The notes beneath the pieces were generated by a model. That model was not told the origin of the DNA. It saw only the letters and a program-made list of their open reading frames with translations, and searched no databases. This document shows positions 1 to 55,475 of a DNA stretch of 55,475 bases, piece after piece. The first letter of the stretch is position 1; each line of letters starts with the position of its first letter. The position numbers and the translations under genes were made by a program. The stretch comes from a virus: IMG/VR virus record IMGVR_UViG_3300025430_000028, positions 1 to 55,475 of that record; one strand, written 5' to 3'.

Positions 1-69
1 GAATGGAAAAAAATAATTAGGAAAAATAAAATATTACAACAAAAAATAAATAACCAAAACAAATAACCT

Positions 70-291
70 ATGACACCAAAAGAAAAAGCACAAGAATTGG
101 TAGATAAGTTTGCTGAAATTATTCCTATTGAAGATGCAGAACATGGAGAAACAGAATCTTATTTTATACAATACGAAAAAGCCAAACAATGTGCATTAAT
201 AGCAGTAGATGAAATATTAAGCGTAGTGTGGTATGTTCCTGTTGATACAGAATATTGGGAAGAAGTAAAACAAGAAATAGAAAACCTATAA
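70..291 (+). CDS. Small acidic phage protein, function unknown
   Basis: A 73-residue acidic protein starting MTPKEKAQELVDKF, with a central CALIAVDEIL segment and a charged helical end (EEVKQEIENL). From memory, short proteins with this start and a CALIAVDEI block are frequent unannotated genes in phages of Bacteroidota, but I know no function. The ATG follows an A-rich leader without a Shine-Dalgarno site. The next gene starts 9 bp downstream on the same strand. If the genome is circular, this pair lies downstream of the plus-strand recombination operon at the right end of the window, which would make it an early gene. No membrane segment or metal site is visible. Confidence 0.75.
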   Translation: MTPKEKAQELVDKFAEIIPIEDAEHGETESYFIQYEKAKQCALIAVDEILSVVWYVPVDTEYWEEVKQEIENL

Positions 292-300
292 AATTAAACC

Positions 301-477
301 ATGAAACAAGAAGAAAAAAAACCAGTAGAAATAACAAGGTTAGAAATAATAAACCATGCAAAGAATGATAAGCCTTTTGGTAGGTTATTAACTTTGTATA
401 AGGAGTTAGGAGATTTTGAAGTATTAGAAATAGTGTATCAAGATGGTAAAAGGACTTTAAAGATATTTTTAGGGTAA
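301..477 (+). CDS. Small 58-residue protein, function unknown
   Basis: Reading from the ATG at 301 gives 58 codons to a TAA at 475-477. The protein begins MKQEEKKPVEITRLEIINHA and ends in a beta-like segment (VYQDGKRTLKIFLG). It is charged and soluble, and I do not recognise a family. It follows the 70-291 gene after 9 bp, so the two are probably co-transcribed. Ordinary AT-rich codon use and tight packing support it as real. The strand switches just downstream, so this is the last gene of the plus-strand block here. Confidence 0.65.
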   Translation: MKQEEKKPVEITRLEIINHAKNDKPFGRLLTLYKELGDFEVLEIVYQDGKRTLKIFLG

Positions 478-700
478 TATTATGAGCTGAATAATTTATT
501 TATTTGGCTCACTTTGTTACAAGAATTGTTACATTTTACCCTTACTTTGTTGCAAGATTATATAATTTAGGTACAACAGGATATTATAATTTTGCGAAAG
601 ATAGTGAAAACTGCTACTTTTTGCAAACTTTTTATACGTTAAAAGATATAATGTGTCATAAAAGGGATAAATTATATCTTAATGGGTATAATAAGGGATA
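478..700. other. Convergent intergenic region
   Basis: About 220 bp between the end of the plus-strand block and the end of the minus-strand lysis cassette. The only long plus-strand frame uses a TTG start and has unconvincing composition, so no gene is called. A promoter-like TAATTTTG lies at 587-594 (+) without a matching -33 box. A weak dyad TGAGC/GGCTCA brackets 483-511. Nothing else is clear. Confidence 0.4.
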
Positions 701-1252
701 TTATTTGAGCCGATAGTAGGTAAAATCATGTCTATTTACGGTATCTTCATTGGGCATTATGTATTTTTCGTAGGTTTTTCCGTACCATATTTCCTTAATG
801 CAATATTGGGGAACTGCTACTTTATGTATTCCTATGTATAATTTTATTCCTTTCCAAGATACTTTTATTTTACAAGGGGCGATTTGTCGGCAATGATTTT
901 CTAGGGCTAACCATGTTTTACGGTTGAGATTGGGGGTCTGCGGAAATGCGTTACATAGGTCGAACGAGTTATATTCATCTTCCTTGCTTCCATTCATATC
1001 GCTTGCATCTGCATTATGGCCAATATCATATCCTGAATGAGCATAATCTTTGGTTAAATTAGGTCTGTCTCCTGTTGCATGAAAGCCATTTTCCCTACCA
1101 ACGGCCTTAGTATGGGCAGAACATATCCATATTACTGAATCTGGTATTTTAGTATCTATGTTATAATAGCTAGTATATGCAGGATATTTTACTACTTCTT
1201 GTTGAGGGTAGATAGTATAGGGAATTAATATGGCGATTAGTAGTTTAAGCAT
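701..1252 (-). CDS. Secreted DNA/RNA non-specific endonuclease
   Basis: 183 residues beginning with a hydrophobic signal-like stretch (MLKLLIAILIPYTI), so probably exported. The core is that of the NUC-type non-specific endonucleases: DIGH at 76-79 in place of the family's DRGH, where His is the general base, followed by NAFPQTPNLN (101-110) and W114-x3-E118, which fits the family's metal-binding Asn/Glu helix. The family cleaves DNA and RNA with a Mg ion. The start codon overlaps the end of the upstream endolysin gene by 8 bp, suggesting translational coupling within the lysis cassette. It may degrade host or extracellular nucleic acid at or after lysis. The role is inferred; the family call is fairly secure despite Arg to Ile in the motif. 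Confidence 0.8.
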   Translation of the reverse strand: MLKLLIAILIPYTIYPQQEVVKYPAYTSYYNIDTKIPDSVIWICSAHTKAVGRENGFHATGDRPNLTKDYAHSGYDIGHNADASDMNGSKEDEYNSFDLCNAFPQTPNLNRKTWLALENHCRQIAPCKIKVSWKGIKLYIGIHKVAVPQYCIKEIWYGKTYEKYIMPNEDTVNRHDFTYYRLK

Positions 1253-1760
1253 TGTATTTTATTGAGTTTACTCGATTAATCCACCCATCCAGAAATTTAG
1301 ATTGAGATGGATTGGCCGATACTATGTTATTGTATTTTTCTATTCTTTTTGCCTTTAATTTATTGAATAAGTCCTGTGGGTCATGTGCGTTTATAGCTGC
1401 AAGGGTCTTATTACCAAAAAGACCATCTATTGTAACTCCTACTATTTCTTGAATGTATTTTGTTATTGTGGGCTTCCCGTTATTTATTCCTCCATCTACT
1501 ATATATTCTGCTAGGGATTGGTTTTTGATAGCATCGGCCATAAAATAATCCCAATATAGCTTTTTATAAATGGCATAAGCATCATTTTTAGTTAAATTTT
1601 TTAAATCAGCACAAGTTTTAGTGGTATCTTTTGAGAAAGTCTTTAAATCATCTAGGATAATACCCATTTTAGTGCATCCTCCATTATCAGTAGGGTCATT
1701 TTCGTATGCAGTTCCTTCTGAATTTAGTATTTTAGGGAATAACAAAGAAAAGTCTGCCAT
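1245..1760 (-). CDS. GH108-type endolysin (N-acetylmuramidase)
   Basis: 171 residues without a signal peptide. The N-terminal EGTAYENDPTDNGG region (15-28) followed by CTKMGI matches the conserved start of glycosyl hydrolase family 108 phage lysozymes, with Glu15 as the expected catalytic acid. The C-terminal half carries the GVTIDGLFGNKTLAAI pattern of the small peptidoglycan-binding domain usual in this family. Length is typical of the family. It sits between the spanin-like gene (2 bp away) and the secreted nuclease (8-bp overlap). Lacking its own export signal, it should need a holin, and two small membrane proteins lie just upstream. It cleaves the glycan strands of the host wall at lysis. 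Confidence 0.9.
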   Translation of the reverse strand: MADFSLLFPKILNSEGTAYENDPTDNGGCTKMGIILDDLKTFSKDTTKTCADLKNLTKNDAYAIYKKLYWDYFMADAIKNQSLAEYIVDGGINNGKPTITKYIQEIVGVTIDGLFGNKTLAAINAHDPQDLFNKLKAKRIEKYNNIVSANPSQSKFLDGWINRVNSIKYNA

Positions 1761-1762
1761 TA

Positions 1763-2335
1763 TTATAAAGGTTTAATTCCTGAATAAATTTTATAAGACG
1801 CATATCCAAAAACAATAACTGCAAAACATATTAAAGCCCCTATGTATTTTTTATTTGCTGATTGCGCCGATTGTAGCACAGATGCTTGAGTGGCTACCGT
1901 TTCTATATCTTGTATATGTATTTTTTCATCATTAGCTATCTGGGTATCAAGAATAGCTATTTTTTGGTTATCTGCAATAGTATCTACTCTTGTTATGGTC
2001 TTAATGGTTATAATGGGCTTTATTTGGGCGATTAGAGCCGATTTAACGCTGTCAATATTCATTTCCTTAACAATGGCTGTATTAGCTAATTTTTGTCTTA
2101 AATCACTTAATTGAGCCGTATCTTCAAAAACAACAATAGCCGTATCATTTCTACCTACTTTTACTTCTGTTGGCACACATGGGTACAATTTATTTACTTC
2201 TGGTGCTACTTTATCAATTAAAGCTCTGCTACCAAGTACTCTATCTAAGGCTTGTTGATTCTTCTTTTCGGTACTACACCCAAAAAAAAGTAACCCCACT
2301 ATAACTAGCAGGGTTATATTTTTAAATTTATTCAT
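1763..2335 (-). CDS. Candidate one-protein spanin (u-spanin)
   Basis: 190 residues with a lipoprotein signal at the N-terminus (GLLFFGC, Cys about residue 20) and one strong membrane segment near the C-terminus (IGALICFAVIVFGYASY, about 166-182). Between them lies a polar helical region rich in D, T, Q and I that could form a coiled coil. A lipid anchor in the outer membrane plus a C-terminal inner-membrane anchor is the topology of unimolecular spanins such as T1 gp11, which fuse the two membranes at the last step of lysis. Position next to the endolysin (2 bp) and small membrane proteins supports this. No sequence similarity to a known spanin is claimed; the call rests on topology and context. 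Confidence 0.65.
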   Translation of the reverse strand: MNKFKNITLLVIVGLLFFGCSTEKKNQQALDRVLGSRALIDKVAPEVNKLYPCVPTEVKVGRNDTAIVVFEDTAQLSDLRQKLANTAIVKEMNIDSVKSALIAQIKPIITIKTITRVDTIADNQKIAILDTQIANDEKIHIQDIETVATQASVLQSAQSANKKYIGALICFAVIVFGYASYKIYSGIKPL

Positions 2336-2338
2336 TTA

Positions 2339-2605
2339 TTAAGCTTTTGGGGCGAATAATGCTTTTACCCATTTGATAATTAAATCTAAGACACCATTAG
2401 CAGGTACATATTGGCTAGGGATGATAGATAAAATTTCAGATACAATGGCTAAGATACCAGCAATTTTAGCTGCTACTGGCCAATGAGCTTCTGCTGCATC
2501 AATACCACCCTTAACAAATGCTACTGCGGTGCTATCTTGAGCTATTACGCTTCCTGCGATTAGTACCAAAATGATAGATAAAGATAATTTTAATGCTTTT
2601 TTCAT
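2339..2605 (-). CDS. Small membrane protein of the lysis cassette
   Basis: 88 residues: an N-terminal Lys-rich then hydrophobic stretch ending VIAQ that looks like a Bacteroidota signal peptide, then a second hydrophobic region (AAKIAGILAIVSEILSII) and an amphipathic tail (LDLIIKWVKALFAP). It lies 3 bp upstream of the spanin-like gene and 3 bp downstream of another membrane protein. It could be a holin, an antiholin or another lysis accessory; if the first segment is cleaved, it would be an exported one-helix protein. I do not recognise the family. Confidence 0.6.
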   Translation of the reverse strand: MKKALKLSLSIILVLIAGSVIAQDSTAVAFVKGGIDAAEAHWPVAAKIAGILAIVSEILSIIPSQYVPANGVLDLIIKWVKALFAPKA

Positions 2606-2608
2606 ACT

Positions 2609-2806
2609 TTAAATTTTATGTTTGTTTATTTTTTTAGTTGCAAAATAGTAATATCTAATCGCAAATAATGATGCTATCAATCCAACAAGCCCTGAAAATA
2701 TACCAATAATTGTACCCAATTTAGCTAGAGACACAGCTCCAAAGAATATTGCTCCTATAATGGATATTAACCCTTGAAAGGTATCTTGAATGTGTTTGTG
2801 TAACAT
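2609..2806 (-). CDS. Candidate holin (two membrane segments)
   Basis: 65 residues with two hydrophobic segments (ISIIGAIFFGAVSLAKLG and IIGIFSGLVGLIASLFAI), a short turn between them and a basic tail (KKINKHKI). Size, two-helix layout and charged C-terminus are those of class II holins, which open the inner membrane at a set time to release the endolysin. It is the first gene after a 54-bp gap and precedes the other lysis genes with almost no spacing. Its leader contains tandem ATTC units described separately. Alternative: a small phage membrane protein unrelated to lysis. Confidence 0.6.
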   Translation of the reverse strand: MLHKHIQDTFQGLISIIGAIFFGAVSLAKLGTIIGIFSGLVGLIASLFAIRYYYFATKKINKHKI

Positions 2807-2818
2807 GGGCTTGTGCTT

Positions 2819-2845
2819 GAATGAATGAATGACATATTTTTGATT
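2819..2845 (-). promoter_or_regulatory. Leader with tandem ATTC repeats upstream of the holin-like gene
   Basis: Read on the minus strand, AATCAAAAATATGT is followed directly by three tandem ATTC units, ahead of the start at 2806. The same two elements, CAAAAATATGT and an ATTC array, occur in the leader of the isolated plus-strand gene at 41111. Two unrelated late genes sharing this arrangement suggests a common regulatory leader. Function is unknown. Confidence 0.4.
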
Positions 2846-2860
2846 AAATAATAATAATTT

Positions 2861-3112
2861 TTACTTCTTTTCTTCTTTAGGCACTTGCGGTTGTAATTGG
2901 TCTACTAATTCTTTTTGAAACTTAGATAATGAATCACAAACTGGGTTAGCATACTTAGAAGGAGCATCTGAATTTTTAAGTAATTGTTTTGCTGCTTCGA
3001 TAAGTTGTAGTTTGTCATTCCAAGTTTTAGCATCATACTTCACCGTTAATTCTTTTTCTGCAAAGGCGAATAGTAGGATACAACCTAATACCAATAGTCC
3101 TGTTTTTTTCAT
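2861..3112 (-). CDS. Small exported protein, function unknown
   Basis: 83 residues starting MKKTGLLVLGCILLFAFAEK, a clear Sec signal; the Cys at 11 sits inside the hydrophobic core and does not look like a proper lipobox. The mature part is about 60 residues, helical and charged (KLQLIEAAKQLLKN...SKFQKELVDQLQP), ending in KKEEKK-type charge. It is the second of a row of exported proteins between the holin-like gene and the fibre genes. I do not recognise the family. A small periplasmic accessory of lysis or fibre export is possible but not shown. Confidence 0.65.
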   Translation of the reverse strand: MKKTGLLVLGCILLFAFAEKELTVKYDAKTWNDKLQLIEAAKQLLKNSDAPSKYANPVCDSLSKFQKELVDQLQPQVPKEEKK

Positions 3113-3125
3113 AGTTTGTTTTTTT

Positions 3126-3479
3126 TTATTTTGTTGTTGGTGTTACGAATGTTACGTTAATTTGTTGTCCTGTAAAATAAAACGGATAGGTGTTACTTCC
3201 GTTCCATCCTTGATAATCTGCACCGCCAATAGTAGCATTACCATCTATATGAGTTGCTCCTGTAGAATCTACTAAAGCCCAATAAAGGGTGCAAGTAGTC
3301 TTTAAGTTATCAAAAATTGACCTTACCCCCAAATAAGTACAAGGGATAGTATCAGAGTATTTAGCCATTACAGGATTAATAGGACATACTGCAATACCAA
3401 AATGTTTAGTAGTATCTATTACTTGGCTTTTTGATTGAAAGGCGATTGCTAATAAGGCAATTACTAATAATTTTTTCAT
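3126..3479 (-). CDS. Exported protein of unknown function
   Basis: Read from the ATG at 3479, which begins a textbook Bacteroidota signal peptide (MKKLLVIALLAIAFQSKSQ); an ATG 21 bp further upstream would add a charged tail in front of the signal and is less likely. The mature part is about 100 residues with two Cys and beta-rich text (TCTLYWALVDSTGATHIDG; PFYFTGQQINVTFVTPT). It lies between the fibre gene and another exported protein. From its position it may be a fibre accessory, but no family is recognised. Confidence 0.65.
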   Translation of the reverse strand: MKKLLVIALLAIAFQSKSQVIDTTKHFGIAVCPINPVMAKYSDTIPCTYLGVRSIFDNLKTTCTLYWALVDSTGATHIDGNATIGGADYQGWNGSNTYPFYFTGQQINVTFVTPTTK

Positions 3480-3516
3480 AATTTGATTATTCTTTGACAA
3501 ATTTAATGTATTTTAT

Positions 3517-6500
3517 TTAATTTTTTATACGCTTTTGTAAATCTTCTACTTTTTTCTCTAATTCCTGAATTGCATTAATTAATATAGGCACTAAATTCTC
3601 ACTCTTAATACCCAAATATTCAGAATCTTTAGATATAGGTTTTACTATTTCAGGTATTACTTTCTGCACTTCTTGGGCTAATAATCCGTATGTTAAGTTT
3701 TCTTTATTAGCATCTGAATTATAGTAGAATTGTTTGGTATTTAGCTTCATTACTGCATCAAGACCATAATTTAATGGAGATATTGAGTTTTTAAGTCTTA
3801 TATCAGAAGGGTTAGTATTTGTCAAAAATCCACTACTTGAATATACTGTTCCTGTTCCTAAACTATTAACTACTGCTCCATTTAACCATGCAGTACCATA
3901 TACTTGAAATTTATATCCATTATCTGTAGTTGTTCCCACAAGTAAATTACCAGAACTTGTAAATCTCATGCCTTCTAATTGAGATGAACCATATTGCCAT
4001 ATGTGTGCTGTATTTGCAGAATAATAATTATATCCACTACCTACGTTATCTATTGCTACATATCCTGCTACTCCTACTGCTTTAAATGGTGTTACTCCTG
4101 CTGTAGAATTATTAATGTGTAATAATGCACTTGGACTTGTAGTACCTATACCTACATTGCCTGTGCTACCATCAATTCTAAATCTTTCTAGAGTAAGAGG
4201 AATTGAACCATTCCATTGTGTAGTAGATAAAGTAAAAATGCTTGAAGCAGCTCCACCTACAGGATTATATATATTTTTTAATACGATAGGATATTGAACT
4301 CCATTCCAAACTTGTGTTAAATTTAATTGAGATGAAGTTGAACTACTAGATGAGCCTAATATATTTACTACAGTTGGTCCTGCATCATTTCCTGTTCTAG
4401 TATTTCCAAAAATACCATCCGTTCCTGCCGTTACACTACTTGAGAATGTAGCAGCTCCTCCTGCACCTAATTTAAAAATAGTTGAATATGTTAATGAACT
4501 ATAACTTGATTGTGGACTTGACCATTGAAAAAGTAAATTGGCTGCATCAGCATCAGTATCATATCTAACTGAAAATCCTTGTGACGATGTTGCTCCTGCG
4601 TGACCTAAAAATTGCAATAATGCACCACCATTTGTAGTTGATTTGCTTCCATATAATCCTTCAAAAGAATAAGTTGCTCCTGAATAATAACTTCCAGTTA
4701 ACGAACCATTAAAACTTGTTGCATTTACACTACTTGAGAATGTAGCAGCTCCTGTGGAGGCTATGGTAAGTCTAGGAGTGCTACCTGTTTGTAAATTTAA
4801 TCCATTAGAATTTTGGAATATACCACTTACATAAGAACCTGCACCATTAAAAAATATACCTCCATTGCTATAAGTAAACATATCTGAATTAAAATAGCTT
4901 GTCCCATTAACCTGTAGCTTATACCCTGCATCTGTTTGGGTATTTATCAAAAAATTTCCAGAGCTTGTAAGTCTTGCCTTTTCAGTAGAAGTGTTTGAAT
5001 ATCCCAATAATAAGTTATTAGCACTATTCCATGTTATCGCAAAATCTCCTGCTACTGCTCCTGTAATATAGTTATTAGACTGAGTAGCCATCCCGTATAA
5101 AGCTGAGTATGTGGGGGATGCTATGTTATCCGCAAATCTTATCGAAGGTCCTGTTCCTGTTACCGCCATTTGGTTATCCGCACTTGCACTATAAACTACA
5201 AATCGCCTTCCACCATTAGTTGTAGTATTAACCATAAACCCTGTACCATCATCATAAGCTGTACTTGTATTAACAGTATTTGTTCCTGTCCATTTGGTTA
5301 TATAGTTAGTTGTTCCTGTTCCTGTTACGGGATTGGTAAGAGCATTTTGTTTATTATTAAAAGTATTCCAATCTGTAGAACTTAAATAACCATTACTACT
5401 TGTAGTTGCTTGTGAAATAGAAATAGCCGGAGTAGTACCACCCGAAGATGAAATAGGAGAAGTCCCTGTTACGCTTGTAACATAAGTTCCTGCTGCCTGA
5501 TATTGCGGAATATTTAAAACCCCTGTACTTGTAGTATAGGTAGCTGCTCCACTTGTTCCTGTTGTTGTTAAACTTATTGCATTTCTTGGATAGAATGTTT
5601 TATATCCTGCAAGCATCGAGGCAGTATCAGTATAATTAACCTTTAAAGCAGTAACACCTAAAACATTATTAAATCGAGGTTGTATTGTTGCAGTATCCGC
5701 ATTTAAAGCTACTATCCCTGTACGGTAGTTATTCAACATTGAGGCTGTATCAGTATAGTTTACTTTTGTAGCTACCACCCCTAATACATTATTAAATCGA
5801 GGTTGTATTGTAGCTGTATCTGCATTAAGGGCTATTATACCTGTTCTATAATTATTTAACATCGAGGCTGTATCAGAATACTTAACATCTACTCCTCTAC
5901 TACTATCTACATAATTTTTATCTACCTTAGTTCTTGAAGTATAAGATGACCCTAAATTTGAAGTATAAGTATCTAATCCCGAAGAATTAATTGTACCTGT
6001 AGTGCTAAACCCTGCTGTTCCTGCTGTGCTATTGGAAGGGAAGAAAACATGGACATCCCATTGACCTGCTGAAAAGCTATTAGATAATAAAATAACCTCA
6101 ACATATCCCCCCGAAGGAACTGTATATAACGCACCCCCACCATATTGTTGTATTGCTAAACCACCTGTAGCATTATTGTTAAATTGATAAGTATTTCCTA
6201 TTGCGATAGTTGTTGCATTGGGTAATACTATTGTAGTTGTAGTTGGTGCACCACTTGTTATATACCAGTTCTGTGATGATGAACTTGTCATATTAGTAGT
6301 AGAACCACCTGCTACCCCTGTTACTGCAGATTGAAACCCATTAGCTGAAACAAAACCTGTAAAATTAGCAGTAGTTCCATTTAAATTACCCGTTAAAGTA
6401 CCACCACTTAAAGGCAAATAACCGCCACTTACTGACCTTGTATAAGGTGCTAACATTGCAGCCGTATCACTATACTTAACTCTTGCAGCAATTTGAGCAG

Positions 6501-8046
6501 CTTGATAGATAGTATCGGCATTAAGAGCAATAATACCATTAAGATAATTATTAAGCATCGAAGCAGTATCAGTATAATTTACTTTTAAAGCTAAAGCTGC
6601 ATTAGCAGTTGCAGTCCTGTAATATGGACTAAGCATGGAAGCCGTATCTGTATAATTAACTTTAGTTGCAAGTTGCGTGTTAATGTAATTAAGCCGACCA
6701 TAAGGAGAAAGCATAGAAGCAGTATCGGTATATTTAACGTAATTTCCTAAAGCTGTAGTTCTTGCATAAGGGCTTAGCATTGAAGCTGTATCTGTGTACT
6801 TTACTCTCGCAGCAATTTGGGCTGCTTGGTAAACTGTATCTGCATTTAAAGCAATTATTCCTGTACGGTAATTTGCCAACATTGAAGCAGTATCGCTATA
6901 TTTTACAGCAGTTAAACTTCTTTGATAAGGAGAAAGCATACTAGAAGTATCTGTATATTTAACCCTAGCTGCAATCTGTGCTGCTTGATATACTGTATCA
7001 GCGTTTAATGCAATAATCCCATTTCTATAATTGGCTAGCATATTAGCTGTATCTGAAATATTAACTTTTAAATTAACATTAGCAGACACAGAATCTATAC
7101 CTTTTTGTCGCCATAATCTAGTAGAAATAACAGTAGTATCTATTGCAAGAGTTCCCGAAGTAGTAATTGTTCCACCTGTAATACCTGTATTGTTATTAGT
7201 AGCCACACTTGTAACTGTACCACCTGTAGATGGACTAGAGTTTGTTATAACACCTGTTGATGGGTTATAGCTTATTCCTGTTCCGGCACTAATCGCATTT
7301 CTAGGATAATAAGTCTTATACCCACTAAGCATTGAAGATGTATCAGAATACTTTACTAATGAAGGAAGCCATCCTAATGAAATCCATTTATTAGTAGTAT
7401 CAGATGTTAAGGCAAAAGTGCCACTATTATCAGGTAAATATATTGTTCTATTTGCTGTAATATTTGTTGCATATATCCCTGCTCCTACTAAAGAACTATT
7501 ATTTATAGTAATACCATATATATTTGAAGTTATCTGCCCATTGAATATTGTATTATAAGAAAATGTTTTATTCCCACCTATTGATTCATTACCTGTTAAA
7601 TGTACGACATTATTATTCCTTGCATAAGGGCTTAGCATTGATGCGGTATCTGAATATTTAACGTATGACCCTAATTGATATGTTTTAGCATATGGAGCTA
7701 ACATTGAAGCAGTATCGCCATATTTTACTAAGGAAGGCAACCAACCGCTACTTAACCATTTACCAGTTGTATCTACCTTTCTAAGATAAGGATTTAACAT
7801 TGAGGCTGTATCGGTATATTTAACATATCCTGATACATTTATTGGGGAAGTCCATTTAGTACCATCACATATATACATTGTATTATTGATGATAGCTATA
7901 CCATTAACCTTTAAATAAGACGTATCGCTAATTTGTAACGCTAATCTATTAAATGAATTACCATACGCTTGTGATGGTGTAAATTGTTGCCCTTTAGCGA
8001 TTACTAAAAAAACAAAACTAAATAATATTAAACATACTTTTTTCAT
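3517..8046 (-). CDS. Exported tail-fibre-like protein with C-terminal S74 chaperone
   Basis: 1509 residues. N-terminal signal peptide (MKKVCLILFSFVFLVIAKGQ), then a long region with about 16 copies of a motif [KN]Y[STG]DT[AS]SMLxxY, several followed by GIIALNADTVYQAAQIAAR, then Gly/Ser/Thr-rich beta repeats with GTTT-, NVGIGTTSP- and FSSSV-type units typical of trimeric fibres. The last 100 residues (PSDIRLKNSISPLNYG..., YGLLAQEVQKVIPE, ending in a heptad helix) match the intramolecular chaperone (peptidase S74) of endosialidase-type fibres, which self-cleaves after helping trimer folding. A Sec signal is unexpected on a virion fibre. Either assembly happens outside the cytoplasm or this is a surface adhesin. 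It precedes a second exported fibre-like gene by 17 bp. Confidence 0.85.
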   Translation of the reverse strand: MKKVCLILFSFVFLVIAKGQQFTPSQAYGNSFNRLALQISDTSYLKVNGIAIINNTMYICDGTKWTSPINVSGYVKYTDTASMLNPYLRKVDTTGKWLSSGWLPSLVKYGDTASMLAPYAKTYQLGSYVKYSDTASMLSPYARNNNVVHLTGNESIGGNKTFSYNTIFNGQITSNIYGITINNSSLVGAGIYATNITANRTIYLPDNSGTFALTSDTTNKWISLGWLPSLVKYSDTSSMLSGYKTYYPRNAISAGTGISYNPSTGVITNSSPSTGGTVTSVATNNNTGITGGTITTSGTLAIDTTVISTRLWRQKGIDSVSANVNLKVNISDTANMLANYRNGIIALNADTVYQAAQIAARVKYTDTSSMLSPYQRSLTAVKYSDTASMLANYRTGIIALNADTVYQAAQIAARVKYTDTASMLSPYARTTALGNYVKYTDTASMLSPYGRLNYINTQLATKVNYTDTASMLSPYYRTATANAALALKVNYTDTASMLNNYLNGIIALNADTIYQAAQIAARVKYSDTAAMLAPYTRSVSGGYLPLSGGTLTGNLNGTTANFTGFVSANGFQSAVTGVAGGSTTNMTSSSSQNWYITSGAPTTTTIVLPNATTIAIGNTYQFNNNATGGLAIQQYGGGALYTVPSGGYVEVILLSNSFSAGQWDVHVFFPSNSTAGTAGFSTTGTINSSGLDTYTSNLGSSYTSRTKVDKNYVDSSRGVDVKYSDTASMLNNYRTGIIALNADTATIQPRFNNVLGVVATKVNYTDTASMLNNYRTGIVALNADTATIQPRFNNVLGVTALKVNYTDTASMLAGYKTFYPRNAISLTTTGTSGAATYTTSTGVLNIPQYQAAGTYVTSVTGTSPISSSGGTTPAISISQATTSSNGYLSSTDWNTFNNKQNALTNPVTGTGTTNYITKWTGTNTVNTSTAYDDGTGFMVNTTTNGGRRFVVYSASADNQMAVTGTGPSIRFADNIASPTYSALYGMATQSNNYITGAVAGDFAITWNSANNLLLGYSNTSTEKARLTSSGNFLINTQTDAGYKLQVNGTSYFNSDMFTYSNGGIFFNGAGSYVSGIFQNSNGLNLQTGSTPRLTIASTGAATFSSSVNATSFNGSLTGSYYSGATYSFEGLYGSKSTTNGGALLQFLGHAGATSSQGFSVRYDTDADAANLLFQWSSPQSSYSSLTYSTIFKLGAGGAATFSSSVTAGTDGIFGNTRTGNDAGPTVVNILGSSSSSTSSQLNLTQVWNGVQYPIVLKNIYNPVGGAASSIFTLSTTQWNGSIPLTLERFRIDGSTGNVGIGTTSPSALLHINNSTAGVTPFKAVGVAGYVAIDNVGSGYNYYSANTAHIWQYGSSQLEGMRFTSSGNLLVGTTTDNGYKFQVYGTAWLNGAVVNSLGTGTVYSSSGFLTNTNPSDIRLKNSISPLNYGLDAVMKLNTKQFYYNSDANKENLTYGLLAQEVQKVIPEIVKPISKDSEYLGIKSENLVPILINAIQELEKKVEDLQKRIKN
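5595..7830 (-). repeat. Degenerate repeat array inside the fibre gene
   Basis: Within the fibre gene the codons for [KN]Y[STG]DTASMLxxY recur about 16 times at irregular spacing, for example near 5613, 5739, 5859, 6446, 6554, 6632, 6709, 6775, 6876, 6936, 7329, 7633, 7697 and 7796. A longer unit containing ALNADT-x-YQAAQIAAR recurs near 6480, 6820 and 6970. Synonymous codons differ between copies, so selection acts on the protein rather than on the DNA. A single copy is also present in the neighbouring fibre gene near 8968. Confidence 0.8.
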
Positions 8047-8063
8047 AAACTTAATTACTGTTT

Positions 8064-9389
8064 TTATGGCAAATAAATAGTACCCATATCTTCTATTACA
8101 CCTGTTGCATTATAAGTTACAGTTCCAGTACCACCTGTTTTTACTGTTTTTATATTTATAGTATCCCCTTGTATTGAATTTATAATTATACTTGGGTATG
8201 TATAAAAATTAGCAGTACTAAAGCTGCCTAATACTATAGTTCTTGCAGTTCCTCCTTCATCATTAAAATTAACTACTACATTATATGTATTTAAACTATC
8301 TGCAATTACATTTATATTAACGTTTATTCTATAAGCATGAACATTACTAGGAAATGGTACTGTATATGATACAATACTTGCTAATGTATCTAAATTATCA
8401 GGTACTAAAGCTTCTGCTACTATAATCGGGGCGTTTGGTATGTCAGAAACCAAAGCTACTGTTCCTGTATTATCAGGAAATGTATAAGTATTACTAGAAG
8501 TTGCAGGGAATAATATAGAAGGAGAACCACCACCATTTAACCCAAAATTAAGACCTTCAAATCCAGTAGTGCTTGTACTATGAAATGTAGTATATCCTGA
8601 AATAGTTGATAAAGAGCCTGATGTAGATAATGCGAATGATTTATTTGAAATTATATTACTATCACTACGTAGATTATTTTTAAATCTACCAATCCCATTT
8701 ACATCTAACATGTATGTGCTAGGATTTGAAGTATAACCAACGGCCACATGATTACTACCATCATCTTGCATAATACTATTTGATAATCCTGTTGAGCTTG
8801 ACCATTTAGGTATAAATGCAGTAGTTCCCGAACCAGTTACCGTACCTGATGGGACTGAATATTGAGGAACATTTAAAACACCTGTAGATTGATTATATGT
8901 TGCAGCTCCGCTACTACCTGTAGTTGTTAATGATAAAGAAGCTCTTGGATAATAACTTTTATATCCATTTAGCATGGATGTTGTATCTGAATACTTAACT
9001 GATTGATTTGATATATATGCAATACTATCTACTACTTTTGTAGTATATGCTTTGGTACTAATTGACGTAGTATCAACACTAAAATTAGCACTAGCTAGTT
9101 TAAGACCATAACCATTAGTATAAGCTCCTCCATTATTACCTCCAAATGGCTTCCAGCTTTTACCTGTATATACGTATAATGTACTATCTGATAATCTAAA
9201 AGTAGATGCTCCTAGTCTATATGGCTTAAATGTAGTATCTCTTATTGGATTGAAAAAACCTGAATCGCATTGTAAATATTGCGTAAAATCATACCATTTG
9301 CCATTAAATAAAGTAGGAAGTCCTGTTGGGGACTGAGAATATCCTGCTATACTCACTAGGATGAATAAAATTAAAAATATTTTTTTCAT
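8064..9389 (-). CDS. Second exported fibre-like protein
   Basis: 441 residues starting with a signal peptide (MKKIFLILFILVSIAGYSQS). The body is Ser/Thr/Gly-rich beta-type sequence with one KYSDTTSMLNGYKSYYPR motif as in the neighbouring 1509-residue fibre, plus AATYNQSTGVLNVPQY and a TFPDNTGTVAL unit shared in style with it. The C-terminal 120 residues (PIIVAEALVPDNLDTLA onward) lack the S74 chaperone. It probably forms a complex with the larger fibre or is a shorter paralogue, and the two genes are 17 bp apart. Surface binding is inferred from composition and shared repeats. Confidence 0.75.
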   Translation of the reverse strand: MKKIFLILFILVSIAGYSQSPTGLPTLFNGKWYDFTQYLQCDSGFFNPIRDTTFKPYRLGASTFRLSDSTLYVYTGKSWKPFGGNNGGAYTNGYGLKLASANFSVDTTSISTKAYTTKVVDSIAYISNQSVKYSDTTSMLNGYKSYYPRASLSLTTTGSSGAATYNQSTGVLNVPQYSVPSGTVTGSGTTAFIPKWSSSTGLSNSIMQDDGSNHVAVGYTSNPSTYMLDVNGIGRFKNNLRSDSNIISNKSFALSTSGSLSTISGYTTFHSTSTTGFEGLNFGLNGGGSPSILFPATSSNTYTFPDNTGTVALVSDIPNAPIIVAEALVPDNLDTLASIVSYTVPFPSNVHAYRINVNINVIADSLNTYNVVVNFNDEGGTARTIVLGSFSTANFYTYPSIIINSIQGDTINIKTVKTGGTGTVTYNATGVIEDMGTIYLP

Positions 9390-9406
9390 GCATCAAATAT
9401 ACGAAA

Positions 9407-10249
9407 TTACAATGAAACATAGGTTACAGAAATAACTTCACCATCTAAGAAAACATCACCTGTTGGAGGTGTAAATGTACCTGTAGATGGGGTATATTGT
9501 ATTTGGTTCATATTTGACGTAGAAGTCAATACCGGCTGCTTAACTTGAGTATCTCTACTAACCAAAACTAAATCTGTAATCGGAACGTTTATTAATTGAG
9601 AGAAAGCATATGAGATTGCAGAGCCTACAAATGTATGATAAAGAGTAGGTTGCAAGGTCTTACCACTTGTATTAGAAGTAGCCAATCCCTTGTTGTATTC
9701 GTATATAAATACCTGTCCTGCTTGTGCAGGGAAGTTTAAAGTAACAATAATTGATGAAGAACTATATAGAATAGTATAGCTATTTTGGTTGGTAGCTCCT
9801 TGTGGAATTTGAAGCCCATCCACCGTCATTAAGAAACTACCAGCCACGATTCTGCTATCTGTAATTGTAAATGTAGTACCACCAACACCTAATGGCGCAC
9901 TTGACTCCCCTATAGTAAATTGATTTTGAACCATCAATATACCATTTAACAATTCTCCAGTAGTTGGGTTATAGATAATATTACCACTAGATTGAGTAAC
10001 AATAGACCTTGCTAAAACACCATAGTAACCGCACAATTGATAAACCCAATTAGCTACCTGAGTTAATGTAGGTTCTGTAGGGTTATTTGTATAACACCAA
10101 GCCAATGCAGCGTTTTCTGCATATATTTTTTGAGGCAAAGATGGGTCTAAACTACCTGTATTGAAAATTTCATTGGTAGTAACCGCATTTTGAGCCAAAT
10201 ATTCAGAAACTTTAGCTATATTTATTATCTGCTTGGTCGTTAGTGCCAT
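9407..10249 (-). CDS. Virion-associated structural protein, unknown
   Basis: I start this gene at the ATG at 10249, giving MALTTKQIINIAKVSEYLAQ and 280 residues. An ATG 99 bp upstream would run back through the neighbouring gene and add an unlike Cys-rich tail. The chosen ATG overlaps the stop of the upstream gene (ATTA arrangement), a usual coupling. The first 90 residues are helical, the rest is beta-rich (FTITDSRIVAGSFLMTVDGLQIP; GEVISVTYVSL) and could be a jelly-roll-like or fibre-adaptor domain. Position between the fibre genes and the giant virion protein suggests a baseplate, adaptor or appendage protein. No family is recognised. Confidence 0.7.
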   Translation of the reverse strand: MALTTKQIINIAKVSEYLAQNAVTTNEIFNTGSLDPSLPQKIYAENAALAWCYTNNPTEPTLTQVANWVYQLCGYYGVLARSIVTQSSGNIIYNPTTGELLNGILMVQNQFTIGESSAPLGVGGTTFTITDSRIVAGSFLMTVDGLQIPQGATNQNSYTILYSSSSIIVTLNFPAQAGQVFIYEYNKGLATSNTSGKTLQPTLYHTFVGSAISYAFSQLINVPITDLVLVSRDTQVKQPVLTSTSNMNQIQYTPSTGTFTPPTGDVFLDGEVISVTYVSL

Positions 10250-10764
10250 TAGAATAAGAAGTTTTGATTTGCTATTAAATATTGTGCTCTGTTTAAAGCA
10301 TCTTGTGCAGAAGCTATATCGTTCCCATAATTCACAGCATTCGAGCATTCATCTATAAACGTTCTCAATAATAACTTATTTTGATAATAAGAACTATCTC
10401 TAATTGGTATTTGACCTGAAGCTATATATTGAGTTAGATTGTAGTAAAATAATTCACTATTAAGAGTAAAGGCAAATAAAGCATTTACTGTGTATTGAGG
10501 AACTGTTGCTACCATCCACTCTACTGTAATACTTAATGCATAATCTTGATTTAATACATTAATATTAATAAAGCTAGGGCCTAACGGCCAATCAACATAA
10601 TTAGTATTCGTTCCTGTAGGCACTAAGTACGTACCATCGGCCTGTTGTATATAAACCCTTCTTCCTGTAATAGCTACATCTGACCCAGTAGAAGTATCAT
10701 TTACAACTAGGATACTAGGCTGAGAAAAATTTTGTGCTACTGTGAATGCTGGTGAAAATGACAT
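10249..10764 (-). CDS. Structural protein, unknown
   Basis: 171 residues starting MSFSPAFTVAQNFSQPSILV. The first half is beta-rich (TSTGSDVAITGRRVYIQQADG; FININVLNQDYALSITVEWM), the second half helical (QNKLLLRTFIDECSNAVNYG). The text is compatible with a small tail or appendage component. It is coupled by overlapping stop and start to the next gene and separated by 68 bp from the giant virion gene. I do not recognise it. Confidence 0.65.
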   Translation of the reverse strand: MSFSPAFTVAQNFSQPSILVVNDTSTGSDVAITGRRVYIQQADGTYLVPTGTNTNYVDWPLGPSFININVLNQDYALSITVEWMVATVPQYTVNALFAFTLNSELFYYNLTQYIASGQIPIRDSSYYQNKLLLRTFIDECSNAVNYGNDIASAQDALNRAQYLIANQNFLF

Positions 10765-10832
10765 TGTATTGAAATTTAGGTCAAATTTATGATTTTTTTA
10801 ACTATTTTTTGTTTTTTTCTTATTTTACATTA

Positions 10833-13800
10833 TTATTTAGCTTCTGCAACTCTAAACCCTGTTGAACCAGAAATAGCTCCACTTAATATACCTTTAAGAA
10901 CATCATTAAGCTGAGATTCATCTGCTCCATTATCAATTGCAGATTGGTATGTCACCTTAGCAGCTTCGGCAACAGGTAATGGAGCTTTTTGAAATAAATA
11001 TTCCCAAGCGGTAAGTGTATGTTTACCTTTTTTTGGCTCATCTCCTATATATGGTAATGGATTACCAAAAAAATCAGACCTTGTAACTAAATCTACAGGA
11101 ATGGAATATCCCGGAGCTAGTTTACCTCTACCATACCCAATAGCTTTTTCACCTAATATATCTATTCTACTTTTCCCATAAAGTTCTTCTTGAGGTTTAA
11201 TAGCAGCTTTTGTCAATTCTTTTATAAAATTTAAGACTCCAATTTGACCAGAACTAGGGTCTATCATTAAATTACCAAATTTAAATTTAAGCCAATCAGA
11301 TTTAGAAGGGTCTAATAAATTTACTTTTTTATCAGGGTTCAATACACTTTGCAACCCTGCATTAGCTCCTAATAATATAGTCATAGTTGCTAATTGCTGA
11401 CCTACTCTGTTTGCCCATACTTTTGCAAAAGCTCTTTCTGCTGCTGTGGATTGACTAGGATTAGTTAATGCTTTTATAGCATAAGTAGTTGCTTGCACAG
11501 GATTCCTAGTTAATTTAGCCCATCTTGAAGCTTCCATACCTCCTGCAAATGTTACTTCATTTACCCATTTAGGTACATTTAAATTAGTAGCCCCTGTTGC
11601 GTTATTAATTAATCTAGCTATGCTTTTAGCTACTTCTGGGTCAGCCTTATCAGCTTCACTTAATTTATTAAACTCGCTATCAAATAACCCTTGTCTTAAT
11701 ACTTTAATAGCATTAAAACCTTTTTCCCCAGCAGCTCCTGCCTTTGATAAGAATCTAGGCATATATTTTTGAGATGTCTGAAATTCTTCTATATCTTTTG
11801 CAGATGTAGCATCAGGATTATTTTTTAACCCTGCTCTTTGAGCTGTAACGTAATTAGGGCTATGTTTAAGTTCATTAATAGCTTTTTGATAATTAGCCTC
11901 ACTACCATAAGCAAATTTCCATCCATTTAAAAATGCAGGTATAGTTTGTTTCCATGTTGAAGGCTGAAATAATGTCATACCAGCGTGAGTCCCAACAAAT
12001 ATACCACCATGACCAAAAACACTTATACTTCTAAATAAATTTGTAACTTTTCTAACTGATTTAGGTATCCCAGATAAAGCTTGTTCGTCAATCCAATTTT
12101 CAGTAGCAACTCTACCCCTATTATAATCATATTCACGTTTCCACATAGCATCTGAAATTCGTTGCGTTTTAGGAGTATTTATAGCTTCATTAACTTGTCT
12201 CCATGATAATCCTAAATCACTAGCCACATACCCAATCATATCTCTATAAGAAGCTCCTTTATCTAAATAAGTATCTTTAGCGTATTTCCAAATATCCTTA
12301 GATTCATCAATGTTAAATTTATTATCTCTTTTGTCTTTAAATTTATTTTGTAAATCATTTAATCTTTCTTCATTCTGTTTAGCTATTTCATCATCAGTTA
12401 AAGGCTTTTCACCTTTAGATTTTAAAATACCTAAATTTTTCTTTAAATCATATATATCATCATTTAATTTATCTATTTTTTGTTGCTGCTCAGGTGTTGG
12501 ATTTAAATTACTTTCTTTTTTTTGTTTAACTATCCCTCTTTCTAAATCATCTTTTTCTTTTTCAAGCAATCTTATTTTTCTATCTTCAGGAGTTTCTTTA
12601 ATTGCATCAGTATAATGCTGTGTTAAATCTTTTTCTAATTTATTTTTATCTTTATCTGATAATTTATTATACCATTCTGATTCTTTTATTTTATCCAAAA
12701 TAATAGCTACTCCATCTGCTATTTGTCCTGTTTTTTCAATAGCCTTAGCACCAAGTTCTACTAAGTCATTCCAAGACGCACCTTGTATTTGAATTGGGAT
12801 TTGATTACCATTTTCATCTGTAAACGTTAATGGCTTTGTTTTTAATTTTCTAAAAGTATCAGCATATTTTTTAGCTATTTCTGATAATTTCTTTTTAGGC
12901 TCATTTTCTACTCCTTCTCCTAAAAATTCTTTATTAGCTGCATCAACTGCATCTTTCTCAGCAACGGTTAATCTAGCTTTTCGTATTTGATTATCTTTAG
13001 TTAAAGATTTAGCTTTAGCTTCTTGCTCTTTTGTTAAAGCTTTTCTAGTAATAGCTTTAAATCTATTAGAAACTGCTTGAAAATCATCTGTATCTATATC
13101 TCTTTCACCTTGTAATGCAACAAAGCTTCTAGCTGCTTCTGTGCCAAGTAATTTAGTTTTTACAGCATATTCGGCAAGTTTGTTTAATGAATATTTATAT
13201 TCATCACTATCTATTCCAAATTCAGCAGCTACGGCATCTGATTCTTTTTTTAATTTTTCAAGTTGCGCTCTAGCTATAGATATTCTATCATGTAATGGTG
13301 CATTATAATCAGTAACATCATCAGGATTAGCTCCATTTTCTAAAAGAGTCCTTCCTCTGTCTGCATACCATTTTGGAGGGTAATATTGTCCTCTTATTGG
13401 TTCTGGTAAATTTAATTTTTTAGCTAAATTTGATAATGAACTATGTGAAACACCTACTAAATTTTTATCACCTTCCTCTACTCCTGTGGGAGCTTCGGTA
13501 CTTGTGGTTTTTTCATCATTGATAGTTTCCCCTTCCTTTTCTGCTTCTGGCTGCTCACCGACTTCTCCGGCAGGCTCTCCCCTTTGCTCGCCTGATTCCA
13601 CTCCTCCACGTTCACCCCCTGTTGCTCCAGTTTCTCCTTGTTGGCGTTGAAGTACGCTCTCTGCGCTTGGCTCTTGAATGGCATTTTTTGTTGTTTTTAT
13701 TGGTTCTTTTAATAAATTTTCTGCTTCTGATATTGGTATTAGTTGGGTTACTTTATTACCATTTTCATCTACCTTACTTACATTAACTAATCCTTTTCCT

Positions 13801-16800
13801 TTATTTATATTCTCTACAGTTCTTCCATCAGGCAATACAGCACCTTCTTTTAATTCAGATTCAGGTAATTCACCTTCCTCTTTTTTACCTAATTCTAAAA
13901 ATTTTTTAGTTGTTTCATCAGTCCATTTACCATCTGTCTCCTCTAAGGCCCTTAATGCTCTTGTAACCTTACTATGTGTTATAACGGCTGTTTCCTTTCC
14001 TAATTCATTTTTAGTATGGTCATACGCTTTTTCCATTCTATTTGTAAAACTATCAAATTTTTCAACTGTATTATCATTATTATATTCACCTTCAGTCCAT
14101 CCTTTTTCATCAAATGAGCCTTCGGGTTGACCATCATATCTACCTATATCGGCTGTTCTATAAATAGGATTTGATACGCTTTTAACTCCAGCAACTTCGG
14201 CTACTTTTTTACCAGTCTGTATTCCCCTTTCTACATCAGAATGTTCTACTGTAGTTAAATCTGGATTATTTTCTTTTATATAATTACCAATATCTTCAGC
14301 CTCTTGAAGTCCTTCAGGTGTTAAATGACTATCATCTTTTACTCCATTTTCTAGACCTTGCGCTGTTTTATTATCTTCCCCATGTTCAAATACTTTAGTT
14401 CCTGTAATTTCTATTGGCTGGACTTTACCTGCTCCTGTTGGTATTGGCTCTGCTTTAATTTCTTCTTTTTTGCTTGGTATCGCTTCTGTTATAAAAGTTC
14501 CTTTATAAACATCATCCATTTTATCTTTAATATCAGATAATCTTTTTGACATTGCATCCTGCAAATCTTTAGGTAAGTCTTTATTTAAATTACTTTCTAA
14601 ATCATCTTCTTGCATTTTTAAAAACATCAATTCATTCCTACTTTTATCATCTAATTTATTACCTTTAGCATCAACCATTGGTGTTTTTTCATAAACATCT
14701 TTTGCTCTTTGTATATTATCTCTTATTTGAGAAGCTTCTAATGGTTTTATAGTACCATCAGCTTCTTTTTGTTTTAATATACCTAATGCTTCTTCGCTAT
14801 TCTTACCTGCTAAATATAATTGTTCTTTTACCGCATCTGGAACATTTTTAGAAATTGCACCTATCCCAGTTCCAAATAATGCAAAATTCAATCCTTGTAA
14901 TATTTGTTGTTTTGCAAATTGATTATAATCAACATCTTTCCCATCAATCTTTTGCTGAATTAATTGTGAAGCCCCTAATATTGGTTGCATTTTAGCAGCA
15001 CCTAAAGCTCCTTCTTTTGCAGCTTCTGGTAGTTTTGAGAAAAAATCTTTTAATACACTTGGTTTATCTCTTAATGCAGTTAATATCTCATCATCACTTA
15101 ATTTATTTATAGCAATACCCATTGCGGTTTTAGTACCTGCTGCTGCTTTTATTCTTTCTGGGATATCACCAACTGTATATGCTAAAGCATTAATACCTGT
15201 ATTTGTAAAAGCTTTTAATCTTGGATTTGCTTCATTCTTAGCTGTAGCATTGGCTAATTCATCTTGATATGATGTAGCTAATACATTCCCAAATGTTGTA
15301 AATAATTTTTTACCTAATCCAGCAGTTGCTCCTCCACCTGTAAATGCTTCTGCTGCTATATAAGGGAATAAATCAGCAGCCATTTTACCTACCCCATAAA
15401 TTAATGTATTAGCTCCTACATTTAATCCTTCATCTGTTTTTTCTTGTGAATATTTATCTTTATTATCTATAAATAATCTAGCAACTTTTGTTTTTCTTTC
15501 TTCATCAGTTAATGTATAATCATTTTTAACTTCATCTATTTTATCTTGTAGCTCGTTATCTTTTAAAATTTTAAAATCTGGTAATGTAGTATTTGCTTGA
15601 GTAACATAAAGATTAGGCCCATTAACTTGCTCCCCTCCTAATGCATTTAATTGAGCTAATGCTTCCCCTTTTTGACTTCTAAATGGAGATGCTAGTAAAT
15701 TATATACACCTTGTCCTGTTTTATATGCATTATAAGCGGCTAAATTAGTTAAATAATCAACTCCTGTTTTTCTTTGTCCTAGTTCTTCTTGAGCTAATTT
15801 GTCTGCATCTAAATATGATATGTCAGGATATTTTACTGATAATTGTTTCATTTGCTCAGAAACATTATCCATTTTATCTTTATATTGATTTGCTTTTGCC
15901 AAATCATCTGGACTTAGACCATTTTGTTCTTTTGATTTTTTTACAAAATCATCATAATGAGATTTATTATTACTATATATTGTATTTAATCCAGTTTCTT
16001 CTAACTCTTTAAGCTTAGATTGTCTTGCTACATTAGCATAATAATCATTAGAAACATCTTCGTCTTTAAGATTTATATAATTAGATAATGCAGGTACTTC
16101 TTCTGGATGCTGTCTTGAATATAAATCAAATCCTATTGATTGAGCAGGATTAAGTCCGGGTATAGGATTATCTGTTCTTGATTTAACTGCGGCATCATTA
16201 CCATAAGCTAATGAGTGGTCTTTTACTAAATTTTTTAATGCATTTTGCTGGTCATCACTATTATCTATATATTTATGTATTAGATTTGTTGCATTATCAG
16301 TATCGGTTTTCTTTTGTTCATATGTCTTATCCACGCCCCCTGATTGCCCTGCACTTAATGCTGTTTTATCTGCATTTATTTCATCTATTTTTGAAGCCTT
16401 TAATTCAGGAGTTAAACTATTATCTTTATTTACATCTTCTATAGCATTATCCATTGCATTTATTAATGGATTCTGCCATTTTATACTAGAAACAGTTTGA
16501 TTGAATTTTACTTTATTATTTTTATATAAATCGGCTAAATATCCTTCACTACCATATCCAGAATTTGGGAGATTAGGTAAATCTGAAACAGCATCAGTAA
16601 AGTCAGTATCATATCCTTGACTTTTTAAATAATCTTTTATTTTTTTAGATTGTGCTACTTTTTCTTCATCTGGCTGAGTAGTTGAAACAACAGGGCCTCC
16701 AACAGTAGATGAGCTAGGCATATCTATTGTTTTAACAGCATTACCTAATTCTTTTGATTTTTTAGATAATTCTACTAATCCACCAATTAAATCAGCATCA

Positions 16801-17207
16801 TTTTCTGGAGATGGAGATTGTGATGGTAATCCTGATTGGGAGATATTTGTCGCACCACCTGCTGAACCAAGATTTTGAGGTTGTTGAGGTAACTGCTGAA
16901 CGTTTGCGCTTGGTTGTTGTTGGTTTTTTTTTTTTAATTGTGTAGCTTCTGGGAAGTATTGATTATAAAAATCAGATTTAGATTTTGTATATAACTTTTC
17001 ACCATCTGGCCCAACGGTATTAAATAAGTAATCTATATTATCTTTATTAGAATATTTTTGCTTAAAATCATTAAATGTTTTTGTATAAAGGCCTTCTTTA
17101 GATAACCCTTTCCATAGATTATATTTCGCATCTGTAGGAGTATTATCAACTTGTTGAGTAGGTTGTGGTTGTTCTTGCAAATTAATATCTTGTGTATCTA
17201 AAGCCAT
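10833..17207 (-). CDS. Giant 2124-residue virion (ejection/polyvalent-type) protein
   Basis: By size, position downstream of the tail genes and composition this is the large internal virion protein that tailed phages send into the cell. Visible regions: Q/P-rich N-terminus (about 1-120) with a KKKN run; long helical charged regions; a Gly/Ala-rich segment that may contact membrane (about 600-650); a histidine-phosphatase-like domain (about 938-1120) with EHGED at 941-945, SDVERGIQT and VITHS; a collagen-like GxxG linker (about 1187-1226) that overlaps another gene in a second frame; charged coiled-coil regions; and a C-terminal half with small hydrophobic stretches (LATMTILLGANAGL). The canonical RHG of the phosphatase family reads EHG here, so catalysis is doubtful. 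A 12-base A run encodes the KKKN near residue 92. An alternative name is polyvalent protein. Confidence 0.75.
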   Translation of the reverse strand: MALDTQDINLQEQPQPTQQVDNTPTDAKYNLWKGLSKEGLYTKTFNDFKQKYSNKDNIDYLFNTVGPDGEKLYTKSKSDFYNQYFPEATQLKKKNQQQPSANVQQLPQQPQNLGSAGGATNISQSGLPSQSPSPENDADLIGGLVELSKKSKELGNAVKTIDMPSSSTVGGPVVSTTQPDEEKVAQSKKIKDYLKSQGYDTDFTDAVSDLPNLPNSGYGSEGYLADLYKNNKVKFNQTVSSIKWQNPLINAMDNAIEDVNKDNSLTPELKASKIDEINADKTALSAGQSGGVDKTYEQKKTDTDNATNLIHKYIDNSDDQQNALKNLVKDHSLAYGNDAAVKSRTDNPIPGLNPAQSIGFDLYSRQHPEEVPALSNYINLKDEDVSNDYYANVARQSKLKELEETGLNTIYSNNKSHYDDFVKKSKEQNGLSPDDLAKANQYKDKMDNVSEQMKQLSVKYPDISYLDADKLAQEELGQRKTGVDYLTNLAAYNAYKTGQGVYNLLASPFRSQKGEALAQLNALGGEQVNGPNLYVTQANTTLPDFKILKDNELQDKIDEVKNDYTLTDEERKTKVARLFIDNKDKYSQEKTDEGLNVGANTLIYGVGKMAADLFPYIAAEAFTGGGATAGLGKKLFTTFGNVLATSYQDELANATAKNEANPRLKAFTNTGINALAYTVGDIPERIKAAAGTKTAMGIAINKLSDDEILTALRDKPSVLKDFFSKLPEAAKEGALGAAKMQPILGASQLIQQKIDGKDVDYNQFAKQQILQGLNFALFGTGIGAISKNVPDAVKEQLYLAGKNSEEALGILKQKEADGTIKPLEASQIRDNIQRAKDVYEKTPMVDAKGNKLDDKSRNELMFLKMQEDDLESNLNKDLPKDLQDAMSKRLSDIKDKMDDVYKGTFITEAIPSKKEEIKAEPIPTGAGKVQPIEITGTKVFEHGEDNKTAQGLENGVKDDSHLTPEGLQEAEDIGNYIKENNPDLTTVEHSDVERGIQTGKKVAEVAGVKSVSNPIYRTADIGRYDGQPEGSFDEKGWTEGEYNNDNTVEKFDSFTNRMEKAYDHTKNELGKETAVITHSKVTRALRALEETDGKWTDETTKKFLELGKKEEGELPESELKEGAVLPDGRTVENINKGKGLVNVSKVDENGNKVTQLIPISEAENLLKEPIKTTKNAIQEPSAESVLQRQQGETGATGGERGGVESGEQRGEPAGEVGEQPEAEKEGETINDEKTTSTEAPTGVEEGDKNLVGVSHSSLSNLAKKLNLPEPIRGQYYPPKWYADRGRTLLENGANPDDVTDYNAPLHDRISIARAQLEKLKKESDAVAAEFGIDSDEYKYSLNKLAEYAVKTKLLGTEAARSFVALQGERDIDTDDFQAVSNRFKAITRKALTKEQEAKAKSLTKDNQIRKARLTVAEKDAVDAANKEFLGEGVENEPKKKLSEIAKKYADTFRKLKTKPLTFTDENGNQIPIQIQGASWNDLVELGAKAIEKTGQIADGVAIILDKIKESEWYNKLSDKDKNKLEKDLTQHYTDAIKETPEDRKIRLLEKEKDDLERGIVKQKKESNLNPTPEQQQKIDKLNDDIYDLKKNLGILKSKGEKPLTDDEIAKQNEERLNDLQNKFKDKRDNKFNIDESKDIWKYAKDTYLDKGASYRDMIGYVASDLGLSWRQVNEAINTPKTQRISDAMWKREYDYNRGRVATENWIDEQALSGIPKSVRKVTNLFRSISVFGHGGIFVGTHAGMTLFQPSTWKQTIPAFLNGWKFAYGSEANYQKAINELKHSPNYVTAQRAGLKNNPDATSAKDIEEFQTSQKYMPRFLSKAGAAGEKGFNAIKVLRQGLFDSEFNKLSEADKADPEVAKSIARLINNATGATNLNVPKWVNEVTFAGGMEASRWAKLTRNPVQATTYAIKALTNPSQSTAAERAFAKVWANRVGQQLATMTILLGANAGLQSVLNPDKKVNLLDPSKSDWLKFKFGNLMIDPSSGQIGVLNFIKELTKAAIKPQEELYGKSRIDILGEKAIGYGRGKLAPGYSIPVDLVTRSDFFGNPLPYIGDEPKKGKHTLTAWEYLFQKAPLPVAEAAKVTYQSAIDNGADESQLNDVLKGILSGAISGSTGFRVAEAK
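13478..13684 (-). CDS. Nested gene: 68-residue phage protein in another frame of the giant gene
   Basis: Reading the minus strand from the ATG at 13684 gives an uninterrupted frame, shifted relative to the giant gene, that begins MPFKSQAQRAYFNANKEKLE and continues with SLPEK. The start MPFKSQAQR-Y/F...LPEK is, from memory, the signature of a common family of small phage proteins (MPFKSKAQRRY type). The giant gene reads the same bases as a Gly/Glu-rich collagen-like linker, which looks like off-frame translation. GC is visibly higher than around it (codons such as CCA TTC AAG AGC, GTG AAC GTG GAG). The protein is basic at its C-terminus (KQKRKGKLSMMKK). Either both frames are used, or the giant gene is a fusion that reads through an older small gene. 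Confidence 0.7.
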   Translation of the reverse strand: MPFKSQAQRAYFNANKEKLEQQGVNVEEWNQASKGESLPEKSVSSQKQKRKGKLSMMKKPQVPKLPQE

Positions 17208-17236
17208 TATTAAAATTTTATCAAATTTACTAATTT

Positions 17237-18688
17237 TTAATCTAAAATACCTATTTTGCTTTTATTTCCTTGTTGTTTTTGTGATGATGGAGGAGCTGCC
17301 ATATTTGGGTCTAAAAAAGTCTTACCATACATCTTTTTAAATTTAGGAGTTAATGATTCTGCTGGGAATGTTTCTGAATCATTTCTAATAAATTGTCCTT
17401 TTGTATTATACTTAGGTATTATTGTTGTAAATTCTTTAGTTTGTGGATTATAATTAACGGACTTAGCTCCTCCGAAAACACTTTTTAATTCATCAGGACT
17501 TGGCTTTATTTGAACATTTGTAGTAAATGGTAATTCGCTAGTACCCCCAAATTGAGATATATTTTTTGGTGCTGAACTTATTAATTGCTGTATTCTATTA
17601 TTTGCAATATCTTCATTTTGCTGGTCTATACTACTTTTCAATTTAGTTTCAGAAGCTCCTTTCGCTTGCTCCCTGATAGGGATTAATGCAGACTCTCTAG
17701 CTATTTCTTGTGCAATAGTTTTTGGAGTATTTCTTTGTTTTTCCTCATATTGACCTTGTTGCAAACCGCCTAATGCATGCCCATAAGCTATATCTGATGG
17801 TTTTAAACTTAATACTCTTTCTTGATTTAAAGTTCCTTTTTTAGCAATACTTCCATCGGGCAATGTAGTATCTTTATCATATACTAAATCTTTATACCTA
17901 GCATCTCCCTTATTAATTAAATTAGAAACGGCTAAATTTTGTTCATCAGCAGTTAAATCTTTTATTTTTTGTTGATATTTAGGAGAATTGCTATAAAAAC
18001 CTAAAACATTATTATATGCAGAATTTAATGCATTTTGGTCATAATTAGATGTTGTTCTAACTAATTGAGTATTATTATTTTTATCTTCAGAAATAACTTT
18101 TTCGCTTTTATTTGGCTTTAATCCTGAAAATGCATATGAATGTAACTTAGCTAAATCATCATTAGTGAATGGCTGTTTAAAACTTAAATCCTCTTCACTA
18201 ATAGAATTGAAATTAGGATTATTTATCCATTTACCAGTATCATCTTTAATCATTCTTGGTTGATGCAACTGATTCAATGTTTGTAAAGAATTAGTATCTA
18301 AATTTTCTTTACCTTTCTTTTGTATTAAACTACCTATTGTTTTATCAGTATTTAAATCTTGTTTACTTTGAGCAATTAATCCAAGCATCCTATTGGCTTG
18401 AGACCTATAATTCATTGCTTCAGGAGTATCTCCTTTTCTTATAGCATCTTTATTTTTTAAATAATAATTATTAAAGTCATTTTTCATGTCAAATAAACTC
18501 TGAACATCTTTTTCGTGCATACCAGTTGGAGTAATATTATCTCCTAATTGGCTATAGTATTTATCTAATGCATCATTTTTAGCTTCTTCTTTAGCTTTAT
18601 TTTGCAAATACATATTTACATATGGTGTACTATCTAGTACAACTGCACTACCGTATGGATTAACTGATGTTTGTAGTAAATCTGCCAT
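17237..18688 (-). CDS. Internal virion-type protein, unknown
   Basis: 483 residues, helical, polar and rich in K, N, Q and S, with no membrane segment. It begins MADLLQTSVNPYGSAVVLDS and contains long coiled-coil-like stretches (LQNKAKEEAKNDALDKYYSQ). It lies between the giant virion protein (29 bp) and an Ala/Gln-rich ejection-type protein (32 bp). In podoviruses, proteins with this composition between the tail genes and a giant protein are usually capsid-internal cargo ejected with DNA. That assignment is by context only; no domain is recognised. Confidence 0.65.
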   Translation of the reverse strand: MADLLQTSVNPYGSAVVLDSTPYVNMYLQNKAKEEAKNDALDKYYSQLGDNITPTGMHEKDVQSLFDMKNDFNNYYLKNKDAIRKGDTPEAMNYRSQANRMLGLIAQSKQDLNTDKTIGSLIQKKGKENLDTNSLQTLNQLHQPRMIKDDTGKWINNPNFNSISEEDLSFKQPFTNDDLAKLHSYAFSGLKPNKSEKVISEDKNNNTQLVRTTSNYDQNALNSAYNNVLGFYSNSPKYQQKIKDLTADEQNLAVSNLINKGDARYKDLVYDKDTTLPDGSIAKKGTLNQERVLSLKPSDIAYGHALGGLQQGQYEEKQRNTPKTIAQEIARESALIPIREQAKGASETKLKSSIDQQNEDIANNRIQQLISSAPKNISQFGGTSELPFTTNVQIKPSPDELKSVFGGAKSVNYNPQTKEFTTIIPKYNTKGQFIRNDSETFPAESLTPKFKKMYGKTFLDPNMAAPPSSQKQQGNKSKIGILD

Positions 18689-18720
18689 TTTATATACTTA
18701 TAATTTTATTCTCTTTATTT

Positions 18721-19476
18721 TTATTCCCATCCTAGCATTACAGCAGGAGTTCTATTAACGCCTTGTATAGATGGCCCTGTCCCCCTAAAAGGTAATTGCT
18801 CAGGTGTATTTTCTGCCTGAACTATATTAGAGCCAATAGGTACTGTAGGAGCAGTAGGAGAACCTTTACCTATTGCCCCAAAAAAGACAGGAGGAGGCGT
18901 TTTAGTTTTTTTATCTTTATTATAAGCCATAATAGAACCACTTCCAGCAGCATTAAATATATTTTGTATCCCTGCTTGCTGAGATTGAGCAGCAGATGCG
19001 GCTTTCATGGCTTTTAAGTTAAGATTAGTTTGGTATGGATTTAACTGGTTATATTGATATTTCTGATTTTGAACTTGATTAGCGGCTTCAGCAGCTCCAC
19101 CTAATTGTTGAAAAGCTTGATTTTGTTGTTGTTGACCTGCAACAGCAGCTCTTTGAGAAGCATCTTCTTGTCCTGCTACTAATCCACCTACACCTGCTAA
19201 TGCATTTCTACTTCCTTGCAAAGCACTTAAGCCAGTTCCTAATCCTCTATCTGCTTGCTTTTGCATTAATCCATACATCGCACTTTGTCCTACAGGAACA
19301 TTAGCTCTATTTAAAGCTTGTTGATAATAATCCATTACGCCTTGACCTCCTGTATATTGAGGTGCATTTTGAGCAGCTTGCTCAAGTTCACGCTGTTTCC
19401 TACCTTTACCGCTAAATAGAGATTGACCAAGACCTATTGCTGCTTGCGCTCCTACTAATCCTGCTGTTAATGGCAT
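18721..19476 (-). CDS. Ala/Gln-rich ejection-type virion protein
   Basis: 251 residues starting MPLTAGLVGAQAAIGLGQSL, a glycine/alanine-rich amphipathic segment, then a Q/A-rich helical body (AAVAGQQQQNQAFQQLGGAA) and a flexible Pro-rich tail (KKTKTPPPVFFGAIGKG...). Small A/G/Q-rich proteins with a membrane-seeking N-terminus next to larger cargo proteins are typical DNA-ejection proteins of podoviruses (compare P22 gp7/gp20 in style, not in sequence). Spacing to its neighbours is 32 and 22 bp. Function is inferred from composition and place. Confidence 0.6.
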   Translation of the reverse strand: MPLTAGLVGAQAAIGLGQSLFSGKGRKQRELEQAAQNAPQYTGGQGVMDYYQQALNRANVPVGQSAMYGLMQKQADRGLGTGLSALQGSRNALAGVGGLVAGQEDASQRAAVAGQQQQNQAFQQLGGAAEAANQVQNQKYQYNQLNPYQTNLNLKAMKAASAAQSQQAGIQNIFNAAGSGSIMAYNKDKKTKTPPPVFFGAIGKGSPTAPTVPIGSNIVQAENTPEQLPFRGTGPSIQGVNRTPAVMLGWE

Positions 19477-19498
19477 AAAATATTATATTAATTTATTT

Positions 19499-20443
19499 CT
19501 AATCTTTTTGACTTGCTACTTTTTCTAAAAAATCTGATTTTGCTTCAGGGTCATTTTGAACTTTCATAAAATCTAATGCTGAGAAAAATTTAGTGTCCCC
19601 TCCCGGTAATAATAATTTTCCCATTTTACTTCCGGGTATTAAAAAAACTCTTGACCCTAAAGATTTTGTACCCTGAGTGCTTGCCGTTTTACCTTCATTT
19701 AATGATTTTTGATAATCAGATAATAATGTAGGATTTTTACTAGCTATAGTATCTATAACCTGTTGGCTAGGCTTATATATAACTATTCTTTCTCCTTTTG
19801 GTATTGTTCTAGCTATATGACTTTTAAAATCAGTCTCAGGTATATTATCATCTGTTGTAAATAATCCTGTCCCGCCTTGCCCTAAATCATAGTTATCATA
19901 CATTTTTACATTACCATTCTCATCCTTCCCCATAGCCAATCTCATATGATGCGGAACATTTTTTGCATCAATATACTGAATCATATCTCCCGGCTCAACT
20001 TTATTTTTAAAATCCTCTTCATCTTTTATTTCAATAGGATTAAAGCCTGCTTTTTTTGCATTTTTGGCAAATGAAGGATTGTATTTATATATATTTTGCC
20101 CTTCATTCTCTTTAGCTCCCGGAACTGGAACTGTTTCATCACTTTTACCAAAATCAACGCCAGAATGTCTATAAACATTACATACACCCGCTATACACCC
20201 AAGTCCACTTCCCGGCTCTTCTCCGGGAGGCGCAAAATAAATTCCATTTCTAAGCTGCTTTAAAGCAGATTTTGTTAAATAATCTCTAACAGCTTCATTT
20301 TTAGATGCACTAGGAACAGGAGGCTGCCCAACAGAAGTTGTAGCATTCATAGCTTTAACAGCATCGTTAGATGGCTGAGGCGCATTTGCGTTACCATTTA
20401 GCATGTTTTGTAATACAGTTGTAGCTTGTGCAGGAACTCCCAT
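19499..20443 (-). CDS. NlpC/P60- or CHAP-like cysteine peptidase candidate, virion-associated
   Basis: 314 residues. The central part reads like a papain-like peptidoglycan peptidase: GCIAGVCNVYRHSG (82-95) with a candidate nucleophile at Cys83 or Cys88, then PGDMIQYID (151-159), the usual strand before the catalytic His, and HHMRLAMG with His165/166, followed by DENGNVKMYDNYD. The PGD...H order is that of NlpC/P60 and CHAP enzymes, which cut the peptide part of peptidoglycan. No signal peptide; the N-terminus is A/Q/N-rich and the C-terminus basic. Placed among ejection proteins, it could be carried in the virion to open the wall at infection. The family call is by motif spacing only. Confidence 0.55.
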   Translation of the reverse strand: MGVPAQATTVLQNMLNGNANAPQPSNDAVKAMNATTSVGQPPVPSASKNEAVRDYLTKSALKQLRNGIYFAPPGEEPGSGLGCIAGVCNVYRHSGVDFGKSDETVPVPGAKENEGQNIYKYNPSFAKNAKKAGFNPIEIKDEEDFKNKVEPGDMIQYIDAKNVPHHMRLAMGKDENGNVKMYDNYDLGQGGTGLFTTDDNIPETDFKSHIARTIPKGERIVIYKPSQQVIDTIASKNPTLLSDYQKSLNEGKTASTQGTKSLGSRVFLIPGSKMGKLLLPGGDTKFFSALDFMKVQNDPEAKSDFLEKVASQKD

Positions 20444-20445
20444 AA

Positions 20446-20895
20446 TTAATAAACTAATTTTGTTACTAAATTATCTAAATAAATAAATTCATCTATAACT
20501 TCCATACCCATTTTAACCAAAAAACCAATCGCCCTTAAATTCTTACTCCACAAATGACATATAAAATTCTTACCTATTTTTTTAGCTATAGATGAGAAAA
20601 ATTGTCTCAAATATTGCCTATTTCTATATTGTATATTAAGACCAAAGCTTATCAATAATTTATCTTTATAAAAGAAATATCCTATTAATTTACCTTTTTC
20701 GTAAAATCCATAATAGTGCATTTCTCCCTCAACTTCTTCATAGCTTTTTTCTTTCCTTAATATATCTTCTACTATGTCATCTAAACTTTCAATAAATACT
20801 GTAGGGTCGTAATATTTAAAAATATCCATATCCCCAGCAAATGCCACTCTTATTGCATTCCCTAATTCGTTATGATTTATTTTCTTTACTATCAT
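20446..20895 (-). CDS. GNAT-like acetyltransferase fold, unknown substrate
   Basis: 149 residues with the layout of a GNAT domain: N-terminal helix, GFYEKGKLIGYFFYKDKLL strands (about 64-82), the acyl-CoA loop region replaced by NIQYRNRQYLRQFFSSIAKK (about 87-106), and a C-terminal SKNLRAIGFLVKMGMEVIDE segment resembling the N-xx-A-xx-ly-xk-GF pattern. In crAss-like and related phages such proteins occur among structural genes, possibly modifying or binding virion proteins. Its start overlaps the stop of the nozzle-like gene by 4 bp (ATGA), and it ends 2 bp before the peptidase-like gene. The fold is likely; activity is not established. Confidence 0.6.
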   Translation of the reverse strand: MIVKKINHNELGNAIRVAFAGDMDIFKYYDPTVFIESLDDIVEDILRKEKSYEEVEGEMHYYGFYEKGKLIGYFFYKDKLLISFGLNIQYRNRQYLRQFFSSIAKKIGKNFICHLWSKNLRAIGFLVKMGMEVIDEFIYLDNLVTKLVY

Positions 20896-23800
20896 GAATT
20901 TCTAGGGCTATCAATAAATTTAACACTTATTTCACTCAAAAATACTAAATTATTTGCATTATTTGATTGAAAATCTATTACTATATAATTCCCTTTCAAA
21001 CTATCTCCATTACCTATACCACCTATTGAATTAGTATCTCTTAAAAATACAGCTTCATAGTTACCTTCTAATTGAGCAAAATCAGATTCTACTAAGTTAC
21101 TTTGTTGGTTTGTAGTACCATAACTATATGAATTGGTAGATATTACAGGACAAGCCCAAATTCCGCTAGCTACCTCTTTTAAAGCTAAAAATGATTTATT
21201 TTCAACCAAAGTTTGATTAAATACAGCTTGAATAGAAGCAGCATATTGCGTACCATAAAAGTTGCAATAAGTAGCGTCTTTGCTATGTAAGTACATTTTA
21301 CCATTCTTCCAAGTATATACGTTTTCTTCTACTGCTAATAAATATTCTGGATGAAAATCATAAAATGAAGTATATGAATTTCTTTTCTCATTGAACGAAA
21401 AATTATAATCAGGTACTGTCTGATGAACAGAGCCTTTAATAATAGTTCCTCCTTGAAGTATAACATGGGCCTGCTCTTCAAAATAATCATAAACACCTAG
21501 AATCTTAGCTTTACCACCTTGATTACCATCAAATGATTGATTGTAATTACTTAAAAGACTTTTTATGTAATATTGACCTTTATATAATTCACTTATTGGA
21601 ACAAGCCCATCATCACTAAGTCTCATGTGGTATCCACGAATTGGGTCTACAAAATAATCTTGTATTTTACCACTCACTAATCCTGTATATTGCTCCCCTA
21701 GACCATATTCGCCTTTATAGTATTGTATATTGTTTGCAGTAATAATATCACTACTAATAATCAATTGATTTTCTCCTTGATTATTTTGAATATATTTAGT
21801 ATAAACACCATATTGTCCGCAAGCTCTATTTTGGAAAACTCTTAATATCCTGTCCCTAGCTTTAAATCTTTGAATATCCCCTCTGCTTGTATCTATTTCA
21901 TCATAATTAACAGGATAAAATCTATTAGTTTGATTTATATTAGTATTTTGCTGATACCCTAAGCTCCATCTAACCAATGTGCCATAAAATGCATCTTTAG
22001 CATTTACATCTATTACAAGTGGCCTTGAGTTAGAATTTGTTTCTATATTGTAAGTATCACTATAAGAATAATCATCTACATAAATAGGTATAGTATTTAA
22101 TGGGGTTATTTCCATTTCGAATCCACCTACATGCAAATCAATAACATTACTATCATTTGTAAATATTAAAGCTGACTTATATCCAGCAGGAATTTTAACA
22201 ATAGCATCTACATTTATTACATATTGTTGATTAACTACTGTTACTTGTTGAGTGCCTAATATTTGATTAGTAACAACAGTTCCTGTGCTATTGTAGCATT
22301 TAATAAAAGCCTTTATTGATGTAGATTGGTCTCCATTGCTATTATAAATACTAAATGTAAATTTAAATCTTACATTATAATCAACAGCAGATGTATTCCA
22401 ATAATTATATTCCCCATCAATCCATGTAGGCACTCCAGAATAAACAGTTGGGTCTCCTGCAATATCTGCATTTGTATGACCTATTGTATAATTTGTAGTT
22501 ACAACAGGAGTTGCTGCACTATTTATAGACCAAGTAACATATGAATTACTATATTTAGGATTACCAACACATTGTATTTGTACAGATGGACTTATTGTTA
22601 CATTTCTTTGTCTATAAAAAATATCTCCATCATTAATTTTAAGTATAGCAGGCTGAGAGCTTGTTTGGCTTTGATTATCTGCTAAATGATAGTATTGATT
22701 AGTACTCGAATTATACTCTATATTAAACTTTTCTCCAATTTCGTAATAAATCTGTTGGTCTGCTGAAAATGATAATGCTTTGTTGTAAATAAATATTTCA
22801 TAGTTTTGATAGTCAGGAGTACCATCAAATTTCATATCAGTACTTATATCTGTTGCAGGAGGATATGCTATTTTCAAGAAAGTACCAGTTTTAGCAATAC
22901 CATTCATGACTGGATTAACAGATAAGCCTAATATCTCATAATCATATCCTTTATTATACAAAGATGATGAAGGCGCACCTACTGAATTATATCTTTCTAT
23001 AAATCTAACTCTATCTCCCGGAGAAAATTCATATCCAACAACGCCCTGAGTAGCTTGTATTTGTAAATTATATTCGTATATATTATCTATACCAATATAT
23101 GCATATTTTTGATTTGGAGTAACAGTAACATCAACATCTGAAAATGCGCTAACACTTACCCAATATAAAGCCTTAATACCGTATGAAAGGTTATTAGACC
23201 TTACTATTTGATAATATTTAGCCCATGATGGAGCAAAGTTGTTTATAGTTATTAATCTATCTGTACTTATTTCTTGAGGTGGTATATAAGCTCCTCCAGA
23301 AACACTTGTACTTAAATTAAGACCTATATCAGTATTTACTCCATTAGTTTTACCATTCTCATCATAATAAACTATTCCATATTTATATGATGCATTTGCA
23401 AATAAACTATATAAAATATCCCATTCTGGATGAACTATACTAGAATTATCATGAATATCAGTAAATCCACATAAAATAACACCTGTATAACTTAAAACTA
23501 ACTCATTTGCGATAGTAGAAACTACCGTATATCCCTTTGCAACAGCAGCAGCAGATAGACCTGATATTGCACTTGATATAAGCTCATTTGTATTACTATA
23601 AGAAAAAGAAAGGTCGGTATATGTAGAAGAACCTGTATCGTACTTTCTAGCATATACATTATAAACGGCATACGCCAATGGAGTATACCCTCCTGTTGTT
23701 ACGCCATCAATTACTATTTTAATTGTATTGCTATTTGTTACATTTTCTGCAAAGAATAAAAATCCATTAGCACCAAGTCTTAAACTACCTGTGCTTTCTT

Positions 23801-24869
23801 GAGAAACAGTAGCATTTACAGTAACATTATTATATCCTTCTCTTATACCGCCATATATTAATGTAGACCCATTTAATAACTCTTGAGCATTTGCTGCATT
23901 TGGAACATAATCATAAAGTAATATCTGTTCAGCTTTATCTACAACTGTATAAACAGCATCATTGTAAAACTGAAATTTATATATATCATTATCAGGTATA
24001 GATAATAAAGTTTTATCAAATGATTGTATTAAAGAATAATCACTCGTAGCACCTGCTGTTGTTTCTCTAAATGCAACTTCTATTTTTCTAACACTAGGAT
24101 TACCTGTGTCAAAATACATTATTATATTATTATTCAAATATTTTGAATCAGTACCACTACCGAAAGTTCCATCATTATTTGGATAAAGAGGCAACGGAGT
24201 CTGACTTCCTGTACTCCATACAGATTTTTCATTATCATCATAAACAAATCTATATATAAATTGGAATAAACCATTTTTTAGATTGTTCCCAAGATAAGTA
24301 TTATCAAGCCCATAACAACATTGTATTGGGTTTGTTGGAGGAGCTTTTATTACATTTATATAATTTCTTTCTACGATACTATATGGAGTATATAAATATC
24401 TATCTATATTTATTTTAGTAGGTCTTCCTAAGATATCTACAAAATATAAAATATCATTTTCATTTATAGTTGGGCTGCCTGCATAAATAATATTAATATT
24501 AACTATTATTCTATCTAAATTAAAATTAAGAATATCTCCATCTGTATTTGACCCATTTTGTAATAATGTGTACCAAAATCCACTACTTAAATCATAAACA
24601 TAAATACCATGATTACCTTCATCATTATAATTAAATGAGAATATTCTTTCTCTTACTTGGTCATAATAAGAACTTATGCAAGTATTATTACCAGAAGATG
24701 GCAAATTAGTATTAGGGACTTCAGCATTACCAAAAACATTTTGCGCCCTCATGGCAACTCCATCCCCTCTAAAAGTTATATTTTTAGCATCTGTATGTGA
24801 ATAGAAATTCACCTCCGCATTAGGAGTATCAGTATCTAAGACACCATTAAATTTTCTTATCTCAGGCAT
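20892..24869 (-). CDS. Tail nozzle (muzzle-like) protein
   Basis: 1325 residues, beta-rich, Asn/Tyr/Ser-rich. The N-terminus (RKFNGVLDTDTPNAEVNFYS, then DAKNITFRGDG) has the GxLDTDxxPxxV...Y.DAxN pattern of podovirus tail nozzle proteins, in the manner of T7 gp12 and the crAss-like muzzle. A propeller-like series follows (GIYVYDLSSGFWYTL; ILYFVDILGRPTKIN). It lies directly downstream of the ring-type proteins, the usual order. It would form the distal DNA channel of the short tail. The identification rests on pattern memory, size and gene order. Confidence 0.7.
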   Translation of the reverse strand: MPEIRKFNGVLDTDTPNAEVNFYSHTDAKNITFRGDGVAMRAQNVFGNAEVPNTNLPSSGNNTCISSYYDQVRERIFSFNYNDEGNHGIYVYDLSSGFWYTLLQNGSNTDGDILNFNLDRIIVNINIIYAGSPTINENDILYFVDILGRPTKINIDRYLYTPYSIVERNYINVIKAPPTNPIQCCYGLDNTYLGNNLKNGLFQFIYRFVYDDNEKSVWSTGSQTPLPLYPNNDGTFGSGTDSKYLNNNIIMYFDTGNPSVRKIEVAFRETTAGATSDYSLIQSFDKTLLSIPDNDIYKFQFYNDAVYTVVDKAEQILLYDYVPNAANAQELLNGSTLIYGGIREGYNNVTVNATVSQESTGSLRLGANGFLFFAENVTNSNTIKIVIDGVTTGGYTPLAYAVYNVYARKYDTGSSTYTDLSFSYSNTNELISSAISGLSAAAVAKGYTVVSTIANELVLSYTGVILCGFTDIHDNSSIVHPEWDILYSLFANASYKYGIVYYDENGKTNGVNTDIGLNLSTSVSGGAYIPPQEISTDRLITINNFAPSWAKYYQIVRSNNLSYGIKALYWVSVSAFSDVDVTVTPNQKYAYIGIDNIYEYNLQIQATQGVVGYEFSPGDRVRFIERYNSVGAPSSSLYNKGYDYEILGLSVNPVMNGIAKTGTFLKIAYPPATDISTDMKFDGTPDYQNYEIFIYNKALSFSADQQIYYEIGEKFNIEYNSSTNQYYHLADNQSQTSSQPAILKINDGDIFYRQRNVTISPSVQIQCVGNPKYSNSYVTWSINSAATPVVTTNYTIGHTNADIAGDPTVYSGVPTWIDGEYNYWNTSAVDYNVRFKFTFSIYNSNGDQSTSIKAFIKCYNSTGTVVTNQILGTQQVTVVNQQYVINVDAIVKIPAGYKSALIFTNDSNVIDLHVGGFEMEITPLNTIPIYVDDYSYSDTYNIETNSNSRPLVIDVNAKDAFYGTLVRWSLGYQQNTNINQTNRFYPVNYDEIDTSRGDIQRFKARDRILRVFQNRACGQYGVYTKYIQNNQGENQLIISSDIITANNIQYYKGEYGLGEQYTGLVSGKIQDYFVDPIRGYHMRLSDDGLVPISELYKGQYYIKSLLSNYNQSFDGNQGGKAKILGVYDYFEEQAHVILQGGTIIKGSVHQTVPDYNFSFNEKRNSYTSFYDFHPEYLLAVEENVYTWKNGKMYLHSKDATYCNFYGTQYAASIQAVFNQTLVENKSFLALKEVASGIWACPVISTNSYSYGTTNQQSNLVESDFAQLEGNYEAVFLRDTNSIGGIGNGDSLKGNYIVIDFQSNNANNLVFLSEISVKFIDSPRNS

Positions 24870-24877
24870 AACTTATT

Positions 24878-25648
24878 TTATGATTTAACAGCCAATCTAG
24901 TGTACATTTGAGCCATTTCAAATGTTTCTTCTAAGTACAATGGTTTATATCTTGACATAGCCAATCTTCTTTCATTGTAATATTCATGTCTCCTATCTCT
25001 TTTATCTCCTAAATTACCTTTTCTAGTAGTTGGCATGTTAGCTATATCTTTCCAAGCTAAATAGGCTATTAAAGCTTCTCTAAATTGTAATGGAATATAA
25101 TACTCTTCTGTTTCTACAGGACTAGCTATATATTCTAAAATAATATAATTATAGAAGAAATTTTCATTTAAAAGTATCAATGAATTTTTTACATCAATAT
25201 TAAAGTTTCCTACAAATGGAGAACCACTAGGAATACCATAAATATTTCCATAAGCTATACCATCCCAGAAATTAAAGAATACAGGGGATTCTGGTGAATA
25301 ATAATCAAATAGTGTAGTATCTTGTGTCTGAGAGTCTCTTGTAGGAGTTAAATCAGCATAAGTAGTCATCTTTTGATTAAATATCAATGGAATTACTTCG
25401 CCCCTATCATTTAATACGCCTATTTTAGTATAATTAATATAATCAGCAGGAAGCAATACTGTCTGATTTGTAGCATCTACAGGAAGTTTTACCGATTTTA
25501 CTTGATAAAAAAAGTCAAGACCTAGCTGCTCCATACCCCTAAAGGCAAGCTGCCAAATCTTAAAATATTTATGATTAGACTGTTCTGATTCATCTAAGTA
25601 ATCATTAACAACCGAATCAATGGTTATATACCCCTGAACATTTTTCAT
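24878..25648 (-). CDS. Tail ring/tubular-type protein
   Basis: 256 residues starting MKNVQGYITIDSVVNDYLDE. The layout, a helical start, KIWQLAFRGMEQLGLDF, then VKSVKLPVDATNQTVLLPADYINYTKIGV, then a C-terminal FREALIAYLAWKDIA helix, resembles the head-tail ring or tubular proteins of podoviruses (T7 gp11 or P22 gp4 role) and the ring proteins of crAss-like phages. It lies 9 bp upstream of the nozzle gene and 5 bp downstream of a GroES gene. It likely forms a dodecameric ring between portal and nozzle. Inference from order and pattern. Confidence 0.6.
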   Translation of the reverse strand: MKNVQGYITIDSVVNDYLDESEQSNHKYFKIWQLAFRGMEQLGLDFFYQVKSVKLPVDATNQTVLLPADYINYTKIGVLNDRGEVIPLIFNQKMTTYADLTPTRDSQTQDTTLFDYYSPESPVFFNFWDGIAYGNIYGIPSGSPFVGNFNIDVKNSLILLNENFFYNYIILEYIASPVETEEYYIPLQFREALIAYLAWKDIANMPTTRKGNLGDKRDRRHEYYNERRLAMSRYKPLYLEETFEMAQMYTRLAVKS

Positions 25649-25653
25649 ATTAT

Positions 25654-25926
25654 CTATTTTTCAATATAAGCCAATATATCTTGCTGTTGCATCAGCACAT
25701 ATTTCTCTCCTTCATCTTCAATTTCAGTACCAGCTCCTTTTATATGGAAACATAATACATTAATTGGTAAGTTCATTGGTTTTTCTTTACTTCCATTCCC
25801 TACAGCTACAATCATTCCTCTATTACTCCTACTTTTAATACTATCAGGTACTATAATACCACCTAATGAAATACTTTCAGTATAATCAGGCTTGATTAAA
25901 ACTGAATTTTTAATCGGTCTTATCAT
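25654..25926 (-). CDS. groES: GroES-like co-chaperonin
   Basis: 90 residues matching the Cpn10 family along its length: RPIKNSVLIKPDYTES at the N-terminus, mobile-loop region GGIIVPDS (22-29), then RSNRGMIVAVGNGSKEKP, GTEIEDEGEKYVLM and the C-terminal QQDILAYIEK. Length is right for a GroES subunit. It caps the host GroEL; phages such as T4 (gp31) encode their own to fold the capsid protein. Here it sits between two tail-ring genes, suggesting that a virion protein needs it for folding. No GroEL gene is present, so it must work with host GroEL. Confidence 0.9.
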   Translation of the reverse strand: MIRPIKNSVLIKPDYTESISLGGIIVPDSIKSRSNRGMIVAVGNGSKEKPMNLPINVLCFHIKGAGTEIEDEGEKYVLMQQQDILAYIEK

Positions 25927-25939
25927 TGTTTTGTTTTTT

Positions 25940-26566
25940 TTATACTATATCAACACCATCATTAGCCAATTCTTTAGGCTGAGTTCTCTCCATAACTAAC
26001 GCCTTAGCTATAAATTCAGTAATAACAGGTATATAATCAGGCGGAACATTTATTTCGCTATTAATATCTGTACTATCGCCTCCACTAATCATTCTTATAT
26101 TAGCATTATATTCTAATAATGATGTTATACTTTTTAAATATATAGTAGAACCTTCATTCCAATATAAAATCTTTGAAGGTATTGGCCTCATACTATCTAC
26201 ATATCCTACTTGATTTATACTAAGAGGTATGCAATCTAATGATATTTGATTACCATTTGTAATTTTCAAAGAAGCGATACCTTCATTTCTACCAATTCCT
26301 ACAGGTACTTCTGGTAAGCTAATTTTATATGTAAATTGTTGACTATTTGATATATCTAATCCCCTATATGTAGTATAGAATGAATTATTTACAAATGATA
26401 TATTCTCAATTTGTACGTTATCGGTATAGTTTTTTCTAGCAGCAAAACCAACAGCTTGAGATAAGTATTGATTAACTAAATTAATAGTAATATTACTATC
26501 ATCTGCTGGCTCTTCACCATATATTTGTCTTAGTATTTGTTCGCAAAGTTGGTATCTAGTAAGCAT
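25940..26566 (-). CDS. Head-tail ring-type structural protein
   Basis: 208 residues. N-terminal helix MLTRYQLCEQILRQIYGEEP, then a beta-rich body (NSFYTTYRGLDISNSQQFTY; NEGIASLKITNGNQISLDCI) and a C-terminal helix (YIPVITEFIAKALVMERTQP). This helix-beta-helix order, with a C-terminal helix containing I-x-x-A-L-x-M, is repeated in the neighbouring ring-type proteins and in the ring proteins of crAss-like phages. The start shares one base with the stop of the upstream gene. Structural role inferred from order and pattern. Confidence 0.6.
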   Translation of the reverse strand: MLTRYQLCEQILRQIYGEEPADDSNITINLVNQYLSQAVGFAARKNYTDNVQIENISFVNNSFYTTYRGLDISNSQQFTYKISLPEVPVGIGRNEGIASLKITNGNQISLDCIPLSINQVGYVDSMRPIPSKILYWNEGSTIYLKSITSLLEYNANIRMISGGDSTDINSEINVPPDYIPVITEFIAKALVMERTQPKELANDGVDIV

Positions 26567-27234
26567 TATTGACCTCCTTGTTTAATTTCATTAGCATATA
26601 AGTCAATATTTTGAGATTGTAAGTTAACACCAACGAGTCTCAATGCTCTAGCTATAATATCAAGCATAGAAGTATCTAACCATACAGGGTCAGCACTTGT
26701 TGATGGATTATATACAGGTCTACCATTCCCATCTAATGTATATCCCCATGTAATTACAGGGGGCATACCTACATAATACAATATAGCACTACCTAATGAA
26801 GCAGGATAAAATGTATAACCAAGTTTATCTATCGTATATATAGGATTAGTTAATACAGGGTCTATTTGAGATTTAAGATATGAATATAATTTATTTCTAG
26901 GTACATATCTTATTCTATTTATACCATCACTCATCATTAATGTATCAGTATATTGATACCCTGAAGGATATAGAACATATCCTGTACCGTCTATAGTTAA
27001 TGTAGTTTTAGATATTAATGGCTCTAATTGTTGTCTAGTTACTTCTGTTAAGCCATAACTAACCTTAGAGACAGGCCTGCCATTTTGAAATTGTTGTAAA
27101 TCTCCTAGAAGATAATTCAAATATGACGTTTGAGCTTGGTTAATGACAATATCAAATTGGTCAGGAGATAAATATCCCTGTTGATTTTTGTTTACAATGT
27201 ATTGCATTAACTTATAGCAAAAGTCAACTGTCAC
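26566..27234 (-). CDS. Head-completion / ring-type structural protein
   Basis: 222 residues. The N-terminus (LMQYIVNKNQQGYLSPDQFD, then INQAQTSYLNYLLGD) is a pattern I associate with a conserved structural protein next to the capsid gene of crAss-like phages. A beta region follows (YVLYPSGYQYTDTLMM) and a C-terminal SMLDIIARALRLVGVNL helix. It is the first gene of the tail operon, with a terminator and a promoter-like box just upstream. Probably an adaptor ring below the portal. It overlaps the next gene by one base. Confidence 0.6.
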   Translation of the reverse strand: MTVDFCYKLMQYIVNKNQQGYLSPDQFDIVINQAQTSYLNYLLGDLQQFQNGRPVSKVSYGLTEVTRQQLEPLISKTTLTIDGTGYVLYPSGYQYTDTLMMSDGINRIRYVPRNKLYSYLKSQIDPVLTNPIYTIDKLGYTFYPASLGSAILYYVGMPPVITWGYTLDGNGRPVYNPSTSADPVWLDTSMLDIIARALRLVGVNLQSQNIDLYANEIKQGGQ

Positions 27235-27255
27235 TTTTATTTATTTTTTGTTACA

Positions 27256-27263
27256 CAAATATA
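27256..27263 (-). promoter_or_regulatory. Promoter -7 box (TATATTTG) for the tail operon
   Basis: TATATTTG on the minus strand exactly matches the Bacteroidota -7 consensus TAnnTTTG and ends 22 bp before the start at 27234. There is no TTTG at the ideal distance of about 20 bp. It follows directly on the terminator of the upstream gene, which marks it as the start of a new transcription unit. Confidence 0.55.
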
Positions 27264-27269
27264 ACGAAT

Positions 27270-27305
27270 AAGAACAAAAAAACCCTTATTTTTTTAAGAT
27301 AAGGG
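27270..27305 (-). terminator. Rho-independent-type terminator after the 27331-28224 gene
   Basis: On the minus strand CCCTTAT (27305-27299) pairs with ATAAGGG (27289-27283) across a 9-base A-rich loop, followed by a run of seven T. The other strand also has T runs after the stem. It separates the single-gene unit upstream from the tail operon downstream. Confidence 0.75.
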
Positions 27306-27330
27306 ATTTTTTTGGTAAAACTTACAGGTT

Positions 27331-28224
27331 TTACTTAGATATACGTTCTAATTCATCAAGGAATGATTTACCTTCTGCTGAATTAGTCATTGCAAATTCA
27401 AGTAAATATTCAGGAGCTTTTCTTGATAATGGCAATTTGCAAATAAATCCACCATTTGCAAATGTAATATTTCCACTAGCACCACCTAAATCTATTTTAG
27501 CATCTAATATACATCTTCTAATTAAATAAGAAATTTCAACCTCTTTGCTATCAATATTAGCCTTGAAACGTTGTGGGTCACGCTTAGCGAATAGCATTAA
27601 CTCTCTTCTAATAGCATCATCTGCTTTTGGCATACCTAACTCATCATAGAATACAATACCAAAGAATGAAGCAAGCTTTTTAGCCTTATCAATTGGCATT
27701 ACCTTAGCTTCTGTAGCCATATCAAGTTCAAGCATTTCTCTATCAAGAGCGGCCTTAGCTTGTTTCTGAGGATTGTGTTCAAAGAATTCAAACTTACTAC
27801 CAGTTCTTCTACTAGGATTATCAATAAAATGCCTACAATTTGTAATAAATTCTATAGCTAAAGTATCCCAACGTGGTACTCTCAGTATTCCTCCTTCGAA
27901 TTGAAGTGAACGTCTGTTAGTTCTAACATAGTCTTTATCCTGCAATATCTCAGTCAATTCAGATGACCAAATACTATTAGCACCTGATAATAACCAAATA
28001 CGTTCTTGTCTACCTGTCTTTGGATTAATAACATCATCAATACCATCAATATAAACTCTACCTTTTCTTTTGGTATCTACAAGCTTATAAATGATATTCC
28101 CATTTTGAATAGGAACTGATTCTTGACGAGCAATAGAAGCTTGCTCATAATTAAGTTGCTGTTGTTGAATTTCAATGTCTGATTCGCCTGTCATAGACAA
28201 ATCAACTAATGATTTTTTAGCCAT
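27331..28224 (-). CDS. Conserved virion-module protein, unknown
   Basis: 297 residues, soluble, mixed alpha/beta, starting MAKKSLVDLSMTGESDIEIQ and ending in FAMTNSAEGKSFLDELERIS. It has its own promoter-like box upstream (TATATTTG at 28287-28294), a leader hairpin and a terminator directly behind, so it is a single-gene unit, suggesting that its dose differs from neighbouring structural genes. Codon use is slightly GC-richer than the surroundings, like the capsid gene. Position between capsid and tail genes points to a virion or assembly role; I cannot name it. Confidence 0.6.
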   Translation of the reverse strand: MAKKSLVDLSMTGESDIEIQQQQLNYEQASIARQESVPIQNGNIIYKLVDTKRKGRVYIDGIDDVINPKTGRQERIWLLSGANSIWSSELTEILQDKDYVRTNRRSLQFEGGILRVPRWDTLAIEFITNCRHFIDNPSRRTGSKFEFFEHNPQKQAKAALDREMLELDMATEAKVMPIDKAKKLASFFGIVFYDELGMPKADDAIRRELMLFAKRDPQRFKANIDSKEVEISYLIRRCILDAKIDLGGASGNITFANGGFICKLPLSRKAPEYLLEFAMTNSAEGKSFLDELERISK

Positions 28225-28262
28225 TTTATTTATTTTAAATATTTTTTACTGGGAATATCCCA

Positions 28263-28294
28263 AACTCCATCTCGGAGTTATTTTAACAAATATA
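28263..28294 (-). promoter_or_regulatory. Promoter -7 box and leader hairpin upstream of 28224
   Basis: TATATTTG (28294-28287, minus) matches TAnnTTTG. Downstream of it the leader holds a 6-bp hairpin, AACTCC with GGAGTT around a 5-base loop (28263-28279), about 40 bp before the start codon at 28224. A stable leader hairpin can protect a highly expressed mRNA; that role is a guess. Confidence 0.5.
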
Positions 28295-28329
28295 CGAAAA
28301 ATATTGATTTTTTTATTTATTTTCGCAAT

Positions 28330-28488
28330 ATGCAACATGTAATTTCAACAGAAGGTATTATAATATTTACTAAATATATTATAAAATATAAACCTAGTTT
28401 AGATGATAATAATGTAACCTTTTGGGATACGCTTAATAGTGTTTATATATTTAAAGGAAGTCTTAAAGATTTTTTATTAAATTTCTAA
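28330..28488 (+). CDS. Possible 52-residue plus-strand gene
   Basis: An ATG at 28330 opens 52 codons to a TAA at 28486-28488 (begins MQHVISTEGIIIFTKY, ends GSLKDFLLNF). It runs opposite to its neighbours, filling the otherwise empty 28295-28484 gap, and overlaps the end of the minus-strand 28485-28856 gene by 4 bp. Composition resembles genuine protein (DDNNVTFWDTLNSVYIFKG). I see no convincing promoter on this strand. It may be a small gene carried by the adjacent homing-endonuclease island. Function unknown. Confidence 0.4.
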   Translation: MQHVISTEGIIIFTKYIIKYKPSLDDNNVTFWDTLNSVYIFKGSLKDFLLNF

Positions 28489-28856
28489 CCATGTTCCATA
28501 TCGCAAAAAGTATCCCATTTTTTAACTACTATAACAGGTAAAGACTCATATCTTATTTCAAAACTATTCTCATCTTCATCAAAATTAACAGTTTGCAATA
28601 GCTCTACATTACCTATTTTTTCAGACTTTTCAACCGAGAAATCGCCCATAATACCACAAAACCTATCAAATTTATCGCAATATTCACCTTTTTTTTCTAA
28701 CCATAACTCAACCATACTCATAAAGTCTTTTTTAGAGACTTGTAAAACAACATCTTGATTAGTCTTTAAATTCTTCTCAATTATAAATACGCTTCTTATA
28801 TTGTTCGATGCACCTATAATTTCTGAAGTAAACGGTATTATCGAATACATATCCAA
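28485..28856 (-). CDS. Hypothetical protein
   Basis: 123 residues, acidic, mixed alpha/beta, starting MDMYSIIPFTSEIIGASNNI, with DFMSMVELWLEKKGEYCDKF in the middle and ESLPVIVVKKWDTFCDMEHG at the end. There are several Cys but no obvious metal motif. It has its own TATATTTG box at 28868-28875, 12 bp before the start, and lies next to the GIY-YIG gene. I do not recognise it; it may belong to the same mobile insertion. Confidence 0.5.
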   Translation of the reverse strand: MDMYSIIPFTSEIIGASNNIRSVFIIEKNLKTNQDVVLQVSKKDFMSMVELWLEKKGEYCDKFDRFCGIMGDFSVEKSEKIGNVELLQTVNFDEDENSFEIRYESLPVIVVKKWDTFCDMEHG

Positions 28857-28867
28857 TCTATTTGTAA

Positions 28868-28875
28868 CAAATATA
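28868..28875 (-). promoter_or_regulatory. Promoter -7 box (TATATTTG)
   Basis: Exact match to TAnnTTTG on the minus strand, 12 bp upstream of the ATG at 28856, which would give a nearly leaderless transcript. No TTTG at the ideal -33 distance. Confidence 0.45.
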
Positions 28876-28877
28876 AC

Positions 28878-29750
28878 TTATTTGTCTTGATAAAAAAAGA
28901 CATGTCCGCTACGAATCGCCTTACCGTTATTATATTGTGCAGCTCTATTAATAGTTGTTTTTGGTATTCCTAATTCATCTGATGCCTCTTTAGCTGATGG
29001 ATATAATTTCTCTAATCCATCTGGAGATATGCTACGAATCGCCCTTTTAACGGTCTTAGTTTTTATTTCTTTAACTTCCATTCTTAATGGATACTCATCA
29101 CTTAATTTATATCTTACTAAATATCTTCCATCAATCCAACTACCATATAGTACACTATCCTTAACGGTACCAAGTTTTACTCCTAATTTATTAGCGCAAT
29201 TAGTAAGTGAGTCATACTCGCCAATAAGAACCCCATCACTTCCATAAACAATGCAAGCTCTTATAACTGCTAATCTTCCTTTTTCTACGCCCCATTCGGG
29301 TATATTTATATTTTTATCTTTATTTCTAATCTTAGCTTTTTCACTCATTATATCTTTTGATTCATCGCTATGCTTATGCCCATAAAAAGGATTTCCGTCT
29401 GATGTATATCTTTCACTTTGTTGCTTTCTTTGTTCAGTTTTATGCATCCAAGAACATCTTTGACCATCTCCTCCTCTTGTCATATTCATGCCTAAATCAT
29501 TGTCCTGATAGTAAGTATTCAATTCCTTAATCCAATAAATCTCTCTATCGTTTAATAAATCATCTTCAACTTCTTCTATTACTTCTAAAAAATGATTATC
29601 CCATCCATGCTTTCTAATACTATTAATAAGAACATAATTCTTATCTTTTTTAATAGAAGCTTTGTGAGAATTTACTCTTTTTCTAAGATTATATGTTTTA
29701 CCAACATAAATTTTTCCCGAAGGACTTGTTAATTTGTATATAACTCCCAT
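28878..29750 (-). CDS. GIY-YIG homing endonuclease with NUMOD domains
   Basis: 290 residues. The N-terminal GIY-YIG nuclease: VIYKLTSPSGKIYVGKT (3-19), with Arg in NLRKRV and the catalytic Glu in DREIYWIKELN. Then NUMOD3-type text (GNPFYGHKHSDESKDIMSEK) and a C-terminal IENR1/NUMOD1-like DNA-binding repeat (SISPDGLEKLYPSAKEASDE, then LGIPKTTINRA). This is the architecture of free-standing phage homing endonucleases. It lies directly downstream of the major capsid gene and its terminator, with its own well-formed promoter, a typical insertion site next to an essential conserved gene. It should cut capsid-region DNA of related phages lacking it. Confidence 0.9.
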   Translation of the reverse strand: MGVIYKLTSPSGKIYVGKTYNLRKRVNSHKASIKKDKNYVLINSIRKHGWDNHFLEVIEEVEDDLLNDREIYWIKELNTYYQDNDLGMNMTRGGDGQRCSWMHKTEQRKQQSERYTSDGNPFYGHKHSDESKDIMSEKAKIRNKDKNINIPEWGVEKGRLAVIRACIVYGSDGVLIGEYDSLTNCANKLGVKLGTVKDSVLYGSWIDGRYLVRYKLSDEYPLRMEVKEIKTKTVKRAIRSISPDGLEKLYPSAKEASDELGIPKTTINRAAQYNNGKAIRSGHVFFYQDK

Positions 29751-29765
29751 AATTAATAATTTTTA

Positions 29766-29797
29766 CAAAGATAAATGATTAATTACAACTTTACAAA
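29766..29797 (-). promoter_or_regulatory. Complete Bacteroidota-type promoter for the homing endonuclease
   Basis: On the minus strand TTTG (29797-29794), a 20-bp spacer, then TATCTTTG (29773-29766). This fits the Bacteroidota consensus TTTG-N19-21-TAnnTTTG and ends 15 bp before the ATG at 29750. It is the best-formed promoter I find in the window. Confidence 0.75.
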
Positions 29798-29807
29798 TAT
29801 TATTTAA

Positions 29808-29836
29808 TAAAAAAGGGGCAAGCCGTAGCTTACCCC
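29808..29836 (-). terminator. Terminator after the major capsid gene
   Basis: On the minus strand GGGGTAAGC (29836-29828) pairs with GCTTGCCCC (29823-29815) around the loop TACG, followed by six T and more AT. It contains one G-T pair. It lies 30 bp after the stop of the capsid gene. Confidence 0.8.
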
Positions 29837-29865
29837 CTAATAACTAACTGAAAATCAATCTAAAA

Positions 29866-31293
29866 CTATGCAGATTGTACTTGGATGAACTGATTAGCAG
29901 CTGCAACCCTTATACCCCTGTATGTTATCATTTCAACGTGGTCACGCATTGTTCCATCGGTAGGGTTCTTAGAACCACCACCCCATTGCCATACTCTGAT
30001 TCCGTTACCTACAGTTCCACCCATTGGAGGTTGTTGGTACATAACAGTGATGTTTTTGTAAACCTTAGTAGCATCTTTTGCATCACGTGCAGTACCCATT
30101 GGGCAGATGATACCAAAATCTCTAAACGCATCATTTGTTGGAGTCTTACCAGTATAAGTTTCGGTGTTGAATTGTTTGTACTTCTTAACATCGAACTTGT
30201 AACCATCAATTTGGATTGATTGTACACCGTAGTTGATACGAGCTTCTTCTGAATTTTCGTTCTTACCCCAAACCCATGCACCAGCAGGGAATTCTTTGAA
30301 GATACCGTCAGAGAAGTTTTGTCTTTGATAAACGTCTTGTAACCAAAGGTTATCTTTAGCACAACCGTTTACGTCCATGATACGAGTGATTTCATGCAAT
30401 TTAGCAATATCAAGTACACCCGGAGTATAACCTACAGTTTCTCCTCTAGCAGTAACCTGAGAGATGAAACCTTGAGTACCTAATGAACCATTGATATTTG
30501 TATTGTTCTGAACATCACCACGCATTAATTTTTGCTCAATGTTATTCAAGAAACGTTGGTTAGATTTAACTAAGCCTTTGTAAGTGAAATAACTTGTTCC
30601 AGCTTGGTTACCACCTGCCATTTCTGAACCAGAAACTCCACTATTGTAGAATACTTCTGTCATTTCAGCTAAGTCAGTTGCTGCCCAGCTTTCACGCATT
30701 TGAGTAACGTTATTGTTATACTTAACGTCTAAGTGGATTAAAGGATTGATTTGGCTAGAAGCTTCACCAACGTCTGTATTACCACCGAAGATTAAGATTT
30801 CACCAGCAGCCAAGTTAACACTACCAGCAGATACGAAAGCTTGAGTAGTTTGTTTTGGAGCAACAGTAAAAGTGAAAGCACCCGGAGTAGTTGTATCCAA
30901 AGTAAGGATAACACCTTCAATGTTAGAAGATGCGATACGTACAGTTTCACCAACACGTAAAGGAGTTTCGGTGCTTGTATAGTAATCAGCAGAAGAAATA
31001 GATAAAGTAACAGTTGCACCAGCAGCAGGAGAGCTAACTTGGTTCAAGTTGGTTACAGCAACCATTAACTTACCACGAGATTCAAACCAAAAGAAGTTTT
31101 GGTTTTTTACTTCTTCCATTCCACCATATGTAGCAAGCCACATAAAGAATTCTTCAGAACCATATTTTTCTACGTATTTATCGTAGTACTGAGGAGTCAA
31201 TAACTGTAAGTCAGAAATCAACTGTTGATTTACACCACCTGCGAGACTAATCGCACCGGGCTGCAAAATATTCGATGTAGGTATCCCTGCCAT
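29866..31293 (-). CDS. Major capsid protein
   Basis: 475 residues beginning MAGIPTSNILQPGAISLAGG and ending VAAANQFIQVQSA. The early DKYVEKYGSEEFFMWLATYG, the long beta insertions (GATVTLSISSADYYTSTETP), ESWAATDLAEMTEVFYNSG and the C-terminal DHVEMITYRGIRVAAANQF match the style of HK97-fold capsid proteins of crAss-like podoviruses. Codon use is markedly more GC-rich and regular than its neighbours, as expected for the most abundant protein. It follows the scaffold-like gene after 33 bp and is closed by a strong terminator. It has no recognisable own promoter; transcription probably comes from the portal or scaffold region. Confidence 0.85.
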   Translation of the reverse strand: MAGIPTSNILQPGAISLAGGVNQQLISDLQLLTPQYYDKYVEKYGSEEFFMWLATYGGMEEVKNQNFFWFESRGKLMVAVTNLNQVSSPAAGATVTLSISSADYYTSTETPLRVGETVRIASSNIEGVILTLDTTTPGAFTFTVAPKQTTQAFVSAGSVNLAAGEILIFGGNTDVGEASSQINPLIHLDVKYNNNVTQMRESWAATDLAEMTEVFYNSGVSGSEMAGGNQAGTSYFTYKGLVKSNQRFLNNIEQKLMRGDVQNNTNINGSLGTQGFISQVTARGETVGYTPGVLDIAKLHEITRIMDVNGCAKDNLWLQDVYQRQNFSDGIFKEFPAGAWVWGKNENSEEARINYGVQSIQIDGYKFDVKKYKQFNTETYTGKTPTNDAFRDFGIICPMGTARDAKDATKVYKNITVMYQQPPMGGTVGNGIRVWQWGGGSKNPTDGTMRDHVEMITYRGIRVAAANQFIQVQSA

Positions 31294-31326
31294 TTTGAAT
31301 AAATTTTGTTTGGGTTAATAATAATT

Positions 31327-32481
31327 TTAACTAGAGAAAAACAAAGAAGCCATTTTATCCATTTCTGATTTAGAATTTTCAGGAGTAAATGTACTTTGGT
31401 TTTCGGGTTTAATTTTAATATTACTCGTTGATTTAATCAAGTGTTCTTGCATTTTAGCAGCCGTTTCATTAGCAATTTTTTGAAAAGCTTTTTCTGAGTT
31501 TTCTAACAAATAAATGTCCTTCATTATTTGCTGAATGTCAGGCTTATCATTTCTAATCCAACGAGATGTAAAATATGCTTCTTGGTCAAAGTTACTCAAC
31601 GCATTTTTAAGGGCTACTTTTTCATCATCAGATGGTGTAAATGATACTGGGAATTCTGCTTCAGAATTTTTTGCAGTAACATTAAAACCATTGAAGTTTT
31701 TATAATCTCCCTCTAATGTCTGTAAGTAAGAGTTTCTAAGATTTTCCGCTATCGCCAATTCTTCTTTTGAAGGCGAATTATCTTGTACTTGTCTATTTAT
31801 ATCAGGTAATACTAAACTTGGTCTATACTTATCAATTTCGGGTTTAGCTAGTTTAGCTTCAATCATTAATTCTTTTTCAGCTAATGACTTTTGCTTCTCC
31901 CAAATTGCTAATTTTCTATCATAATCTTCATCTGTATCATCTAAGCTTTGCTCTGGCTTTTCAGGAATAGAAAATTGCTTATTAAACTTATATTCAATTT
32001 CATCTTGACTTAAATCAGGATATTTCTTTTGAAGATTAAATTTAATAATATCAGATGCTATATCAGTATTATCTACATTTGAATTTGCAAGAGATTCTAT
32101 TTTCTTTTTCTCTGCAAGATAATTGTAGACTTCATCTTCCTTACCATCTTTCAATAATTTAAAGAACTTTTCGCTTTCTTCATTCTCAAAGCTTAAATCT
32201 TGACTTTTTTGGTTTTTTAGCCTATTAAATTCATCAATAGCTACTTCTTCATTATCAAAACCAAATTTTTCCTTTAGGTATTGGTTGTAGTCAACAACTG
32301 GAGCTTCCTGTTTTGCAGGCTCTTCTTGCTGTTTTTGTTCAACTTCTACTTTAGGCTGTTCTTGTGGTTGTTGTCTTTCATTTTCCCATGAATCTTCTGA
32401 AAATGGGTTGTAATTTGACGCTTGCACTTCTTGTGCAGGTTGTTCATCTCGAACAACATTTTCTTGTAATTCTTCTGACAT
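31327..32481 (-). CDS. Scaffolding-type protein
   Basis: 384 residues, strongly acidic, with a Q/E/P-rich disordered N-terminus (about 1-85), long charged helices (KKKIESLANSNVDNTDIASD; EKELMIEAKLAKPEIDKYRP) and a C-terminal tail (SEMDKMASLFFSS). A coiled-coil acidic protein immediately upstream of the capsid gene is the standard place for scaffold in tailed phages; it directs procapsid assembly and is then lost. No catalytic motif for a maturation protease is visible. The call is by context and composition. Confidence 0.7.
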   Translation of the reverse strand: MSEELQENVVRDEQPAQEVQASNYNPFSEDSWENERQQPQEQPKVEVEQKQQEEPAKQEAPVVDYNQYLKEKFGFDNEEVAIDEFNRLKNQKSQDLSFENEESEKFFKLLKDGKEDEVYNYLAEKKKIESLANSNVDNTDIASDIIKFNLQKKYPDLSQDEIEYKFNKQFSIPEKPEQSLDDTDEDYDRKLAIWEKQKSLAEKELMIEAKLAKPEIDKYRPSLVLPDINRQVQDNSPSKEELAIAENLRNSYLQTLEGDYKNFNGFNVTAKNSEAEFPVSFTPSDDEKVALKNALSNFDQEAYFTSRWIRNDKPDIQQIMKDIYLLENSEKAFQKIANETAAKMQEHLIKSTSNIKIKPENQSTFTPENSKSEMDKMASLFFSS

Positions 32482-32491
32482 ATTTCTATTT

Positions 32492-32872
32492 TTATGTTAA
32501 CGTTAGCATGTAGGCTACATGAGCAAACAATCCGCTTAAATCTTGAGCCATATTTTCAATATCACAATATTCTTTTTCTTCAGCCCATTCATACATCTCA
32601 TGTGAAAAATCTAGCCCATCTTTTATTAACTGATTAACGGCTTCTTTGCTATATATTGGCAGCTCATCCAATTTAGCTTTACCTATTCTCTTACCATTTT
32701 GGTATCCCATTAATTTCTCTAAAATATTATCTTTTACATCATGCACTCCTTGATATATTTTATGAAGAGCTTTATGTTCTTCAAAATTTCTAGTATCTAA
32801 ATGCAAAGAATGTGCAACATTTTGCAATGAAAATAGCTTAGATTTAATTACTTCAGGTGTTATTTGTGCCAT
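32492..32872 (-). CDS. Ferritin/Dps-like helical protein
   Basis: 126 residues, all-helical. The segment AHSLHLDTRNFEEHKALHKI followed by YQGVHDVKDNILEKLMGY resembles helices 1-2 of Dps/ferritin-like proteins (H-x-x-H...EH-x-x-L...Y...D...D-x-x-E), and the C-terminal ENMAQDLSGLFAHVAYML could be the fourth helix. Whether it binds metal is unclear. From memory, small ferritin-like proteins of this kind sit near portal and capsid genes in Bacteroidota phages. It lies 10 bp from the scaffold gene and 2 bp from the next. It could be a virion component or protect DNA; neither is shown. Confidence 0.5.
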   Translation of the reverse strand: MAQITPEVIKSKLFSLQNVAHSLHLDTRNFEEHKALHKIYQGVHDVKDNILEKLMGYQNGKRIGKAKLDELPIYSKEAVNQLIKDGLDFSHEMYEWAEEKEYCDIENMAQDLSGLFAHVAYMLTLT

Positions 32873-32874
32873 TA

Positions 32875-33228
32875 TTAACTGATTTTTGATAATTGTAATA
32901 ATACTTTTGTTGCAGCAGCAGAAGTGCCGCCATATTGTAAATATCTACCTACTACATTTGTTCTATATAAACCAGCAGCAGCTACAGCAGTTACTAAAGT
33001 TCCATCAGCTAATTTTGTAGCAGATACAGTTTGATAATTTGTAGAAGTTGCATCATATCCGTATGAATATGGTGCACTTGGAGTTCCACTATCATTTGTA
33101 GCTGAAATATTTATAGTTCCTGTAGGTCCTACAAACTGAACTACAACATAGTCGTAATTACTAACATCAATTTTAAAACCATTATTGGCATTAAAACTTT
33201 GGGTTAAATCGAGGTATTGGGCTAACAT
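32875..33228 (-). CDS. Capsid-module protein, possibly decoration or head fibre
   Basis: 117 residues, beta-rich with a repetitive Ala/Thr/Gly/Tyr composition (GTINISATNDSGTPSAPYSY; VTAVAAAGLYRTNVVGRYLQ). It starts MLAQYLDLTQSFNANNGFKI. Composition, size and place between portal and scaffold fit a head decoration or head-fibre base protein. It lies 18 bp after the portal gene. No family is recognised; alternatives are a head-tail joining or auxiliary capsid protein. Confidence 0.55.
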   Translation of the reverse strand: MLAQYLDLTQSFNANNGFKIDVSNYDYVVVQFVGPTGTINISATNDSGTPSAPYSYGYDATSTNYQTVSATKLADGTLVTAVAAAGLYRTNVVGRYLQYGGTSAAATKVLLQLSKIS

Positions 33229-33246
33229 CTTTTGTTATTTTAATTT

Positions 33247-35709
33247 TTATGATTGTGGTTGATTAGATTCGGCTTCACTTGGTTGCTCTTGAGCTTCTTG
33301 TTCTTGACCTTCACCTTGCTCTTGTTGTTGCGGCTCTTGAGCTTCTTGACCTTGTTGTTCCTGTCCTTGCTCTTGTCCTTGTTGTTGTTGAGCTGCCATT
33401 TGCTGTTCTTGTTGCATTTGCTGAGCCATTGCTTGCTCTGCTTGATGGTTCTCAATAACCAAAGGTACTTCAATATTCTTAATTATTTCATTTGCAAGTA
33501 CTTTAAGCTCATTTGGCATTGGTATATTAGCCTTAGCTAAATCAATCATCCCTTGCATTATTATTTGTCTTTCCTTAGCTTGGTTTTTCTTATTCTCTAA
33601 TGCATCATCTGATTGAGCCTTTTGTTGTGCTGAAGCTTGTTGAATCTGAGCATTTTCTTGACTATTCTTAGAAGCAATATCCTGCTGAGACTTAATCATT
33701 TTCTTCATAGCCTGTCTATAGTATAACTCAGCAAGTTTTACATTTTCTTTAGCTATTCTAATAAGTTTAAATTGGTCTATATATAAAGCAAAATTTGGAT
33801 TAGAAGCAATAGCCGTATTAATCATTTGATTTAAAACTGCTATTTCTTGACCTGTAGGTAACATCATAGACCTAGTTGAGAAATTCCTTCCCTTAACCTC
33901 ATCTTCTTTTAAAATATGCCTATACACGCCAGATTGGTATGTAACGCTTTTATTTAACAACGCAGCAACTTTTGTTGCAGTATCTTCCATGCAATGTAGA
34001 TATGCATCATACATATAATCAGTTGCATTATCACTTTCTGACATAGAAGCTTGAACATTACCTTCTGTAACTCTTGGCTGAGAAGCTCTTTGAATTAAGT
34101 TAGGGTCATCTCCAAGTTCATCTTTCAATACCTGATAATGGAATTGATATAATTGAATCAAAGCTTGCATTTGAGATACAAAGCCCGAATTTTGTAATTC
34201 TGTAATAGGAACTGGTATATTATTACCTTCGGCATCCTTACCACGATAATATAAATTACCTGTCTGTTCCCATATTTTTTGAACTTCTAATGGCTTAGTT
34301 GAATCTGCAAGACCTAAATCTAATTCTTGTAATGAATCAACATTTACAGCAGCTCCGGCAGGTTTCATCTTAGCAACTAATTGCTGAATCTTTAATCTAG
34401 CCAAAATCATTTGCTCAACAGGTTCTTCAACTTTTTCAGGGACAGCCAAGTTACGCATATCATAGTTCTGATACATGTACATTGAGTATGAAAACTCTGC
34501 ATCTCCTAATTCTTTAGGGTCTTGAGGGCGAATCATATTAGTTTTCAATCCCCATTTTAATACTGTTGAAGTATTAATAACATAAATACCTTCGTATATA
34601 TTCCACTTCTTATCTTCTAAAAACTCTTGATTTTCATCAAGTTTGTTAGGCATGCCTTTAGTTAAAATTGTACTTTTATTTTTCTTAGTTACAGTTTTAA
34701 CGTAAGGTTTTTTATCTACACTTCTTATTTCAAATCTAATACAATCAACGTTCCATTCATCATAAGGTCTTACAAACATGAAATTCCAGTCATGTAACCA
34801 TGTAAGTTTATCTAAATATTGATATTCTTTTGCTATTTGAGCTATTTCAAATATAGCTTCTTCTGTAAGTGGGCCGCCAAATTGTTTACTATAATTAGCT
34901 CTTAATTCGCTAATCTTCATACTAAATACATGTCCTCTCCATGTAGTATCTCTAAAATCAGGATACTCAGAGTAAGAATAAACAACGTTTTCTGGTTTAA
35001 TCCAATCAACGTGAACTTCTCCTGTTTCATCCATATATGTATAAGTACAAACTAATCCAACCTCTGCACTATCATGTAAAGCTTTAGCTTTATTTACATC
35101 GTACCATCCGTTAGCTTGTAATATATTATTTACCCCTATCTCGTATTTTATTTCTTCAGGAAGTCTATTAAACTCTGCAACCCAAGCATCAAGGTCATCC
35201 TTATCTTCTGCAACAAATTGGTCTTTACCAATCATTGGAACTCCTGACTCTTCTTCTAGCTTCTTTAATACTTCTTTATTATCAAAAACAAATTCAGCTT
35301 GCTCTGCTGCATCACTTTTTTCACTAGCGGATATTGGGTCAATAGCTGTTACAGCTATTTTTTCATATCTACGCATCCAACTACCTACTAATCTTGCTAT
35401 AGTTGTAGCAACAATTGCAGGAGCTTTCCAGCTAATATTAGTATAGTTTATTTTACCATTGAACTCAAGTCTATCTTGAAACATTCTTTGGATGTCTACC
35501 TTACCATTAGCTACTAGCCTATTTTTCCTAAATCTTTGATTTCTTAAATAAAAGTAAGAATTAGTACCTCTTACGATACCATTAATATATTGCGCTATCT
35601 GCTTTCCGTACTCCCAATCTGTTTTAGATTTGGAATCTTCAGTAAGCAAAAAAGACTTCAGATTAGACTCTGTAGCTACAGGACTGCTATTAAATAGTTG
35701 ATTTGACAA
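33247..35709 (-). CDS. Portal protein
   Basis: 820 residues. The body fits large portal proteins of crAss-like podoviruses: N-terminal NYTNISWKAPAIVATTIARL (about 88-107), a wing with HVDWIKPENVVYSYSEYP, and a long helical C-terminal region (VEEPVEQMILARLKIQQLVA) followed by a Q/E-rich disordered tail (about the last 90 residues). It lies between the terminase and capsid genes. It forms the 12-subunit ring for DNA entry and exit. The glutamine-rich tail (QMQQEQQMAAQQQQGQEQ) is longer than usual and encoded by near-repetitive CAA/CAG codons. A promoter box lies 24 bp upstream. Confidence 0.85.
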   Translation of the reverse strand: MSNQLFNSSPVATESNLKSFLLTEDSKSKTDWEYGKQIAQYINGIVRGTNSYFYLRNQRFRKNRLVANGKVDIQRMFQDRLEFNGKINYTNISWKAPAIVATTIARLVGSWMRRYEKIAVTAIDPISASEKSDAAEQAEFVFDNKEVLKKLEEESGVPMIGKDQFVAEDKDDLDAWVAEFNRLPEEIKYEIGVNNILQANGWYDVNKAKALHDSAEVGLVCTYTYMDETGEVHVDWIKPENVVYSYSEYPDFRDTTWRGHVFSMKISELRANYSKQFGGPLTEEAIFEIAQIAKEYQYLDKLTWLHDWNFMFVRPYDEWNVDCIRFEIRSVDKKPYVKTVTKKNKSTILTKGMPNKLDENQEFLEDKKWNIYEGIYVINTSTVLKWGLKTNMIRPQDPKELGDAEFSYSMYMYQNYDMRNLAVPEKVEEPVEQMILARLKIQQLVAKMKPAGAAVNVDSLQELDLGLADSTKPLEVQKIWEQTGNLYYRGKDAEGNNIPVPITELQNSGFVSQMQALIQLYQFHYQVLKDELGDDPNLIQRASQPRVTEGNVQASMSESDNATDYMYDAYLHCMEDTATKVAALLNKSVTYQSGVYRHILKEDEVKGRNFSTRSMMLPTGQEIAVLNQMINTAIASNPNFALYIDQFKLIRIAKENVKLAELYYRQAMKKMIKSQQDIASKNSQENAQIQQASAQQKAQSDDALENKKNQAKERQIIMQGMIDLAKANIPMPNELKVLANEIIKNIEVPLVIENHQAEQAMAQQMQQEQQMAAQQQQGQEQGQEQQGQEAQEPQQQEQGEGQEQEAQEQPSEAESNQPQS

Positions 35710-35732
35710 ACTAAAATATATTTTTCGTAGGT

Positions 35733-35740
35733 CAAATATA
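35733..35740 (-). promoter_or_regulatory. Promoter -7 box (TATATTTG) for the portal-capsid operon
   Basis: Exact TAnnTTTG match on the minus strand, 23 bp upstream of the portal ATG at 35709, in an 85-bp gap after the terminase gene. A TTTG lies 10 bp upstream of it, too close for a standard -33 box. Confidence 0.5.
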
Positions 35741-35794
35741 GTTCATTTTTCAAATAAAAATGATTTTTTCTTAAAATAGTGTTAATTTTTACTA

Positions 35795-37873
35795 TTAATT
35801 TAAGCTTCCTCCAACTGATTGATAGTCTTTTTGATAAACTTTAATAATTGGTTCTGATATTCTATTTGGAGAATTTAATGGTTCTAATGCACAACATAGT
35901 GTAATCATAGCAGCAACAACTAAATCCGATTTAGTTCTATTTTCTGCTTCAAATAATAACATTTGTTCTAATAATACATCAAAATATACTGTCTGACAAT
36001 AGCTATTTTTATCTTCATAATCATCAACATAAGCTATTAAAGTATCTAATTGTCTTGTCATTGCAAAAGGAGTAATAGGGAATCCATAATATCTTTCCTC
36101 TGAACTTCTTTTTTCTATAGGAATACAACTTAATGGATATTTGCCTAAATAACCCAGCCTTCCTCTATCTTTAAAATATTCAAAATAACTATCGGCAGTT
36201 TTTTCAATCCATATTTTGCATCCATAATATTCAGAAGCCAACATCATCTGTTCATGGAAAAGCTCCTTAGTTCTTGGTCTACCAAAATACATAGCAATTA
36301 ATTGCATTGTTTTTCTATTCATTACAAAAGCCCCAGCCATAGAACCGTATTTGCGTCCTCCTTGAGAAGCACTAAATCCATCAGCTCCAATTACATAATC
36401 TGAGATATTTGCAGGCCTTCTTAATTTATCTCTTATTTGAAATTTATTCTCTTTACCTTTCTCTGGGAATGAAAGTATTTTCCAAACACCCGATTCTTCT
36501 TCTCTCCATCCAACTGTTTGGTCTAATTTTCTATAAAAAGTAACTGTTCTAAATACTGGAGGATTTTCTTCTATATGCTTTAATTGCTTCTTTATATTTA
36601 TAGAATTAAAATGGCATCCAGAAATAGCAGACATAAACATTTCATCTTCATCACATGGATTCATACGTATCTCTTCTTCTAATTCATCTCCATCCATTCC
36701 ATCACGTCTCTTTACAGCTATATAACTTCTAGCACCCATTAATATATCTTCCTCAGATAATTCAGATATTAAATCATTCGTTTCTTCATCTCTTTTAACC
36801 CATTTTGATACTAAATATCTATATTGTTCATCTGTTGGAGTGTCTATTACACTCATTCCATACTCATCAATAAAACCTTCGTATCCATCATATGCAGGAG
36901 TAAAATATCTAACAAGCCTATTTGTTGTAGGTTTCTTTTTAAAATGGTCGGCAGCCTTCCAAATCTTTTGAAACTCAGCTCCACTACCTTTTGTTAAACT
37001 ATTTACAGTAGATGGCATCTCTACAAAACCAACTCTCTTAACCCCTTTAACTAATGTTTTAGATACGATTGAAAGTAATTGAGATGCAGGCACTTCTTTG
37101 GGTAATTTACCAAACTCATCTAATAATATACGACTCATTCTACCTCTATCGTAAGCATTTAATACAGGAGCTTTGTAATTAATCCTAGACCTATGTCCGG
37201 AATCTTCACTCATTGCAGCAGCTTCTCCTTCTTTTATATTTTGAGACTTATGGGCGAATACTAATTCAGTTACAGCATCTTCTTTATTAGTTTGCTTTGG
37301 TTTTAAAAATACAGGTAATTGCCTATACCCAAATGAAATCATATCCGTAAAAGTATCCCTACCATCATCTTTTGTCTTAGAAATCAAACCGCAGTTTGAA
37401 TTTTTAAAGAATATAGCTTCGTAAACAAGATTAGAACAAGCTTGAGATGAAGCCCCTTCACGTCTTTTTTTACCTCTAATAACACCCAAAACCCATAAAA
37501 TAGACTCCCAATAATTTAAATACAAATAATATCTTCTATCTGTATCACGATATGATGGATATATGTCATCCTCAAGCTTCCACCATTGTAAATAAAAATA
37601 ATTTTTACCTGTTATATAAGTAGGTACTTCATTATTTAAAAACCAATATCCTTGCTTACATCTTTTAACTTCTTCTGATGCATAAGCTTCTTGAGCATCT
37701 GTAAGTAATAAATCTCCATTTTTATCATATACAACCTTATCAAAGAATTTAGGTAACTCTTTTCTTTGCCACTTTTGTTGTTCCTTAGGGCAACCATAGC
37801 CATCTATTTTTTCAATAGGCGGTTGTTCTGGTAGCTTAATATTGGTATTATATATATTTATTGTTTCTTGCAT
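35795..37873 (-). CDS. terL: Terminase large subunit
   Basis: 692 residues. The N-terminal ATPase carries a variant Walker A (KKRREGASSQ, 135-144; the consensus GxxGxGK[ST] is not preserved), Walker B RILLDEFGK (248-256) and a motif III-like region near KRVGFVEMPSTVN. The C-terminal nuclease starts YVIGADGFSAS with Asp498 as the first metal ligand. Length and the KRREGASS-type P-loop are as I expect for TerL of crAss-like phages. It pumps and cuts DNA during packaging. Its start shares one base with the stop of the upstream coiled-coil gene. High confidence despite the altered Walker A. Confidence 0.9.
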   Translation of the reverse strand: MQETINIYNTNIKLPEQPPIEKIDGYGCPKEQQKWQRKELPKFFDKVVYDKNGDLLLTDAQEAYASEEVKRCKQGYWFLNNEVPTYITGKNYFYLQWWKLEDDIYPSYRDTDRRYYLYLNYWESILWVLGVIRGKKRREGASSQACSNLVYEAIFFKNSNCGLISKTKDDGRDTFTDMISFGYRQLPVFLKPKQTNKEDAVTELVFAHKSQNIKEGEAAAMSEDSGHRSRINYKAPVLNAYDRGRMSRILLDEFGKLPKEVPASQLLSIVSKTLVKGVKRVGFVEMPSTVNSLTKGSGAEFQKIWKAADHFKKKPTTNRLVRYFTPAYDGYEGFIDEYGMSVIDTPTDEQYRYLVSKWVKRDEETNDLISELSEEDILMGARSYIAVKRRDGMDGDELEEEIRMNPCDEDEMFMSAISGCHFNSINIKKQLKHIEENPPVFRTVTFYRKLDQTVGWREEESGVWKILSFPEKGKENKFQIRDKLRRPANISDYVIGADGFSASQGGRKYGSMAGAFVMNRKTMQLIAMYFGRPRTKELFHEQMMLASEYYGCKIWIEKTADSYFEYFKDRGRLGYLGKYPLSCIPIEKRSSEERYYGFPITPFAMTRQLDTLIAYVDDYEDKNSYCQTVYFDVLLEQMLLFEAENRTKSDLVVAAMITLCCALEPLNSPNRISEPIIKVYQKDYQSVGGSLN

Positions 37874-38223
37874 TAATCTCTTTTATCTGCTATTGTATCT
37901 ACGAAAGGCTTCTTGGTTGTATCTTTTTTCTCATCTCCTGTTATACCTGCAATTACTCCCAAAGCGGATGCTGATGCAGAAATAGTCTCACATTTTTGCA
38001 ATAATAATATTATTCTATCAAATGCTTTACTATTCTTATCATCCATGTCTATATTCTCTAAATTTTGCTTATTTAAAGTATTAGCCATCTCAGACATTTT
38101 TCTTTGAAGACTATAATATAATTTAGCATCTCCATTTTCATATTTTTGTTTTTCACCTAATAAAAAAGCATTTGAGGCTTCTAAGTCTTTTATTTTGTTT
38201 TGTAATTCTATAATATCTTCCAT
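37873..38223 (-). CDS. Coiled-coil protein in the small-terminase position
   Basis: 116 residues with an N-terminal coiled coil (LQNKIKDLEASNAFLLGEKQ) and a second helical part (FDRIILLLQKCETISASASA), ending KKDTTKKPFVDTIADKRD. It directly precedes the large terminase with a one-base stop/start overlap, the usual place for a small terminase subunit. No helix-turn-helix is evident, so the DNA-recognition role is only an inference from position. Confidence 0.5.
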   Translation of the reverse strand: MEDIIELQNKIKDLEASNAFLLGEKQKYENGDAKLYYSLQRKMSEMANTLNKQNLENIDMDDKNSKAFDRIILLLQKCETISASASALGVIAGITGDEKKDTTKKPFVDTIADKRD

Positions 38224-38224
38224 A

Positions 38225-38890
38225 TTAATTTATTTTAATTGCATCTTCTGGAGTTAATCCAATTAATAATTCTCCTTTTTCAACTAACTTAGTTGTAATA
38301 TTATCTATACAAATAACTTCTTCTCGTTCGTTATATTCTTTTTCAAAATGCCTTAGCCTTATAATCCTTTGTTCTCTATCATCATCTCCCTGATATATTA
38401 TTTCATAATCACTAGCCTTTAATACATCGCATACTTTACCTTTTAATTCACCACTTGTAATGTACAATTTATTTTTTATAACAATAGGCGGAACTCCTAC
38501 CATTGATGCTGAATATGGTTTAAATATTCTAAGCGCAGTAGCATATCCATGACATGGAGTATAGCCTTCCGAGCTATCCTTTCTATATAAAAAGCAATCT
38601 GACTCTGGTATTGAAAACAATTTTATATCTGAATCAGATATTAATATGCCTGCATTTTCATTATCAAATATCCTATTTACTTCATGAGTAGAGTTATGGT
38701 GTATCAATACTTCATATCCACTTGGTATATTTTCTGATGATACTATAATAGCATTTACTGACTGAGTCTCTCTTCTATTAAGATTTTCAACCCCTCTTTC
38801 TAGTCTTATTTTAGTTCCATCATTGAAAGTATGGCTATTTTTCCTTTCAAGGTCTACTTTTATTACTGTTCTTCCTTTTACGTGTTTCAT
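38225..38890 (-). CDS. Conserved phage protein, possibly GroES-like fold
   Basis: 221 residues, beta-rich, starting MKHVKGRTVIKVDLERKNSH. The first 85 residues (GRTVIKVDLE, then TKIRLERGVENLNRRETQSV, then IPSGYEVLIHHNSTHEVN) loosely resemble a GroES beta barrel, in which a valine-rich first strand is followed by a loop and a glycine-rich return. The C-terminal half (ITSGELKGKVCDVLKASDYE) is a separate beta domain. It lies 1 bp upstream of the coiled-coil terminase gene. From memory, similar proteins occur near terminase in Bacteroidota phages without assigned function. The fold suggestion is weak. Confidence 0.45.
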   Translation of the reverse strand: MKHVKGRTVIKVDLERKNSHTFNDGTKIRLERGVENLNRRETQSVNAIIVSSENIPSGYEVLIHHNSTHEVNRIFDNENAGILISDSDIKLFSIPESDCFLYRKDSSEGYTPCHGYATALRIFKPYSASMVGVPPIVIKNKLYITSGELKGKVCDVLKASDYEIIYQGDDDREQRIIRLRHFEKEYNEREEVICIDNITTKLVEKGELLIGLTPEDAIKIN

Positions 38891-38901
38891 TGTTTTTTAT
38901 T

Positions 38902-39573
38902 TTACATTCCGGGTGTTTCTCTAACTAATTTTTGTAAATCAGGATTTTTTTTGATTATATTTTCCCTTATATCTATAACTCTTTTACCATATACAGGATT
39001 TTTATTCATATTTAATGGCTTACTACCTACATTCATTCCATAATAAGTATTAGTATTATCTTCACTCTTAGGACTTATTACACCATATCCATTCCAAGAT
39101 TGTATTAAATCTGGTTCATTTGTTTTACCTAAATTATTTTTAGCATGATTAATTTTATCTTTAAGCATATCCATAAACATAGCTATATGGTCTCCATCAT
39201 TCTTTATAAACTTCTCATGGTAGTTATCATCATAATTTTGACTTATTTGAAATGGATTATCCGGCCTACTATCAGAAGAAGAACCATATCCTGATTCCTG
39301 ATGCGCCATAGCTAATGCAGTATTGGGGTCTATGCCTTTTATCTTGGCTTGACGTATAATTTCTTTAAGTAATCCAGTATCTGCGGTATAATTTAATTTA
39401 TTCTTATCTGTAATTTTATTACCACTTGCAGCATCAACAGTCCTATTATCTGCTATTTTTATTACATCTGGTAAAGGATTAGAAGTATAAATCTTTAAGG
39501 GTAAAGTACTTAACTGATTGGCCTCAACTGCTCTTTGTGGTTGTGGCTGAGGTTTTAAAAATCCTAGTGGCAT
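38902..39573 (-). CDS. Lytic transglycosylase-like virion lysozyme
   Basis: 223 residues. The pattern IDPNTALAMAHQESGYGSSS (81-100) is that of the SLT/transglycosylase core: catalytic Glu93 in the QES motif followed by the glycine turn, then NPFQIS (105-110). Further SLT-like text is DLIQSWNGYG. No signal peptide; the N-terminus is Pro/Gln-rich (LKPQPQPQRAVEAN). Such enzymes without export signals are usually packed in virions to cut the wall during DNA entry. It lies 2 bp from the glycosyltransferase-like gene and 11 bp from its other neighbour. Confidence 0.75.
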   Translation of the reverse strand: MPLGFLKPQPQPQRAVEANQLSTLPLKIYTSNPLPDVIKIADNRTVDAASGNKITDKNKLNYTADTGLLKEIIRQAKIKGIDPNTALAMAHQESGYGSSSDSRPDNPFQISQNYDDNYHEKFIKNDGDHIAMFMDMLKDKINHAKNNLGKTNEPDLIQSWNGYGVISPKSEDNTNTYYGMNVGSKPLNMNKNPVYGKRVIDIRENIIKKNPDLQKLVRETPGM

Positions 39574-39574
39574 A

Positions 39575-40393
39575 TTAAATATTTTTGTGCAAGTTAACTA
39601 ATTTTTCAAAATAATACTCTAAAGCGTTCTGATGATAGAAACCATAATTATGATTCCCTACAAATGGAGTGCAATTTGGTGCTGACCCAAATAATTCTAA
39701 AATACTAGGCAAATTCATTGCTCTATTTAAATTCCAACAAAAACTTTGATTTCCTAAAAAGAATTTACTTTCCTGCATTATTTGAGCTAATTCTAAAAAA
39801 TTATCAACTTGAAGATATGGTAAATCTAAATCCCATTTATCGCAAAATTCTGCATGTTCATTTGGAGTTCCTGTAAATAAAATATCATTTTCATATTTCT
39901 TTAAAAAGTAATAATGAATAAATTGATTTCTATATCTACTTGTAAAATTTACTAATATTTTTCCCTTGCATCTTTCAGGTATCGTTCCACGTGGAACTTC
40001 TATCCATGCTCTTGAAATATCATAAGCTAAATCAGGGAAAGCCAAAGCATACCAAGATTGCAAAGAACCAAATGGCATATTTACATCTATCTTTCCTCTT
40101 ATATCGTTAAAATCTACAATTATTTCTTGCCCAGTAAACTCTTCTAGTTTCGATATATATGGTTGACATTCAATCAATGGCTTTATTAAATCAAACATAT
40201 TTTTATTACACATAACTTGTTTCCCATTTTCTTGAGTGGGATGAGTGTAATTTTGATGATATATGCCATCAACATTTAATTGCTGCATATATACAATTTG
40301 ATTTCCGGTTAATTCCCAAAACCCTTTTAATCCTGCAAGAGATGCAATAAGGTCTCCTATGTTACACGAGTGTCTTACTGTAATTGGTTTCAT
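39575..40393 (-). CDS. GT-B glycosyltransferase, family 9-like
   Basis: 272 residues. The N-terminus (VRHSCNIGDLIASLAGLKGF) has the G-D-x-I-x-x-L/A pattern of heptosyltransferase-like GT9 enzymes, and the second half (GKILVNFTSRYRNQFIHYYF; NDILFTGTPNEHAEFC; FLELAQIMQESKFFLGNQSF) matches their nucleotide-sugar domain, with the conserved glycine before the D/N and a C-terminal MNLPSILELFG. Substrate unknown. Its stop is 2 bp from the transglycosylase gene and its start overlaps the methyltransferase gene by 4 bp. It may modify a virion glycoprotein or host surface sugar. Confidence 0.7.
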   Translation of the reverse strand: MKPITVRHSCNIGDLIASLAGLKGFWELTGNQIVYMQQLNVDGIYHQNYTHPTQENGKQVMCNKNMFDLIKPLIECQPYISKLEEFTGQEIIVDFNDIRGKIDVNMPFGSLQSWYALAFPDLAYDISRAWIEVPRGTIPERCKGKILVNFTSRYRNQFIHYYFLKKYENDILFTGTPNEHAEFCDKWDLDLPYLQVDNFLELAQIMQESKFFLGNQSFCWNLNRAMNLPSILELFGSAPNCTPFVGNHNYGFYHQNALEYYFEKLVNLHKNI

Positions 40394-41031
40394 TTTAAAC
40401 TTTTTACTTTTTTATATAATCTTACATGCCTATTTATAGGATGAAGCTTTTCAAATCCTTTGAAATACATTAATACATCTAATCCAACATGAGAAAATAT
40501 AGTTGAGTGACCTATACTTGGCTCTATATATGTAAAATCTTCTAATGAAATATTTTCCTCCTTAGCAACATCTGTAAAAGAGGTTTCAATATAAAGTATT
40601 CCATCTTTATGCAATACACTACTTATTAAATCTATTTCATCAAACGGATGGCTCAAATGTTCTATTACCTCAACCATTGTTACTGCATGAAATATTGGTT
40701 GATTTGGGATATACTGAAAATCTGAATTATATTTATCATAACCAAAACAAGTAAACCCAGATTTATTAAAATCCTCTACTAACATACCATGACCACAACC
40801 AAAGTCAAGAATATTAATGCCATTTTTATTGCCCCCAAATATATTAGATATTCTATTAATCCTTTCTTGATTCTGTTGTTCATTTCTTTCTATTTCCATA
40901 CCTCCACCAACCATATCTTCATTATTTAAAGGGCCACTAAATAATGTCTTACATCCCTTACATTCATAATATTGAACATCTTTTTTCTTTAATCTAGGCA
41001 TTGACTTGTTAGTGCAGATTGGGCAGTTCAT
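40390..41031 (-). CDS. Zinc-ribbon SAM-dependent methyltransferase
   Basis: I use the ATG at 41031 (MNCPICTNKSMPRLKKKDVQ), since an ATG 27 bp upstream overlaps the likely promoter area. 213 residues: an N-terminal zinc ribbon (Cys3, Cys6, Cys24, Cys27), then a class I methyltransferase with motif I ILDFGCGHG (about 74-82), an acidic residue after FGYDKYN, and VEVIEHLSHP, then LYIETSF. This CxxC-ribbon plus Methyltransf_23 pattern is typical of sugar or small-molecule methylases in polysaccharide clusters. Overlap of 4 bp with the glycosyltransferase gene suggests that the two act together. Confidence 0.75.
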   Translation of the reverse strand: MNCPICTNKSMPRLKKKDVQYYECKGCKTLFSGPLNNEDMVGGGMEIERNEQQNQERINRISNIFGGNKNGINILDFGCGHGMLVEDFNKSGFTCFGYDKYNSDFQYIPNQPIFHAVTMVEVIEHLSHPFDEIDLISSVLHKDGILYIETSFTDVAKEENISLEDFTYIEPSIGHSTIFSHVGLDVLMYFKGFEKLHPINRHVRLYKKVKSLK

Positions 41032-41045
41032 TGCATTTTGTTTTT

Positions 41046-41095
41046 TATATTTGACCAAAAATATGTAATTTAGCTATTCATTCATTCATTCATTC
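41046..41095 (+). promoter_or_regulatory. Promoter box and ATTC-repeat leader of the orphan gene
   Basis: TATATTTG (41046-41053) matches TAnnTTTG on the plus strand. The leader then carries CAAAAATATGT and five tandem ATTC units (41076-41095), 15 bp before the ATG at 41111. The same elements, with three ATTC units, precede the holin-like gene at 2806. On the opposite strand TATTTTTG (41063-41056) could serve the methyltransferase gene. Confidence 0.5.
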
Positions 41096-41110
41096 ATAAA
41101 TTATTTAAAA

Positions 41111-41356
41111 ATGGCACAGATTTTCGCAGTTAATGTTTATGCAATTAACTACAATGCACCTTTGAAAACTCCTCAGTTTCAAGGATTTAACCCAACAAAT
41201 GTTAAGTTCCGTCCAGCATCATCAGGAACAGTATCTGCTTCAGGACAAATTCTTTACGGTATCGTAGAAGAATTACCTAGAGGTCTTAATGTAGACAGCG
41301 TTCAGTTTGCTGTTGTTGAAACAGTTTCTCAATTAGTTGCATTAGCTAATGCTTAA
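41111..41356 (+). CDS. Orphan 81-residue protein, independently transcribed
   Basis: 81 residues starting MAQIFAVNVYAINYNAPLKT and ending VVETVSQLVALANA, beta-rich, nearly devoid of charge clusters. Codon use is regular and more GC-rich than its neighbours, like the capsid gene, suggesting high expression. It is a single plus-strand gene inside a long minus-strand block, with its own promoter box and leader and a strong terminator directly behind. This looks like a moron or a highly expressed small structural or effector protein. I do not recognise a family. No signal peptide and no membrane segment. Confidence 0.75.
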   Translation: MAQIFAVNVYAINYNAPLKTPQFQGFNPTNVKFRPASSGTVSASGQILYGIVEELPRGLNVDSVQFAVVETVSQLVALANA

Positions 41357-41378
41357 TTTTAAAAAGGAAATTAAGTTA

Positions 41379-41400
41379 GCCCCCTTTCGGGGGCTTTTTT
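41379..41400 (+). terminator. Strong rho-independent terminator of the orphan gene
   Basis: GCCCCC (41379-41384), loop TTTC, GGGGGC (41389-41394), then six T. A perfect 6-bp all-GC stem in an AT-rich region, 22 bp after the stop at 41356. Confidence 0.9.
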
Positions 41401-41407
41401 ATTTAAT

Positions 41408-41638
41408 TTAATTCAAAACATTTTTAGGCTTTGATACTAACCTATACTGTACAAAGTTTGAAACATTACCATTCCTATCTTTTTTTGATATAGGTATTGA
41501 TTGAATGTCATATCCTCTTTTTCTCATTGAGAATATATGAGCTGACAACCTTGTAACGCCATAAGCCTTAATAGCATCCCAAGATGTAATTGTTTTTTTA
41601 GAGAATAAATGATTCTCTACTTGTTGTTGTTTTGTCAT
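41408..41638 (-). CDS. Winged/HTH-type small DNA-binding protein
   Basis: 76 residues. Pattern VENHLFSKKTITSWDAIKAY, then GVTRLSAHIFSMRKRGYDIQ, matches the short phage helix-turn-helix family in which a first helix 'IT...A...YGVTRLSARI..LR.RGY.I' is followed by a beta wing (NFVQYRLV). It probably binds DNA as a regulator or replication accessory. It is the last gene of the minus-strand replication operon, 5 bp after its neighbour. Confidence 0.75.
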   Translation of the reverse strand: MTKQQQVENHLFSKKTITSWDAIKAYGVTRLSAHIFSMRKRGYDIQSIPISKKDRNGNVSNFVQYRLVSKPKNVLN

Positions 41639-41643
41639 TGTTT

Positions 41644-41904
41644 TTAATTTAAAATTTTAATAATTTCATTTTGTTCCATGCTTTTAATTTGGTCTAATGT
41701 TAAATCTAATTTTAAACCAATTTTAACTGGTATATGATAAGTTTTAGTAACCTTACCTTCCCATCTTTCTCCATTATCTAAATAAATATATCTACCTCTT
41801 TGTTCTTTTAATTTAACTCCTTTGCTATCTTTTGATATGATTATTTCTAATTCAGCTACCAAATTTCCTTCTTTGAAGTGTATTTTATCGGGGAACTCAG
41901 TCAT
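41644..41904 (-). CDS. Small protein of the replication operon, unknown
   Basis: I start at the ATG at 41904 (MTEFPDKIHFKEGNLVAELE), giving 86 residues; an ATG 42 bp upstream would overlap the SSB gene and gives an unlike N-terminus. The protein is Lys/Glu-rich with beta hairpins (RGRYIYLDNGERWEGKVTKT) and a helical end (LTLDQIKSMEQNEIIKIL). It lies 10 bp downstream of the SSB gene. No family is recognised. Possibly a regulator or DNA-binding accessory. Confidence 0.6.
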   Translation of the reverse strand: MTEFPDKIHFKEGNLVAELEIIISKDSKGVKLKEQRGRYIYLDNGERWEGKVTKTYHIPVKIGLKLDLTLDQIKSMEQNEIIKILN

Positions 41905-41914
41905 TATATTTAAT

Positions 41915-42295
41915 TTAGAATGGTAAATCGGTAGCAATATCTTCACTATTTACTTGAGTAATATTACTTGATTCAGACTTGGATAACAATTGAATGTTAC
42001 TTACTCTAACCTTTAATTGAGGAACTGTTTTGCCTTCTTTATTTGTATATAAAGTAACTTCAGGCGTTCCTTCAATAAATATTTGAGTTCCTTTCTTCAA
42101 ATACTGCGATATACCTGTTTTTTCTACCCAATAGGCGCAACTCATCCACAAAGTATCAGTAACATCAACTCCTTGAGAGTTTTTATACCTATTACTGTAA
42201 CACAGCGTAAAGTTTACAACATTCTTACCAAATGCATTGTTAACTACTGCATCATTACCTAAATTTCCAATTACTTGGATTCTACATAGTCCCAT
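41915..42295 (-). CDS. ssb: Single-stranded DNA-binding protein
   Basis: 126 residues with the OB-fold layout of bacterial SSB: N-terminal CRIQVIGNLGNDAVVNNAFG with VVNFTLCYSNRYKNSQGV, then DTLWMSCAYWVEKTGISQYL, KKGTQIFIEGTPEVTLYTNK and a beta end VRVSNIQLL. The C-terminal acidic tip ends DLPF, equivalent to the DIPF tip that recruits partner proteins. It coats ssDNA at the fork. It is 19 bp downstream of the primase-helicase gene in the same operon. Confidence 0.95.
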   Translation of the reverse strand: MGLCRIQVIGNLGNDAVVNNAFGKNVVNFTLCYSNRYKNSQGVDVTDTLWMSCAYWVEKTGISQYLKKGTQIFIEGTPEVTLYTNKEGKTVPQLKVRVSNIQLLSKSESSNITQVNSEDIATDLPF

Positions 42296-42314
42296 AATTA
42301 TTGTTTTTTATTGT

Positions 42315-44186
42315 TTAAAATGGAAAATTATCTTGTTCTGCTTTGTTATCAGGTATTAAACCATTTGTTTCTCTGAACATTATCTTATTAGCTTTATCTA
42401 TATCACAAAAAACATTATCAGATGAATCACAATACCTTTTAGTACTCCAGTTAAGTTGTATTTCAAAATGTCCCAACTTTCCTCCTGTTCTTTTTCTTTT
42501 TATTTTCTGAATATAAATTGTAACATGTGGGTCATTTTTATTTATATGGAAGTTGGGTCTATAATATGAAACAATATTATCACATTTATTACCCCACATA
42601 GCACCTCCTGCAATATCATACATATCAACTACTGGCAAAGACTTATCATCTTTATATGAAGGGTTTTTTGGGTGAGTAATTATACTATAAGATACTCCAT
42701 TTAATAATGCAAATCTCTTTACATCTTTTAATACTAAACTAAGATATTGGTCATCCCTCTCGTAAGGTTTTTGAGTCTTATCTAATTGATTAAATGGGTC
42801 AATCAAAACTCCATCAACTCCTTTCTTTAAAATTAAATATCTAAACTTCTTATGTATAGATTCTAGGTCATGTTCATCATCAGGATATACATAATAAATA
42901 TGTTCATTTATAAAATGACAAGCCATTACGTATTCATCTTCGGTCATATCTCCTAACCATTTACCAGCATACATTTCAACTAAGTCATCATAGAAATCAT
43001 TAGCAGGAAAATTCTCAGGAGAAAACACAGCCCACTTCCATCCATCATAAATACTCTTAGTAAGCATTAGTTGCAACCAAAAAAATGTCTTACCATGATT
43101 ACCATATCCAACAACTAAATTAACATCTCCCTTCTTCCATCTAAAATAATCATCCATCTCACCAAATCTTGTTGTAGGTGAAAGCTCAACTCCTTTCTTA
43201 AAGCTATCAAGCATAGAAGGAAATACATCTTCAAGATAATATATACCATCAATTGGTATAGAATTTGAATTTAAAATAACTTCCTGAACCTTCTCTTTAC
43301 CAAATGCTAATAAAACTTCGTTAAGGTCTTTACATGGTCTTTTAATTCCATTTCCGCCATCAATAACTTTATCATTTGGATATGCAACAAATCTACATTT
43401 TTCAACACCTAATCTTCTAATTAATTCTTCCCTAAGATTAGACCCAGCTTCGTCTCCATCAGTTGCAATAACAAACTCTTCTATTTCTGAAATCCATTCT
43501 GAACAATTATCTAAATAATCTAACTTCTGAGAGCCTTTACTAGCTCCATTTGGCACAGATAATATTCCCCATCTTCCTAATTCATGTTCAATGACTTCTC
43601 CATTTTTATCTGGCATTGGAGGATAATCATTTGAAAATCCACTTTCATAAACTGCTAATGCATCCCATTCTCCTTCAGTTATTATCGCACAATTCTTTCC
43701 ATTTAAAGTTTGCATACCAAAGAAAACTAATTCAGCATCTTTAATTAACCTAAAATTTTTAGCACCGTCTCTGTACTTCGCATTAACAATTTCTCCATTA
43801 CGAATATAAGGAAAAACAATGCACCTTTCTTTCTTTTGAGTTGAAGGCATCCACTCCTCTTTTCCATGAATTAAAAACTTATCTAAAGTTCTTTTTGAAA
43901 TACCTCTCTTAGCAGAATAATCAACAATTCTTTCGCTTAATTGAATTCCGCTTAACATACTTTGAGGAGGCTTTTGATATTTCTTAGCTTCTTTTCTTTC
44001 AAAGCTTCTTACGTTACCATGCCAGCCACAATGATGACAGTTATAAGCTCCTTCTGTAATATTCACAGATAGGCATGGGTCTTTTTTGTTTCTTCTACTG
44101 TCAGAGCATTTAGGGCATTGTGTTTTTTCAGTACCAGCTCTTTTTCTTAAAATAATTCCTAAGTTAGATAATTTGTCGTAGTACAT
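42315..44186 (-). CDS. Primase-helicase fusion (Toprim plus DnaB-type)
   Basis: 623 residues. N-terminal zinc motif CPKC (24-27) with CHHC (50-53), as in gp4-like primases. Toprim signature EGEWDALA (171-178) and DGDEAG (243-248). Then the DnaB-type helicase: Walker A GYGNHGKT (360-367), Walker B VLIDPFNQLD (about 460) and an H-loop region SIITHPKNP. It lays primers and unwinds the fork, as T7 gp4 does. No full DNA polymerase is seen in the window, so it probably loads the host polymerase. It starts 123 bp after the replication-type gene, with a dyad and promoter box in the gap. Toprim Glu and Asp residues appear intact. Confidence 0.9.
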   Translation of the reverse strand: MYYDKLSNLGIILRKRAGTEKTQCPKCSDSRRNKKDPCLSVNITEGAYNCHHCGWHGNVRSFERKEAKKYQKPPQSMLSGIQLSERIVDYSAKRGISKRTLDKFLIHGKEEWMPSTQKKERCIVFPYIRNGEIVNAKYRDGAKNFRLIKDAELVFFGMQTLNGKNCAIITEGEWDALAVYESGFSNDYPPMPDKNGEVIEHELGRWGILSVPNGASKGSQKLDYLDNCSEWISEIEEFVIATDGDEAGSNLREELIRRLGVEKCRFVAYPNDKVIDGGNGIKRPCKDLNEVLLAFGKEKVQEVILNSNSIPIDGIYYLEDVFPSMLDSFKKGVELSPTTRFGEMDDYFRWKKGDVNLVVGYGNHGKTFFWLQLMLTKSIYDGWKWAVFSPENFPANDFYDDLVEMYAGKWLGDMTEDEYVMACHFINEHIYYVYPDDEHDLESIHKKFRYLILKKGVDGVLIDPFNQLDKTQKPYERDDQYLSLVLKDVKRFALLNGVSYSIITHPKNPSYKDDKSLPVVDMYDIAGGAMWGNKCDNIVSYYRPNFHINKNDPHVTIYIQKIKRKRTGGKLGHFEIQLNWSTKRYCDSSDNVFCDIDKANKIMFRETNGLIPDNKAEQDNFPF

Positions 44187-44216
44187 TGCATTTTTTGTTT
44201 TAGCATTTTAAATACT

Positions 44217-44280
44217 CAAATTTCGATTGTTTTATTAAAGTGATACAATGTATCCAAAATTATATTATCTTCGAAATTTG
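44217..44280 (-). promoter_or_regulatory. Nested dyad with promoter box upstream of the primase-helicase gene
   Basis: Outer arms CAAATTTCGA (44217-44226) and TCGAAATTTG (44271-44280) are perfect inverted repeats centred at 44248.5. Inside, GATAC-AAT-GTATC (44242-44254) is an inverted repeat on almost the same centre. A minus-strand TAATTTTG (44262-44255), matching TAnnTTTG, abuts the inner dyad. The arrangement looks like an operator over a promoter, though an origin element is also possible. Confidence 0.6.
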
Positions 44281-44309
44281 ATACACTTCTGTTCGAAATA
44301 GAGCTATTT

Positions 44310-44897
44310 TTAGTAAACAGAGCCTTCCATAATATCTTTTGGGGTCAATCTACCCTTTTCAAACAAAGCTTGTTGGTCTTTCCCAAGTTTCTGAGTTGTG
44401 CCATCCTTGAAAACAACTTCCTTCCCATTTTCCGAAAAAGAAAAACCAATTTTTCTTTCTTCTTCTTTCTTTTCTTCTTTCTTTTCTTTTCCTTTCTTTT
44501 CCTTTCCTTTTATAGTATTAGCATCGTAATACGAATGTAATTCGTTCGTATTACCTTTGTTCCATCTTGAGTTGATTGATTCTCTTGCTTTATTGCTTTT
44601 ATTCTCCCTGATTCTCAATCTGTTAAGAGCAGAATTACTCCAAAATTTATCGTTATCAACTTCAAAAAGTCCAAAGTCATTTACTACGTTTCGTATAATT
44701 TCTTCATTCGTTTGTAATTCGAACGCTATACGTTCGTATTCCGAATGTTGTAGATAACCTACTTCTTCGTATAACATTTCTACAATGCACCAGTAAATTC
44801 CAACACCTTCCATTCCATGTTTCATTCTTAATCTCAGCAATTTTTTATCAGACCTAGAATGATAATCATGGGAGAACCAAAATGTATTCTTTGCCAT
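44310..44897 (-). CDS. DUF4373/Lin1244-type replication protein
   Basis: 195 residues. The N-terminal 110 residues (FWFSHDYHSRSDKKLLRLRM, KHGMEGVGIYWCIVEMLYEE, then ELQTNEEIIRNVVNDFGLFE) match the Lin1244/Lin1753-type domain (DUF4373), a winged-helix-like DNA-binding domain in phage replication proteins. The rest is a Lys/Glu-rich linker (GKEKKGKEKKEEKKEEERK) and a short C-terminal helix. Such proteins lie in replication modules and may load the helicase or recognise the origin. Directly upstream of the primase-helicase gene. Confidence 0.8.
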   Translation of the reverse strand: MAKNTFWFSHDYHSRSDKKLLRLRMKHGMEGVGIYWCIVEMLYEEVGYLQHSEYERIAFELQTNEEIIRNVVNDFGLFEVDNDKFWSNSALNRLRIRENKSNKARESINSRWNKGNTNELHSYYDANTIKGKEKKGKEKKEEKKEEERKIGFSFSENGKEVVFKDGTTQKLGKDQQALFEKGRLTPKDIMEGSVY

Positions 44898-44911
44898 TGT
44901 TATTATATTTT

Positions 44912-45106
44912 TTATAAACTAAAACTTGTACCAAGAACTTTATTTATTACTTTTAATTTATCATCAGACATTAAAATAATTTTTTGTCTTAAAATTGAAT
45001 AAAGAGTTGGATATGGTATCTTTGTTTTTCTATTTAACCAAGCAAGATTTCTTTCTTGACTTTGAAGCTCTTGTAGTATTAAATCTCTCGTGTCTTTTTT
45101 ATCCAT
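44912..45106 (-). CDS. Cro/CI-like helix-turn-helix protein
   Basis: 64 residues: DKKDTRDLILQELQSQERNL, then AWLNRKTKIPYPTLYSILRQ with an HTH-like second half, and a short C-terminal helix (KLKVINKVLGTSF). Length and the A-W-L-x-x-x-T-x-I-P-Y-x-T-L-Y motif fit the xre/cro-type family. It is the best visible candidate to bind the dyad at 44217-44280 upstream of the primase-helicase. It lies 14 bp upstream of the DUF4373-type gene. Confidence 0.7.
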   Translation of the reverse strand: MDKKDTRDLILQELQSQERNLAWLNRKTKIPYPTLYSILRQKIILMSDDKLKVINKVLGTSFSL

Positions 45107-45117
45107 TATTATAATTT

Positions 45118-46071
45118 TTAATTATTTAAAATATTTATTATTTTAAAAATTTCAAAAGCAACTTGTGGTACTATTGCATTTCCATAGGCTTTTATTGATT
45201 CGTTTCTCCATTTAGAAAAGGTGATTCCGTCCAATTTGTTGGGAAGCCCATCATTTCCCCCACAAATCGGGGGTTCAACTGGGAAGTTTTTGAAGTTGTT
45301 AATTCCATCTCTGCTATTTGGTCTGTTAAATTTCCCTTGCCTCTCTTGTCCGATGTGTTCCCTCTGCTTGCTTGTGCTGTTGGTGTACATAGCATCCCAA
45401 CTAATGAATTCCTTTTCGCTTGACTCGGTGGTAAAGTTGAATTTTTCCCATCCTGTGCCATCGGTGTCGGGAACATGTTTATCATTACTCTCCCTAAATT
45501 TAAACTGTGAGAATCTTTTTTGTTTTTTGTTAATCTTCTCCCATTTTCGTTCATTTCGCATTGACTCGTCGGTTCTTGTGTCGTTGGAGTGGGCAATAAA
45601 CCAAATTCTTTCTCTTCTGTGCGGAGCGTTGACGCTTGCAGCAGGAATAATAAACGGTTGGACTTCATAACCTTGCCCTTCCAAGTCAGAACACACCTCA
45701 TCGAATACCAATCCCCCCCCCCAACTAACAAGTCCACGAACGTTTTCCCCAATAATCCATTCGGGTTGTACTTCTTTAATAACTCTAAGCATTTCAGGAA
45801 AGAGATGTCTTTCGTCGGCTTTCCCTTTTCTAAGCCCTGCTGTTGAGTATGGCTGGCACGGGAATCCTCCTGTAAGAATGTCAATACTTCCTCTGTGAAT
45901 AGAGAAGTCTGTTTTAGTAATGTCATTATAACTAATTGAATTTGGAAAATGATGTTTTAAAACTTTTTGTCCAAATGGATTCCATTCACAATGAAATATA
46001 TTTTCCCATCCCATCCATTCAGCAGCTAAATCAAAACCACCTATACCACTAAATAAACTTCCATGTCTCAT
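45118..46071 (-). CDS. DNA cytosine-C5 methyltransferase
   Basis: 317 residues with the C5 methylase motifs in order: I SLFSGIGGFD (5-14), IV GGFPCQPYS with catalytic Cys71, VI ENVRGL (109-114), VIII PHRRERIWFIAHS (150-162) and a C-terminal YGNAIVPQVAFEIF (motif X). It methylates cytosine in its target, probably guarding phage DNA from host restriction. A G10 tract (45713-45722, minus) encodes WGGG at about residue 117, and a second open frame overlaps residues about 49-293. Loss of one G would fuse residues 1-118 to that frame. The gene is directly downstream of a divergent promoter region. Confidence 0.95.
   Translation of the reverse strand: MRHGSLFSGIGGFDLAAEWMGWENIFHCEWNPFGQKVLKHHFPNSISYNDITKTDFSIHRGSIDILTGGFPCQPYSTAGLRKGKADERHLFPEMLRVIKEVQPEWIIGENVRGLVSWGGGLVFDEVCSDLEGQGYEVQPFIIPAASVNAPHRRERIWFIAHSNDTRTDESMRNERKWEKINKKQKRFSQFKFRESNDKHVPDTDGTGWEKFNFTTESSEKEFISWDAMYTNSTSKQREHIGQERQGKFNRPNSRDGINNFKNFPVEPPICGGNDGLPNKLDGITFSKWRNESIKAYGNAIVPQVAFEIFKIINILNN
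45192..45926 (-). CDS. Overlapping frame inside the methyltransferase gene, 244 residues
   Basis: Same strand, shifted frame, open across about 77% of the methyltransferase gene. The text is not random: LLGKTFVDLLVGGGDWYSMR, then CVLTWKGKVMKSNRLLFLLQ, two [LF]-x-TP-x-A/T-Q units (GLLPTPTTQ, MFPTPMAQD), LCTPTAQAS and LNPRFVGEMMGFPTNWTESP. From memory, proteins with WYS-x-x-C-x-LTWK, LLPTPT and LNPxFV-x-x-MMGFPxxWT recur as hypothetical or methylase-related proteins, so this frame may be selected. The G10 tract lies in it as VGGGDW. Translation alone would begin at the ATG at 45926; fusion to the methylase N-terminus by frameshift at G10 is the alternative. A shadow frame with accidental openness is not excluded. 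Confidence 0.55.
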   Translation of the reverse strand: MTLLKQTSLFTEEVLTFLQEDSRASHTQQQGLEKGKPTKDISFLKCLELLKKYNPNGLLGKTFVDLLVGGGDWYSMRCVLTWKGKVMKSNRLLFLLQASTLRTEEKEFGLLPTPTTQEPTSQCEMNENGRRLTKNKKDSHSLNLGRVMINMFPTPMAQDGKNSTLPPSQAKRNSLVGMLCTPTAQASRGNTSDKRGKGNLTDQIAEMELTTSKTSQLNPRFVGEMMGFPTNWTESPFLNGETNQ

Positions 46072-46168
46072 TTGTTTTGTATTAATTTTTCACAAAGTAA
46101 AATATAAAAAACTAATCTACAAAATTTATTTTTATAAAAATTTATTTTATTTTTTAAAATAGTTAATA

Positions 46169-46176
46169 TACTTTTG
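46169..46176 (+). promoter_or_regulatory. Promoter -7 box (TACTTTTG) of the plus-strand small-gene operon
   Basis: TACTTTTG matches TAnnTTTG and ends 4 bp before the ATG at 46181, so the transcript would be nearly leaderless. The region 46072-46180 is divergent: the methyltransferase gene leaves to the left with a near-match TTACTTTG on the minus strand near 46090. Confidence 0.5.
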
Positions 46177-46180
46177 TTAG

Positions 46181-46315
46181 ATGAAAGAAGAACATAGACA
46201 AAACATCTTTCTAATAATGAAGTTACTTAACCTTGAAATGAAAATAGAAAAAGATGGTGTAGTAACTAATTGGAGATGGGATTATAAAAACAATAAACCA
46301 ATAAAAATTAAATAA
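46181..46315 (+). CDS. Small 44-residue protein
   Basis: ATG at 46181 to TAA at 46313-46315 gives MKEEHRQNIFLIMKLLNLEM and a basic end (WRWDYKNNKPIKIK). It sits 4 bp after a promoter box and 2 bp before the next gene, opening a plus-strand operon of small genes. Charged and short, function unknown. The tight spacing on both sides and the good promoter box are the main support. Confidence 0.55.
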   Translation: MKEEHRQNIFLIMKLLNLEMKIEKDGVVTNWRWDYKNNKPIKIK

Positions 46316-46317
46316 CA

Positions 46318-46587
46318 ATGAATGTAACTTCAAAACACAAAGTAGAAACTTTATCAATTGGCAGCGAGTTTAATGACATGGAATTATTAGTTGGATATGA
46401 TGTAGTAACCGTACATAATCCAATTAGAATTGAAGAAGGTCATGGTAGACATTTATTTAATGAAGATGAAGAAAGTATTGAATTAACTTCTGTTGAAGTT
46501 GTAATTAATGGGAATGGTATTGATATACTTTCTAAATTAGATTTAAAACAAAAAAGAACAATAATTGACGAACTTGAAAACTATTAA
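46318..46587 (+). CDS. Hypothetical protein
   Basis: 89 residues, acidic, beta-rich first half (HKVETLSIGSEFNDMELLVG; YDVVTVHNPIRIEEGHGRHL), helical end (LKQKRTIIDELENY). Packed 2 bp after the first gene and 2 bp before the HNH gene. I do not recognise a family. Its surroundings suggest an early accessory gene rather than a virion gene. Confidence 0.65.
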   Translation: MNVTSKHKVETLSIGSEFNDMELLVGYDVVTVHNPIRIEEGHGRHLFNEDEESIELTSVEVVINGNGIDILSKLDLKQKRTIIDELENY

Positions 46588-46589
46588 CA

Positions 46590-47099
46590 ATGGGATTAAA
46601 AGAAATACAAGAACTAAAAGAAAATGCAAAGATACCTAAACAAAAAAAGCAATATACCATACCAAAGATTTCCGATAAAAAGAAAAAACAATTAGACAAA
46701 GAAAAGTTAGAAGTATTAGAAGCGGAAGCTAAGATAGGTAAAAGCGCAGAGCTTGATAGATGGTTTCAAGATAGAAGAAAAGAAATGACTGGTATATGTA
46801 AAAATTGCGGAGGTAAAACATGCAGAGATGATAATATGTATTATAAATTTTCAATAGCGCATATACTTCCAAAAGCTTATTTTAAAAGCATAAAGACAAA
46901 TGAAAACAATTGGATTGAGCTTTGTTTTTGGGGAAACAATTGTCATGCAGGAATGGATAATAAAATGATTGACTTAATGGATATGAATTGCTTTGATGAG
47001 ATAATAACTAAGACTTCAAAAATGTATCCTCATATTGCTCAAGAAGAAAGAAGAAGAATTCCTAAAGTTTTAATTGATTATATAGAAACAGAATTATAA
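46590..47099 (+). CDS. HNH-type nuclease candidate
   Basis: 169 residues. A Lys-rich N-terminus, then CKNCGGKTC (70-78), SIAHILPKAYFKS with His91 as the probable catalytic residue, NNWIELCFWGNNCHAGMDNK with Asn and His119 completing a Cys4-HNH layout. The layout recalls NinG-like recombination proteins and phage HNH endonucleases. It may cut DNA in packaging, recombination or competition. It is 2 bp after the previous gene. Confidence 0.7.
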   Translation: MGLKEIQELKENAKIPKQKKQYTIPKISDKKKKQLDKEKLEVLEAEAKIGKSAELDRWFQDRRKEMTGICKNCGGKTCRDDNMYYKFSIAHILPKAYFKSIKTNENNWIELCFWGNNCHAGMDNKMIDLMDMNCFDEIITKTSKMYPHIAQEERRRIPKVLIDYIETEL

Positions 47100-47110
47100 A
47101 ATTTTAAACA

Positions 47111-47281
47111 ATGATAGTATTTCAATTATTATTACTAGCATATTTTATTGGCATAATTATATCATTTCTTTTAATTAAAGTTGTAAATTTTTTTACTAAA
47201 AAAGAAGATGAAATAATACCATTAGAATTTTCGTTTTTTAGTTGGTATGTAGTTTACTCAATATTAATAGAAATAAAATGA
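47111..47281 (+). CDS. Small single-pass or double-pass membrane protein
   Basis: ATG at 47111 to TGA at 47279-47281 gives 56 residues: one long hydrophobic segment (VFQLLLLAYFIGIIISFLLI), a basic stretch KKED, and a second hydrophobic end (FSFFSWYVVYSILIEI). Its TGA overlaps the ATG of the next gene (ATGA). A small membrane protein in an early-type operon could be an exclusion or host-takeover factor, but nothing identifies it. Confidence 0.65.
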   Translation: MIVFQLLLLAYFIGIIISFLLIKVVNFFTKKEDEIIPLEFSFFSWYVVYSILIEIK

Positions 47282-47607
47282 AAGAACAACAAGTTGTATC
47301 AGGAATAAAAAAGATTGCAATAGCTTCTGTTATTATGGAGTATGGTCTTTTACAATTAGTAGATAATACAAAAAATGATTTAAAGCAAAGAGCAAAAACA
47401 GCTATAGCTTCATCAAAAAGAATACAAGACTATTTTAAATTTAATCCAAATGTAAATGGTAAGTTTAAAAACATATTTGAAAAAGAATTTTTAAAATCAG
47501 AGATACTTCTTATAGCAGAATTATTTGAATTATTATCTGGGTTTGATGAAGAAGGATTAGAAGTAATTATTGATGCAATTAAAAAAAGTACAAACAATGA
47601 ACTATAA
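47278..47607 (+). CDS. Helical protein of unknown function
   Basis: I start at the ATG at 47278 (MKEQQVVSGIKKIAIASVIM), which overlaps the upstream stop; an ATG 36 bp earlier would lie inside the membrane-protein gene. 109 residues, predominantly helical and Lys-rich, with LLIAELFELLSGFDEEGLEV near the end. Function unknown. It overlaps the next gene by 11 bp. Confidence 0.65.
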   Translation: MKEQQVVSGIKKIAIASVIMEYGLLQLVDNTKNDLKQRAKTAIASSKRIQDYFKFNPNVNGKFKNIFEKEFLKSEILLIAELFELLSGFDEEGLEVIIDAIKKSTNNEL

Positions 47608-47887
47608 GAAAACAAGTGGAGTAATAGATTTTTACAAAGATGACGTATTTGAATATTCAGCAAAGTATAGTAGTATCTTACAGAGAAAAAAACTTATTGA
47701 TGAATTCTTTTCTAAAGTTAAAAATATAATAAATAGATGTACATTCTTTTATATTATAAGGCCGGATGAAAAGTTTGTAAGTATAAAAACAAGAGATTTA
47801 TTAGATTACCCAGACCTCCCAACTGAAAGCCCTAAGAGAGTTAAATCAGAATATTCAAATAAAAGATTGTACGAAGAACTTATTTAG
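47597..47887 (+). CDS. Hypothetical protein, last of the plus-strand operon
   Basis: Read from the ATG at 47597 (MNYKKTSGVIDFYKDDVFEY), 96 residues. Beta-alpha text with FFYIIRPDEKFVSIKTRDLL and a basic end. An upstream ATG at 47570 would extend into the previous gene and is less likely. The gene ends at 47887, overlapping the end of the oppositely oriented metallopeptidase-like gene by 8 bp. No family is recognised. Confidence 0.6.
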   Translation: MNYKKTSGVIDFYKDDVFEYSAKYSSILQRKKLIDEFFSKVKNIINRCTFFYIIRPDEKFVSIKTRDLLDYPDLPTESPKRVKSEYSNKRLYEELI

Positions 47888-48149
47888 TGCCATCCTGAAG
47901 TGGAATTGAATTATCATTATCTATTTTTCTATAGCCTTCTTTCCAAAGAAGCTTAGTTAATGCAATGCTAATTCGTTCCACTTCTTCTTCTTCCTCTGCC
48001 GGTAATATTATATGTGTTGCTTCATGTAAAAGTATTTCTAATAGCTTCTTACCACGAATCCTTGAATCTATTTCAATACTATTATAACCACAATGGGCTA
48101 TGCCATAAATTTTATTAAGTTTCTTATATGTTACTTTAATGTTTTTCAT
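47880..48149 (-). CDS. HExxH metallopeptidase-like small protein
   Basis: Starting at the ATG at 48149 (MKNIKVTYKKLNKIYGIAHC), 89 residues. LLEILLHEATHIILPAEEEE contains HEATH (42-46), the zinc-binding HExxH of metallopeptidases, with a Glu-rich stretch after it that could supply the third ligand, and a C-terminal helix. It resembles small SprT/ImmA-type phage proteins. An ATG 33 bp upstream is possible but lies deeper in the preceding gene. It overlaps the next gene upstream by 14 bp. Confidence 0.65.
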   Translation of the reverse strand: MKNIKVTYKKLNKIYGIAHCGYNSIEIDSRIRGKKLLEILLHEATHIILPAEEEEEVERISIALTKLLWKEGYRKIDNDNSIPLQDGTK

Positions 48150-48363
48150 TTTGAAAGTCTTTAAAGAAATCAGAAGCTTCATCTATGCTATTTATAGCGG
48201 CCTTTGCATATAAAGCAGCGTCTAATAATTCTTCATATTGATGGACTAACCAATCTCTTAATGTTAAATCAGACCTATCCATTGTTGTGTTATACTTATT
48301 TATACCACGTTCTTCTCTTGATTTTAAATCTTTAATTACATTCTGTAGTAATTTGCTTGTCAT
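48136..48363 (-). CDS. MazG-like/pyrophosphohydrolase-type small protein
   Basis: 75 residues: LQNVIKDLKSREERGINKYN, then TTMDRSDLTLRDWLVHQYEE and LLDAALYAKAAINSIDEA. The pattern K-Y-x-T-x-x-D-R-x-D-L-x-x-x-x-W-L-x-H-x-Y-E-E-L-L-D-A-A-x-Y is one I recognise from small phage proteins related in style to MazG-like nucleotide pyrophosphohydrolases; the E-E-x-x-D part would bind metal. Activity is not certain because the second helical pair of full-length enzymes is missing. One-base overlap with the exonuclease gene. Confidence 0.65.
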   Translation of the reverse strand: MTSKLLQNVIKDLKSREERGINKYNTTMDRSDLTLRDWLVHQYEELLDAALYAKAAINSIDEASDFFKDFQNEKH

Positions 48364-49388
48364 TATCTTGGTGTTGATGATAAAATATTTCTTCTTTCTT
48401 TAACCGTTAGATTTGATTTTCTTCTTCTTCCTACTGCTTTACAATTATTACATCTTAAAGATTCATATGAGCTAACAGTAGTCATATATGATTTACCTGT
48501 TTCTGTAAGGTCATTAGAGCCGCAAGAAGGGCATCTTTCATGTTCGTCTAATATAAATAGACCCATGTTAGGGTGAGGTTTAATATAAGGCCTTAATTTA
48601 AGATAATTTTCTTCTAGGCTAGTAACATCTCCTACATTATATTCTTCCATCTTTTTTAAAGACTCTACATCTCCCTTATAACATTTATCCCATAGTTCAA
48701 AACCACCTGTATCTACTTTTCTTGGAGTTCCTAAAGACATATTTATATACTCTTGCTTATTTGAAATAAAAGCCAACTGTCTTTTAACTGCTTTTAAAGT
48801 ATCTATTGATTGGTAAGGTAGCGCAGGAGGCATACCATGTAATAAAAATCTAGTATTTAATCTAGGCAAATCAAACTTATCTCCATTATGAGTAATAACT
48901 ATATCTGCTTGGTTTAAAAGTTCCCATATACCTTGCATTATTCTTTTATCATTCCTTTCCAATGCTTCTTTAGAAGTTAATCTACCAGAATAAACTTTAT
49001 CTTCAAATAACCATTTAGCGGCCCATGTAAAACAAAACCAATCGTTTATTATTTGATGTATCCCTACGTTCTGCTGCCATATATTCCAAACAAAAACCAT
49101 TAGAGGGGCAGTTTCTATATCCAAAATAAGAACTTTTGCGGAAGTATTTATGATTTCAGGCTTTGTATTTGTTGTATCGTAGTTCAATGGCTTAGGTTGC
49201 GTAGCTAAAACTCTATTTTTTTTACCATGATGCCCTCTTATATCTCTAACAACTGTTCTTACTGACTCTATATCTTTAAATAAGTTTGGGTTTTCATTAA
49301 AAATCTTTTTTGAAAGAGTGTAGTCTTTCATTTCTTTAAATTGAGAACAATAATTCTCAACTATAGATTTTTTTGTAACTGGTTGCAT
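48363..49388 (-). CDS. DEDDy 3'-5' exonuclease with C-terminal zinc ribbon
   Basis: 341 residues. The RNase H-like exonuclease core: VLILDIETAPL with Asp90/Glu92, ADIVITHNGDKFDLPRLN (second Asp), and EEYNVGDVTSLEENY with Tyr250 and Asp254 as the DEDDy residues. These match the proofreading exonuclease of family B polymerases and related phage proteins, but no polymerase domain follows. The C-terminus has a zinc ribbon (CPSCG, about 286-290; CNNC, 313-316). The N-terminal 85 residues are a helical HTH-like region. It may act in DNA repair or recombination with the Rad52-type proteins. Confidence 0.85.
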   Translation of the reverse strand: MQPVTKKSIVENYCSQFKEMKDYTLSKKIFNENPNLFKDIESVRTVVRDIRGHHGKKNRVLATQPKPLNYDTTNTKPEIINTSAKVLILDIETAPLMVFVWNIWQQNVGIHQIINDWFCFTWAAKWLFEDKVYSGRLTSKEALERNDKRIMQGIWELLNQADIVITHNGDKFDLPRLNTRFLLHGMPPALPYQSIDTLKAVKRQLAFISNKQEYINMSLGTPRKVDTGGFELWDKCYKGDVESLKKMEEYNVGDVTSLEENYLKLRPYIKPHPNMGLFILDEHERCPSCGSNDLTETGKSYMTTVSSYESLRCNNCKAVGRRRKSNLTVKERRNILSSTPR

Positions 49389-49407
49389 TATTTATTTTTA
49401 AGTATAA

Positions 49408-49415
49408 CAAAAATA
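49408..49415 (-). promoter_or_regulatory. Promoter -7 box (TATTTTTG) for the exonuclease operon
   Basis: Minus-strand TATTTTTG matches TAnnTTTG, 19 bp upstream of the ATG at 49388 and just behind the terminator at 49418-49449. Confidence 0.5.
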
Positions 49416-49417
49416 AT

Positions 49418-49449
49418 ATAAAAAAACCCATCAGAATCACGCTGATGGG
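49418..49449 (-). terminator. Terminator between the CAP-protein unit and the exonuclease operon
   Basis: Minus strand: CCCATCAG (49449-49442), 7-base loop, CTGATGGG (49434-49427), then six or more T. A perfect 8-bp stem. Confidence 0.85.
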
Positions 49450-49538
49450 CAAAATTCACTTACTGGAAGCTACTAACCTTTAAAATCAATATAAAATTAG
49501 TCTTTTTTATCATAAAAATCACTATTTTTTAATAAATT

Positions 49539-49643
49539 TTAGATATTTATAACTATATATGATATAAGACCCCATATGATAAACGCTATTATGCACATTA
49601 CAATTGCGCCTATTTTAGAATCAAAATCAAAATTTTCCATCAT
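49539..49643 (-). CDS. Tiny 34-residue membrane peptide
   Basis: Minus-strand ATG at 49643 overlaps the TGA of the CAP-protein gene (ATGA), a sign of translational coupling. It encodes MMENFDFDSKIGAIVMCIIA and a single hydrophobic helix ending SYIVINI, stop at 49539-49541. It lies ahead of a terminator, so it would be the last gene of that unit. A tiny membrane protein may modulate the exported CAP protein or the membrane, but no function is known. The coupling and the clean single TM are the evidence. Confidence 0.5.
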   Translation of the reverse strand: MMENFDFDSKIGAIVMCIIAFIIWGLISYIVINI

Positions 49644-50254
49644 TTAAAGTTTAAAACGCTTATATAAAATGATTTATTGTGTTTCATTATAGATGCACCA
49701 GATAATTTAGGTTCTGCATTCATTAAAGCATTCCTATGCCCATAATTAGGATTATTATTATCAATAAGCAAGTCCATAACTATATCTATAGGGTCAAAGC
49801 TATTGTAAGATATTACTTCCCAACAGTTACATTTAGCATTTATTGACTCCTGAGTTTTTCTTTCATGCCCATAATAGTCTGCTGATTCTTTTGCATGAGC
49901 ATATGCACTTATATAAACTAAAGAATCAGGATAAAAAATATCAACAGGCTTTACGGTTTGCATGAATTTTAAAAGACTAACATAATAAGGATTACTTCTA
50001 TTCATTTTTTCGTATCTCTTTGGGTAGTCCCACTTTAATACTATTGTCTTATAAAATAAACTAGGATATTTTCTCAAGCAATTAACAACCCATATATAAT
50101 CTTTTTCTCTTTGATTCATGTACTTACAATTCTTAGCTGTATTACACTCTTCATATACATTACTATCCCATCTTGAGTCATATAGCGATAATGGATTTTG
50201 ACTAAAAGAACTAAAGCAAATAGTTAATAGGATACAAGTTAAAGTTACTTTCAT
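49640..50254 (-). CDS. Secreted CAP-superfamily (SCP-like) protein
   Basis: 204 residues with a signal peptide (MKVTLTCILLTICFSSFSQ) and a CAP domain: AYAHAKESADYYGHERKTQE (118-137) with His120 and the GHE group, then NCWEVISYN (about 143-151) and DNNNPNYGHRNALMN with His173. These residues fit the conserved His/Glu tetrad of CAP proteins. CAP proteins are extracellular, with roles ranging from binding to peptidase-like activity; the phage role is unknown. Its start shares a base with the stop of the upstream gene. Cys at 37, 43, 59, 142 and 144 could form disulphides outside the cytoplasm. Confidence 0.75.
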   Translation of the reverse strand: MKVTLTCILLTICFSSFSQNPLSLYDSRWDSNVYEECNTAKNCKYMNQREKDYIWVVNCLRKYPSLFYKTIVLKWDYPKRYEKMNRSNPYYVSLLKFMQTVKPVDIFYPDSLVYISAYAHAKESADYYGHERKTQESINAKCNCWEVISYNSFDPIDIVMDLLIDNNNPNYGHRNALMNAEPKLSGASIMKHNKSFYISVLNFK

Positions 50255-50562
50255 TATTTTTGTTTTGGTAGTTCGTAATTATTTTTAAGCCATTGAAAGA
50301 ATGTTAAACTTCTAGGAGTAGGTATAGCCATATATATTTCTAGTATATCTTCCCAAGTATATTTAGGTTTAATTTTATTTATTTTAGCATAGTATTTAAC
50401 CTCCTTTGCAAAAAACTTCTTAGATAGTTCATATTCAACTTCTTCATTATTCCTATCTATATCAAATGAAATTAATTCTATATCATCAGGGTGAATTGGG
50501 AGTTCTTCGTTATTATCTTTAACAATCCACCCATCATCAGTTATTTTTAAAATGCCTTTCAT
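50254..50562 (-). CDS. Small conserved phage protein, unknown
   Basis: 102 residues. The N-terminus MKGILKITDDGWIVKDNNEE, then LPIHPDDIELI, recalls a small beta-domain common in Bacteroidota phages (MKG-x-L-x-x-T-x-x-GW-x-V...LPLHPDD). A Lys-rich C-terminal half follows (KFFAKEVKYYAKINKIKPKY; WEDILEIYMAIPTPRSLTFF). Function unknown. It lies between the CAP-protein gene (one-base overlap) and a small helical gene. Confidence 0.65.
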   Translation of the reverse strand: MKGILKITDDGWIVKDNNEELPIHPDDIELISFDIDRNNEEVEYELSKKFFAKEVKYYAKINKIKPKYTWEDILEIYMAIPTPRSLTFFQWLKNNYELPKQK

Positions 50563-50564
50563 TG

Positions 50565-50765
50565 TTAATCTGTTTTAATTGCTTTGTCTCCTAGCCTACT
50601 ATTCTGAACTTTTAAATTCATAATAGAATCGCCAAGTTTTTCTATAATCTGTTTTTCATGTTCTAAATATTTTTTTGCTATTTTAATTACTACAGATTTA
50701 TCGTAAGGGAACATTCTTTCATTTGCTTTCACTTCTGTTATCAAATCTTCTATAGGAAACCTCAT
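50565..50765 (-). CDS. Small helical protein
   Basis: 66 residues: RFPIEDLITEVKANERMFPY, then DKSVVIKIAKKYLEHEKQII, ending VQNSRLGDKAIKTD. Charged and helical with a possible coiled coil, no domain recognised. 2 bp upstream of its neighbour, consistent with a small operon. Confidence 0.55.
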   Translation of the reverse strand: MRFPIEDLITEVKANERMFPYDKSVVIKIAKKYLEHEKQIIEKLGDSIMNLKVQNSRLGDKAIKTD

Positions 50766-50788
50766 ATGTTTATTTATTTTTTAACCGA

Positions 50789-51073
50789 CTATGACTTCTT
50801 GTTTTTACTTGCAAATTGCTTTGCTTTCTCTACTGAATTAAATCCCCAAGCTTTCAATGCTAAAGCTTTTCTTGTAGGCTCTCCATTTGGTTTTTTCATT
50901 GGACCTTTCATAAATCCAAATCTTGCTGCAAAAGAAACCCTACGAGGATTTGTACCTGATTCTACTGGAGGTTTTAAATGACCACCAGTTTCTTTATTAT
51001 AAGACTCTCTTCCTTTAGCATTAAGACCGCCTTCTGGATTTTTACCTTCTTTTCTTTGCCAAGCTCCTGACAT
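50789..51073 (-). CDS. DUF6321-like basic phage protein
   Basis: 94 residues, basic. The start SGAWQRKEGKNPEGGLNAKG followed by GRESYNKETGGHLKPPV and SFAARFGFMKGPMKKPNG is a well-known phage pattern (W-Q-R-x-E-G-K-N-P-x-G-G-L-N-x-K-G), which I place in DUF6321 from memory. It is common in phage genomes, often as a small virion or nucleic-acid-associated protein. The C-terminal part (KALALKAWGFNSVEKAKQFA) is helical. I am sure of the pattern, not of a function. Confidence 0.75.
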   Translation of the reverse strand: MSGAWQRKEGKNPEGGLNAKGRESYNKETGGHLKPPVESGTNPRRVSFAARFGFMKGPMKKPNGEPTRKALALKAWGFNSVEKAKQFASKNKKS

Positions 51074-51171
51074 AATTTATTATTTAGATAACAAATTTAA
51101 TAATATTTTCTTATTTAACTTTATACTATTTGTGTTAAATTACAATACATTGGAAAGTATAAATTTATATT

Positions 51172-51279
51172 TTACCTTAAATTAGATATTATAATATAAG
51201 ATAGTACGCTAATTAATATTGCCAATAATGAATAAAGTACTATTAATTCTTGAATAGTATTTTTAGGCTTATGATGCAT
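51172..51279 (-). CDS. Tiny 35-residue membrane peptide
   Basis: Minus-strand ATG at 51279 to TAA at 51172-51174 gives MHHKPKNTIQELIVLYSLLA with one hydrophobic helix (about 14-31). It lies next to a tRNA-like gene. Small size and hydrophobicity resemble the other tiny peptide at 49539-49643. No coupling to a neighbour is visible, so confidence is low. Confidence 0.4.
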   Translation of the reverse strand: MHHKPKNTIQELIVLYSLLAILISVLSYIIISNLR

Positions 51280-51297
51280 TATTTTAATAATTTTAAG

Positions 51298-51383
51298 CTG
51301 TAGGGGAAGGACTTGAACCTTCAAGGATAATATAATCCGTCTCCGAGACTGGGAGATGTGTCTGCCAATTCCACCACCCTACA
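51298..51383 (-). tRNA. Type II tRNA-like gene with atypical anticodon loop
   Basis: Minus strand: acceptor TGTAGGG pairs with CCCTACA, a Leu/Ser-like D arm (GTGGAATTGGCAGACAC), a long variable arm GGAT-TATATT-ATCC and a canonical T arm (GAAGG-TTCAAGT-CCTTC). Discriminator base is G. The anticodon stem TCTCC/GGAGA is perfect, but the loop CAGTCTC has A rather than U at position 33 and would read GTC (Asp), which does not fit a Leu/Ser body. Identity is therefore uncertain: a degenerate tRNA, a changed-function tRNA or a mis-set loop. Confidence 0.75.
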
Positions 51384-51391
51384 GTCTAGTA

Positions 51392-51556
51392 TTACATACC
51401 TTTTTTCTTAGGCATAGCTACTTTTTTCAAAGCTGGGTTAGCTTTTTTAGCTGCTGGACTAGCTTTTCTTGTTGCAGATGCTAATATTGCACCAGCTTTA
51501 ACTTTACTGATACCTTCTTTCTTTGCAATTTTTGCTTGAACTGTTTTGAACGACAT
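51392..51556 (-). CDS. Small basic protein between two tRNA genes
   Basis: ATG at 51556 to TAA at 51392-51394 gives 54 residues: MSFKTVQAKIAKKEGISKVK, then AGAILASATRKASPAAKKAN and a Lys-rich end (LKKVAMPKKKGM). This pattern (MSFK-x-VQ-x-x-IAKK-x-GIS...AGAILAS-x-x-RKAS) is, from memory, common as a small basic phage protein, possibly nucleic-acid-binding or packaged in virions. It lies between the two tRNA genes on the same strand. Function is inferred from charge only. Confidence 0.75.
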   Translation of the reverse strand: MSFKTVQAKIAKKEGISKVKAGAILASATRKASPAAKKANPALKKVAMPKKKGM

Positions 51557-51578
51557 ATGGGTTTGTTTTAAAAATGAG

Positions 51579-51649
51579 AAGCGACAATAGGATTCGAACC
51601 TATACAGACAGTACCAAAAACTGTAGTGCTACCGTTACACAATATCGCT
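51579..51649 (-). tRNA. tRNA-Gln(UUG)
   Basis: Minus strand: acceptor AGCGATA with TGTCGCT, D arm GTGT-AACGGT-AGCAC, anticodon stem ACAGT/ACTGT with loop TTTTGGT (anticodon TTG), T arm TAGG-TTCGAAT-CCTA. U33 and a purine after the anticodon are in place. Discriminator T. A phage tRNA for Gln may offset codon use in Q-rich virion proteins such as the portal tail and ejection proteins. Confidence 0.9.
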
Positions 51650-51834
51650 TAGTTTAAATATCTTTCAAGCTCATCATTATCCATTGGGATGCAATTAAGC
51701 TTTAATAAACATACATTAATCCTGCTAAGTAATTCATAATCACTTAAAGTATCTGTATTTGGGGGAGATAATTTTGCTTCTTTACTTAATCTTACAAGAA
51801 GCTTTTCGTATTCTTCTCTTTTATGATTATCCAT
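51649..51834 (-). CDS. Small acidic helical protein, unknown
   Basis: 61 residues: MDNHKREEYEKLLVRLSKEA, then LSDYELLSRINVCLLKLNCI and MDNDELERYLN. Charged and helical. It overlaps the start of the neighbouring GIY-YIG reading frame end by 8 bp and its stop abuts the tRNA-Gln gene. Function unknown. Confidence 0.55.
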   Translation of the reverse strand: MDNHKREEYEKLLVRLSKEAKLSPPNTDTLSDYELLSRINVCLLKLNCIPMDNDELERYLN

Positions 51835-52525
51835 TATTCTTAAATTTATTCCATGCTTCTTTTATTTCTAAATCAGCAGTTGACTTCTCAGTCATGTAAA
51901 TTTTTTTATTAAAGAAATCAGAAGGACAGTTTTTAATTGGATACTTAGTGTATTTTTCAATGTTTAAAAACGAATCTTGGCCGAAATCATATTTACTTTT
52001 ATCAAATGTACTAATATTTTTAACTTCTTCCTCGTTTTTATCTATTTTTTGCATTCCTTTAACAGCTCTGTTATAATATACTCGACACTTATTAGAGCAA
52101 TATCTTGATTTTGTACTTGTATAAAGAAAAGAAACATTACAGTATAAGCATTTCTTTTCTCTTGTTGGTACTCCGATTGTAGTGCTTACCCTTATATTTT
52201 CCTTAGAAACAAGACTTACGTTTGATAGCTCTAAATCTTTACAATATAAATCAACCCAATATTTTTCTCTTTTACTTACATTGAAAATAGATTGCTTATT
52301 GTTTATATCAACTTCTATTTCTTCTAATATTTCATATTTAGGCAGTAACCACTCTTTACATATAGAAGTTATAATAACATCTTTTGATGTTTTATTTTTT
52401 ATACTTTCAAAAATATGACCAACTAATCTTGAATATGGGTCTTTTGTCTGACCGATATAAAACATTTTATTATTTAATGGATTGATTAAACAATAAATAA
52501 ACATCTTGGGTGAGTATTTTTCCAT
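51827..52525 (-). CDS. GIY-YIG nuclease with C-terminal zinc fingers
   Basis: I start at the ATG at 52525 (MEKYSPKM, then FIYCLINPLNNK), because the -7 box TATATTTG (52537-52530) lies directly in front, whereas an ATG 30 bp earlier would lie upstream of that promoter. 232 residues. The GIY-YIG core: FIYCLINP, MFYIGQTKDPYSR with Arg, and a Glu in KREKYWVDLYC. Then CLYCNVSF and SRYCSNKCRVYYNRAVKG, a CxxC...CxxxC zinc finger. This looks like a phage homing or repair nuclease. It forms the start of a minus-strand operon of small genes and tRNAs. Confidence 0.8.
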   Translation of the reverse strand: MEKYSPKMFIYCLINPLNNKMFYIGQTKDPYSRLVGHIFESIKNKTSKDVIITSICKEWLLPKYEILEEIEVDINNKQSIFNVSKREKYWVDLYCKDLELSNVSLVSKENIRVSTTIGVPTREKKCLYCNVSFLYTSTKSRYCSNKCRVYYNRAVKGMQKIDKNEEEVKNISTFDKSKYDFGQDSFLNIEKYTKYPIKNCPSDFFNKKIYMTEKSTADLEIKEAWNKFKNNG

Positions 52526-52529
52526 AAAG

Positions 52530-52537
52530 CAAATATA
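52530..52537 (-). promoter_or_regulatory. Promoter -7 box (TATATTTG) with nearly leaderless start
   Basis: Exact TAnnTTTG match on the minus strand; the ATG of the GIY-YIG gene at 52525 follows after 4 bp. This is the basis for choosing that start. Transcription toward 51.3 kb probably also covers the small genes and tRNAs. Confidence 0.6.
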
Positions 52538-52567
52538 GTGTGTTACGCAATACAAAAAAATATATTA

Positions 52568-52650
52568 CGTAACCTTATTAATTCTGTATCGTAACCTTAT
52601 TAATTCTGTATCGTAACCTTATTAATTCAAGTAACGTAACCTTATTAATT
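52568..52650. repeat. Four iterons CGTAACCTTATTAATT with 22-bp period
   Basis: CGTAACCTTATTAATT occurs at 52568-52583, 52590-52605, 52612-52627 and 52635-52650, spaced 22, 22 and 23 bp, two helical turns. The spacers TCTGTAT-type are also alike in the first two. Direct repeats in phase on the helix are typical binding sites for a replication initiator or a regulator. Confidence 0.85.
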
Positions 52651-52663
52651 TAAAAAAGAAACA

Positions 52664-52745
52664 CCCTTCCCCCTATTTAAAACCTTGTTAAACAACCCCC
52701 ATCCCCAATACCCCAACAACAAAAAACAAAACAGAATATATCCCC
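52664..52745 (-). other. C-rich tract; minus strand with G-quadruplex potential
   Basis: C runs at 52664-52666 (3), 52669-52673 (5), 52696-52700 (5), 52703-52706 (4), 52711-52714 (4) and 52742-52745 (4), with almost no G on this strand. The minus strand therefore has six G runs; the three at 52696-52714 are separated by only 2 and 4 bases, which suits a G-quadruplex. This is unusual in a genome of about one-third GC. Confidence 0.7.
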
Positions 52746-52796
52746 AACTAATAAGCCCAAACAGATAACTAACATAAAGTACTAGCAACTTAATTA

Positions 52797-52816
52797 AATA
52801 GGCTAGAATAGGCTAG
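52797..52816. repeat. Tandem decamer AATAGGCTAG x2
   Basis: AATAGGCTAG at 52797-52806 and 52807-52816, directly adjacent, about one helical turn each. A further similar GCTAAATAGG lies at 52998-53007. Possibly a regulator or initiator site. Confidence 0.6.
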
Positions 52817-52843
52817 AATTGCGCAATAGACATATATATAATA

Positions 52844-52999
52844 GGATGGCTAACCGTTCCACCATCCAGCCCTTAACCGGCAAACCAATTGCCCACCGGA
52901 GGCCACACGGTTAGGGATAACGGCAACCCGAACGCCTACCAACTCGCCTGTCTGGGGCGGTCTCCTAAGACATTACGGGTGTAATTTTTCCGCACGAGC
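52844..52999. ncRNA. GC-rich structured element, candidate ncRNA or origin structure
   Basis: By my count about 58% GC over 156 bases, against roughly one third elsewhere. Pairings: GGATGG (52844-52849)/CCATCC (52862-52867) as one alternative; CTAACCGT (52850-52857)/ACGGTTAG (52907-52914) as another; GGCAA (52879-52883)/TTGCC (52889-52893); GCGG (52957-52960)/CCGC (52990-52993) enclosing GTCT/AGAC (52960-52963/52968-52971) and ATTAC/GTAAT (52972-52976/52981-52985), with five T after the last stem. No protein frame fits. I cannot assign it to a known RNA family. It may be a plus-strand RNA with a terminator-like end, or a structured origin. Confidence 0.45.
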
Positions 53000-53067
53000 T
53001 AAATAGGATAGGGATGAATTGGTGATTGATTTAAATTATTTGGCGATTAGTAGGTTGAAATAATGGT

Positions 53068-53075
53068 TATCTTTG
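53068..53075 (+). promoter_or_regulatory. Promoter -7 box (TATCTTTG) for the recombination operon
   Basis: TATCTTTG matches TAnnTTTG. A TTTG at 53039-53042 lies 25 bp upstream, a little too far for a standard -33 box. The ATG of the first gene is at 53199, giving a leader of about 115 bases that contains the hairpin at 53103-53126. Near-matches (TTACTTTG at 53155) lie closer to the gene. Confidence 0.5.
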
Positions 53076-53102
53076 CTTATAGTTCATGTGTTTTCATTGT
53101 TT

Positions 53103-53126
53103 CCTCTGGCGTTTCTACGTCGGAGG
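53103..53126 (+). promoter_or_regulatory. Leader hairpin (attenuator-like) of the recombination operon
   Basis: CCTCTGGCG (53103-53111) pairs with CGTCGGAGG (53118-53126) over nine positions, two of them G-T, with loop TTTCTA and a following TTTCTCATTTT. It lies between the promoter box and the first gene, as an attenuator or a protective 5' structure would. Confidence 0.5.
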
Positions 53127-53198
53127 TTTCTCATTTTAACAAGTGATTAACTATTACTTTGGTATATTTTTACGAAATTTGTATCAAACAAGACAACA

Positions 53199-53471
53199 AT
53201 GAATCTAAATCTTAAAGAAACTCAAGAAAAAAATAGAAAGTACAAGTACATCAACAACATTATAGACAATTCAAGGACTATAAAACAGCTTTTAGTAGCT
53301 AAGTCATTGATTGATATTTTTGATGGCGAGTACAATGACTGGTACAGTAAAGAAAATTTACTATCTAATTACTACGAAAAAAAGCAAAGACTTAACTTTA
53401 ATGGAGATAGACCTGTAAAAATGGTTTCCATGATGAGATATTTAATTAATAGACTATTTAAAAAACAATAA
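53199..53471 (+). CDS. First gene of the recombination operon, unknown
   Basis: 90 residues, basic, mostly helical: MNLNLKETQEKNRKYKYINN, then SRTIKQLLVAKSLIDIFDGE and YEKKQRLNFNGDRPVKMVSM with a basic end. It precedes the Rad52-like gene with a one-base stop/start overlap. No recognised domain; an early regulator or a recombination accessory is likely from position. Confidence 0.6.
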   Translation: MNLNLKETQEKNRKYKYINNIIDNSRTIKQLLVAKSLIDIFDGEYNDWYSKENLLSNYYEKKQRLNFNGDRPVKMVSMMRYLINRLFKKQ

Positions 53472-54001
53472 TGACTATACAAGAATGGCTTAATAAAGAA
53501 CCTTTGGCTGAGGAAATATCATTTAACGATGATGGTAGCCAGTATTTACCTATTGCAATAGTAGAAGAAAAGCTTTCAAGGCTTACAGATGGTTTGTGGA
53601 GTACTACTTCATTTACATATAAAATACAAGAGTTTGGTGAATCTTTAATTATACTAGCATCAATAGAATTAACTGTAACATACAATAGCATAACTAGAAC
53701 TCTTATTGGTTGCACAACATTCTCAGATAAAACTTATGGCATAAATCAAGATTGGCTCGCAACTGCTAAATCAGAATGTATTAAAAATGCATCAAAGGCT
53801 TTAGGATTACAATTTGGTTCAGGACTTAATAATAGACTTGATAAAAAAGTTATCCAACAGAAAACTTCAGATGACATAAAGACTGATAGAATAGTTAAAC
53901 TTATAAATAATTGCAAATCAATAGAAGAGCTTGCAACATATAAAGAAAGCGCACCTATGAAAGAATACATGGCCAAACTTAAAGAATTAACTAACAAATA
54001 A
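53471..54001 (+). CDS. Rad52/22-type single-strand annealing protein
   Basis: 176 residues. Core pattern: SFNDDGSQYLPIAIVEEKLS, then TYKIQEFGESLIILASIELT with an annealing beta region, and DWLATAKSECIKNASKALGL with a helix like the Rad52/22 family (S/T-x-A-x-x-x-A-L-K-x-x-A-x-x-x-G). It binds ssDNA and pairs complementary strands in phage recombination. It precedes a PD-(D/E)XK exonuclease gene (10 bp), which is the classic two-component pair. C-terminal 55 residues are helical and variable. Confidence 0.75.
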   Translation: MTIQEWLNKEPLAEEISFNDDGSQYLPIAIVEEKLSRLTDGLWSTTSFTYKIQEFGESLIILASIELTVTYNSITRTLIGCTTFSDKTYGINQDWLATAKSECIKNASKALGLQFGSGLNNRLDKKVIQQKTSDDIKTDRIVKLINNCKSIEELATYKESAPMKEYMAKLKELTNK

Positions 54002-54011
54002 AAACAAACAC

Positions 54012-54731
54012 ATGGACTTTTCAAAAATCAGAATTAGAGCATCTGCTATTGGTAATTTAATGACAGAGCCAAAATTAAAAGCAGATAAAGAAGCCGGTAA
54101 CTTATCAAAGACAGCAGAAAGCTATTTACTTAAAGTATATGCCCAAGAAAAGTACGGAAGAAGAAAAGACATTATTACAAAGCAAATAGAGAAAGGATTA
54201 ACTGCTGAAGAAGATTCTTTAACACTTATAAGCATGTTTGATAGAAAACTTTATCTTAAAAACGAAGAACATGCCTCTACTGAATTCTTTTCAGGTTGCG
54301 CAGACATAGTAGATGATGCTATTATTGATGTTAAATCTTCATGGGATATGGATACATTCTTGCCTAAATTAATGTCAGACCTTGATGATATATACTTTTA
54401 TCAAATGCAAGCCTATATGGAGCTTTATAATAAGCAGGAAGCTAAAGTATGTTTTTGTCTTGTAAATACTCCTGAATCTATACTGCAAAAAGAACGTCAA
54501 AAGCTTTTATATAGTATGAATGTAGCTACAGAAGAATCTCCTGAATACAAACAAGCTGTATCTAAACTAGAACTTAACCATATTTTTGATGATATACCAT
54601 TAGAAGAAAAAGTAATAATTAAACATGTTACTAGAGACGAAGATGTTATAAATAAAATGAGGAGTAAAGTAATTAAAGCTAGAGAGTTTTTAAGTAACTT
54701 TGAACAATTACACACAAAAAATACAAAATAA
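54012..54731 (+). CDS. PD-(D/E)XK recombination exonuclease (YqaJ/lambda Exo type)
   Basis: 239 residues. The nuclease core: ASAIGNLMTEPKL, then a Glu in LTAEEDSL, and SGCADIVDDAIIDVKSSWDM with D...DVK (Asp106, Lys108), followed by YFYQMQAYMELYNKQEAKVC. The IIDxK and QxxxY patterns match YqaJ-like alkaline exonucleases. It resects dsDNA 5' to 3' to produce tails for the annealing protein. The C-terminal half carries a helical region. Part of the same operon as its partner. Confidence 0.85.
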   Translation: MDFSKIRIRASAIGNLMTEPKLKADKEAGNLSKTAESYLLKVYAQEKYGRRKDIITKQIEKGLTAEEDSLTLISMFDRKLYLKNEEHASTEFFSGCADIVDDAIIDVKSSWDMDTFLPKLMSDLDDIYFYQMQAYMELYNKQEAKVCFCLVNTPESILQKERQKLLYSMNVATEESPEYKQAVSKLELNHIFDDIPLEEKVIIKHVTRDEDVINKMRSKVIKAREFLSNFEQLHTKNTK

Positions 54732-54737
54732 CACATT

Positions 54738-54938
54738 ATGCCACACGATAACACTTCCAATATTAGAATCAGTTCAACACTTCTTGATGGTGCAAGAGTA
54801 ATATCTAAAAAGAATGGACAAACGATTTCTGGTTATATTAATCGTATCTTAGCTAAACAAATAGAAAAAGATTTAGCTAAATACTTTAAATATGACAACA
54901 AAAACAATATTAAAGATAACTCCACAAACGCATGTTAG
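54738..54938 (+). CDS. Arc/ribbon-helix-helix-like small protein
   Basis: 66 residues. NIRISSTLLDGARVISKKNG, then QTISGYINRILAKQIEKDLA, resembles a ribbon-helix-helix domain (R-I-S...L..A..ISKKNG.TISGYIN..L). It would dimerise and bind DNA. It begins 6 bp after the exonuclease stop, and its tail overlaps the start of the RusA gene by 47 bp, in a different frame. Confidence 0.65.
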   Translation: MPHDNTSNIRISSTLLDGARVISKKNGQTISGYINRILAKQIEKDLAKYFKYDNKNNIKDNSTNAC

Positions 54939-55347
54939 AGCTACTCAAGGTGACAGAATATTCTTTAGAATACCAAGAGAAAAACTTAGACCTCCCGGAC
55001 TAGCTAGATTAAAAAGATTAGAGAAGTATAATCAATACAAAGTAGATTTATCCGCAATAGCGAAGAAACAAAGATTCAGTCTGCCCGAACAAGGCGGACA
55101 TGTTGTTTTTTATATACCTGTTCCTAAAACATGGAAGAAGTATAAAAAGGAACATATGCATCTTAAATTGCACCAATCAAAGCCAGATATTGATAATCTT
55201 GCAAAAGCTATGTTTGACAGCTTATTTGCTGAAGATAAATGTATTGCTGATATTAGATTAACAAAGAAATGGGTTAATGCTGAAGATGGTTGGATTGAGA
55301 TTGATATTGAATTGCCTAAGATAAGAAGCTCTGACAATTTGATATGA
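54892..55347 (+). CDS. rusA: RusA-type Holliday junction resolvase
   Basis: 151 residues. Conserved signature: KPDIDNLAKAMFDSL (97-111) with Asp99 and Asp101, then a third Asp in EDKCIADIRLTKKW. A beta start (RIFFRIPREKLRPPGLARLK) precedes it, with KKYKKEHMHLKLHQSKP just before the motif. These fit phage RusA enzymes, which cut Holliday junctions symmetrically. It completes the recombination module, and the operon reaches the palindrome 12 bp downstream. Confidence 0.9.
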   Translation: MTTKTILKITPQTHVRATQGDRIFFRIPREKLRPPGLARLKRLEKYNQYKVDLSAIAKKQRFSLPEQGGHVVFYIPVPKTWKKYKKEHMHLKLHQSKPDIDNLAKAMFDSLFAEDKCIADIRLTKKWVNAEDGWIEIDIELPKIRSSDNLI

Positions 55348-55359
55348 TTTCCAAAGGTT

Positions 55360-55475
55360 GTATGCCGTAGTTTGTGAGTATTATATACTTGAATTATTTT
55401 GTTTGCTTTGGCTAATTAATTAGCCAAAGCAAACAAAATAATTCAAGTATATAATACTCACAAACTACGGCATAC
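55360..55475. repeat. Perfect 116-bp palindrome at the window end
   Basis: The left arm (55360-55417) is the exact reverse complement of the right arm (55418-55475), with no spacer, and the right arm stops at the last base of the window. The centre GGCTAATTAATTAGCC is itself palindromic. Possible readings: an assembly fold-back at a contig end, a real terminal hairpin, or a large terminator/cruciform. No protelomerase or integrase is visible. Confidence 0.95.

Follow-up and report, generated by a model that had tools for sequence, protein, structure and literature searches.

Among C5-cytosine methyltransferases, enzymes made of two polypeptides are known, e.g., M.AquI, a two-subunit enzyme whose second chain carries motifs IX and X, or M.EcoHK31I, which has the target YGGCCR and whose small chain is nested in the gene of the large chain in an alternative reading frame. 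In C5 methyltransferases, motif IX is expected between motifs VIII and X. Homopolymeric tracts, on the other hand, are a feature of phase-variable methyltransferase genes such as the phasevarion mod genes, which are bacterial, largely of type III and in which a single chain is affected. For M.EcoHK31I, a natural split into a large chain with motifs I–VIII and X and a small chain with motif IX has been described (PMC3404938).

Here, we describe a methyltransferase locus in a viral DNA of 55,475 nucleotides (IMG/VR record IMGVR_UViG_3300025430_000028; the whole stretch analysed is referred to as the window). A 1325-aa protein encoded at 20892-24869 of the window matches the C-terminal domain of the crAss-like phage muzzle protein (PF25729, E 5e-6), which gives a hint of a crAss-related phage of Bacteroidota. 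We consider it probable, at roughly three in four, that the locus encodes a two-polypeptide C5 methyltransferase of the M.EcoHK31I type, consisting of the chains alpha and beta, with a younger G run that gains and loses bases and in which a slip is predicted to cause a reversible loss of the enzyme.

Results

In the ORF map of the window, the beta ORF is entirely contained in the alpha ORF, on the same strand and in the +1 frame (Table 1). An initial annotation of this DNA had already reported a second frame open for about 244 codons, which is confirmed here; its gene span of 45192-46071 was right at 46071, but 45192 is the end of beta and the methyltransferase itself runs on to 45118. The tract of ten Gs lies, as described there, where the two frames overlap, and is read as W-GGG-L in the alpha frame and as V-GGG-D-W in the +1 frame. 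Removal of one G would indeed join methyltransferase residues 1-118 to the +1 frame. Alpha matches PF00145 over its full length, and a search of Pfam with beta gave no match. In PHROG, alpha matches phrog_363 and beta matches phrog_1008 (E 9.3e-24, positions 13-235), both of which are labelled DNA methyltransferase.

Table 1. Features of the nested methyltransferase locus, with positions in the window.
Feature	Positions	Strand	Basis
Alpha (C5-cytosine methyltransferase chain)	45118..46071	(-)	317 aa; motifs I, IV, VI, VIII, X; PF00145 E=3.3e-49
Beta (nested +1-frame gene)	45192..45926	(-)	244 aa; phrog_1008 match; no +1 stops; motif IX-like segment
Internal ATG, beta start codon	45924..45926	(-)	Conserved ATG and selected codon choice
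G10 tract within the alpha/beta overlap	45713..45722	(-)	Seen in the sequence
Alpha motif I, SLFSGIGGFD	46030..46059	(-)	Sequence and alignment of relatives
Alpha motif IV, GGFPCQPYS (catalytic Cys)	45844..45870	(-)	PCQ invariant in the alignment
Alpha motif VI, GENV	45739..45750	(-)	Invariant in the alignment
Alpha motif VIII, NAPHRRERIWFIA	45592..45630	(-)	Alignment of relatives; aligned to M.HhaI
Alpha motif X, AYGNAIVPQVA	45157..45189	(-)	Directly past the beta stop; third codon position variable again
Beta block WYSMRCVLTWK	45678..45710	(-)	L67, W73 and W82 invariant among beta relatives
Beta LLPTPT	45582..45599	(-)	Alignments; second copy FPTPMA at 45459-45476
Beta motif IX-like segment, LNPRFVGEMMGFPTNWT	45228..45278	(-)	Profile alignment to M.HhaI 267-302; codon-position diversity

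The PF00145-type motifs I, IV (PCQ), VI (ENV), VIII and X are all present in alpha, and the alpha profile aligns to M.HhaI and M.HaeIII. Between motifs VIII and X of the alpha frame, motif IX is absent. The earlier description of a methyltransferase with all C5 motifs therefore needs correction, motif IX being missing from the main frame and apparently located in the +1 frame, where the beta ORF contributes a motif IX-like segment (LNPRFVGEMMGFPTNW). In the alignment of beta relatives, LNPxFVxEMMGFPxxWT is the most strongly conserved block. A profile built from 95 second-frame proteins and compared with all solved structures gave a weak match (E=1.7) to residues 267-302 of M.HhaI (GKTRKLHPRECARVMGYPDSYK), i.e., its motif IX, and the same conserved block of a single-chain phage methyltransferase aligned to the same M.HhaI site. 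The beta segment is assigned as motif IX by this weak profile match together with the exact position. As alpha holds motifs I, IV, VI, VIII and X and beta the motif IX-like segment, the two frames together would provide the full C5 motif set. An AlphaFold2 model of beta alone was poor (pLDDT 60, pTM 0.27).

Gordonia phage CheeseTouch (L085:1501-2535) encodes a single-chain methyltransferase whose main frame includes motif IX, but a long open +1 stretch with LPTPT repeats is also found there; this gene may represent a transition from the single-chain to the nested form or vice versa.

The avoidance of stops in the +1 frame starts exactly at the internal ATG at 45926, and a +1-frame ATG is located at nt 131-146 in 80/80 relatives. 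The Asn-49 codon is AAT in 25/25 dereplicated genes (60/60 overall), whereas both Asn codons, AAT and AAC, are equally frequent elsewhere (AAT background 50%, p=4e-8). Of the 11 genes with GAA as codon 49, 9 have TAT as codon 48, which recreates the ATG three bases earlier, and the remaining 2 have an ATG at nt 131. The AAT preference and the compensating TAT thus indicate that beta's own start codon is maintained by selection. This speaks against both a frameshift at the tract and a start just past it. Beta is most probably an independently started nested gene and not a frameshift product of the G tract. A start at the ATG 11 nt past the tract, for which the G run would serve as ribosome-binding site, was rejected, as most relatives have ACG or AAG in place of this codon and stop avoidance begins upstream. 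Nor does the locus belong to the programmed-frameshift genes, since most relatives lack the G run and +1 stops are avoided already upstream.

Alpha was intact in 80/80 closest viral loci (79 without L002, a second copy of this phage), with both frames open and beta always in +1. The beta ORF comprised 205-342 codons with one exception at 201, and beta identity across these relatives, the second copy aside, was 38-81%. In a bacterial set of 80 loci, mostly from Bacteroidota, nearly all had both frames overlapping at +1, with beta identity reaching down to about 28%. Although dereplicated sets were used, the relatives are statistically non-independent. Expected stop numbers were derived from synonymous shuffles preserving protein and codon usage. 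In 37 dereplicated relatives, 0 stops were seen in the +1 frame of codons 49-112 where 103 were expected, compared with 110 seen and 73 expected for codons 1-48. The bacterial replicate (65 genes, residues 52-112) contained 1 such stop with about 108 expected.

Consistently, codon-position diversity in 54 viral genes was.13/.10/.42 ahead of the overlap,.39/.17/.19 at residues 261-280 and.11/.08/.48 beyond the overlap. The wobble position of the main frame is variable in residues 1-112 and 293-317, and that of beta varies most in residues 166-280. The wobble position consequently passes from the main to the second frame and then returns. Stop deficits in both sets and the wobble inversion support the initial view that both frames are selected. 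The database search with the alternative-frame protein and the synonymous-site analysis in relatives, which had been suggested as checks, point the same way, with many homologues (phrog_1008 as well as viral and bacterial loci) on the one hand, and wobble variability inverted at residues 263-280, next to the stop deficit in the +1 frame, on the other.

The same two frames occur in phages of Lacticaseibacillus, Acinetobacter, Bacteroides, Porphyromonas, Pseudomonas and Escherichia. In Paenibacillus phage Tadhana, gp55 matches phrog_1008. Public annotation of such loci varies (L083, L090, L091): both nested genes are annotated in Tadhana, and the +1-frame ORF in Porphyromonas phage018a and Escherichia phage Dru_SM5. 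A match to phrog_1008 was also obtained for gp5 of Mycobacterium phage Catdawg, in which genes 6 and 5 (L371:1098-2049) share a shorter, partial overlap; here, gene 6 carries motifs I-VIII and gene 5, in the +1 frame, the LPTP region and motifs IX and X. E. coli prophage relatives were detected by DNA similarity. One E. coli prophage methyltransferase copy (L092:1500-2261) is listed in its annotation as a pseudogene containing an internal stop.

Most relatives use other codons at the position of the tract and have no G run, and beta is conserved equally in them. The tract is thus not needed for the overlap. Among related contigs, collected by a pattern reading only the upstream side of the tract, run lengths of 9-12 were found; a 15-G run followed by unrelated-looking sequence near a contig end (L229:10392-10424) was excluded from the register counts. 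An unbroken run was present in 51 distinct contexts, of which 40 were in register, 9 one G short and 2 otherwise shifted. Accordingly, 11/51 (22%) were out of register compared with 0/82 distinct contexts without a run (p=1.3e-5), as read from assembled public contigs, which may include assembly errors at G runs. Frame-changing variation of tract length among related copies, as typical of homopolymer phase-variable genes and as initially proposed, was therefore found at the level of assemblies. Shifted contigs belong to several lineages, share 85-95% identity with relatives that are in register, and keep both frames open downstream of the tract. G10, in register, is found in the contig of this window as well as in L111, a second contig of this phage. 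Pairs of contigs that come from different metagenome ids but share identical flanks also have the same tract length (L105/L114, L106/L107, L118/L121, L204/L207).

In the one-G-short state, beta's own reading terminates about 11 codons after the tract start and the alpha N-terminus enters the beta frame. As both frames cross the tract, a single slip is predicted to disable both subunits, and the truncation of beta makes an off switch likelier than a two-product switch, contrary to the two-state methyltransferase that had been favoured over simple on/off behaviour. The tract, which appears younger than the nested arrangement, probably acts as such an off switch.

Discussion

This locus combines dual coding, conservation and a selected internal start with a distribution of methyltransferase motifs over two frames and with tract-length variation among assembled contigs. 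Judged from sequence comparisons, an old split methyltransferase with a nested second subunit is the best account of these data. In this arrangement, the alpha chain would provide the motifs for catalysis and cofactor binding (I-VIII and X), and the beta chain, translated from the internal ATG in the +1 frame, would contribute the segment with motif IX and probably a share of target recognition. The active enzyme would then be a complex of alpha and beta. In the subclade including this phage, codon choices in the overlap have yielded an uninterrupted run of about 10 Gs, which gains and loses bases; upon loss of one G, the first ~118 residues of alpha would be fused to the beta frame and beta would be truncated, so that the enzyme would be reversibly lost. 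For this system, we infer that the two chains form a complex, that they methylate DNA and that the enzyme is turned on and off within a single population.

The second frame could alternatively be reached mainly by slippage at the G tract, i.e., by DNA phase variation or polymerase or ribosome slippage, resulting in a methyltransferase with two alternative C-termini. The tract is in fact placed where selection changes from the main frame to both frames, one-G-short contigs with both downstream frames open occur in several lineages, and -1 states (9) are commoner than other shifts (2). However, most relatives keep beta despite having no G run, and +1 stops are avoided upstream from a selected ATG, which slippage at the tract would not require. 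The fusion product would, in addition, be devoid of motifs VIII and X. We regard this route as unlikely. Beta should rather be seen as a second subunit than as an alternative C-terminus, because it has its own upstream start, is conserved without the G run and carries the motif absent from alpha. The alternative C-terminus put forward in the initial annotation is thus not upheld, as beta is open upstream from its own ATG, is kept without a run and carries the missing motif IX; what holds of the slippage idea is register variation as a secondary layer, not the origin of the second frame. A related option, likewise given little weight, is that one hypermutable G tract switches both subunits together and that the one-G-short fusion of motifs I-VI and beta is not a dead gene but stable with a role of its own, e.g., DNA binding without methylation.

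That the second frame is untranslated, its conservation being a by-product of conserved methyltransferase sequence and codon bias, seems by far the most improbable of the readings. It is true that the N-terminal ~65 residues of beta show no amino-acid constraint of their own in the wobble-site analysis; residues 1-65 are the counterpart of the motif IV-VI region, which is highly conserved. Nevertheless, the 103 stops predicted by synonymous shuffles against 0 observed, the inverted wobble pattern over residues 263-280 and the start codon under selection refute this explanation on statistical grounds. More weight, albeit still that of a minority view, is due to the possibility that the differences in tract length are sequencing or assembly artefacts and that phages in fact have a stable tract: errors are frequent in long G runs, and the lengths are known here from assemblies. 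Against this stand the 22% of unique tract contigs out of register compared with 0/82 controls, and the same length found in the four pairs of identical-flank contigs of different metagenome ids.

The nested overlap covers ~735 bases, is kept in phages and prophages throughout Bacteroidota and has relatives in phages from several other phyla; of the same-strand overlaps in phages, it would be one of the longer and more widely conserved. The nested pair would also account for two unrelated-looking database families that are both named DNA methyltransferase, as well as for gene callers giving one ORF or the other. In PHROG, the two chains are catalogued as separate families under one label, beta in phrog_1008 and alpha in phrog_363; in the literature, we found no paper presenting these families as a nested subunit pair and none on the alpha/beta overlap in phages. 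If the G tract switches both subunits, phages would gain a one-step, reversible way to shed self-methylation.

Compared with the phasevarion mod genes, the locus shares the shift of register in a methyltransferase gene by poly-G slippage, but it concerns a C5 enzyme of a phage, and one slip would hit two overlapping subunit genes. With M.AquI, it has in common a catalytic chain and a second chain bearing later motifs. However, motif X is located in the alpha frame past the beta stop, which differs from the split of M.AquI; the layout of Catdawg genes 6 and 5 rather resembles the latter. The closest likeness is to M.EcoHK31I, where, as here, motifs I-VIII and X would reside in the large chain and motif IX, assigned in our case by a weak profile match plus position, in the small one. 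The small-chain gene is nested here as well, so that the likeness is one of layout. In contrast to M.EcoHK31I, the present system is phage-borne and widespread in Bacteroidota, shows no partner restriction enzyme among the neighbouring ORFs looked at, and carries a G tract within the overlap.
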